Shown one piece after another: positions 1 to 34,138 of a stretch of DNA of 34,138 nt. The number at the start of each line of letters is the position of its first letter. The stretch's first letter is position 1. A model generated the notes under the pieces. The model saw nothing but the letters and a program-made list of their open reading frames with translations. It did not search any database and was not told where the DNA came from. Origin of the DNA: Terriglobia bacterium (lineage in GTDB: Bacteria; Acidobacteriota; Terriglobia; Terriglobales; Acidobacteriaceae); the NCBI GenBank assembly GCA_020073105.1, contig JAIQFW010000019.1:1-34138 (forward strand), given 5' to 3'. The position numbers were made by a program, and so were the translations under genes.

Positions 1-24
1 GAAGGCGAGCGTCGCGTTGCTCAT
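1..24 (-). CDS. 5' end of a gene running off the window edge
   Basis: Eight codons of an open frame (reading M-S-N-A-T-L-A-F) run off the left edge on the minus strand. The start is supported by a strong Shine-Dalgarno sequence, GGAGG, at 30-34, five bases ahead of the ATG. Nothing can be said about the product from eight residues. Confidence 0.45.
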
Positions 25-34
25 CTTGTCCTCC

Positions 35-51
35 CGCCACATCACGTGGCG
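35..51. promoter_or_regulatory. Inverted repeat next to the ribosome-binding site of the partial gene
   Basis: CGCCAC and GTGGCG form perfect 6-base arms around a 5-base centre, directly abutting the Shine-Dalgarno sequence of the minus-strand partial gene. It could be an operator or a leader hairpin. Only the symmetry is seen; the role is inference. Confidence 0.3.
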
Positions 52-341
52 TGTCAGGATTCATTACTGTTTGGGTTCTTCGGCGGCCCGGAGAGCGATT
101 GCAAGTGCAGGACTCGGGTCGGGGGAAAGCCCGATTCGTTCCGAGTCGCTGCGATTTGAACCGGGGTCGGCTTGCGAATAAGGAACGACTCGGAGCTTCG
201 CCGCCAAGTTGCCGCTTGTGACTACGCCCCGCGATGACGAGCATCACGGTTCCGTGTGACGGGAGGGCGAAATCAGATCTGGGATTTCCTTGGCGGTCAG
301 TTGGCCTAATAAATGAGTGCTATCGCTGGTTACAACAACAA
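52..341. other. Intergenic stretch without a recognised gene
   Basis: The two short plus-strand open frames here are antisense to the GloVer gene end and have no support. A 9-base inverted repeat (TCCGAGTCG at 140-148, CGACTCGGA at 186-194) with a 37-base loop is the only structure I see. No T-run follows it, so it is not called a terminator. Confidence 0.4.
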
Positions 342-1727
342 TCACTGCGTGACCGTAAAAGTCCCGGCGCTGATGGCAATCCCGCCCTTGGTCTCGATGC
401 CAATCTTCCCCGTCTTCGCGCCTGCTGGCACAGTTGCCGTCACCTGCGTGTCGGAGTTCACCGTGAACTGTGCGGGAGTACCGTTGAAGGAAACCGCGGT
501 TGTTCCGGTGAAGCCTTGTCCCAGGAATTGGATCGTGGCGCCGACCTTGCCGGCCGCAGGCAGGAAGCTAACGAATGCCGGCAGGGCAGCATCCAGGCTA
601 TAAAACACCCCGCGGTTCCCGCTACCGCCGTTCCTGGCGTCTCCGTACAGAATCCCGTTGGTGTGTTGAAACGGTGTAACATCGGGCTCTCCGCCGTTAC
701 TTGCGTCGAAGTCATGGACAACCGAGTAACTGCCTCCCAGACTGATTCGAAATAAGTCCCCCTGATTCGCCAGGTCACCTGAAGAGTTCCCCCCATACAA
801 GTTCTGGTCACTGGCTTGGACTAGCCCTGCATCCGGCTCGGCTCCCTCGCTACCGCCGTTTATGTCGTGGAGGACAGTGAGTTTGCCAGCCGGCGTGATC
901 TTGAAGACCACACCGCCACCGATACCGCCTCCACCTTCCGTTGTCCCATAGAAATTGCCATCCCTTGCCTGAAACAGCGGACTTACAGGCGCTACTCCGT
1001 GCGTTCCATCAAAGTTGAACAACACAGTCAGCATTCCGGCCCGGGTGATCTTGTACACCACACCCCGGGCACCGCTATTGCCTCCTTGTTTCGTTGTTCC
1101 ATACAGGTTGTCGTCCGTACCTTGAACCAACGGCGCGATGGGCTGGTAGCCGTCTGCGAAATTGAAGGAATGCAAGGTTGTAAGCGCGCCCGCAGGGGTC
1201 ATCTTGTATACCGTTCCGCCTCCAGCGCCGCCTCCGGTTGTGGTGCCATACCAGTTGCCATCGGTGGCTTGGATGGGCGGCGCGTCGGGATTTGCACCCT
1301 CGCTGCCACCCGCAAAATTGTGGAGTACTGTCAAAACCCCGCCGGGCGTTACCTTGAACACGGTTCCCACGCCCGACGTGCCTCCATTGGAAGTGGTGCC
1401 ATAGAAGTTGCCATTTGTGCCCAAGGTCAGCCCGCTCAAGGGACTTCCCTGCGTGGCGTCGAAACTATGGAGCACGAGCAGCGTTCCCGTGGGCGTGATT
1501 CTGAACACTGTGCCCAGATCGTTCGTGCCGCCGAAGGGTGAGGTGGTGTAGAGGTTTCCATCCCGGCCCTGGGCTATCAACCCGGAGGCCACAGGATTGG
1601 CCGGATCCCCATTGTGGGTTCCAAAGTCGTAGAGCACGGAAAAGGTCTGGGCATGAGCGTTGATGTCAGCGGCAGCGAGGAAGAACGCGGCGCAACAAAG
1701 GGTGCAGAGAACTGGAAACCGTGTCAC
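342..1727 (-). CDS. Secreted GloVer tandem-repeat protein with C-terminal IPT/TIG domain
   Basis: Exported protein of unknown function. Residues 1-27 form a signal peptide ending in AHA-Q. Residues ~28-380 consist of tandem ~50-residue repeats built around G-x-x-Y-G-T-T ... GG ... G-x-V-F/Y-K-x-T-P-x-G-x-L-T-x-L-H-x-F, the pattern annotated as the choice-of-anchor GloVer tandem repeat, common in Acidobacteriota and Verrucomicrobiota. Such repeats are expected to fold as a beta-propeller-like array. Residues ~383-461 are an IPT/TIG immunoglobulin-like domain. The start is a GTG with GAGGTG five bases upstream. The repeats are aromatic- and glycine-rich, fitting an extracellular surface or matrix role, but no catalytic motif is visible. 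It stands alone, facing away from the partial gene at the window edge by ~320 bases. Confidence 0.85.
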   Translation of the reverse strand: MTRFPVLCTLCCAAFFLAAADINAHAQTFSVLYDFGTHNGDPANPVASGLIAQGRDGNLYTTSPFGGTNDLGTVFRITPTGTLLVLHSFDATQGSPLSGLTLGTNGNFYGTTSNGGTSGVGTVFKVTPGGVLTVLHNFAGGSEGANPDAPPIQATDGNWYGTTTGGGAGGGTVYKMTPAGALTTLHSFNFADGYQPIAPLVQGTDDNLYGTTKQGGNSGARGVVYKITRAGMLTVLFNFDGTHGVAPVSPLFQARDGNFYGTTEGGGGIGGGVVFKITPAGKLTVLHDINGGSEGAEPDAGLVQASDQNLYGGNSSGDLANQGDLFRISLGGSYSVVHDFDASNGGEPDVTPFQHTNGILYGDARNGGSGNRGVFYSLDAALPAFVSFLPAAGKVGATIQFLGQGFTGTTAVSFNGTPAQFTVNSDTQVTATVPAGAKTGKIGIETKGGIAISAGTFTVTQ

Positions 1728-2219
1728 AGCGACACCTCACTCGAAGACGTCGAATCCGGTCAGGGGGAGCGGGTAGTGTAGAGCGGCATTTCTTAGGTTC
1801 GCCGCATCCGAACCGGGCGACGGAAGCCTATTCTCGACCCATACCATTGTCAAGTGATCCTTGCGTCTTCAAGTGTTTACGCAGTGGTAACTGTCGAAAA
1901 ATCCCGATAGCACTCATTGACCATAAACGAGGGGTTTTGAGCGCTAACGCTGTTGACCACACACCCACCCTTCGCGCCAGCGAACTGCTTTTCCGCGTAG
2001 AGTGAACGAGACCTACGAAGTTGGATTGGGGACTGCTTCTCGGCTGGTGGTTTTTCCTGATCCTTGTCGGCATGTTCGCATTCAATATGGGGATGGGAGG
2101 CTGAAGAGCTAAGCTAGGGCGTCTGCATGTTCTCATCCGTTGTTGGCGAAACATCGCCATAACACACAGTGACGTCGTTCGCGACAACCAAGCTTCTTCA
2201 CGAACCTCGGCGACTGGAA
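1728..2219. other. Long intergenic region between the GloVer gene and hflX
   Basis: No gene longer than 100 codons is credible here. The 119-codon minus-strand frame has an arginine/proline-rich, shadow-like composition. The region holds the upstream side of the GloVer gene, the downstream side of hflX and one candidate small membrane ORF at 2021-2104. No terminator hairpin with a T-run is visible after hflX. Confidence 0.4.
2021..2104 (+). CDS. Candidate 27-residue single-pass membrane protein
   Basis: A short frame starting TTG and ending TGA encodes a peptide beginning (M)DWGLLLGWWFFLILVGMF and ending in a Met/Gly-rich tail. The first 20 residues would form one hydrophobic transmembrane helix with a Trp-Trp belt, and the peptide carries a single charged residue (Asp2). 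This resembles the small membrane proteins that accompany respiratory or transport complexes, but I recognise no family. The start is weak (GAAG just before TTG, no proper Shine-Dalgarno), and the frame is closed 15 bases upstream by a TGA. It is the only place in the gap where the translation looks protein-like. Existence is inference from composition. Confidence 0.3.
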   Translation: MDWGLLLGWWFFLILVGMFAFNMGMGG

Positions 2220-3656
2220 CTACTCAACCACAAACTCCCTCACCCTCCTCACCACCGACTCCGGCACCTCCGCCTCCAGTTCCACCAGGCCGTCTTTGTA
2301 GGCACGAGAATAAATCCGCGCCCGTGCTTCCAGCATGGCCAGCATCTTCCCTTCTTTCTGCGGCACGCGCAGGTGAACCCGGCTGATGGCATCGTCGGAA
2401 AGCATCTGGTCAATCCGGTCGAGGAGAGTGCTCATGCCGACGCCCTTCGCCGCCGAGACGTGGACCGTCATAGGATCGTCGCGCAGGCTGTCCCGCTGTC
2501 TTGGGGGTAACAGGTCGATCTTGTTCATCACCCGCAGGCGCGGCTTACCATCCGCTTCCAGTTCTTTCAATACGCGTTCCACCTGCGCGTCTTGCTCTGC
2601 CGACAGTGGACTGCTTGCGTCCGAAACCTGCAGAATCAGCGCCGCCCGTTGCACCTCTTCCAGCGTGGCGCGAAACGCCGTAACCAGGGTGTGAGGAAGG
2701 TTGCGAATGAATCCCACCGTATCGGAGAGCAGCGCCTTGCGTTTCGAAGGAAGCGTCACAGCCCGGATCGTCGGATCCAACGTGGCAAACATCTTGGGCG
2801 AGGCCAGCACCGCCGCCTGTGTCAGAGCATTGAATAACGTGGACTTTCCGGCGTTGGTGTAGCCCACTAAGGCCACCGTCGCCACGGGCACCGATTCGCG
2901 GCGCTGCCGCTGTTGTGCCCGAATCCGCCGGACGTTTTCGATCTGCTCCTTGACATGCCGAATGCGACGGTAGATTTTCCGCCGGTCGGTTTCTAGCTGG
3001 GTTTCACCCGGGCCGCGGGTGCCGATGCCGCCGCCCAGTTGTGACATCTCGATACCACGCCCGCCAAGCCGCGGCAGCAGGTAGTCGAGCTGTGCCAGTT
3101 CAACCTGCAACTGCCCTTCCCGGGTCCGGGCGTGCCTGGCAAAAATGTCGAGAATCAGCTGGGTGCGGTCAATCACCCGGGTGTGAACGACCTTCTCGAT
3201 GTTCCGCTGCTGCGAAGCTGTGAGGTCGTGGTCGAACAAGAGCAGATCAGCAGCGGCCGAAGCCGCCGCACCGGCGATTTCCTCCAGCTTGCCCTTGCCG
3301 ATCAGGGTAGCTGGGTCAGGCTTGTCGCGATGTTGCAGGAATTGGCCGGCGATTTGCGCTCCGGCACTGGTGGCCAGCGCGCGAAGCTCGTCCAACGATT
3401 CGTCTGCGCTGAATTGCGGGGCGTTGCGCGGTTCAGAGGGCGCGCCGGTGCTGGCGGCGCTGTCGCGTGCCATCCGGGCGCCGCTGGTAAGCGAGCCCCT
3501 GCCGGTTTTGGGTTCGGACGTCCCGCGCACCCGTACCCTGTAATCAATGCCAACCAGGAAGGCCCGTTCCACGGGGGCCCGGCCGGCAGTCGCTACCTCC
3601 GAGTGTCGATCTGCCCCGGAAGTCTTGCGGGAACCTCTGGTTTCTGGACTGCGCAC
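2220..3656 (-). CDS. hflX: GTPase HflX, ribosome rescue/splitting factor
   Basis: HflX is a translational GTPase-family protein that binds the 50S subunit and splits stalled or stress-damaged ribosomes. An N-terminal HflX domain (RAFLVGIDY through the DHDLT region) is followed by the family signature GGRGIEMSQLGGGIGTRGPG with E-T-Q-L-E, a coiled linker, then the G domain: P-loop GYTNAGKS, switch II DTVGF, and NKID (G4). The open frame extends to 3716 from a TTG. That start would overlap hfq by 47 bases, so a GTG at 3656, 14 bases after the hfq stop, is preferred; another GTG at 3572 is possible. Length ~450-478 residues versus ~430 in E. coli; the extra residues are an Ala/Arg-rich, poorly conserved N-terminus. 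The hfq-hflX order is the one known from proteobacteria, and translation is probably coupled to hfq. Confidence 0.93.
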   Translation of the reverse strand: MRSPETRGSRKTSGADRHSEVATAGRAPVERAFLVGIDYRVRVRGTSEPKTGRGSLTSGARMARDSAASTGAPSEPRNAPQFSADESLDELRALATSAGAQIAGQFLQHRDKPDPATLIGKGKLEEIAGAAASAAADLLLFDHDLTASQQRNIEKVVHTRVIDRTQLILDIFARHARTREGQLQVELAQLDYLLPRLGGRGIEMSQLGGGIGTRGPGETQLETDRRKIYRRIRHVKEQIENVRRIRAQQRQRRESVPVATVALVGYTNAGKSTLFNALTQAAVLASPKMFATLDPTIRAVTLPSKRKALLSDTVGFIRNLPHTLVTAFRATLEEVQRAALILQVSDASSPLSAEQDAQVERVLKELEADGKPRLRVMNKIDLLPPRQRDSLRDDPMTVHVSAAKGVGMSTLLDRIDQMLSDDAISRVHLRVPQKEGKMLAMLEARARIYSRAYKDGLVELEAEVPESVVRRVREFVVE

Positions 3657-3669
3657 AGAAAAAATCGCC

Positions 3670-3975
3670 CTATCCTTCCGTGCCCGACGGGCTCGATGCC
3701 GCATCCGATTCGGCAACCGAAGTCGCGGTGGGAACCACGGTCGGCCGGTCGCTGTGACGGGGGGTTGCCCGTCCCATGGCCACGGTGGAAATCGCGTGTT
3801 TGAAAATCAGCTGCTCCTGGTTGTTGGTTTCGAGCACGACCGAGTACTTGTCGAAGGAGCGGATGCGCCCGGTCAGTTTGACCCCGCTCAGCAGGTAGAT
3901 CGTGGTGTTGATCTTTTCTTTGCGTGCGGTATTGAGAAAAGAATCCTGGATGTTTTGCGCCGGCTTGTTTTCCAT
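3670..3975 (-). CDS. hfq: RNA chaperone Hfq
   Basis: Hfq forms an Sm-like hexameric ring that pairs small RNAs with mRNAs. The N-terminus [15 protein letters not shown] and the Sm1/Sm2 segments are clear: [15 protein letters not shown] (Sm1) and [10 protein letters not shown] (Sm2, with the K-H pair that contacts RNA; E. coli has Y-K-H). The true start is the ATG at 3975, with AAGGAG six bases upstream. The open frame continues 16 codons further, but that part is unsupported. After the Sm core (~residue 68) comes a ~33-residue Pro/Ser/Thr-rich tail (positions 3670-3770), longer than the core-only Hfq of many Gram-positives. It precedes hflX on the same strand. Confidence 0.95.
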
Positions 3976-4368
3976 GCCGATCTCCTTAGCTCTCTGACCA
4001 CGAGAGCATGCCAAAATGCTCACGAGACATCAGTCCTCACGCTCCGCTGCTAGCCACGGTCGTGAAGAACGGGGGGAAAGCTCGGGATTCGCAAACGCCA
4101 CCCTCCGCGCCCGCGCCTCCCAAGTGACAATCCGTACAATACGGCCTTGCTTGCGACTTTTCAAGCCGCCTGTCGCGCCTTCCCGTCGAACCGGTTGACA
4201 TAAGCACCACAAAGTGCAAATATTCCTCCGCCGCGAATAAGCGAGTGAAGAGTGGGTACCTGTTGTGCGCAAACGTGGGTCTAGCGGACAGGCCTGCATT
4301 CCCAATTCTTTTGCGTACCGCCCAGCGATCTGCCGCCGGGCGCACGTGGCTGTTGGCGGAGGAATAAA
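3976..4368. other. Divergent intergenic region between hfq and the urate-oxidase-N gene
   Basis: This gap should carry the promoters of both flanking genes. The minus-strand frames covering it (up to 355 codons) run antisense through the next gene and look like shadows. A small palindrome, CCGTA-caa-TACGG (4132-4144), contains TACAAT, but no convincing -35 box lies at the right distance. A GGAGG six bases before 4369 sets the start of the plus-strand gene. Confidence 0.35.
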
Positions 4369-5094
4369 ATGCAACATCTGACTGCTCTTGCAACTTGGGT
4401 CATGCCCACCCACACCGGTACGGAAGCCCTCGCGCTCATTCTGCGCTGGTTTCACTTCCTGGCCGGCATTACCTGGATCGGATTGCTTTACTTCTTCAAC
4501 CTGGTCAACGTCCCTTTCATGAAGCAAGTGGACGCCGGCATGAAGCCGAAGGTGTTTCAGTATCTCACTTTGCCGGCCCTGCAATGGTTCCGGTGGAGTG
4601 CTCTGGTGACGGTCCTGGTGGGATTTTTCTACTGGCAGCACATGTACGTTGAGGTTGACGCCGCACGCATGGGTGTCAGTCCCTTGAGTACGATTGGACT
4701 GTTCCTGCTGATCTGGATCGTGGCCTGGGGAATTCTTTTCTTTGTGATCTCGAAAGCCCCGAGTGGATATGTGCTGGGTGTCATCACCACGATCGTGGTC
4801 ATCGCCGGGGCGTGGCTGTTCGTGACCTACACGCCGGTGGGGCAGGACGACAATCACGTGCTGTCGATCGGAGTCGGCGGCGGCTTCGGCATTATCATGT
4901 TGTTCAACGTTTGGGGGATCATCTGGCGCAACCAGAAGAAGATCATCCAGGGGACGCTGGCGGGCACTCCGCCGGCCAACGGCGCTGCCCTCGCTCGGCA
5001 GGCATTCCTGGCCTCGCGGACAAACTTCTTTCTGTCGGTTCCCATGCTGTTTTTCATGGCTACCAGCTACCACTACGTAATCTTCGGACGGTAG
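4369..5094 (+). CDS. Urate oxidase N-terminal (PuuD-type) membrane protein without cytochrome domain
   Basis: A 241-residue integral membrane protein with about six transmembrane segments (near residues 22-44, 70-90, 105-125, 130-150, 163-187, 218-238). The stretch W-F-H-F-L-A-G-I-T-W-I-G-L-L-Y-F-F with N-x-V-N-V-P-F is the hallmark of the Urate_ox_N (PF06181) family, known from PuuD, where a membrane domain is fused to a C-terminal cytochrome c. Here the frame ends after the membrane domain and no CXXCH haem motif is present, so electrons would need a separate carrier, or the function differs from urate oxidation. No purine-catabolism gene is nearby. The start is an ATG with GGAGG upstream, and a strong terminator follows the stop, so it is probably monocistronic. 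Confidence 0.75.
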   Translation: MQHLTALATWVMPTHTGTEALALILRWFHFLAGITWIGLLYFFNLVNVPFMKQVDAGMKPKVFQYLTLPALQWFRWSALVTVLVGFFYWQHMYVEVDAARMGVSPLSTIGLFLLIWIVAWGILFFVISKAPSGYVLGVITTIVVIAGAWLFVTYTPVGQDDNHVLSIGVGGGFGIIMLFNVWGIIWRNQKKIIQGTLAGTPPANGAALARQAFLASRTNFFLSVPMLFFMATSYHYVIFGR

Positions 5095-5113
5095 CAATCA
5101 ACCGCACTTTAAG

Positions 5114-5142
5114 AACCTCGCGCCCCCGGGCGCGAGGTTTTG
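5114..5142 (+). terminator. Rho-independent terminator
   Basis: An 11-bp stem (AACCTCGCGCC with GGCGCGAGGTT) closes a 4-base loop and runs into TTTT followed by GCTTT. It lies 20 bases after the stop of the urate-oxidase-N gene and is the clearest intrinsic terminator in the window. Confidence 0.85.
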
Positions 5143-5175
5143 CTTTGTGGCGGAAAGGTTGTGGCACAATGAGCC

Positions 5176-5523
5176 GTGCATCTTGATGAGTATGCCCGCG
5201 GGATTGCTCTGTTTAACCAAGCCAGGTTCTTCGAATCCCACGAGGTGCTGGAAGACATGTGGCGGGCCGCCCCGGCTGCCGAGAAGAAATTCCTGCAAGG
5301 GATGGTTCAGACCGCCGTCGCCTTTCATCATTATTCGACCGGGAACCGCGTGGGAATGCGCTCGGTGCTGGACCGCGCGATTGGGAATCTTGCTGAAGAC
5401 CCAGGAAGGTTTGGAGAGGTGGACCTGCCACTCTTGCGGAAATCGCTTAACCAATGGCGGGAGGCCATGGACAAGGAGAGACCTCTACCGCCATTGCCCC
5501 GGATCGAACTGTTGCAGCCCTGA
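5176..5523 (+). CDS. DUF309 domain protein
   Basis: A 115-residue cytosolic, all-helical protein of the DUF309 family, whose function is unknown. The family signature is clear near the N-terminus: F-N-Q-A-R-F-F-E-S-H-E-V-L-E-D-M-W (residues ~12-28), followed by F-L-Q-G-M-V-Q-T-A-V-A-F-H-H-Y, where His and Glu line a conserved pocket. The start is a GTG, fixed by an in-frame TGA two codons upstream; no good Shine-Dalgarno sequence is present. It lies behind a terminator, so it should have its own promoter in the ~35-base gap (GTGGCACAAT is a possible -10 region). Confidence 0.8.
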   Translation: MHLDEYARGIALFNQARFFESHEVLEDMWRAAPAAEKKFLQGMVQTAVAFHHYSTGNRVGMRSVLDRAIGNLAEDPGRFGEVDLPLLRKSLNQWREAMDKERPLPPLPRIELLQP

Positions 5524-5558
5524 AACCGGGACTAAATGCGAATCCTGGAAGTGTGCAC

Positions 5559-6596
5559 TCAGCGCTGTCGCTTCCGCTTGAACGCCGGCTTCGGGGGCAC
5601 CTCCCCCGGGGCCAGCACCCGGCGCACAATCGGCGTGTTCAGCTTGTATTTCCGCTCGCTTGTGTCGCCGGTATCAGCTTTCACTCGTAGCACGAAGACC
5701 GGCAGCATGCCTTCTTTGTCGAAATTCTCCTGCGTAACCGTTACCGGCAGCATCCCGTTAAGGTTCCGTTCCCGGTAGGCGGTTTCGTAACGGTGACGTT
5801 TGACGTTCCAGGTAAAAACCCGCACCTGGTTGTAATCGAAGGGCAAGCCATCTCTGGGCTCGGTCAGCAGCACCAGATACTGGGCGACTTTCTTGTCCGC
5901 GTCGGCTACTTCGTCGAGTACAAAGTAAGCGACGATCCGCTGGCCCTCCGCGTACTGGGCGATTTCGAGGGGCACATCGAGGTCCACCAGACGGGCCAGC
6001 ACCCAACCGACGTGACCCTGCGAATCCCGGACTAGCCACCAGTCCTCCAAGATCGGCTGCACCGGATTGGCGGATGGGCTCGCCCCCTGGGTTGCCGGCT
6101 TGGGAGCTGCGCCGGGCAGATTCTTCTCCGCCGTCGCACGCTTCAGGATGGAAGCCTTCGCGCCCTGGTTGAGTTGGTAGAGATGTTCGGTTTCCCGTCC
6201 GGGCTCGATGTGGATATTGGTGTCGTTGCGCGTCGTGCCTAAGGCTTGCACGGGATCAGCTTGTTCTTGCTGGACCAATCTCTGGAAGCCCTCAAACACT
6301 TGCTGGCTCACCAGGTAACGCTGCTCCATCCATCCGTCCAGGCCGCCAGCGGTGCGCACCCGGGCAAAGCGCCGATCCCGCTCCAGAATCTGCACCCGGT
6401 CCCCGTTCTTCACCACGCCCATCTTGTTGTAGACGGCGGCCACCCGGTCCCGCAGGACCGCCTGCGGAGCCGAGACATAGGCAATCTCCTGCGCCTTGCG
6501 CCCCCGTCCACAAGCCGGGAGCAGGATCATCAGCAGCAACGACAGGGGCAGGCAATATCGGTAATGTCGGCTGACGTTCAAGGGATTACAAAACAA
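5559..6596 (-). CDS. Lipoprotein with bacterial SH3 domains
   Basis: The N-terminus has a hydrophobic segment and the lipobox L-P-A-C (Cys near residue 29), so the mature protein should be lipid-anchored and face the periplasm or surface. Residues ~40-95 form a bacterial SH3 domain (V-L-R-D-R ... V-K-N-G-D-R-V-Q-I-L-E-R-D ... G-W-M). A second SH3-like unit (~130-205) contains D-N-T-N-I-H-I-E-P ... W-W-L-V-R-D-S-Q-G-H-V-G-W-V. The remaining ~140 residues have no family I recognise; the protein ends in a basic K-R-K-R-Q-R tail. SH3 units in such proteins often bind cell wall. The start is uncertain: TTG at 6596 has no clear ribosome-binding site, and a second TTG lies five codons inside. It follows pfkA by 61 bases on the same strand. 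Confidence 0.75.
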   Translation of the reverse strand: MFCNPLNVSRHYRYCLPLSLLLMILLPACGRGRKAQEIAYVSAPQAVLRDRVAAVYNKMGVVKNGDRVQILERDRRFARVRTAGGLDGWMEQRYLVSQQVFEGFQRLVQQEQADPVQALGTTRNDTNIHIEPGRETEHLYQLNQGAKASILKRATAEKNLPGAAPKPATQGASPSANPVQPILEDWWLVRDSQGHVGWVLARLVDLDVPLEIAQYAEGQRIVAYFVLDEVADADKKVAQYLVLLTEPRDGLPFDYNQVRVFTWNVKRHRYETAYRERNLNGMLPVTVTQENFDKEGMLPVFVLRVKADTGDTSERKYKLNTPIVRRVLAPGEVPPKPAFKRKRQR

Positions 6597-6657
6597 TATA
6601 GCCCAGGGAGCGGCGCGGCGCGGTTACTCGTTGAGAAGCCCGGTCCGAATCGTCAAG

Positions 6658-7722
6658 TTAGTCGCCGAAGCAAATTCCGATGGCGCGGGCGGTGCGGACC
6701 ATTTCGCCCTGAGGATCCACCGTCTTCAGGCGCCCGATGGCATCGGCGATTCTCACGCATCCGATCGCGGCGTTCCTCAGGCAAACCATCTTGCCGAATT
6801 CTCCCCGGGCGATCAGTTCGACCGCCGCCACGCCAAAGCGAGTACCCAGGATGCGGTCAAACGGCGAAGGCGAACCTCCGCGCTGGATGTGTCCCAGGAC
6901 GCTCACGCGCACTTCGCGATGCGCGGTCAGGGCAATGCCATCGCCAACCAGGTTCCCTACTGCGCCGCCGCGTGAAAGCTGTCTCAGTTCAGCCGGAAGC
7001 TTGATCCCCTCCGCGACTACCACAATCGTGAACCGCTTGCCGTAGCCTTCGCGCTCGCTGACGTACTCACAGATTCTTTGGAGGGTAAACGGGATCTCAG
7101 GAATCAGAATGACGTGAGCGCCGCCGGCAATGCCGGCTTCCAGCGCGATCCAGCCCGCGTCGCGGCCCATGACTTCGATGACCATGACACGGTGGTGGGA
7201 CTCGGCGGTGGTATGAATCTTGTCAATGGCATCGGTCGCAGTGTGCAGCGCGGTGTCGAAGCCGAACGTAATCTCCGTGGCGGAGAGATCGTTGTCGATC
7301 GTCTTGGGCACGCCGACAATCTTCATGCCCTTCTCGAACAGTTCATGCGCGATTTTCTGTGAGCCATCGCCGCCGATGCTGATCATCGCCTGGATGCCGA
7401 GCTTGCGTTTGTTGGCGATGACTTCATCGGAAATGTCGCGCACCACCTCGACCCCATTTTCTGTCGTCTTGTAGTGAAAAGGATTGCCGCGATTGGTGGT
7501 TCCGAGAATCGTGCCCCCGCGGGGCAGAATTCCACTCACGTCCTTGAGGGTAAGTTCGCGCGACCGTTCCGGCCAGATCAGGCCGTCAAAGCCGTCCGGA
7601 ATGCCGATGACTTTCCACTTGTACTTAAGAATGGCGGATTTGACCGCCGCGCGGATCACAGCATTCAGACCGGGGGCGTCGCCGCCTCCGGTGCAGATGC
7701 CGATACAGCGGATGTCAGACAT
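6658..7722 (-). CDS. pfkA: 6-phosphofructokinase
   Basis: Phosphorylates fructose 6-phosphate to the 1,6-bisphosphate in glycolysis. Motifs in order: TGGGDAPGLN (11-20, nucleotide loop), GGDG (117-120), PKTIDND (139-145, catalytic Asp pair), MGRDAGW (185-191) and HIQRGGSPSPFDR (278-290). Length 354 fits the bacterial PFK family. Two positions decide the phosphoryl donor: Gly in GGDG is the ATP-type residue (pyrophosphate enzymes have Asp), while Lys in PKTIDND is the residue typical of the pyrophosphate and mixed group III enzymes (E. coli has Gly). The pair Gly+Lys suggests an ATP-dependent group III enzyme, not a classical allosteric PfkA. It follows the Big_2 lipoprotein by 16 bases and precedes the SH3 lipoprotein. 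Confidence 0.95.
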   Translation of the reverse strand: MSDIRCIGICTGGGDAPGLNAVIRAAVKSAILKYKWKVIGIPDGFDGLIWPERSRELTLKDVSGILPRGGTILGTTNRGNPFHYKTTENGVEVVRDISDEVIANKRKLGIQAMISIGGDGSQKIAHELFEKGMKIVGVPKTIDNDLSATEITFGFDTALHTATDAIDKIHTTAESHHRVMVIEVMGRDAGWIALEAGIAGGAHVILIPEIPFTLQRICEYVSEREGYGKRFTIVVVAEGIKLPAELRQLSRGGAVGNLVGDGIALTAHREVRVSVLGHIQRGGSPSPFDRILGTRFGVAAVELIARGEFGKMVCLRNAAIGCVRIADAIGRLKTVDPQGEMVRTARAIGICFGD

Positions 7723-7738
7723 AGTGACGCGTTGCCGC

Positions 7739-8377
7739 CTACGGAGCGGGGTTGATGGTCAGGTTAGTTCTACCGCTGATACCTGTCGTCGGATCGGTCG
7801 CGATAACTTGTATCGTAGTCTGGGCCGTCACTGAATTCGTTTGTGTGGTCAAATTCCCGCTTGTGTCAATGCTGACCGTACCATTAAGGTCGTTGGACAC
7901 GGTCCAGTTCACCTGGTCGGTGATGTCGACTTGCTTTCCGCTCGCGGTACCCATGGCTTTGTAAATCTCGCTGTCGCCTGCCGTGATAGTGGCATTTGCT
8001 GGTGTAACCGTGATTGCGGTGAGGCCGGACAACGTAACGGTAACGGTGTTCGTGCCACTCACCGTGCCGGAGGAGCCAGTGATGGTCACCTGACCCGGCG
8101 TGATGCCGGTTACCAAGCCGGTATCGCTGATGCTGGCGATGTCGGTCGCCGAGCTGCTCCAGAAAACATTGGTGAGGTTCTTGGTGCTCCCGTCGTCATA
8201 GGTACCCACCGCAGTCATCTGGACGGTCTTGCCCTGCTGGATTGCGGCTTGCGGGCCAACCGCGACCGACGTCAGCGTCGGATTGACAAAGAAGCCCTTG
8301 CAACCTGCGCCGAACGCCAGCAACAGCAACCCGGTGAAAGCCACGAGTCCTTGGATTTTCTTCTTGCGATTCAGCAT
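7739..8377 (-). CDS. Lipoprotein with two Big_2 immunoglobulin-like domains
   Basis: Residues 1-26 form a lipoprotein signal with lipobox F-G-A-G-C. The mature part contains two tandem bacterial Ig-like (Big_2) domains, ~34-115 and ~118-210. Both show the usual motifs: L-T-S-V-A-V ... Q-M-T-A-V-G-T-Y-D-D-G-S-T-K-N-L-T ... V-F-W-S-S-S, then G-L-V-T-G-I-T-P-G-Q-V-T-I-T. The second domain is more divergent (W-T-V-S-N-D, G-T-V-S-I-D). Such short Big_2 lipoproteins are frequent in Acidobacteriota and are presumed surface or adhesion proteins; the substrate is unknown. A GGAG lies ten bases before the ATG. The short gap to pfkA suggests co-transcription. Confidence 0.8.
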   Translation of the reverse strand: MLNRKKKIQGLVAFTGLLLLAFGAGCKGFFVNPTLTSVAVGPQAAIQQGKTVQMTAVGTYDDGSTKNLTNVFWSSSATDIASISDTGLVTGITPGQVTITGSSGTVSGTNTVTVTLSGLTAITVTPANATITAGDSEIYKAMGTASGKQVDITDQVNWTVSNDLNGTVSIDTSGNLTTQTNSVTAQTTIQVIATDPTTGISGRTNLTINPAP

Positions 8378-8580
8378 CTTACGGAAACTCCGAAGCGAAC
8401 GCCAGGTGCGCTCGCCGACTCACTCTCGACACTCGATTGTAGCAGAGGAGAATTCAACCCGCGGAGACACGAAGGTCTCGGCTGAACCTGGTCCCCTATC
8501 CGGCGCTACAGGGAAGAACGCCGGTCGCAACGGGCCTTGCAGCTCAAATTGTTGACCGTCAACCCAGCGCCGAACGGAAG

Positions 8581-9015
8581 TTAGTGTGACCGCTTCGCCT
8601 TGGCGATGCGCTCGTCAATCGGCTTACGTCCGGCAAAGCCTTCGCTCACCCCGTGCCAATGAGTGATGCCTTTCTCTCCCAACTTCCAGCAAAGCAGCAC
8701 GGTGCGGCCATTCACCTCACAGGGAAAATCCAGCAGCCCGATATCGAGGTCCTTGACCTGCACACCCGTGGCGTCGATCTCAGCCAGGGCGTCTTTGACG
8801 CGCTGGATGCTCTTCTCGCGCTCCGCTTTGCGCCGGGCCATGTGAACGATATTCACCGACAGTCCGCCCTGCAAAAATACCCGATGCGCGAGTTCCTGAA
8901 GCTCGGTGTCCACGGCTTCGATGAGTTTCTTGCCATCGATGGCAGCGCGCAGCAGGGACTCCAGCACGGGCAGCAAGACTTGGGCTTCGTCGAGGGTAAA
9001 GGTTCGCTCGGCCAT
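8581..9015 (-). CDS. DUF2203 family protein
   Basis: A 144-residue cytosolic protein of the DUF2203 family, function unknown. The N-terminal half is a helical hairpin beginning F-T-L-D-E-A-Q-x-L-L-P. The conserved C-terminal segment is G-L-L-D-F-P-C-E-V-N-G-R-T-V-L-L-C-W-K-L-G-E, then W-H-G-V-S-E-G-F-A-G-R-K-P-I. These conserved His, Cys and Glu residues suggest a ligand-binding site. It lies ~108 bases after nadA on the same strand, with a heptamer array just behind nadA between them. No Shine-Dalgarno sequence is evident before the ATG. Confidence 0.85.
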   Translation of the reverse strand: MAERTFTLDEAQVLLPVLESLLRAAIDGKKLIEAVDTELQELAHRVFLQGGLSVNIVHMARRKAEREKSIQRVKDALAEIDATGVQVKDLDIGLLDFPCEVNGRTVLLCWKLGEKGITHWHGVSEGFAGRKPIDERIAKAKRSH

Positions 9016-9080
9016 GAGAAGTGTAGGACTATTCTAATTCATTCGAGTGTGGGTCGTTGCCGACCGGTAAGATTATGCGT

Positions 9081-9122
9081 AGGGGCTGTTGCCAACGACC
9101 TACGACGAACGACCGACGACGG
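9081..9122 (-). repeat. Degenerate heptamer array after nadA
   Basis: Read on the minus strand, six consecutive 7-base units start one nucleotide after the nadA stop. The first four follow the consensus (c/t/a)(g/c)GTCGT (for example CGGTCGT and AGGTCGT); the fifth and sixth decay. An isolated inverted unit, CAACGAC, follows near 9052-9062. The last two units and the 10 bases after them (9071-9091) also occur, with 17 of 21 matches, next to the related array at 19521. Confidence 0.65.
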
Positions 9123-10235
9123 TTATTGGATTTCCAGCATCCGGTCCAGCGCCACTCGCGCCCAGTGCTTCACGTCGTCCTTCACTTTGATCTGATTCAC
9201 GATGTTGCCCTCTGCCAGGTTCTCCAGTGCCCAGCCTAAATGCTGTGGCGAGATGCGGAACATGGTAGTGCACAGGCAACCGGAGTCGTCGAGGGTAATG
9301 ACCTTCTTCCCTTCCGCTGCAAACTCTTTGCCCATGCGATTGACAAGGTGAATCTCCGTCCCGACCGCAAACATGGTGCCTGATGGTGCTTCGCGAATGA
9401 GCTTCAGCAAGCCCTCCGTCGAACCGATGCCGTCCGCTTTCTGACAGACTTCCCAGCGGCATTCCGGATGCACAATCACCCGGATTCCGGGATACTTCGC
9501 GCGCACATTGTCCACGTGCTCAGGAAGGAAACGCTGATGGACGGAGCAGTGCCCCTTCCATAGGATGACCTTTGCTGCGCGCAGGCGTTCCGGAGTCAGT
9601 CCGCCGTTGATCAAATAAGGGTCCCAAACCACCATTTCGCCGAGCGGGATGCCCATGCGATAGCCGGTGTTACGGCCGAGGTGCTGGTCGGGGAGAAAAA
9701 GAATCTTAGAGTTCTTGGCGAATCCCCATTGGAACGCACCCGCCGCATTCGAAGAGGTGCAGACAACACCGCCACGCTCGCCGCAGAAGGCCTTGATCGC
9801 GGCCGTGGAATTCATGTAGGTGATCGGGGTAATTCCGTCGCCAAGATCGTTGGTCAAGCCGGCGGCCACGAGCCGTTCCCAGCAATCTTCCACCTGGGTG
9901 ATCTCCGCCATGTCAGCCATGGAGCAGCCGGCATTGAGATCGGGCAGAATCGTGACCTGGCCGGGCCGGCTGAGGATGTCGGCGCTCTCCGCCATGAAAT
10001 GCACGCCGCAGAAGACGATGTACTCGCCGGCAGCAGCCGCAGCCTGTTGCGCCAGCTTGTAGGAATCGCCGCGATAGTCGGCAAAGCGGATCACTTCATC
10101 GCGTTGGTAGTGGTGTCCAAGAACCACGCATTCGCGGCCCAAAGCTTCGCGGGCAGCAGCGATGCGCTCGTCCATGGTGTGGTCAGGGAGAACGAGGTAA
10201 TTTTCCAGACTGCAAACGGTAGTCGCAGTAGCCAT
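9123..10235 (-). CDS. nadA: Quinolinate synthase A
   Basis: Condenses iminoaspartate (from NadB) with dihydroxyacetone phosphate to quinolinate in de novo NAD synthesis, using a [4Fe-4S] cluster in the cytosol. Three cluster cysteines sit in their family contexts: Cys104 (N-A-G-C-S-M-A-D-M), Cys230 (K-G-H-C-S-V-H-Q) and Cys320 (D-S-G-C-L-C-T-T-M), the spacing of the long Bacillus-type NadA and not the shorter E. coli form. Substrate-binding pieces G-H-H-Y-Q (40-44), Y-M-N-S-T-A (140-145) and H-P-E-C (256-259) are intact. Length 370 is normal. No nadB or nadC lies in the window. The upstream gap to 10618 contains REP-like hairpins, so it is probably transcribed from its own promoter there. Confidence 0.96.
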   Translation of the reverse strand: MATATTVCSLENYLVLPDHTMDERIAAAREALGRECVVLGHHYQRDEVIRFADYRGDSYKLAQQAAAAAGEYIVFCGVHFMAESADILSRPGQVTILPDLNAGCSMADMAEITQVEDCWERLVAAGLTNDLGDGITPITYMNSTAAIKAFCGERGGVVCTSSNAAGAFQWGFAKNSKILFLPDQHLGRNTGYRMGIPLGEMVVWDPYLINGGLTPERLRAAKVILWKGHCSVHQRFLPEHVDNVRAKYPGIRVIVHPECRWEVCQKADGIGSTEGLLKLIREAPSGTMFAVGTEIHLVNRMGKEFAAEGKKVITLDDSGCLCTTMFRISPQHLGWALENLAEGNIVNQIKVKDDVKHWARVALDRMLEIQ

Positions 10236-10536
10236 TCTTCTTTCTCGCCTTCAGCCCCAGGTACGAGGTCGCGCTACCTGCGCGCCTTCCCTCAAACTGG
10301 AACGGGGATGTTGAAAGCTCTCAGCGGCTCCAGCCGATTCACTACGCGACGTTCATATTTCGCCGCGCCCAACCGGCGGGGATGTTGAAGCCGTCAGCAA
10401 TTCTTCACAACTAGTAGGATGCTCAGCCCAGCGGAAAGCGCCATCTTTTTGTGAGACCGAAGTCACACCCGCAAATGACTGAGTAACCTGTCAATATTGT
10501 GCACTTCCGGGGGTGCAAAACGCAACTGAAACGCGG
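10236..10536. other. Intergenic region upstream of nadA with a direct repeat
   Basis: No gene is seen. A 13-base direct repeat, CGGGGATGTTGAA, occurs at 10303-10315 and 10377-10389, each followed within ten bases by TCAGC, so the two copies form a degenerate ~20-base unit with a 74-base period. The stretch TCAATATTGTGCAC (10491-10504) is AT-rich, but no promoter for nadA could be fixed. Confidence 0.45.
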
Positions 10537-10560
10537 GTAGAGACGTAGCTTGCTACGTCT
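10537..10560 (-). repeat. REP-like palindrome, copy 1
   Basis: GTAGAGACGTAGC and GCTACGTCT form a hairpin with 9-bp arms (10541-10549 with 10552-10560). Compared with copies 2 and 3 the stem differs by T to A in one arm and A to T in the other, so pairing is kept. It faces copy 2 head to head across 36 bases. Confidence 0.7.
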
Positions 10561-10596
10561 TGCCTTTTCAGGCCTGAAGCCGGATCGTTGCACCCT

Positions 10597-10621
10597 GAGA
10601 CGTTGCAAGCAACGTCTCTAC
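10597..10621 (+). repeat. REP-like palindrome, copy 2
   Basis: GAGACGTTGC-AA-GCAACGTCTC, followed by TAC: a perfect 10-bp inverted repeat. Its right edge touches the stop codon of the DUF1906 gene (10618-10620). Copy 3 at 19153 has identical arms, the same TAC flank and a different 2-base centre. Confidence 0.75.
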
Positions 10622-11445
10622 CTTCCATGGGACGGATCTGGCGTAGTCGCTGTATTTACATCGATATGGAGCCTTTGCCCGATATCGATTCCCGGCGGAT
10701 AGCAGCTTCCATCCGGGTGATAGTTGGCCGGACATCCGGCGGCGACGTCTTTTCTCTTCGGTGACTGGGCGAACTGCCAGACAGTAGCAAACTCGACCCC
10801 GCTTTCGGTCGGGCTCGGGGGTTTTCTTGGAAACGCGCACCCGGGGGAGGGCGGGCAGGCATCGTTCGCGGCCCAAAAAACGATCTTTCTCGCGGCGGCG
10901 TTCTGGCGGATGTCATCGGCAGTGACAATGTTGCCACCGCCATCTTCGGGGGCAGCAATGCCGGAGCAATAGACGCCTGCCCGGAAACCCCCGGCGATTA
11001 CTCCATCGCCCCAGGAGTAGACATAAGCCTTCTGCTCGGGCAACATGCGCCCACCCTGTTCCTGGTCAAGAAAGATCACAGTTCCGGTAGGAAACCCCTC
11101 TCGCCGCGCTGCAATAACCGCAGCACGGGCGTCCGATTTCCCCAACCAACCGGCGCGGGACACGCTCTTGAGCTCAGCGTAGAGCCTGCCGTTGAACAGC
11201 ACCAGAAATCCGAACCCCGCCGCTTTCAATTTTTGCCTCTTACCATTCCACGTGTTGGCCTTCGCGCTGGGAGGATGGTTGAGCCAGAAACCGGTGTAGG
11301 AAAAAGTCCTGCGGAGGGCCTTCAGGTTTTGGTCGCCCGGATAATTGTTGCGATCGAAGCCGAGGTAAGCCGATTGAGAGTATGCGAGGCTGCCCGACAG
11401 TCCGATGATGATTGCCAACACTAATCCTGTCGTCGCGCGTTCCAC
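10618..11445 (-). CDS. Secreted DUF1906 (Rv2525c-like) glycoside-hydrolase-fold protein
   Basis: Residues 1-23 are a signal peptide. The mature protein begins A-Y-L-G-F-D-R-N-N-Y-P-G, the start of the DUF1906/Rv2525c-like domain, a TIM-barrel related to GH25 lysozymes. Further marks are F-L-V-L-F-N-G-R, the acidic strand V-I-F-L-D-Q-E-Q-G-G (likely active-site Asp/Glu), and G-F-R-A-G-V-Y-C-S-G, with W-Q-F-A-Q and G-I-D-I-G-Q near the C-terminus as in GH25-type barrels. Cell-wall or polysaccharide hydrolysis is plausible, but activity is not established for the family. The start is a GTG at 11445 with only a weak Shine-Dalgarno sequence. A proline-rich segment (C-P-P-S-P-G-C) with paired cysteines fits a periplasmic protein. 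Confidence 0.75.
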   Translation of the reverse strand: MERATTGLVLAIIIGLSGSLAYSQSAYLGFDRNNYPGDQNLKALRRTFSYTGFWLNHPPSAKANTWNGKRQKLKAAGFGFLVLFNGRLYAELKSVSRAGWLGKSDARAAVIAARREGFPTGTVIFLDQEQGGRMLPEQKAYVYSWGDGVIAGGFRAGVYCSGIAAPEDGGGNIVTADDIRQNAAARKIVFWAANDACPPSPGCAFPRKPPSPTESGVEFATVWQFAQSPKRKDVAAGCPANYHPDGSCYPPGIDIGQRLHIDVNTATTPDPSHGR

Positions 11446-11490
11446 AACTCAAATGGTAGCAGCAGGAGAAAGAAACACACCCGAACAGCA

Positions 11491-11544
11491 GATTCCTCGA
11501 CACGTCCTCGCCGGGCAAGCCCGCTGCGGACGGCTCGGAATGAC
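11491..11544. repeat. Imperfect long palindrome
   Basis: GATTCC-TCG on the left and CTCGGAATG on the right pair imperfectly. Inside them lies GTCC...CCGGGC-AA-GCCCGC...GGAC, so the element can fold into a long interrupted hairpin. There is one copy in the window. It lies upstream of the DUF1906 gene and downstream of moaA, and looks like a dispersed extragenic element; no T-run follows, so it is not a classical terminator. Confidence 0.4.
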
Positions 11545-11566
11545 AATGCTTTGAGATTAGAGGTTG

Positions 11567-11596
11567 ATCCGCGTTGACCTGCGAAAATCCGCGGCG
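11567..11596 (+). repeat. Three-unit decamer array after moaA
   Basis: Three exact-length 10-base units with consensus A(t/c)C(c/t)GCG followed by three variable bases; the last ends GGCG. The array lies four bases beyond the moaA stop codon. The same three-unit design, ending in the same GGCG, stands at 14610-14639. Confidence 0.6.
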
Positions 11597-11600
11597 GATT

Positions 11601-12590
11601 TTACCCGCCGATGTGCACCATGGTCCGCGATGCGGGCACGAAATCCGGCTCGCCGATGTGGTGCCGCTCTTCCTTCTTCTCCACCACGCCGTGGATGAAT
11701 TTCACCAACTCCTCGTCTGCCGCGCCGCGCCGCATCAACTCGTGCAGATCGTGGTCCCAAACGGAGAAGAGACAGGTGCGAATCTTACCGTCGGACGTGA
11801 TACGTATGCGGCTGCAGTGTCCGCAGAAGGGATGCGAGACGGGGGCGATGATTCCGATCTCGCCGATGCCGTCGTCAAAGTGATAGCGGCGGGCAGTTTC
11901 GCTGCGACCGTGAGGAATTTCGACCAGCGGCCGATACTCTGCCATGCGCTGCACGATTTCATCAAGCGTGACCACGGTTTGGGGGGTCCAAGTGCGATCC
12001 TCTTCCAGCGGCATGAACTCTATAAACCGCACGATGACACCTTCTTCCCGCGCAAACATGCCAAAGGGAATGATTTGGTCCTCATTGAAGCCGCGCATCA
12101 GCACGCAGTTGACCTTCACCGGCCACAATCCGGCATGCCGGGCGGCGCGAATCCCGGCCAGGACGTTGTCGTAGCCCTTGGGGACACGGGTGATGCGGGC
12201 GAAGCGGTCAGGATCGACCGCATCCATGCTGACGGTCACGCGCTGCAGACCGGCATCTTTCAACGGCTGCGCTAACCCTGCAAGCAAGTCACCGTTGGTA
12301 GTCAAAGCCAGATCGAGTGGGTCGCCCTCGAGATCGCGCAGTTTCGCCAGTTCGCGGACGAAGTCCACCACCCCGTTCCGCAACAGCGGCTCTCCCCCAG
12401 TGATGCGGACTTTCTTGATCCCCATTCCTGCCAGGACGCGCGCCATGCGCAGGTAGTCCGAGAACGGCAAGTCGCCGTAGAGGGCGCCTTCATTGCCGGT
12501 GCGGCAATAGACACACTTGTAGTTGCAGCGGTCCGTGATGGAGATCCGGAGGTCGGTGATCGGGCGGCCGAATTTGTCGGAGAGGACCAC
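11601..12590 (-). CDS. moaA: GTP 3',8-cyclase MoaA
   Basis: Radical-SAM enzyme that converts GTP to 3',8-cyclo-GTP, first step of molybdopterin synthesis. The SAM cluster motif C-N-Y-K-C-V-Y-C lies near residues 22-29 after I-T-D-L-R-I-S-I-T-D-R. SAM-binding G-G-E-P-L-L follows, and the C-terminal second cluster is F-C-G-H-C-S-R-I-R ... I-R-T-C-L. The protein ends in the Gly-Gly tail H-I-G-G that the family needs for catalysis. The open frame runs on to 12818, but the extra 76 codons translate a repeat array and lack family similarity. GTG at 12590 (329 residues) is preferred because the heptamer array ends four bases before it; GTG at 12602 is the alternative. Neither has a Shine-Dalgarno sequence. 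No other molybdopterin gene is in the window. Confidence 0.94.
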   Translation of the reverse strand: MVLSDKFGRPITDLRISITDRCNYKCVYCRTGNEGALYGDLPFSDYLRMARVLAGMGIKKVRITGGEPLLRNGVVDFVRELAKLRDLEGDPLDLALTTNGDLLAGLAQPLKDAGLQRVTVSMDAVDPDRFARITRVPKGYDNVLAGIRAARHAGLWPVKVNCVLMRGFNEDQIIPFGMFAREEGVIVRFIEFMPLEEDRTWTPQTVVTLDEIVQRMAEYRPLVEIPHGRSETARRYHFDDGIGEIGIIAPVSHPFCGHCSRIRITSDGKIRTCLFSVWDHDLHELMRRGAADEELVKFIHGVVEKKEERHHIGEPDFVPASRTMVHIGG

Positions 12591-12594
12591 GGCT

Positions 12595-12688
12595 GTTAGC
12601 ACTTGGCAATTAGCACTTGGTCCGTCGCGCGATTCCCCGATTGCAGCGAGAACCCATGCTGGCCAAATGCCAATTGCTAAATGCTTCT
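12595..12688. repeat. Inverted pair of heptamer arrays upstream of moaA
   Basis: Four forward units (12595-12622, consensus nTTrGCA, for example GTTAGCA, ATTAGCA) are followed after 38 bases by about four units in inverted orientation (12661-12688, for example TGCCAAT, TGCTAAA, complement of the same consensus). The two halves could pair into a long hairpin. The moaA start lies at the left edge. The rest of the gap to 13000 holds only the nonamer array at 12842. Confidence 0.6.
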
Positions 12689-12841
12689 TTCCCGAAGCTA
12701 CTGCTTTGGATTCAGGGACATCTGGAAAGGAAACAGACAGGCGGGAACAATCCCGGCAGGCATTTCCTTTCCAATGGCTTCTCACGAAGCCGGGAGGCGC
12801 AGACGTTTCCACCTGCACCCTTGGGATAGCTCTTCTTTGTG

Positions 12842-12904
12842 AACTTTGCGAGCCCCTTTGCGCCCTTTGCGGTTAAAACCTCTCACCGCAAAGCGCGCAA
12901 AGAA
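12842..12904. repeat. Inverted nonamer array built on CTTTGCG
   Basis: Three forward copies of CTTTGCG (12844, 12856, 12865) are followed by two inverted copies, CGCAAAG (12887, 12896). The two inner forward units and both inverted units have a period of nine. The innermost copies form a 9-bp stem, CTTTGCGGT/ACCGCAAAG, with an 11-base loop. It lies ~95 bases beyond the ompA-like gene. No U-tract follows on either strand. Confidence 0.55.
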
Positions 12905-12999
12905 AGCTTTCCCTCGCCGCCGCAGCCAGGTATTCCACAGGCCACGGAGGTCGGAAACTCACTCTTAATTATAGATGCGTTGCGTCCGCTGGCGTTACG

Positions 13000-13818
13000 T
13001 TAGATTTTCACCAGCTCCACTCGGCGGTTCTTGGCGCGGCCATCTTCGCTGCCGTTGTCAGTGACGGGCTTGGTCTGTCCCCAGCCCTTTGCCTTCAGAC
13101 GCGAACCATCGATGCCGTGGGCCGTGAGCCACGCCACGACCGCCTGGGCGCGCTTCTCCGAGAGAGCTTGATTGGCTGCGGCTGAGCCAACATTGTCGGT
13201 GTGGCCCTCGACGCTCAGCTTCACGCCGCCGTTCTGCTGCAGCATCTTCACAATCTCGCCCAGGATATTCTCCGAGTCTGTCAGGATCGTCGCTTTCCCG
13301 GTATCGAAATGAATGCCGTACACGGCAACGTGGCCGGATTTGTTGAGCTCGTCCGCCAGGCTGGAGGCATCGGCGGTGACCTCCTGCGTCATCGCCTTTT
13401 CGGTGACGATCGTCTGGTAGTAGAACGCTCCCTTGTTGTCCAGCAGGTACCAGGTACTGCCCTTGCGGGCGGTGATGTATTCCGTCGGGTCCTCATAGAC
13501 GATAGTGAATCCGCCTTGCTTGAGCGCAGTCTCGAAGTTGCGGAAGACCTGGATTTCGCTGACGCCTTCACGCGTCCCGTAGTCCCAGTAGTGATATTCG
13601 CCTTCGACGGTTTTCTGACTGCCATCCTTGTCAATCGGCATCTGCCCCTGGTCGAATTCCTTGTTATCGCAGCTATGGATGGCGCTGCCCGGCATGCGGG
13701 CGATGATCGGCGAGTCCTTGCAGCCCTCGGCGTCCTGGGGAGGTTCGTCTTGGCCAACGGCGACTGTCGCGCACAATGCGATCACGGCTAATACGAGAAT
13801 CCGCGGTGTGTATCTCAT
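13000..13818 (-). CDS. OmpA-family peptidoglycan-binding protein
   Basis: Residues 1-22 are a signal peptide (A-V-A-V-G-Q). Residues ~24-160 form an acidic domain with two cysteines (G-C-K-D-S-P and H-S-C-D-N) of no recognised family. Residues ~162-272 are an OmpA C-terminal domain that binds diaminopimelate in peptidoglycan: I-H-F-D-T-G-K-A-T-I, V-E-G-H-T-D-N-V-G, L-S-E-K-R-A-Q-A-V, and G-W-G-Q-T-K-P-V ... K-N-R-R-V-E-L. The Asp of T-D-N and the Arg of N-R-R-V-E are the usual diaminopimelate contacts. There is no beta-barrel, so it is a periplasmic anchor-type protein rather than a porin. It is transcribed away from vapBC. Confidence 0.85.
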   Translation of the reverse strand: MRYTPRILVLAVIALCATVAVGQDEPPQDAEGCKDSPIIARMPGSAIHSCDNKEFDQGQMPIDKDGSQKTVEGEYHYWDYGTREGVSEIQVFRNFETALKQGGFTIVYEDPTEYITARKGSTWYLLDNKGAFYYQTIVTEKAMTQEVTADASSLADELNKSGHVAVYGIHFDTGKATILTDSENILGEIVKMLQQNGGVKLSVEGHTDNVGSAAANQALSEKRAQAVVAWLTAHGIDGSRLKAKGWGQTKPVTDNGSEDGRAKNRRVELVKI

Positions 13819-13913
13819 GCAGGATTGGTTCTCTTTCTGGGCATGGCCCTGTGTCGCCCCACGGCATCACCCGAGGCCATTGTATATAGCACATTTGTAG
13901 GCACCATTGACGA

Positions 13914-13955
13914 TTGCAAGCCCAGCTCCTCTACGTATATACTTAATGTATATAC
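13914..13955 (+). promoter_or_regulatory. vapBC promoter with GTATATAC operator pair
   Basis: Two copies of the self-complementary octamer GTATATAC (13935-13942 and 13948-13955) are separated by TTAAT. A -10-like TATACT (13938-13943) overlaps the first copy, and TTGCAA (13914-13919) stands 18 bases before it. This layout fits autorepression by a dimeric VapB-VapC complex. The ATG of vapB follows 14 bases later. The sites are seen; the regulatory role is inferred from the family. Confidence 0.55.
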
Positions 13956-13969
13956 AAGGGGGAAGTCGT

Positions 13970-14200
13970 ATGGGCACTGCCCGAGTGTTCCGGTCGGGAA
14001 ACAGCCAGGCGGTCAGGCTACCCAAACAATTCCGCTTAAAGAGCAAAGAGGTCGAAATTTTCCGCCGGGGGGACGAGATCGTTTTGCGGGAAAAAAAAGG
14101 CAGTATGGTTCGGGCGTTCGACCTCTTGGCAGGGATGCCCGACGACCTCGAAATCCCAGGCCGCGAGAAGGACCAGCCGCAGAAGAGGAAAGGGCTCTAG
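13970..14200 (+). CDS. vapB: VapB-type antitoxin (AbrB/MazE swapped-hairpin)
   Basis: A 76-residue antitoxin expected to bind and silence the adjacent VapC and to repress its own promoter. The N-terminus is a SpoVT/AbrB-like DNA-binding domain: A-R-V-F-R-S-G-N-S-Q-A-V-R-L-P-K-Q-F (residues 4-21), then E-V-E-I-F-R-R-G-D-E-I-V-L-R. The basic, Pro/Gln/Lys-rich C-terminus is the probable toxin-binding arm. The start is the ATG at 13970, behind GGGGGAAG; the open frame extends further upstream through the operator and is not used. The stop TAG directly abuts the vapC ATG (TAGATG), implying translational coupling. Confidence 0.9.
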   Translation: MGTARVFRSGNSQAVRLPKQFRLKSKEVEIFRRGDEIVLREKKGSMVRAFDLLAGMPDDLEIPGREKDQPQKRKGL

Positions 14201-14608
14201 ATGGAAGCCCGCTTCCTGCTGGACACGAACATCTGCATTTACATTCGGCAGAACAAACCGCAGGAGGTTCTGCAGCGATTCCAAACCCTGCGCCAGGGAG
14301 AAGCTGCGCTCTCGGTCATCACCTACGGCGAGCTCGTGTTTGGCGCACAAAAGAGTAAACAGCGCACCGCCGCACTGGAGCGGTTGGCCGAACTCCTCTA
14401 CTGGCTCCCGGCGCTGCCGCTTCCTGAGACCGCCGGCCAAGCTTACGGAACCATCCGTGCCGACCTGGCTGTGCGAGGCCAGATGATTGGCAACAACGAC
14501 CTCTGGATTGCCGCCCATGCCCTGGCCGCGGGGCTGACGCTGGTTACGAACAATGAAAAAGAATTCCGGCGCGTGCGCGGCCTAAAGGTGCAGAACTGGG
14601 CCAATTGA
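14201..14608 (+). CDS. vapC: VapC-type PIN-domain toxin
   Basis: A 135-residue PIN-domain ribonuclease, the toxin of the VapBC pair. The Mg2+-binding acidic residues are in place: Asp8 (L-L-D-T-N), Glu44 (T-Y-G-E-L) and Asp100 (I-G-N-N-D-L-W-I-A-A-H). The fourth site is V-T-N-N-E-K-E-F, with Asn where many relatives have Asp, as is usual for this subgroup. Nothing is truncated, so the toxin looks active. VapC proteins of this kind typically cut initiator tRNA or other structured RNAs; the target here is unknown. It ends 49 bases from the convergent ETF-QO gene, with a decamer array between them. Confidence 0.92.
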   Translation: MEARFLLDTNICIYIRQNKPQEVLQRFQTLRQGEAALSVITYGELVFGAQKSKQRTAALERLAELLYWLPALPLPETAGQAYGTIRADLAVRGQMIGNNDLWIAAHALAAGLTLVTNNEKEFRRVRGLKVQNWAN

Positions 14609-14609
14609 T

Positions 14610-14639
14610 ATCTGCGTTCATCCGCGTAAATCTGCGGCG
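14610..14639 (+). repeat. Three-unit decamer array after vapC
   Basis: Three 10-base units, AT-C-(t/c)-GCG plus three bases, the last ending GGCG, begin one base after the vapC stop. It is the same design as 11567-11596, about 3 kb away, with variation between units and between loci but constant length. Confidence 0.6.
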
Positions 14640-14656
14640 AAAGTCCTTCGGAGCAG

Positions 14657-16372
14657 TCACATCCCGTCGTAGTTCGGCCCGCCCCCACCTTCCGGCGGGA
14701 CCCAGGTAATGATCTGGTACGGGTCGGCGATGTCGCAAGTCTTGCAGTGCACACAATTCGACGGGTTCAGGCTAATGCGCTTGCCGTTGGGCTGCTCGGC
14801 GTCGTCCACCATTTCATACACGTTCGCGGGACAAAAATTTTGGCAGGGACTGCCGAATTCCTTCACGCAGCGAGTGTTGCAGATATTCGTATCGTGGATC
14901 ACCAAGTGCGCGGGCTGATCTTCCTCGTGCTTCGTGCCTGAGTGATAGAGGTCGGTGAGCTTGTCGAAGGTCAACTTGCCATCACCCTTGGCGGGACCGA
15001 GCAGATGCGCCTCACTTGCCCCGTCCGCGGGCAAATCGGCAAGCTTCTTCATGTGCTGATGGCCCGCAGTTCCCGGGTAGCGAGCACGTAGTCCGCGTCC
15101 TCCGGTGAACTGCTGCAATCCCGCATGGAACATTCCCGCCCAGAAACCGTGTTCGAATCCCTGGTGGAAATTACGAACCTTCCACAGCTCGTCCTTGATC
15201 CAACTAGCTTCGACCTTACTTTGAAACTGCCCAAGCGTCTTTGCCGACGAATCATCTTTCGTCAGTGCTTCGAAAGCGGTTTCGGCCGCCAGCATCCCGC
15301 TCTTGATTGCCAGATGAATTCCCTTCAGCCTCTGCGAATTCAGGAATCCTGCCGAGTCACCGAGGATCATCCAGCCACTGCCCGCTACCGGCGGAATCGC
15401 CCACCAACCTCCGTAGGGGAGGGACTTTGCACCGTAGCGGATCATTTTCCCGCCCTCGAGCAACCTGGTCACGAAGGGATGCTGCTTGAAATCCTGCAGC
15501 ACACGCTGGGGATCGAGGCGCGGATCGGGATAGTCAAGACCGGTGACAAAACCCAGCGACACCACGTTGTCCTTGCCGCCGTAGATCCAGGCGCCGCCAT
15601 ATTCCTGCGTGGTAAGCGGCCACCCCATGGTGTAGATGACTTCGCCGGGCGCGATCCTGCCCGCAGGAACCTCCCACAACTCCTTCACGCCCTGGCCGTA
15701 GGTTTGCGGGTTGCAGTCCTTGGCGAGATCGAACTTGGCAATGAGCTGCTTGGTCAGCGAACCACGCGTTCCCTCGGCCAGAATCACCACTTTGGCTTGC
15801 AAGTCGTATCCCGGTTCGAAGTTGGATTTCTGATGATTCTCTTTGTCCACACCTTTGTCGTCGGTGCGGACCCCGGTAACCCGGTCGCTGTCGAATAGCA
15901 ATTCAGACCCAGCGAACCCGGTGAATACCGTTATGCCAGTCTCCTCCACCTTGCTTCCCAGCCACTTCACGAACCGGTTCAGCGAGATGACATAGTTGCC
16001 GTGATCACGCAAGGGCGGTGGCGTGATGGGAAACTTCAGCTTGCCCTTCTCGGTGAGAAAATAGACGGATTCCTCGGTCACCTCGGCGTCGAGCGGGGCT
16101 TCTTTCTCGAAGCCGGGGAGCAACTCGCGCATCGATCGTGGGTCCAGCAGCGCACCGGAGAGACAGTGCTGCCCGATTTCACGCGCTTTCTCCAGGACGT
16201 AAATATTTTCCTTGCTGAGCTGCGAATCAGGGCTCTTGGCATTGTGCTGGTCAATGAGCTGAGACAGCCTCAGCGCACAAGCCATACCGGCCGGACCGCC
16301 GCCCACGATGACCACATCGGCGGGCATCTGCGGCCGGTCAACGCCCTCGAGAGGTTTGCGGAAGATTAACAT
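14657..16372 (-). CDS. Electron transfer flavoprotein:quinone oxidoreductase
   Basis: Membrane-associated FAD/[4Fe-4S] enzyme that moves electrons from reduced ETF to quinone, linking acyl-CoA and other flavin dehydrogenases to the respiratory chain. An N-terminal FAD Rossmann motif is present, V-V-I-V-G-G-G-P-A-G-M-A (20-31). The middle quinone-binding region contains G-A-W-I-Y-G-G, and a second FAD contact is G-D-S-A-G-F-L-N. The C-terminal ferredoxin-like domain carries C-x-x-x-C (N-I-C-N-T-R-C) and N-C-V-H-C-K-T-C-D-I, and ends in the conserved W-V-P-P-E-G-G-G-G-P-N-Y. Length 571 is typical. Start at 16372 lacks a Shine-Dalgarno sequence; Met16 is an alternative. It belongs functionally with etfBA upstream, but hicB/hicA-type genes lie between. 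Confidence 0.95.
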   Translation of the reverse strand: MLIFRKPLEGVDRPQMPADVVIVGGGPAGMACALRLSQLIDQHNAKSPDSQLSKENIYVLEKAREIGQHCLSGALLDPRSMRELLPGFEKEAPLDAEVTEESVYFLTEKGKLKFPITPPPLRDHGNYVISLNRFVKWLGSKVEETGITVFTGFAGSELLFDSDRVTGVRTDDKGVDKENHQKSNFEPGYDLQAKVVILAEGTRGSLTKQLIAKFDLAKDCNPQTYGQGVKELWEVPAGRIAPGEVIYTMGWPLTTQEYGGAWIYGGKDNVVSLGFVTGLDYPDPRLDPQRVLQDFKQHPFVTRLLEGGKMIRYGAKSLPYGGWWAIPPVAGSGWMILGDSAGFLNSQRLKGIHLAIKSGMLAAETAFEALTKDDSSAKTLGQFQSKVEASWIKDELWKVRNFHQGFEHGFWAGMFHAGLQQFTGGRGLRARYPGTAGHQHMKKLADLPADGASEAHLLGPAKGDGKLTFDKLTDLYHSGTKHEEDQPAHLVIHDTNICNTRCVKEFGSPCQNFCPANVYEMVDDAEQPNGKRISLNPSNCVHCKTCDIADPYQIITWVPPEGGGGPNYDGM

Positions 16373-16415
16373 TTGAAGAATAAGCGACCAGCTATGATAA
16401 ATGCTTCTAGGCGAT

Positions 16416-16607
16416 TCAGCGAAGCGGATCTGGTACGGCGAGTTGCTTGCAGATTCGAATGGCGGTTGGATTCTTGACTTCGCGATGCCGAGGCACGGTG
16501 CTGGTCCGTTGCGCTGTAGGATTGTAGTAGACGCTGTGCTTCGCTCCTTCGCGAAGCAGCGCGCAACCGTGTGTCTCTAGATGTCGGATCAAGTCTTGGC
16601 GTTTCAA
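16416..16607 (-). CDS. hicA: HicA-type mRNA interferase toxin
   Basis: A 63-residue double-stranded-RNA-binding-fold protein of the HicA (YcfA) family, which cuts mRNAs when free of its HicB antitoxin. The family pattern is complete: M-K-R-Q-D-L-I-R-H-L-E, then G-C-A-L-L-R-E-G-A-K-H-S-V-Y-Y-N with catalytic His24, then V-P-R-H-R-E-V and I-C-K-Q-L. The start codon is a TTG at 16605-16607, with AGGA seven bases upstream. A hicB-like gene lies 385 bases upstream on the same strand with another ORF between, instead of directly adjacent as usual. HicA ends 43 bases before the ETF-QO start. Confidence 0.82.
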   Translation of the reverse strand: MKRQDLIRHLETHGCALLREGAKHSVYYNPTAQRTSTVPRHREVKNPTAIRICKQLAVPDPLR

Positions 16608-16697
16608 CTCATTTTCCTAACTAAATAGCAGCAAGTCTCTCGGTAGTTCCCGTGAGTTCAGCCCGCCGGCAGGCAGTGGGCTGTACCAAGCCAAAAC

Positions 16698-17000
16698 TCA
16701 TTTCCCCTTCCTTGCCTGCGAATGCTCCACAGTCGGGAGTAACCGTTGCGAATTATCCCGAAGGTACTCCATTGGTACATCCGCAATGAACATTGATTCG
16801 CCTTCATCCCATCTCACCGGGGTTGATCTCGATTCGGAGTAGTCGTAGCCGATGTGATCCATGAAGGTCTTGGCTGAGAAGCCGGCTCCGTTGCCCTTTT
16901 TCCCATATTCAAGTGTGGTTCTTGAAGACAGCCCGTTTGGCGGGGGCTGCAATACACCTGAGGATAGTGCGCCTTGCCCAATCTCTGCAGTATCAAGCAA
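16698..17000 (-). CDS. Hypothetical protein between hicB and hicA
   Basis: A 100-residue soluble protein I do not recognise. The frame starts with a TTG that overlaps the hicB stop (8-base overlap), which suggests translational coupling. The C-terminal half is protein-like and acidic (F-M-D-H-I-G-Y-D-Y-S-E-S-R and W-D-E-G-E-S-M-F-I-A-D-V-P), while the N-terminus is low in structure. There are no motifs, signal peptide or membrane segment. It could be a third component of the toxin-antitoxin module, an inserted gene, or a non-functional frame. Confidence 0.4.
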   Translation of the reverse strand: MLDTAEIGQGALSSGVLQPPPNGLSSRTTLEYGKKGNGAGFSAKTFMDHIGYDYSESRSTPVRWDEGESMFIADVPMEYLRDNSQRLLPTVEHSQARKGK

Positions 17001-17229
17001 CCGAGATTGTTATCTTTTCGCGCGTGACTTTTTGGCCTGGGCGGGGCGTCCTTGTCAGTTCTCGGTTTGCCTCTAAGAGGATCTCGACGGCATCCCGCAG
17101 ATTCTCGCGGGCTTCTTCCAAGGTATCGCCTTCGGAGATTGCACCGGGGAGCTCTTCGGCGTAAGCGGTGTAGCCGCCACCTTCGGACTCGGGGACTTGC
17201 TCGTAGACGGCTGTAACGACCATCTCCAT
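16993..17229 (-). CDS. hicB: HicB-like antitoxin
   Basis: A 78-residue protein of the HicB-like antitoxin family: a partial RNase-H-like fold that caps HicA. The core V-P-E-S-E-G-G-G-Y-T-A-Y-A-E-E-L-P-G-A-I with S-E-G-D-T-L-E-E-A-R-E-N-L-R-D-A-V-E is typical. There is no C-terminal ribbon-helix-helix or helix-turn-helix domain, so DNA binding would need another part. Start at the ATG 17229 is chosen (the frame extends 14 unsupported codons). It lies just downstream of etfA and upstream of the unknown ORF and hicA, all on the minus strand. Confidence 0.8.
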   Translation of the reverse strand: MEMVVTAVYEQVPESEGGGYTAYAEELPGAISEGDTLEEARENLRDAVEILLEANRELTRTPRPGQKVTREKITISVA

Positions 17230-17309
17230 ATAGCTAATTCTAGCCCGTTGCGCTCGGCCTCGCATCAGCAAAGTTGGTTACCAGCGGGAGTGTACCCAAG
17301 CTGTTACGG

Positions 17310-18305
17310 TTACCCGACAGCTTTGGCCTTCTTCACTTCTTCTGTGAGCGGAGGCACGATATCGAAAAGATTCCCCACCACCGCGTAGTCGGCAATTTCG
17401 AAGATCGGCGCTTCGGAATCCTTGTTGATGGCGACGATGGTGCGCGAACCCTTCATGCCCACAATGTGCTGGATCGCGCCGCTGATACCGAGTGCCAGAT
17501 AAAGCTTGGGCGCAACCGTCTGGCCCGACGACCCAATCTGGCGGTCCATGGGCAGCCAGCCGGAGTCGCAAATCGGACGCGACGCCGCAATCTCTCCACC
17601 CAAGGCTTCGGCCAGTTGTTTGGCCAACTCGATGTTCTTCTGTTCTTTGATTCCGCGGCCGATCGACACGATGATCTCGGCCTGGGTCAGATCCACCGCC
17701 TGCTTGGCTTCTTTGAACACTTCCTGCGGCTTGTTGCGAACAACCCCGTCGGCGATCTGCACATTCACCGTCTCCACCGAAGCGGCGCTGGCGCCGGCCT
17801 CGACTTTGTCGCCACGGAAAGCGCCGTTCTGAAAAGTTACGAACCAGGGCGCGTCGCAGGCAAAGCTCACATCGGCGGCCAGTTTGCCTTGGAACATCTG
17901 CCGGGTAAACACCAGCTTGGCGCCGTCTTTCTTATAGCCGATGCAATCGCTGATCGCGGTGCGGCCCATGGCCGTGGCCAACTTGGGAACAAAATCGCGC
18001 ACCTGATACGTGTGCGGCATCAGGACCAGCTTGGGCTGCCGGGATTCGAGGAACTGCTTCAGCGCCGCTGAGAATGCGTCGGGAGTGTAGGGCTCGAGTT
18101 TGGGCGACTCGACCGCATAGACCTTGGAAATTTTCTTGGCGGCGATTTCGGCGGCGAAACCGGCCACCCCGCTGCCCACGACCGCTGCCTCCAGTGCCCA
18201 GCCGGTGTCAGCCGCAAGCGCTTGCCCGCCGGCGAGTGTCTCCCAGGAGACGCGGTTCAGCTTGCCTTCACGTTGTTCGACGACCACGAGGATTGTATCT
18301 GCCAT
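17310..18305 (-). CDS. etfA: Electron transfer flavoprotein alpha subunit
   Basis: FAD-carrying subunit of the soluble ETF heterodimer, which accepts electrons from acyl-CoA dehydrogenases and passes them to ETF-QO. The N-terminal Rossmann-like domain starts [12 protein letters not shown]. The C-terminal FAD domain is unmistakable: [22 protein letters not shown], and L-G-I-S-G-A-I-Q-H with [12 protein letters not shown]. Length 331 is normal. It follows etfB by 52 bases, a gap largely filled by a heptamer array, and has AAAAGG five bases before the ATG. Confidence 0.96.
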
Positions 18306-18326
18306 GAATGCCTTTTCTTCTAAAAC

Positions 18327-18361
18327 CAGTTGTCAGTTGCCGGTTCTCAGTTCTCAGTTAT
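18327..18361 (-). repeat. Five-unit heptamer array between etfB and etfA
   Basis: Five consecutive 7-base units with plus-strand consensus C(a/g)GTT(c/g)T (CAGTTGT, CAGTTCT and variants). Read in the direction of transcription the first unit supplies the TAA stop codon of etfB itself. The array ends 21 bases before the etfA start. Confidence 0.75.
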
Positions 18362-19128
18362 AGTACGCGCACTTCGTTGCGCAGTTTGTCCACCAGCTTC
18401 TTGGCCACTTCGGAGGCTGGCCCCTCCAGGAATTGCGTCTGCTTGGTCTTTTGAGGGACGTACAAGCGCTCGATTGTCTGCAGGTTCGCGCTCAGCGCGG
18501 ACTGAACCTCGCTCATGCTCACCTTGCGCAGCGGTTTGTTCTTGGCCTGCTTGATGCCGATCAAAGTTGCGTAGCGCAGCTTATTAATGCCCGACTGGAT
18601 TGTAAGTACGGCAGGCAGGGGCATATCCACGAACTGGAAGAACCCAGCTTCGAGCTCGCGCTTCACCCGGATTCCACCTTCGTTCTTCTCGATCTGCATG
18701 ATGATGGTGGCGTGTGGCCAGCCCAGTAGTTCCGCCAGGACTACTCCGGTCTGGGCGTAGCCGTAATCGTCGGACTGCAACCCGGTGAAGATGAGGTCGA
18801 ACTGCTCGTCCTTGATCGCGGCGGCAAAGGCACGGGCGGTGTTGAGCGCATCCAGGCCGACGAAGGCGGCGTCTTCCAGGTGGATGGCCCGATCCGCGCC
18901 CTTGGCCAGCGCTTCGCGCAATACCTGCTGCGCCCGGGCCGGACCCGAAGTGATCACCACCACCTCGCCGCCGTGCTTCTCTTTCTGGCGCAGTGCTTCC
19001 TCGAGCGCATAGGCATCGGGCTCGTTCACTTCATAGGAAACGTCTTCGCGGATCCACGTGCCTGACTCGTTCAACTTGAGTGGCGCGTCTTTCTGCGGGA
19101 CCTGTTTCATGCAAACCAGGATCTTCAA
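18358..19128 (-). CDS. etfB: Electron transfer flavoprotein beta subunit
   Basis: AMP-binding partner of EtfA in the ETF heterodimer. It starts K-I-L-V-C-M-K-Q-V-P, and carries N-E-P-D-A-Y-A-L-E-E-A-L, the G-L-Q-S-D-D-Y-G-Y-A-Q-T-G loop, and the C-terminal L-P-A-V-L-T-I-Q-S-G-I-N-K-L-R-Y-A recognition region that docks onto dehydrogenases. Length 256 is standard. The start codon is a TTG at 19126-19128, well supported by GGAGGA seven bases upstream. It is the first gene of the etf cluster; a REP-like palindrome lies in the gap in front of it. Confidence 0.96.
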   Translation of the reverse strand: MKILVCMKQVPQKDAPLKLNESGTWIREDVSYEVNEPDAYALEEALRQKEKHGGEVVVITSGPARAQQVLREALAKGADRAIHLEDAAFVGLDALNTARAFAAAIKDEQFDLIFTGLQSDDYGYAQTGVVLAELLGWPHATIIMQIEKNEGGIRVKRELEAGFFQFVDMPLPAVLTIQSGINKLRYATLIGIKQAKNKPLRKVSMSEVQSALSANLQTIERLYVPQKTKQTQFLEGPASEVAKKLVDKLRNEVRVL

Positions 19129-19152
19129 GGAAGCTCCTCCAGGGGCGTATGG

Positions 19153-19177
19153 GAGACGTTGCCAGCAACGTCTCTAC
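19153..19177 (+). repeat. REP-like palindrome, copy 3
   Basis: GAGACGTTGC-CA-GCAACGTCTC, followed by TAC. Both 10-base arms and the flank are identical to copy 2 at 10597, ~8.5 kb away; only one base of the centre differs. It lies 24 bases upstream of the etfB start. Confidence 0.75.
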
Positions 19178-19244
19178 ACAGTGACGCCTTCGGGAAAACC
19201 AACAAGTATAAATGAGTACCACAGAAGAGAAAACCGCGCTGTGA

Positions 19245-19520
19245 TTAGTCGGTGAAAACCACTGATTGCAATCCGGAGATTTCGAAGCGCTTGCGGCAGC
19301 GCATGTTCTTGCAGGCCATCATGTCGTCTTTGCGCAACATGTAGGAGCGGGCCTTGGCGAATTTTGCGCGGTCGCGATCATCGCCCCGTCCCGGGAGTTG
19401 CTTCTTCTTGGTGCGCACCAGCCAGGTGATCTCATACTCGGCCGACTGCTGGCAGTGGGGACAGTTCAGGTTGGCGTTTTTCTTTTCCTGCCGTTCGTCA
19501 AAAAAATCGCGCTCGTCCAT
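19245..19520 (-). CDS. Small zinc-ribbon protein
   Basis: A 91-residue protein with two cysteine pairs, C-P-H-C (20-23) and C-K-N-M-R-C (70-75), expected to bind one zinc ion. Between them is a long basic loop (K-K-K-Q-L-P-G-R-G-D-D-R-D-R). The N-terminus is highly charged (M-D-E-R-D-F-F-D-E-R). Nucleic-acid binding is plausible, but the family is not recognised. The start is the ATG at 19520: the open frame extends 19 codons upstream, but those codons translate a heptamer array. No Shine-Dalgarno sequence precedes the ATG. Confidence 0.65.
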   Translation of the reverse strand: MDERDFFDERQEKKNANLNCPHCQQSAEYEITWLVRTKKKQLPGRGDDRDRAKFAKARSYMLRKDDMMACKNMRCRKRFEISGLQSVVFTD

Positions 19521-19589
19521 GAAAGTCGTTGGCCGATGGTCGTCCGTCGTCGGCCTTATCCGTCGAGACAACAACACCTACGCATGATT
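19521..19589. repeat. Heptamer array at the zinc-ribbon start, with conserved tail
   Basis: Five 7-base units (19521-19555; for example GTTGGCC, GATGGTC, GTCGGCC) end exactly at the start codon of the minus-strand zinc-ribbon gene. The words resemble those of the array at 9081-9122. A 21-base tail at 19569-19589, containing CCTACGCAT, matches 17 of 21 bases of the minus strand at 9091-9071. Confidence 0.6.
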
Positions 19590-19631
19590 ATTGCACGTCA
19601 ACCCTGGGCTAGCTATGGCAAGATGGGAACC

Positions 19632-19799
19632 ATGCCCCGGAAAAAGAAGGTGAAAAAGTTCCGCGCGGTCGAGGCCGTCAAAGCGTTAGCGCGGGAGCGG
19701 ATCGGAACGCCGAAGGCTTCGCAGGTGGTTCCGGATCGTCGGGAAGAGAAAGGCGAAAAACATAAGCCGACACTGGGGAAGATGTTAGACACCGAGTAA
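19632..19799 (+). CDS. Small basic protein
   Basis: A 55-residue lysine/arginine-rich protein beginning M-P-R-K-K-K-V-K-K-F-R, with A-V-E-A-V-K-A-L-A-R-E-R-I-G and a K-H-K-P-T-L-G-K tail. There is no known domain; the charge suggests RNA or DNA binding. The longer open frame reaches back across the antisense of the zinc-ribbon gene and is not used. An in-frame ATG three codons earlier (19623) is an alternative start. It converges on the lipoprotein gene with only 13 bases between the stops. Confidence 0.5.
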   Translation: MPRKKKVKKFRAVEAVKALARERIGTPKASQVVPDRREEKGEKHKPTLGKMLDTE

Positions 19800-19812
19800 G
19801 ACTGCCCGGCCC

Positions 19813-20217
19813 TTAAGGTTTACACGTGTCAGTCCCCTCATTCACGCCTTTGACGGGTGCGCTGGCCGTAAGCGTCTGACCGTGACCGAGATTGTTCGGA
19901 TCGTCGTAATGCGTGGCGATAACGTCGCCGCTTCCGCATCCGTCGGCTCGGGTATATGTGATCTGGCCTGTCTGCGTCAGGTCTCCAAAGTTCGCAATAT
20001 CCAGCTTCCAGACCACCTGGTTGGTGATGTCCTTGGTCTCAGGAGGGTGAATGTAAGTGCCAAGGGCGGTGAACTGTCCCTGAGCCCCTAGACCTTCGAA
20101 TACGAACCCAAGCTTTGGTTGCAAATCTATGGAAACCAGCTGCTGATCGTGTCCGCAACTGGGCACCATGACCACAGCCGAGAGAACCAACATTACGCTG
20201 AGCCAGCTTCGCAACAT
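19813..20217 (-). CDS. Small lipoprotein with Ig-like (Big_2-type) fold
   Basis: A 134-residue protein with a lipoprotein signal ending in V-P-S-C-G (Cys near residue 21). The mature part resembles one degenerate bacterial Ig-like domain: L-V-S-I-D-L-Q-P, G-A-Q-G-Q-F-T-A-L-G-T-Y, K-D-I-T-N-Q-V-V-W-K, with two further cysteines (D-G-C-G-S-G and D-T-C-K-P) that may form a disulphide. It parallels the Big_2 lipoprotein at 7739 but is shorter. The start is an ATG behind AGGAG. Function unknown; surface location is inferred. Confidence 0.65.
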   Translation of the reverse strand: MLRSWLSVMLVLSAVVMVPSCGHDQQLVSIDLQPKLGFVFEGLGAQGQFTALGTYIHPPETKDITNQVVWKLDIANFGDLTQTGQITYTRADGCGSGDVIATHYDDPNNLGHGQTLTASAPVKGVNEGTDTCKP

Positions 20218-20307
20218 CCCATCTCCTGAGACCCGCCGAATCTCGGAACGACCGCAAATTTAGTAAAGAACAGCCGAAAAATCAATAGCTCATTCGGGCA
20301 CCCGGGC

Positions 20308-21345
20308 TTACCGCCCGTCCACCGTCTCCGCCACAAACCTCGCGAACCCCTTCACATCCCCTTCCGTCGTGTCGAACGAGCACATCCAGCGCACCACCGA
20401 TTCCTCTTCATTCCATACGTAAAAGAAGTAGCGCTTCTGCAGTTTGGCGATGGCTTGCCGCGGAATCTGTGCAAACACTCCGTTGGCTTCAACCGGATAC
20501 ACGATCCCCACGCGGGGAATCTTGCGGACTTCCTTTGCCAGCAACGCTGCCATGCGGTTGGCGTGCTCGGCATTTTTCCGCCACAGATCGTTGGAGAGCA
20601 GGGCCTCAAACTGCACCGAGATAAACCGCATCTTCGAGGCCAGTTGCATGCCCTGTTTGCGCAAGTACAGGAAGTCCCGGGCCAGCTTCTTGCTGAAGAA
20701 AACCACTGCCTCAGCACCCATTGCGCCGTTCTTAGTTCCGCCGAACGACAATACGTCCACGCCCAGGTCGCGCGTAGCTTGACGCAGATTGAGCCCCAGG
20801 CTCACCGCAGCATTGGCGATGCGCGCCCCGTCCATGTGCAAAAGCATGTCCCGTTGATGCGCGAATCGCGCCAGGTCCCGGATTTCCGCCGGTTGATAGA
20901 CGGTTCCCATCTCCGTGACCTGGGTGATGGAAATAACGCACGGCTGGACGTGATGCTGGTCACCGATGCCGTGATAGGCGCCGCTTACACTCTCTACAGT
21001 GAGTTTGCCATCCGGCGCGGCGATGGGAATCAGTTTGCAGCCGGTGAATTTTTCCGGTGCCCCGCATTCGTCAGTGTAGATGTGGGCTGCTTCGGTGCAG
21101 AGTACCGCCTGATACGTCTGGGTGAGCGCTTTGAGGCTAAGGCAATTGGCCGCCGTACCGTTAAATACCATGAACACTTCAATATCGGCACCGAAGTGTT
21201 GCTTGAACTTGCGGGCCGCGGCCTCGGTGTAGGGATCGTCGCCGTAACCGACGACATGCCCTAGGTTGGCGGCGGCGACGGCCTGCAGGACTTTGGGATG
21301 AATCCCGGCATTGTTGTCGCTGGCGAAACTGCGGGCGGGTTTCAT
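20308..21345 (-). CDS. ltaE: Low-specificity L-threonine aldolase
   Basis: PLP enzyme that splits threonine or allo-threonine into glycine and acetaldehyde. The N-terminus F-A-S-D-N-N-A-G-I-H-P and G-Y-G-D-D-P-Y-T are family hallmarks. His88 (A-A-H-I-Y) stacks on PLP, Asp172 (H-M-D-G-A-R) holds the ring nitrogen, and the PLP lysine is Lys205 in S-F-G-G-T-K-N-G. Length 345 fits. The start at 21345 (M-K-P-A-R-S) is chosen because it aligns with the family; a GTG ten codons upstream keeps the frame open. Neither has a Shine-Dalgarno sequence. It is divergent from the RND operon. Confidence 0.92.
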   Translation of the reverse strand: MKPARSFASDNNAGIHPKVLQAVAAANLGHVVGYGDDPYTEAAARKFKQHFGADIEVFMVFNGTAANCLSLKALTQTYQAVLCTEAAHIYTDECGAPEKFTGCKLIPIAAPDGKLTVESVSGAYHGIGDQHHVQPCVISITQVTEMGTVYQPAEIRDLARFAHQRDMLLHMDGARIANAAVSLGLNLRQATRDLGVDVLSFGGTKNGAMGAEAVVFFSKKLARDFLYLRKQGMQLASKMRFISVQFEALLSNDLWRKNAEHANRMAALLAKEVRKIPRVGIVYPVEANGVFAQIPRQAIAKLQKRYFFYVWNEEESVVRWMCSFDTTEGDVKGFARFVAETVDGR

Positions 21346-21520
21346 GGCACGAACAATGTAGCAGAGCGCTGCCACTTGCGGCCGGATCCCAGGTTGACTT
21401 TCGCCTGGTTTTCGCGTCTAAAGCTGCTTGCACGCCTCCTTGAACGTTGGTGTTCGGTACAGCATGCCAGCCGTTGTTCACTTGGCCGCCGCGGGAGGCC
21501 GTGTTAGGGTACAGGAGATC

Positions 21521-22651
21521 ATGAAAAGCGCTTTCATGTCAGGCAGATGGGCGCATTCGAAGGAGGTCCTGGCCAAGGGCAATATGCTCGCCGCCACCTT
21601 GCTTCTGGCCATGCTGGGGGTCGCCTGCAGTGGCAGTCCAGCCAAAGGTGAATCGCCGGGCGCGCCCAGCATTCCAGTGAAGATCGAAGTAGCTCGGGAG
21701 ATCGCGCTGAATGACACCACAGAATATGTGGCCACGCTACGGTCCCGGGATTCTGCCGTCCTCATGCCGCAAGTGGAGGGTGAGATTGTTGACATCCGGG
21801 TGCATTCCGGGGACCACGTTTCCGCAGGCGCGGTCCTAATGCAGATCGACCCTGCTAAACAGCAAGCCACGGTGACCAGCCAGGAAAGTGCCAAAGCGGC
21901 CCAGTTAGCCAATCTGAAGTGGGCCCAACAGCAATACGAGCGGACGAGCAGTCTCTACGCGGCGGGCGTGGTCAGCAAGCAGGATCTGGACCAGACCAAG
22001 GCAGCGATGGACGCCGCCCAGGCCCAGTTGCAGGCACTGGACGCCCAGGTCCGTGAGCAACAAGTCCAACTTCACTACCACAACGTCGTCGCTCCGCGGA
22101 ACGGGATCGTCGGCGACATTCCAGTCCGGGTGGGAGATCGGGTGACCAACACCACCGCGCTCACCACGGTGGACAAACCGGGCAGCCTGGAGGCTTACAT
22201 CTACATTCCGGTAGAGCGCTCCCCACAGCTCAAGCTCGATACGCCCGTCCAGATCGTCGATGGCGCGGGCAATGTGCTGGCCGACAGCCGCATCAGTTTC
22301 ATTTCACCGCAGGTCGATAACACAACTCAAACCGTCCTGATCAAGGCGCGAATAGCCAATAACGAAGACAAGCTGCGCAACCTGCAGTTCATTCGCGCCC
22401 GGGTCATCTGGGGGATGCACCAGGGGCCGGTAGTGCCAGTGCTGGCAGTGTCGCGCATCGGCGGACAATACTTTGCCTTTGTGGCGGAAGATCAGAACGG
22501 AAAACTAGTTGCCCACCAGAAGCCGCTACGGGTCGGCGAAATGGTCGGCAACGACTATGTGGTACTGGAGGGAATCAAGCCCGGTGATAAAGTGATCGTC
22601 TCCGGGACCCAGTTCCTGGTGGATGGCGCAGCGGTGACGCCACAAGGGTAG
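21521..22651 (+). CDS. RND efflux periplasmic adaptor, lipoprotein type
   Basis: Membrane-fusion protein bridging the RND pump (next gene) and an outer-membrane channel. Lipobox L-G-V-A-C (Cys36) anchors it in the inner membrane. A beta-barrel and split lipoyl domain (M-P-Q-V-E-G-E-I-V-D-I-R-V-H-S-G-D-H-V) encloses an alpha-helical hairpin (~105-170, rich in Ala/Gln). The second lipoyl half is V-V-A-P-R-N-G-I-V-G-D, and the membrane-proximal domain ends G-D-K-V-I-V-S-G. The start is the ATG at 21521 with AGGAGATC directly before it; the frame runs further back from a TTG, but that part is unsupported. It is followed by the pump gene after a ~100-base heptamer array. Confidence 0.93.
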   Translation: MKSAFMSGRWAHSKEVLAKGNMLAATLLLAMLGVACSGSPAKGESPGAPSIPVKIEVAREIALNDTTEYVATLRSRDSAVLMPQVEGEIVDIRVHSGDHVSAGAVLMQIDPAKQQATVTSQESAKAAQLANLKWAQQQYERTSSLYAAGVVSKQDLDQTKAAMDAAQAQLQALDAQVREQQVQLHYHNVVAPRNGIVGDIPVRVGDRVTNTTALTTVDKPGSLEAYIYIPVERSPQLKLDTPVQIVDGAGNVLADSRISFISPQVDNTTQTVLIKARIANNEDKLRNLQFIRARVIWGMHQGPVVPVLAVSRIGGQYFAFVAEDQNGKLVAHQKPLRVGEMVGNDYVVLEGIKPGDKVIVSGTQFLVDGAAVTPQG

Positions 22652-22749
22652 TTTCAGGTGTTTGGTATCGGGTCACAGGTCTCCGGCATCAGCTTCAAGG
22701 TTTCAGGTCAGAGCTTGACTCCTGAGACCTGGGACCTGACTCCTGATTT
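22652..22749 (+). repeat. Fourteen-unit inverted heptamer array between adaptor and pump genes
   Basis: Immediately after the adaptor stop the gap divides into 7-base units. Eight forward units (22652-22707) follow the consensus TnTCAGG, with two perfect TTTCAGG at both ends. A short transition follows, then five inverted units (22714-22748; for example CCTGAGA, CCTGACT, CCTGATT). The gap ends CCC-ATG, so the array leaves no room for a Shine-Dalgarno sequence. The two halves are complementary and could fold on the mRNA. Confidence 0.8.
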
Positions 22750-22752
22750 CCC

Positions 22753-25700
22753 ATGTTCGTCGACTTCTTCATACGCCGTCCGGTTTTCGCCACCGTCTGC
22801 GCCCTGCTGATCATCCTGGCGGGCGCGGTCGTGATTCCCACCCTGCCAGTGGCGCAGTTCCCCGATCTGGCGCCGCCACAGGTCTCGGTGAACAGCGCTT
22901 ACATTGGCGCCAGCGCGCAAACCGTGGAATCGGCTGTCACCATACCTCTAGAACAGCAGATCAATGGCGCCGAGGGAATGAAGTACCTCACCTCGAGCAG
23001 CGGCAATGATGGCACCAGCTCCATTACCGCGACCTTCGACCTGACTCGTGACGCCGACCTGGCAGCTGTGGACATCCAGAACCGTGTCAACACGGCACAG
23101 GGGCGCCTGCCCGCGGCAGTCAAGGCGACGGGCGTTACCGTGGCTAAGTCATCGCAGAACTTTGTCTTCGGGGCTGCGGTTTATTCTCCCGACGGCCGCT
23201 ACACGCCGCTGTTCATGAGCAACTATCTGGACGTCTACGTCCGCGACACGCTCAAGCGCGTCCCGGGCGTGGCGGATGTTTTTGTCTTTGGCGAACGCAA
23301 GTACTCGATGCGCCTGTGGCTCGATCCCGTGCGCATGGCCAGTCGCGGTTTGACCGCGACGGATGCGGTGAACGCCCTCCAGGAGCAGAACGTCGAGGTC
23401 GCCGCCGGCCAGGTCGGCCAGCCGCCGATTAGGACGGGGCAACAGTTTCAGATCAGCGTACGGGCCATCGGACGGCTGAGCGAACCGGCACAGTTCGAAA
23501 ACATCATCGTGAAGACCAATGCCGACGGCACCCTGGTGCGGCTCAAGGACGTCGGGCGGGCCGAACTGGGCGCCGAGGACTACGGCTCCGACCTGATGTA
23601 CAACGGACACGAATCGGTGGGAATCGGTCTCACGCAGCTCTCCACCGCCAACGCTCTGGAAGTGGACCGGCGGGCGCTGGCGGAACTGGCGCGTTTGTCC
23701 AAGCGCTTCCCTCCCGGAATGGTGTACGAGAACGCCTTCGACACCACGGACGCGGTCGGTGAGTCGATCAAGGACGTGCTGAGCACGCTGCTCGAAGCCA
23801 TCGTGCTGGTAATCCTGGTGATTTTCATCTTCCTGGAAGACTGGCGCAGCACGATCATCCCGTCGGTTACGATCCCGGTTTCGCTGATTGGGACCTTTGC
23901 CTTCGTCAAGCTGCTGGGTTTTTCTGTCAATACCTTGACCCTGTTTGGGATTACCCTGGCCACCGGCCTGGTGGTGGACGACGCCATCGTGGTGATCGAA
24001 AACATCGAACGCCACATCCAGGAAGGCGAACATAGCCCCAGCAAAGCCGCGGCCGCTGCCATGCGGGAAGTTACTGGCGCGGTCATCGCCACCTCCTTGG
24101 TGTTGGTCGCGGTGTTCGTCCCGGTCGCATTCTTTCCGGGGACCACGGGAATTCTGTTCCGCCAGTTCGCGCTGACCATCGCCTTTTCGATCTCGATTTC
24201 CGCCTTCAATGCTCTGACCCTCAGCCCCGCGCTCTCCGCACTGCTGCTGGGGCGTACGCATGGCGAGAAGATCTGGCTCTTCCGCGAAGTGGACAAGGTG
24301 GTTGCAGCAGTCACCCATGGATATCAGGCTTCGCTGCGCGCGTTTTTGCGATATCGGCTGGTGGCGGTTGTGCTTTTTTTGGCGGGGTTGGCACTCACTT
24401 ACGTCATCTTTCAGCGCGTGCCCAAGGCTTTCGTGCCCAACGAAGATCAGGGCTGGTTCATTGTTGCGGTGCAATCGCCTCCCGGAGCGTCCGCGCAATA
24501 CACCAAAGCGATCGAGGAACAGGTCTACGATGTCATGCGCAAGGCCCCGGAGATTGAGAATATCTTCGCCATCGTTGGCTTCAGCTTTTCGGGAAGCGCA
24601 CCCAACCGCGGAATCATTTTCGCCGGCTTAAAAGGCTACTCCCAGCGCAGGGGCGACGAGCATTCCGCCCAGGCTGTCGTAGATCGGCTGCGAGGGCCGA
24701 TGTTCGGAATCACTGGCGCCATCGTGCTTCCGTTCTTGCCGCCGGCGGTGAACGGGCTCGGCAACTTCGGAGGTTTTCAGTTTGAGGTCCAGGACCAAGG
24801 TGGACACACTCTGGAGGAACTGGCCAAGGTTACGCAAGAGATGACGCGCCAGGGCAGCCTGCGCAAGGACCTCACCGGCCTGTTCAGCGACTTTACCGCC
24901 AACGATCCGCAGTTTCTGGTGACCATTGATCGCGAAAAGGCCAAGAGTCTCCATGTTCCTTTGCAGCAGGTGACCGACACTCTGGGCGTCTACATGGGCT
25001 CCGCCTATGTAAACGACTTTGACTTCAACAACCGCTCCTACCGCGTCTATGTCCAGGCCGATAAGCAGTTCCGCTCCCAGGCGAAAGACATAAGGCAGTA
25101 CTACGTACGCTCCGACAGCGGCGCGATGATTCCACTGGACAACCTCGTCGCCATTTCGCAAACCTCATCGCCGCAAGTCATCAGTCATTACAATCTCTTT
25201 CGCTCGGCCGAAGTTGATGGAGCGGTGGCGCCAGGATTCAGTTCCGGTCAGGGCATCGCCGCCCTGGAAGAGCTCAGCAAGAAAGTGCTGCCCCAGGGGT
25301 TCAGCTACGAGTGGACCGGGATCTCGCTGGAAGAATTGGCGTCCGGGCGCACCACGGTCATTCTGTTCGGATTGGGAGTATTGGTCGTGTACCTGACGCT
25401 CTCCGCGCAATACGAAAGCTTTGTGTTGCCGTTTATCGTGCTGCTCGCAGTTCCCATGGCCATGTTGGGCGCGTTACTGGCCCAATCCTTGAGGGGTTTA
25501 CAGAACGACGTCTATTGCCAAATCGGATTGGTGATGCTGGTGGGACTCGCCAGCAAGAACGCCATTCTTATTGTTGAATTTGCCGAACAGCTGCGTGAGC
25601 GCGGTCTGCCGCTGGTGGAAGCCACCGTGGAGGCCGCGAGAATCCGCCTGCGCCCCATCCTGATGACTTCGTTCGCATTCATCCTGGGAGTTGTGCCCCT

Positions 25701-25863
25701 GATGGTTGCGCACGGCGCCGGCCAGGAAGGCCGCCATTCCGTGGGCACCACGGTGTTTGGCGGAATGATTATGTCGACCTTGCTGAACCTGTTCTTCATC
25801 CCCGTGCTGTACCTGATCATTGAAGGCTGGCGCGAGGCCCGCGGGGCAAAAGTGGGCCGGTGA
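22753..25863 (+). CDS. RND multidrug efflux pump, AcrB/MexB (HAE1) family
   Basis: A 1036-residue, twelve-helix inner-membrane proton antiporter that expels hydrophobic drugs in a tripartite complex. The N-terminus F-F-I-R-R-P-V-F-A and V-A-Q-F-P-D-L-A-P-P are family hallmarks. The proton-relay residues are present: Asp409-Asp410 in G-L-V-V-D-D-A-I-V-V-I-E-N (E. coli AcrB Asp407/408) and Lys935 in G-L-A-S-K-N-A-I-L-I-V-E-F (Lys940). Two large porter domains are intact, so it should be active. No outer-membrane channel (TolC/OprM) gene and no regulator lie next to it. No Shine-Dalgarno sequence precedes the ATG. Confidence 0.96.
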   Translation: MFVDFFIRRPVFATVCALLIILAGAVVIPTLPVAQFPDLAPPQVSVNSAYIGASAQTVESAVTIPLEQQINGAEGMKYLTSSSGNDGTSSITATFDLTRDADLAAVDIQNRVNTAQGRLPAAVKATGVTVAKSSQNFVFGAAVYSPDGRYTPLFMSNYLDVYVRDTLKRVPGVADVFVFGERKYSMRLWLDPVRMASRGLTATDAVNALQEQNVEVAAGQVGQPPIRTGQQFQISVRAIGRLSEPAQFENIIVKTNADGTLVRLKDVGRAELGAEDYGSDLMYNGHESVGIGLTQLSTANALEVDRRALAELARLSKRFPPGMVYENAFDTTDAVGESIKDVLSTLLEAIVLVILVIFIFLEDWRSTIIPSVTIPVSLIGTFAFVKLLGFSVNTLTLFGITLATGLVVDDAIVVIENIERHIQEGEHSPSKAAAAAMREVTGAVIATSLVLVAVFVPVAFFPGTTGILFRQFALTIAFSISISAFNALTLSPALSALLLGRTHGEKIWLFREVDKVVAAVTHGYQASLRAFLRYRLVAVVLFLAGLALTYVIFQRVPKAFVPNEDQGWFIVAVQSPPGASAQYTKAIEEQVYDVMRKAPEIENIFAIVGFSFSGSAPNRGIIFAGLKGYSQRRGDEHSAQAVVDRLRGPMFGITGAIVLPFLPPAVNGLGNFGGFQFEVQDQGGHTLEELAKVTQEMTRQGSLRKDLTGLFSDFTANDPQFLVTIDREKAKSLHVPLQQVTDTLGVYMGSAYVNDFDFNNRSYRVYVQADKQFRSQAKDIRQYYVRSDSGAMIPLDNLVAISQTSSPQVISHYNLFRSAEVDGAVAPGFSSGQGIAALEELSKKVLPQGFSYEWTGISLEELASGRTTVILFGLGVLVVYLTLSAQYESFVLPFIVLLAVPMAMLGALLAQSLRGLQNDVYCQIGLVMLVGLASKNAILIVEFAEQLRERGLPLVEATVEAARIRLRPILMTSFAFILGVVPLMVAHGAGQEGRHSVGTTVFGGMIMSTLLNLFFIPVLYLIIEGWREARGAKVGR

Positions 25864-25884
25864 AGGATGTAGGATTTAGAATCT
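25864..25884 (+). repeat. Three-unit heptamer array after the pump gene
   Basis: AGGATGT, AGGATTT and AGAATCT follow directly after the TGA stop of the pump gene and end four bases before the ATG of the metallophosphoesterase gene. The whole 25-base gap is array plus CTCC. Confidence 0.6.
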
Positions 25885-25888
25885 CTCC

Positions 25889-27019
25889 ATGCTACGAATC
25901 AAATGCACACTCGCGATCTGCCTCTCCCTCTTCCTGGTGGCATCTTCCGTCAATGCGCAGACCTCTAAACCCAAAAGACCGCGGAAGGCGGCAGAGTCAG
26001 CGACCTGGCAGTTCGTAGTAGCGGGCGACTCACGAAACTGCGGAGACGTCGTCATGCCCGCCATTGCAGCCGGGGCGAAACGCGACAACGCAATGTTCTA
26101 CTGGCATTTGGGCGACCTGCGAAAGATCAGCCGACCGGATGAGGACTTTGCACAACTTGCTAAACAGCAAGGCAAAACACCGAGCCTTCAGGAGTATCAG
26201 AAGGCGGCCTGGGACGATTTCATGGACCACCAGATTGCGCCTTTTGGCGCGATGCCTTTCTTCCTGGGGATCGGCAACCACGAGACCATTCCGCCGAAGA
26301 CGCGCACGGAGTTCGTCGCTAAGTTTGAGAAATGGCTCAATGCTTCCGAAGTCAAAGATCAGCGATTGAAAGATGATCCCACAGATGACCGCGTAAAGAC
26401 GTACTACCACTGGGTTCGCGGCGGCATTGATTTCATCAACCTCGACAATGCTTCCCACGACCAGTTCGATGCCGGCCAGTTGAAGTGGTTTGCGGGTGTG
26501 CTGGCACGCGATCAACAGGATGCTTCCATTCGCACTGTGGTGGTGGGCATGCACGCGGCGTTGCCGGAGAGCATCTCTTCTGCACATAGCATGAACGAGT
26601 GGCACGAAGGAGAGATCACGGGCCGGAAGGTTTCCCAGGACCTCCTGAAATTGCAAAATGACGCTCACAAGAAGGTATACGTTCTTGCCAGCCATTCCCA
26701 CTTTTTCATGGAGGGTATCTTCAACACCGAATATTGGCGGACCCACGGGGGCGTGTTGCCGGGGTGGATCGTTGGCACATCCGGAGCGGAGCGCTACCGG
26801 CTCCCGCCGAAGGCGACCGACGCCAAGGCCGCCAAGACGGACGTATATGGCTACCTGTTGGCCACGGCGAATCCTCACGGACAACCAGCGGGCACAGTCG
26901 CGCTCGATTTCAAGCAGATCGACGAGGACCAGATTCCAAGCGATGTCGTGCAGCGGTTCACTCCGTCATTCGTGCACGAGTGTTTTGCCGGAAACCGGAA
27001 AATGACCGGAATGTTCTAG
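25889..27019 (+). CDS. Secreted calcineurin-like metallophosphoesterase
   Basis: A 376-residue exported protein: signal peptide 1-23 (V-N-A-Q), a basic linker, then a two-metal phosphoesterase core. Metal-ligand motifs in order: A-G-D-S-R (Asp47), W-H-L-G-D-L-R, G-I-G-N-H-E-T, V-V-G-M-H-A-A-L-P and L-A-S-H-S-H-F-F. All five blocks of the calcineurin-like fold are present, so it should be active as a phosphatase or phosphodiesterase; the substrate cannot be told. The start lies behind a heptamer array without a Shine-Dalgarno sequence at the normal distance (AGGA is 18-21 bases away). It is probably cotranscribed with the pump gene. Confidence 0.88.
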   Translation: MLRIKCTLAICLSLFLVASSVNAQTSKPKRPRKAAESATWQFVVAGDSRNCGDVVMPAIAAGAKRDNAMFYWHLGDLRKISRPDEDFAQLAKQQGKTPSLQEYQKAAWDDFMDHQIAPFGAMPFFLGIGNHETIPPKTRTEFVAKFEKWLNASEVKDQRLKDDPTDDRVKTYYHWVRGGIDFINLDNASHDQFDAGQLKWFAGVLARDQQDASIRTVVVGMHAALPESISSAHSMNEWHEGEITGRKVSQDLLKLQNDAHKKVYVLASHSHFFMEGIFNTEYWRTHGGVLPGWIVGTSGAERYRLPPKATDAKAAKTDVYGYLLATANPHGQPAGTVALDFKQIDEDQIPSDVVQRFTPSFVHECFAGNRKMTGMF

Positions 27020-27068
27020 GCATCCCAGGCAAGCAGCCTCGGCTATAATTTTCCCGTCCTCTGCCCCA

Positions 27069-28766
27069 ATGCGCACATTTTTCTCCCTGTCTCCGCTGGT
27101 TGCGTTCGCTTCTGTCGCGCTTGCGCAGACTGCTCCTGGTCCTCAGCCCAGGTTCGCGGACGTCGCCCGGGAGGTGGGGCTTACCGTCTCCCATATCTCC
27201 TCGCCGGAAAAGCGCTACATCGTGGAGTCCATGAGCGGCGGTGCTGGCTTCATCGACTGTGACAACGACGGCAAGCTCGACATCCTCACGGTGAATGGCT
27301 CAACCGTTGATCGCTACAAGCCGGGCGGCGATCCCATGATTACGCTTTATCACCAGGACGACGGCTTCAAGTTCGCTGACATCACGAAATCCGCCGGCCT
27401 AACGCGCAAGGGCTGGGGCATGGGTGTGGCGGTGGCTGACTATGACAACGACGGATTCCCCGACATTTACGTGACCGGATACAACGGCAATGCCCTCTAC
27501 CACAACCTTGGCAACTGCAAGTTTGAAGATGCCACCGAAAAGGCGGGAGTGGCAGCAGGAGGATTCAGCACAGGCGCGGCCTGGGGCGACTACGACCGCG
27601 ACGGGGATGTGGATCTGTTCGTCTCCCGCTACGTTCATTTCGACATCGACCACCTGCCAAACTTCGGTAAGAACGAGAAAAACTGCAGCTTCAAGGGGAT
27701 TCCGGTGCAGTGCGGACCGTGGGGCATGTTGGGTGAAACCGACCAGCTCTACCACAATCGCGGAGATGGCACGTTCGAGGAAGTCGCGAAGAAAGCCGGC
27801 GTGGACGACCCCAATAAGTACCACGGCCTGGGCGTGATCTGGGGCGACTACGACAACGATGGCTGGCCGGATTTGTATGTAGCAAATGACTCCGGCCCCA
27901 ACTACCTTTACCGCAACAAGCACGACGGCACGTTTGAGGACGTTGGCCTGCTTTCGGGCGCGGCGGTCAGTCCCGACGGAATGGAGCAGGGCTCAATGGG
28001 GGTCGATTGGGGCGACTACCTGCACGAAGGGCGCCTTTCCATGTTCGTGACCAACTTTACCGAGCAACCGGATGCCTTGTACCACAACCTGGGTACCCCT
28101 GGATTCTCTGACGTAAGTTATGCAGCCAAGCTCGGCCGCGCAACCTATCTCCCGGTCGGCTGGGGAACCGGCTTCTTCGATATGGACAACGACGGATGGC
28201 TCGATCTGTTTGTTGCCAACGGCCATGTCTATCCCCAGATGGATCAGGTGCGTGGCGCGCCTCCATACCGCCAGCCCATGCTGCTGTTTCGCAATCAGCG
28301 TGACGGCACCTTCGAAGATCTTTCCGGCGTGCTTTTGGGTATTCCTGATGCCTCGCGCCGAGGCGCAGCCTTCGGCGACGTCAATAACGACGGGAAGGCG
28401 GACATTCTGCTGGTCAATACCGGTGAGCCTCCTACCCTGCTCCTGAACCAAACTCCGGATAAGAACCATCGCGTTTTGTTCAAACTGGCAGGCACGAAGA
28501 GCAACAGGATGGCGATCGGCGCGCGGGTGACGGTGAAAGCGGGCAAACTGGTCGAGTGCAATGAAGTCCGAGGCGGAGGCAGCTATCTCTCACAGAGCGA
28601 TCCGCGATTGCACTTCGGGCTCGGCGCCGCAACGCGCATCGATGAAGTCGAGATCAGGTGGCCCAGTGGGAAGATCGAGACCCTGCAAGGTGTCCCCGCA
28701 GATTTCATTTATGAGGTCATAGAAGGGCAGGGCATTCAGCACAAGACGGTGTTGCCCCCGCTTTGA
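27069..28766 (+). CDS. CRTAC1-family secreted FG-GAP/ASPIC-UnbV protein
   Basis: Signal peptide 1-19 (A-L-A-Q). The body is a beta-propeller of FG-GAP/VCBS repeats carrying calcium-binding loops: D-C-D-N-D-G-K-L-D, D-Y-D-N-D-G-F-P-D, D-Y-D-R-D-G-D-V-D, D-Y-D-N-D-G-W-P-D, D-M-D-N-D-G-W-L-D and D-V-N-N-D-G-K-A-D. Residues ~475-555 form an ASPIC/UnbV domain (G-A-R-V-T-V, E-V-R-G-G-G-S-Y-L-S-Q, H-F-G-L-G, I-R-W-P-S-G). Such proteins are abundant in Acidobacteriota and Planctomycetes; extracellular binding or adhesion is presumed. A TATAAT at 27044-27049, 20 bases before the start, could be the -10 of its own promoter, though no good -35 is seen. Confidence 0.9.
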   Translation: MRTFFSLSPLVAFASVALAQTAPGPQPRFADVAREVGLTVSHISSPEKRYIVESMSGGAGFIDCDNDGKLDILTVNGSTVDRYKPGGDPMITLYHQDDGFKFADITKSAGLTRKGWGMGVAVADYDNDGFPDIYVTGYNGNALYHNLGNCKFEDATEKAGVAAGGFSTGAAWGDYDRDGDVDLFVSRYVHFDIDHLPNFGKNEKNCSFKGIPVQCGPWGMLGETDQLYHNRGDGTFEEVAKKAGVDDPNKYHGLGVIWGDYDNDGWPDLYVANDSGPNYLYRNKHDGTFEDVGLLSGAAVSPDGMEQGSMGVDWGDYLHEGRLSMFVTNFTEQPDALYHNLGTPGFSDVSYAAKLGRATYLPVGWGTGFFDMDNDGWLDLFVANGHVYPQMDQVRGAPPYRQPMLLFRNQRDGTFEDLSGVLLGIPDASRRGAAFGDVNNDGKADILLVNTGEPPTLLLNQTPDKNHRVLFKLAGTKSNRMAIGARVTVKAGKLVECNEVRGGGSYLSQSDPRLHFGLGAATRIDEVEIRWPSGKIETLQGVPADFIYEVIEGQGIQHKTVLPPL

Positions 28767-28846
28767 CATGGTCCACGACGGTGGAGCAAGTCCCCGCCGG
28801 CCTCTCGCGAGTATGATGGAAGACTCTGCAAACCGTCCGAGTCACC

Positions 28847-29839
28847 ATGCTGCCTTTCAAGCTCGTTTACAGCGATGACTATTATCTTCCAATCGGCGCC
28901 CACGTCTTCCCCGCCGAAAAGTACGAACGCATTCACAAACACCTGATTGAAACTGGAGTGGCAGAGACAGCGGACTTCGTAACTCCCCAGCCTGCGTCCG
29001 ACCTGGACATTCTCCTAGTACATACGCCGCAGTACGTGCAAAAACTGAAAGCCGGTACCCTGTCCGCGCGGGAAGAACTGGAGATGGAGATTCCTTATTC
29101 GCCGGAACTGGTGCGGGCTTTCTGGCTGGCCGCCGGCGGCTCAATCCTGGCGGCGGAGCTTTCGCTGAAGGACCGGATTGCTTTCAATATCGGCGGCGGA
29201 TTTCACCATGCTTTTCCCGACCACGGGGAGGGCTTTTGCATGATCCACGATGTCGCGGTGGCGATTCGCCGCCTGCAACGCGACGACAAGATTCGGCACG
29301 CCATGACCGTGGATTGCGATGTCCACCAGGGCAACGGGACCGCTGCCATCTTTGCCGGTGTGCGCGTTCCGAGCGGCTCGCTGCCATCTCATAGCTCTCC
29401 GACTCTGGGCCCGTCACCTTCCGCCAAGATGCGCAATGCCCACGCCGGAGAGGTGTTTACCATCTCTCTGCACCAGGAAAACAATTACCCCGCCTTGAAG
29501 CCGCCTTCCTCGATCGATGTGGATCTGCCGGACGAGATTGGGGACGACGATTATCTGGCCTGGCTGGACAACGCCTTGAGCTCCGGGCTGCGTCAGTTCG
29601 AGCCCGAGTTGCTCTGCTACATTGCCGGGGCCGACCCTTATCGCGAAGATCAGCTCGGCGGTTTGTCATTGACGATCGACGGACTAAAGCGGCGTGACGA
29701 ACTAGTGTTTCGCGTCGCCCGGGCGCGTAGTATCCCGGTGATGGTGACGTTTGCGGGAGGCTATGCGCAAAAAGTGGAAGACACGGTGACCATTCATTGC
29801 AACACGGTAATCGCCGCCAAAGAAGTGTTCGCAAAGTAA
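28847..29839 (+). CDS. Histone-deacetylase superfamily protein (AcuC/HDAC-like) with an insertion
   Basis: Zinc-dependent deacetylase of the arginase/HDAC fold; bacterial members act on acetyl-lysine, acetylpolyamines or acetoin-utilisation targets. Catalytic parts are complete: the His120-His121 pair (G-G-G-F-H-H-A), D-C-D-V-H-Q-G-N-G-T with zinc ligands Asp158 and His160, Asp263 in A-G-A-D-P-Y, and the catalytic Tyr306 (A-G-G-Y). Between I-F-A-G (168-171) and V-F-T-I-S-L-H (203-209), where relatives have two or three residues, there is a ~30-residue Ser/Pro-rich insertion (172-201). It keeps frame and lies at a surface loop beside the zinc site. TATGAT at 28812-28817 may be a -10 box. Confidence 0.9.
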   Translation: MLPFKLVYSDDYYLPIGAHVFPAEKYERIHKHLIETGVAETADFVTPQPASDLDILLVHTPQYVQKLKAGTLSAREELEMEIPYSPELVRAFWLAAGGSILAAELSLKDRIAFNIGGGFHHAFPDHGEGFCMIHDVAVAIRRLQRDDKIRHAMTVDCDVHQGNGTAAIFAGVRVPSGSLPSHSSPTLGPSPSAKMRNAHAGEVFTISLHQENNYPALKPPSSIDVDLPDEIGDDDYLAWLDNALSSGLRQFEPELLCYIAGADPYREDQLGGLSLTIDGLKRRDELVFRVARARSIPVMVTFAGGYAQKVEDTVTIHCNTVIAAKEVFAK

Positions 29840-29849
29840 TCGCCGCCAA
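29807..29849 (+). repeat. 14-base direct repeat across the HDAC-like stop codon
   Basis: GTAATCGCCGCCAA occurs at 29807-29820 and 29836-29849, a 29-base period. The second copy contains the TAA stop codon, read in a different frame from the first copy (V-I-A-A-K). This looks like a local duplication that set the present C-terminus. Confidence 0.55.
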
Positions 29850-29884
29850 GGACAACGGCTTTACCACAAGACTCGGAGGAACTC

Positions 29885-30190
29885 ATGCACTGTGTGACTG
29901 TGCTCTACCCGAACAAGAGCGATGCGAAATTCGATTTTGATTACTATCTGGCGAAACACATTCCCATGGTGGCCGGTTTCTTCGGAACTGGTATCGCTGT
30001 ACAGAAGGGAGTGTCCTCACTCACAGGCCCGTCGGCACCCTTCGTGTGCATTGCCAGGATTTCGATCCATTCGGCTGACCACTTTCAGAAGACCATGGTG
30101 CAACACGGCGTGCAGATTCTGAACGACATTCCCAACTACACCAACATTGAACCCACCGTGCAGATTGATGAAGTTGTGCGGGACGCCTAG
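29885..30190 (+). CDS. EthD-family protein
   Basis: A 101-residue dimeric alpha/beta-barrel (ferredoxin-like) protein of the EthD family. Motifs: V-T-V-L-Y-P-N, F-D-F-D-Y-Y-L-A-K-H-I-P-M-V with the conserved H-I-P, and C-terminal D-I-P-N-Y-T-N-I-E-P-T-V-Q-I. The founding member takes part in degradation of fuel ethers; most relatives, like this one, have no known substrate. The start is an ATG behind a strong GGAGGAACTC. It precedes the metallo-hydrolase gene by 30 bases, probably in the same transcript. Confidence 0.85.
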   Translation: MHCVTVLYPNKSDAKFDFDYYLAKHIPMVAGFFGTGIAVQKGVSSLTGPSAPFVCIARISIHSADHFQKTMVQHGVQILNDIPNYTNIEPTVQIDEVVRDA

Positions 30191-30220
30191 GCTTGTGACG
30201 CGATCCGCCAAAGGAATTTC

Positions 30221-31006
30221 ATGCGCATACGCCTCATTCGCCACGCCACGCTGATCGTCGAATACGGCAGTCAAACGCTGCTGGTCGATCCGATGCTCGA
30301 CGACGCTGGGGCGCGTCCGGCGATCAACAACTCACCCAATCCACGCAAGAATCCGCTGGTTCCGCTGCCGGTTTTGCCGCAAGAACTCACCACCGGCCTG
30401 GATGCCGTGCTCGTCACTCACACCCACAGCGACCATTGGGATACGTCTGCGGCCAGGCTGCTGCCCAAACATCTGCCGCTGTTCGGTCAACCGGAGGACG
30501 AGGCGAAGTTCCGTGAGGCTGGGTTCACGAGGGTTCGGCCGATCATGGGGAAAGAGTCGTGCAACGACGTCGAGATTTCCCGCATCGGCGGCCAGCACGG
30601 AACTGGTGATATTGCCAAGATGATGGCTCCGGTCTCCGGCTTTGTGCTTCGCGGAGGAAACGAGCCAACGCTTTACATCGCCGGTGACACCGTTTGGTGT
30701 GCCGAGTTGGAGGCTGCTTTGAAGAAGTTCCAGCCCGATGTCATCGTCCTCAACGCAGGAGGTGCACGCTTTCTCCAGGGCGGCCCCATCACTATGACTG
30801 CCGACGACGTCATCACCGTCTGCCGCAACGCCACTGACGCCCAGGTTGTCGCCGTGCACATGGAAGCCATCAACCATTGCCTGGTCAATCGCGCTGATTT
30901 GGCATTCCAGCTGGAAGCGGCACGGGTAAGAAAGCAGGTTTGCATTCCCCAAGACGGCGAATGGGTGGATCTTCGCGCTCAAGCACACCACCAGGTCAAT
31001 GGCTGA
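30221..31006 (+). CDS. Metallo-beta-lactamase-fold hydrolase (UlaG-like)
   Basis: A 261-residue cytosolic zinc or manganese hydrolase. The metal-binding signature T-H-T-H-S-D-H-W-D (His67, His69, Asp71, His72) is complete. Downstream ligands include G-G-Q-H-G-T-G, Y-I-A-G-D-T-V-W, and a late V-V-A-V-H-M-E-A-I-N-H. The N-terminal I-R-H-A-T-L-I-V-E-Y-G-S is typical of the UlaG/YtkL-like branch, which includes lactonases and phosphodiesterases; the substrate cannot be read. AAAGGAA lies before the ATG. Its stop codon TGA is part of the first unit of the heptamer array that follows. Confidence 0.87.
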   Translation: MRIRLIRHATLIVEYGSQTLLVDPMLDDAGARPAINNSPNPRKNPLVPLPVLPQELTTGLDAVLVTHTHSDHWDTSAARLLPKHLPLFGQPEDEAKFREAGFTRVRPIMGKESCNDVEISRIGGQHGTGDIAKMMAPVSGFVLRGGNEPTLYIAGDTVWCAELEAALKKFQPDVIVLNAGGARFLQGGPITMTADDVITVCRNATDAQVVAVHMEAINHCLVNRADLAFQLEAARVRKQVCIPQDGEWVDLRAQAHHQVNG

Positions 31007-31036
31007 ACGCCGAGTGCTGACTGCTGAGTGCTTCCC
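31002..31036 (+). repeat. Five-unit heptamer array after the metallo-hydrolase gene
   Basis: Five 7-base units with consensus GCTGA(g/c)T (GCTGAAC, GCTGACT, GCTGAGT and variants). The first unit overlaps the gene's TGA stop codon (31004-31006). The array ends 32 bases before the ffh start; TAAAAT at 31049-31054 between them could be a -10 box. Confidence 0.65.
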
Positions 31037-31068
31037 CAGCCCGGCTGCTAAAATAGACACTCGTCCCT

Positions 31069-32427
31069 ATGTTTGAGAACCTCCAAGAGAAACTTCAGCG
31101 AACGTTCAAAAGCCTGCGCGGGCAGGCCGTCCTCAATGAAGAAAACATTCAGGAGGCGCTGCGCGAACTGCGCCTTGCCCTGCTGGAAGCCGATGTCAAT
31201 TTCAAAGTGGTCAAGCAGCTGATTGATCACATCCAGGCAAAGGCAGTAGGCCAGGAAGTCGCTACCGCGCTTTCTCCGGGGGAGCAGGTCATCAAGATCG
31301 TACGCGATGAGCTGATCGAAACCCTCGGTCGCGACACCGCGCGCCTGAAATTTGCCTCGCAGCCGCCCACCGTGGTGCTCATGGCAGGACTACAGGGCTC
31401 CGGCAAGACCACCACTTCCGGCAAGTTGGCCAACTGGCTGAAGAATGGCGGGCATCGACCGCTACTGGTCTCCGTCGATGTTTACCGTCCCGCTGCCCGA
31501 GAGCAACTCAAGGTAGTCGCGCAGGCCATCAAAGCCAACCTCTATGAGGGTGAAGTTGCGGAAGCCAACACCGCCACCGTCGAGCGCCTCGCCAAAGAAG
31601 CGCGGCGGGAGGCGATCAATACTGGATCCGACGTCCTGATCGTGGACACGGCGGGCCGCCTGCATATCGACGAGCAGCTCATGGAGGAGATGCAGTCGCT
31701 CAAGCGGCTGCTGAACCCGCAAGAAATCCTGTTCGTTGCCGACGCCATGACCGGCCAGGATGCAGTCAATTCCGCCGACGAGTTCCACAAGAAGTTATCC
31801 CTCACGGGCGTTGTGCTCACCAAGATGGACGGTGACGCCCGAGGTGGCGCAGCGCTCTCCATCCGCCAGGTCACGGGCCAACCCATCAAGTTCATCGGCG
31901 TGGGCGAAAAGTACGATGCCCTGGAACCCTTCCACCCGGATCGCATCGTGTCGCGCATTCTGGGTATGGGCGACATCCTCTCGCTGCTCGAGAAAGCCGA
32001 GCAGAACGTCGACAAGAAAAAGGCCCAGGAGATGGCCAGCCGGGCCCTCGCCGGCGACGGCTTCTCACTCGAGGACTTCCGCGATCAATTGCGCAGCGTA
32101 AGGAAAATGGGGTCGATCCAGAACCTGATGGGCATGCTGCCCAGCATCGGTCCGTTCGCTGGTCTGCAGAAGCACGCGGACAAGGTCGATGAGAAGCAGA
32201 TCAACCGTGTGGAGGCGATCATCAACTCAATGACCTCCCACGAACGCAATCACCATGAAGTGATCAACGGCAGCCGGCGCAAGCGCATCGCCCGCGGCTC
32301 CGGCACCAGCGTGCAGGAAGTCAACAACCTGCTTCGCCAGTATGCCCAGATGCGCAAAATGTTCAAGCAAATGGGCAAGGCCAGCTTCGGGCGCAAGCTG
32401 GCGGGCATGAAGCTGCCGGGAATGTAG
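31069..32427 (+). CDS. ffh: Signal recognition particle protein Ffh
   Basis: The GTPase of the signal recognition particle: binds 4.5S RNA and nascent signal peptides and delivers ribosomes to FtsY at the membrane. Helical N domain 1-~88, then the G domain with P-loop G-L-Q-G-S-G-K-T (107-114), D-T-A-G-R-L-H (G3), T-K-M-D-G-D-A-R-G-G (G4) and I-G-V-G-E-K-Y-D-A-L-E-P-F. The M domain (~325-452) is methionine-rich, with the RNA-binding stretch near S-R-R-K-R-I-A-R-G-S-G. Length 452 is normal. No Shine-Dalgarno sequence precedes the ATG. The TAG stop lies inside the first unit of the next heptamer array. Confidence 0.97.
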   Translation: MFENLQEKLQRTFKSLRGQAVLNEENIQEALRELRLALLEADVNFKVVKQLIDHIQAKAVGQEVATALSPGEQVIKIVRDELIETLGRDTARLKFASQPPTVVLMAGLQGSGKTTTSGKLANWLKNGGHRPLLVSVDVYRPAAREQLKVVAQAIKANLYEGEVAEANTATVERLAKEARREAINTGSDVLIVDTAGRLHIDEQLMEEMQSLKRLLNPQEILFVADAMTGQDAVNSADEFHKKLSLTGVVLTKMDGDARGGAALSIRQVTGQPIKFIGVGEKYDALEPFHPDRIVSRILGMGDILSLLEKAEQNVDKKKAQEMASRALAGDGFSLEDFRDQLRSVRKMGSIQNLMGMLPSIGPFAGLQKHADKVDEKQINRVEAIINSMTSHERNHHEVINGSRRKRIARGSGTSVQEVNNLLRQYAQMRKMFKQMGKASFGRKLAGMKLPGM

Positions 32428-32489
32428 CGAGTAGCTTGTAGCTAGTAGCTAGGGGCTCTTCTAGCTACTCGCTACCAGCTACTAGCTAC
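32424..32489 (+). repeat. Inverted heptamer array between ffh and the peroxiredoxin-like gene
   Basis: Five forward units (32424-32458, consensus GTAGCTA, two of them perfect) and four inverted units (32462-32489, consensus TAGCTAC, its exact complement) are separated by three bases. The first forward unit contains the ffh stop codon TAG. The last unit ends six bases before the next ATG. The two halves can form a near-continuous hairpin of about 28 bp with mismatches. No U-tract follows. Confidence 0.85.
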
Positions 32490-32495
32490 TCTTCT

Positions 32496-33185
32496 ATGAA
32501 ATGGCGCTCTCTCGAAGAATCGGCTCCCGATACGGCCATCCGTCCGTTGCACGAGATTCTTGCTGAACGCAAGCAACTCATCGCCAAGTATGTCCCGCCG
32601 GAAACTCAAGCCGTACACGCGCGCGTTGTCGCCGAGCTTCGTGAGCAAGGGATTGCACAGCGTGCCCTCGCCGTGGGCGCGAAGGCCCCGGGTTTCGAGC
32701 TCAAGAGCCACAACGGCGTTGTGGTTTCTTCGGCCGAATTGCTGCTGAAAGGCAGTCTGGTTGTCTGCTTCTTTCGCGGACGCTGGTGCCCGTTCTGCGT
32801 TGGGCAACTGGAAGCCATGAATTTGGTTCTGCCGCAGATTCAACAGGCCAGGGCGTCGCTAGTCGCCATCTCTCCGCAAACCGTGCAGCAGTCGTTCTTC
32901 ATGGTGGACCAGCACAAGCTGCGCTTTCCGCTGCTCAGCGATGCCGGCAACCAAGTGGCCCGCCAATTTGGGCTGGTGTATCGCGTGCCCGACGACCAGC
33001 GCCAAGTCTATCGACGCGCGTTCGTCAACTTACCGTTCGTCAACGGCGATGAGAGTTGGGAATTGCCGGTTCCAGCCACCTACATTCTTGAGACAGACGG
33101 GACAATTCTGTACGCCTCCATCAATCCCGACTACACCGTGCGCCCGGAACCAGCAGAGATCCTCGACATCCTCGCCGCCCCCTAG
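32496..33185 (+). CDS. Peroxiredoxin-like (AhpC/TSA, thioredoxin-fold) protein
   Basis: A 229-residue cytosolic thioredoxin-fold protein. A helical N-terminal ~60 residues precede the AhpC/TSA domain: G-A-K-A-P-G-F-E-L, then L-V-V-C-F-F-R-G-R-W-C-P-F-C (Cys98 and Cys101). Here the peroxidatic cysteine is part of a CxxC pair, as in the PRX-like family, instead of the classical P-x-x-x-T-x-x-C. Further: A-I-S-P-Q-T, F-P-L-L-S-D-A-G-N-Q-V-A, P-A-T-Y-I-L. Reduction of peroxides or quinones is likely. No Shine-Dalgarno sequence precedes the ATG because the gap is a heptamer array. Confidence 0.88.
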   Translation: MKWRSLEESAPDTAIRPLHEILAERKQLIAKYVPPETQAVHARVVAELREQGIAQRALAVGAKAPGFELKSHNGVVVSSAELLLKGSLVVCFFRGRWCPFCVGQLEAMNLVLPQIQQARASLVAISPQTVQQSFFMVDQHKLRFPLLSDAGNQVARQFGLVYRVPDDQRQVYRRAFVNLPFVNGDESWELPVPATYILETDGTILYASINPDYTVRPEPAEILDILAAP

Positions 33186-33224
33186 TATTGCAGGCAAATT
33201 TCCAGTTGGCGTTGGGCTTCATCG

Positions 33225-33875
33225 ATGGCCCGGATGGCGCAGGGCATCGAGCGGGGGAAGGCCGTGCAGGGCCTGGGCGTTGCCGCCCTGCAGATAACCC
33301 CGCCGCACTACCTCTTCCGGCCGGATGACGATTCCATGGTGAAGCACTTCGAGGCCCTCGCCAAGGGGACCGGCCTGCCCATCATCATCTACAATGTGGT
33401 CCCTTGGGCCTACCTCTCGCCCCAGCTCCTCACCCGGATCATCACGACGGTCGAAGGGGTGATCGGGGTCAAGCAGAGCGCCGGAGACCTCAAGCTGGTG
33501 GCGGACCTCATCCTCCTGCTCGGCAACCGCGGCCGGATCATGAGCGCCGTGGACGCCCTGATGTACCCGTCGTTCGTCCTGGGGGCGCACGGCGCCATCG
33601 CGGCGATCCTCACCGCCGTCCCAACCCTCTGCGTTCAGTTATGGGACGCGGTGCAGGCGGGTGATCACAAGAAGGCGCTGGTCCTGCACGAAAAGATCCT
33701 CCCCATCTGGAATTCCATCGGCCACGACAACGTCTACAACCTTCCAGCCAATACGAAGACCTGCCAGGAGCTACTGGGAATCCGAGCGGGGGTGCCGCGC
33801 CCCCCGATGCCGGCCAGCTCCCCGGCGCAGACCGCAGCAATTCGGGCGGCGTTGAAGAACGCGGGATTGCTCTGA
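33225..33875 (+). CDS. DapA-superfamily aldolase lacking its N-terminal part
   Basis: The 216-residue frame matches the C-terminal two thirds of dihydrodipicolinate synthase/N-acetylneuraminate lyase family TIM barrels: L-Q-I-T-P-P-H-Y-L-F-R-P (strand with the conserved Tyr), L-P-I-I-I-Y-N-V-V-P, V-I-G-V-K-Q-S-A-G-D with the Schiff-base Lys, and G-A-H-G-A-I-A-A-I after that. The first ~80-90 residues, including the strand with the G-T-T-G-E motif, are absent. Homology seems to begin near 33215-33225, some 30 bases after the stop of the previous gene, with no ribosome-binding site. GC content and codon choice are higher than next door. It is either a truncated pseudogene or the right side of an assembly join. 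Confidence 0.75.
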   Translation: MARMAQGIERGKAVQGLGVAALQITPPHYLFRPDDDSMVKHFEALAKGTGLPIIIYNVVPWAYLSPQLLTRIITTVEGVIGVKQSAGDLKLVADLILLLGNRGRIMSAVDALMYPSFVLGAHGAIAAILTAVPTLCVQLWDAVQAGDHKKALVLHEKILPIWNSIGHDNVYNLPANTKTCQELLGIRAGVPRPPMPASSPAQTAAIRAALKNAGLL

Positions 33876-34138
33876 GGCGTCAGGGACGCCAGCAGATCCA
33901 CGGGCGCATCGACCTCGTGCAGATGCTCCAGGCCGTCTCTGCCCTAGGGCATAAGGGCTTGCTGGCCGATGTCCGCTTTGAACCCAACAAGGACGGGAGG
34001 GACTGATTCATATCGTCGAGAACACGAAGGAGCAGTCGTGGGGGCGACCATCGTCATGTTCGAGCAAGGAGGTGATGGGAATACCGTCGAGGCATTGATT
34101 CCATGTCGTGGCCCGGGAGGCCCGGTTTGTGTGTGAGT
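33876..34138 (+). other. GC-rich tail with two weak open frames
   Basis: A frame ending at 34006 gives a protein-like C-terminus (G-H-K-G-L-L-A-D-V-R-F-E-P-N-K-D-G-R-D) but has no start or upstream part, so it may be a gene remnant. A 32-codon frame from GTG 34038 to 34136 has AAGGAG five bases upstream but no recognisable product. Both share the composition of the DapA-like segment rather than that of the rest of the window. Confidence 0.3.

Follow-up and report, generated by a model that had tools for sequence, protein, structure and literature searches.

The spacer between a membrane-fusion gene and an RND pump gene is one member of a widespread class of intergenic heptamer arrays in Acidobacteriota

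The mirror array between the two RND genes

The analyzed window (the whole stretch of 34,138 nucleotides) carries a membrane-fusion protein (MFP) gene of the HlyD_D23 family at 21428–22651 on the forward strand, the start codon of which is provisional, followed by an RND pump gene (ACR_tran, 22753–25863, forward strand) that begins with ATG. The gap between the two genes (22652–22752) is 101 bases long, and 22652–22749 holds fourteen 7-base registers. The lag-7 identity of the gap was 0.553, a value that none of 5000 dinucleotide shuffles reached (0.250 ± 0.046), and identity was also elevated at lags 14 and 21. Chance or low complexity was thereby ruled out as the source of the periodicity, and the head-to-tail 7-base units make the gap a heptameric tandem repeat of the STRR-like kind. 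As judged from sequence, periodicity, and core positions, the left half (22652–22714) begins one base past the upstream stop codon and comprises approximately eight to nine degenerate TNTCAGG-type units. The right half (22715–22749), delimited by sequence and periodicity, comprises approximately five units of CCTGANN type, the reverse complement of the left-half type, and ends 3 bases 5′ of the pump ATG. With the two halves mutually inverted, the length, the register count, and the midway switch of orientation given in the initial annotation were all borne out. Its pattern of eight TnTCAGG and five CCTGANN units held for the unit types but not for their cleanliness, as exact TCAGG occurs only twice (22654 and 22703) and exact CCTGA only three times (22721, 22735, and 22742), while the remaining left units match four to five of the six fixed TNTCAGG positions. 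Because exact cores are so few, the array is either old or loosely maintained.

The best inverted stem joins a 5′ arm at 22668–22691 to a 3′ arm at 22716–22739, both on the forward strand, and its strongest part, GGTCACAGGTCTC (22671–22683) with GAGACCTGGGACC (22724–22736), was equalled in none of 100 shuffles. The predicted RNA fold of 22640–22770 was also stronger than its shuffles, albeit moderately (z = −2.0, 7/200 as good), so that the fold-back of the mRNA suggested earlier is present in prediction. The spacer had no Rfam match and no promoter-like or terminator-like site, the stem followed by a T run of an intrinsic terminator being absent, and a known RNA family, a terminator, or a promoter was rejected on these grounds. 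Plasmid-borne copies of the spacer were not found either.

No such array in the window is longer than that in the gap, but the latter is not, as had also been claimed, the cleanest. A second mirror array of GTAGCTA/CTAGCTA type at 32424–32490, between the SRP54/ffh gene and an AhpC/TSA gene, has an equal or higher lag-7 identity (0.58) and arms that pair better, and its first unit includes the ffh stop codon. A third mirror array of the same class spans 12596–12684 (TTAGCACTTGG ... CCAATTGCTAA, also given as TTAGCACTTGGCAATTAGCACTTGG ... CCAAATGCCAATTGCTAA). Besides these, an array of CAGTTCT type in a single orientation was seen at 18327–18359, and a weak one of CCAACGA type at 9092–9121, for which an inverted copy may lie near 9053.

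The array class in the host genome and the phylum

The host genome, a MAG of a soil acidobacterium, comprises 5.14 Mb in 308 contigs, its nearest relatives among public genomes are Acidobacteriota/Terriglobia MAGs, and the genome-wide figures rest on 0.9 Mb. This sample contained 37 tandem arrays at period 7 and between none and three at each other lag from 4 to 13, a contrast that was helped by the inclusion of stretches picked for carrying CCTGANN arrays, which likewise makes the arrays appear too dense and CTGA cores too frequent. Shuffled host sequence yielded zero arrays at every lag. In 0.54 Mb of contigs taken regardless of arrays, six further lag-7 arrays were found and 7 was still the main period, as it was in a second genome (G171). 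The units vary (CTGAAGC, CTAGCTA, CTGAGAA, CTGAATG, CCAAGTG, and others), and the arrays are dispersed over many, mostly intergenic sites between unrelated genes. A six-unit CYRRNNN pattern was matched in 134 of 297 sampled Acidobacteriota genomes, counting overlapping matches; the control in which this pattern was read backwards is not independent of content in array-rich genomes. The 8.4 Mb acidobacterial genome G106 gave more than 2,700 overlapping six-unit matches and 13 lag-7 arrays in 35 kb. No lag-7 arrays were present in the first 200 kb of G286, which the pattern search had led us to expect to be array-rich. Since the class recurs across many genomes, an assembly artefact was ruled out. 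The focal gap is thus one member of a genome-wide and phylum-wide class of intergenic 7-base arrays. Few bacterial repeats have been studied as little as heptamer arrays, which Acidobacteriota carry in large numbers.

The differing host units can be aligned on a common template, C-Y-R-R-N-N-N, with an EM score of 4.86 compared with 3.05 ± 0.09 for column-permuted arrays. The template fits 23 of the 24 distinct host units, against 36% of letter-permuted units, and the fit was 68% in G171 and 57% in G106. Within G171 arrays, drift is lower in the core columns (0.05–0.08) than in the spacer columns, where it reaches 0.27. Some factor favors the C-anchored core. In the enriched host sample, CTGA (128) and CTAG (45) make up most of the cores, and these 173 units would suit a core made of C plus a stop codon, which would place stops in every frame since 7 equals 1 modulo 3. 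This idea was not adopted because CTAA is rare (6) and arrays with CCGA, CCAA, and CCAG are common in another genome.

For 14 of the 47 arrays, an inverted partner is present no more than 180 bases away, compared with 5.7% when neighborhoods were swapped (p = 2.5e-6), whereas approximately 70% of arrays lack one. The host genome thus contains close-by inverted array pairs of the type known from Xanthomonas. In each of the seven strict mirror pairs, as in the focal gap, reverse units stand to the left of forward ones. Mirror arms enclose variable interiors of 3 to 142 bases. Large mirror elements in G058 share the polarity of the host, while that in G051 is opposite. Between the arms of one G058 element (L184), the order of unit variants is kept, which suggests that one arm was copied from the other in inverted orientation and that the two did not expand independently. 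The G058 loci L179–L188 also show two-tier mirrors in at least ten places, with outer CTGANAG units, inner GCTTNNN units, and a loop of approximately 80 bases.

The arrays are mostly located outside genes, although approximately 83–87% of the sequence is coding according to our home-made gene caller. Where neighboring genes are co-directional, the array begins at the upstream stop codon in 13 of 19 gaps of the host (8.1 expected, P = 0.0025) and in 15 of 47 gaps of G171 (9.5 expected, P = 0.03). Divergent gaps in G171 are poor in arrays.

Turnover, origin, and function of the arrays

Among 78 distinct orthologous MFP/pump gaps, 24 carry a stem at p ≤ 0.02, where approximately 1.6 would be expected. 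The mirror units differ from gap to gap: TTTCTAG/CTAGAAA (L018), TTTCAGG/CCTGAAG (L028), GGGCTTC/GAAGCCC (L217 and L237), TTAGCAC/CTAAGTG (L045), and GAAGTCA/TGACTTC (L036). At the same gap, L022 and L023 carry mirror arrays with an apparent period of 8 (CCGATGAC type); 27 lag-8 arrays were also noted in G171. A comparison within one genus (30 gaps) revealed mirrors built from three unit types, a mirror heptamer hairpin nested within another of a different unit (L302 and L319, whose right arms differ by one 7-base unit), direct-only arrays (L307 and L310), and gaps with no array at all (L305 and L239). In relatives further removed, the gap is mostly short and free of arrays. These differing, nested, direct, or absent arrays at one orthologous gap therefore indicate a fast turnover of the spacer, in which the mirror can be rebuilt with new sequence. 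The initial annotation would have been refuted by relatives that keep the gap while losing both the 7-base phase and the pairing; many have indeed lost both, while others keep a mirror hairpin of wholly different sequence. As the hairpin is kept with new sequence in these, it may have a generic role. The C-anchored template common to different units and the way in which the mirror forms anew, time and again, from other sequence are new and unexplained.

A role of the spacer in setting the ratio of MFP to pump, as suggested at the outset, was not borne out. Such a dedicated and conserved regulator would sit where the array sits, between the two cistrons, and could make use of the predicted stem. 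However, the array is not conserved at the orthologous gap, which varies even within a genus, and the same class occurs between many unrelated genes; together with the missing promoter- or terminator-like site and the lack of a transcribed-strand preference in stem mismatches and folding energies, this makes such a regulator extremely unlikely. The focal spacer is better seen as a recurring intergenic repeat type than as an operon switch; a ratio-switch annotation is not warranted, and there is little consequence for the operon itself. With regards to the class, the unit is free to vary while the period, the core, and the mirror layout recur, which allows a mutational mechanism and a selected hairpin to be set against each other.

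With modest confidence, we favor a mutational origin, in which fast-turnover intergenic arrays arise from 7-base slippage and inverted copying and are retained in tolerant spacers. This reading is supported by the dominance of period 7, the shared template, the excess of inverted partners, the differing arrays at the orthologous gap, the single-unit difference between L302 and L319, the matching unit order in L184, and the placement of arrays outside genes and behind stop codons. Slippage would lengthen or shorten the arrays by 7 bases at a time, and intrastrand template switching would lay down an arm a second time in the opposite orientation, yielding a hairpin with arms matching in unit order. 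Spacers behind stop codons would tolerate the array, which would then be kept. Expression, if affected at all, would respond as it does to intercistronic hairpins in general, without a dedicated control of the pump. Perhaps the arrays act as a generic 3′ mRNA hairpin. In mutation-accumulation lines of Acidobacterium capsulatum, indels made up more than 26% of mutations, which is unusually high (PMC8717266); this is compatible with slippage but is not direct evidence for it. The account by slippage and inverted copying is nevertheless incomplete, since uniform slippage and mutation would lead to equal drift at all seven positions, while the G171 core drifts less than the spacer, and since an array of G171 is almost unchanged between two congeners although its flanks differ by approximately 20%.

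The main rival to this mutational origin is a retained generic 3′ hairpin. Here, selection would act on the mirror arrays as RNA hairpins that lie behind stop codons and either protect the upstream cistron at its 3′ end or cause RNA polymerase to stall; at the focal site, the MFP transcript would be favored over that of the pump. REP and BIME elements, to which such hairpins would be similar, are likewise intergenic hairpins behind stop codons, also inside operons. REP units, however, are conserved palindromes of 20–40 bases tied to RAYT transposases, while the arms here consist of 7-base tandem units of varying sequence. The placement behind stop codons, the scarcity of arrays in divergent G171 gaps, and the re-creation of hairpins with new sequence in relatives all speak for selection, whereas the many arrays without an inverted partner and the many orthologous gaps without an array speak against it. 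Selection at the transcript level would further be expected to favor G·U over A·C mismatches on the coding strand. This was not seen: 39 G·U and 29 A·C mismatches represent no excess (p = 0.27), and the folding energy did not differ between the strands. Selection on the RNA strand thus left no signal in either measure; an RNA role may exist but gains no support from them. Altogether, we regard selected hairpins as rather unlikely.

A DNA- or RNA-binding protein, or a nicking or topoisomerase-type enzyme, that recognizes the C-anchored core at 7-base intervals and either produces the arrays or keeps them intact would account for the shared template and for the lower drift of the G171 core columns. 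No candidate protein emerged, though, and the limited template fit in G171 and G106 and the opposite mirror polarity in G051 speak against it; we therefore consider this improbable. The mirror arms around variable interiors and the filled and empty orthologous sites could also recall the ends of a MITE-like miniature mobile element that inserts into spacers. Since the interiors form no shared family, the units differ between neighbors of the same genus, and direct-only arrays exist, such an element is very improbable.

Comparison with published heptamer repeats

A published description of heptamer arrays in Acidobacteriota was not found among the open-access papers searched. An earlier survey that included four acidobacterial genera reported that perfect heptamer repeats are represented there at a normal median level (PMC4060949), a result compatible with the patchy distribution of arrays found here. 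The Xanthomonas and TAACTGA repeats and three further published heptamers fit C-Y-R-R-N-N-N as well, which is suggestive rather than conclusive because 33% of random heptamers fit. It is conceivable, but on balance unlikely, that the heptamers of Acidobacteriota, Xanthomonas, Beggiatoaceae, and cyanobacteria form one class on a C-anchored C-Y-R-R core that is actively made or kept by an enzyme or a replication process common to all of them. If so, the architecture, including the mirror hairpins, would persist while the unit sequence is replaced.

Direct TAACTGA repeats occur in Beggiatoaceae, cyanobacteria, and Bacteroidetes, with strains differing in 7-base steps (PMC4679880). They resemble the present arrays in being intergenic and built of 7-base units, and TAACTGA, read as CTGATAA, fits the loose template. 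The Beggiatoaceae repeats are mostly direct, forward, and located just 5′ of start codons, whereas mirrors are frequent here and the bias is toward stop codons; the focal gap does not contain the TAACTGA unit and has only the loose CYRRNNN template in common with these repeats.

The GGGAATC and GGGGA(T/C)T heptamers of Xanthomonas and Nostoc are intergenic, each Xanthomonas genome holding approximately 70 pairs in inverted (convergent) orientation (PMC4692102). The degenerate 7-base units, the intergenic position near the 5′ neighbor gene, and the inverted pairs are shared with the arrays described here. In Xanthomonas and Nostoc, one G-rich unit dominates a genome and G-quadruplexes were proposed, whereas a single genome here carries many units that are not G-rich, and the focal TNTCAGG/CCTGANN units have no GGG tract repeated in register. 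Unlike in Xanthomonas and Nostoc, the unit at one orthologous site changes here between related species.
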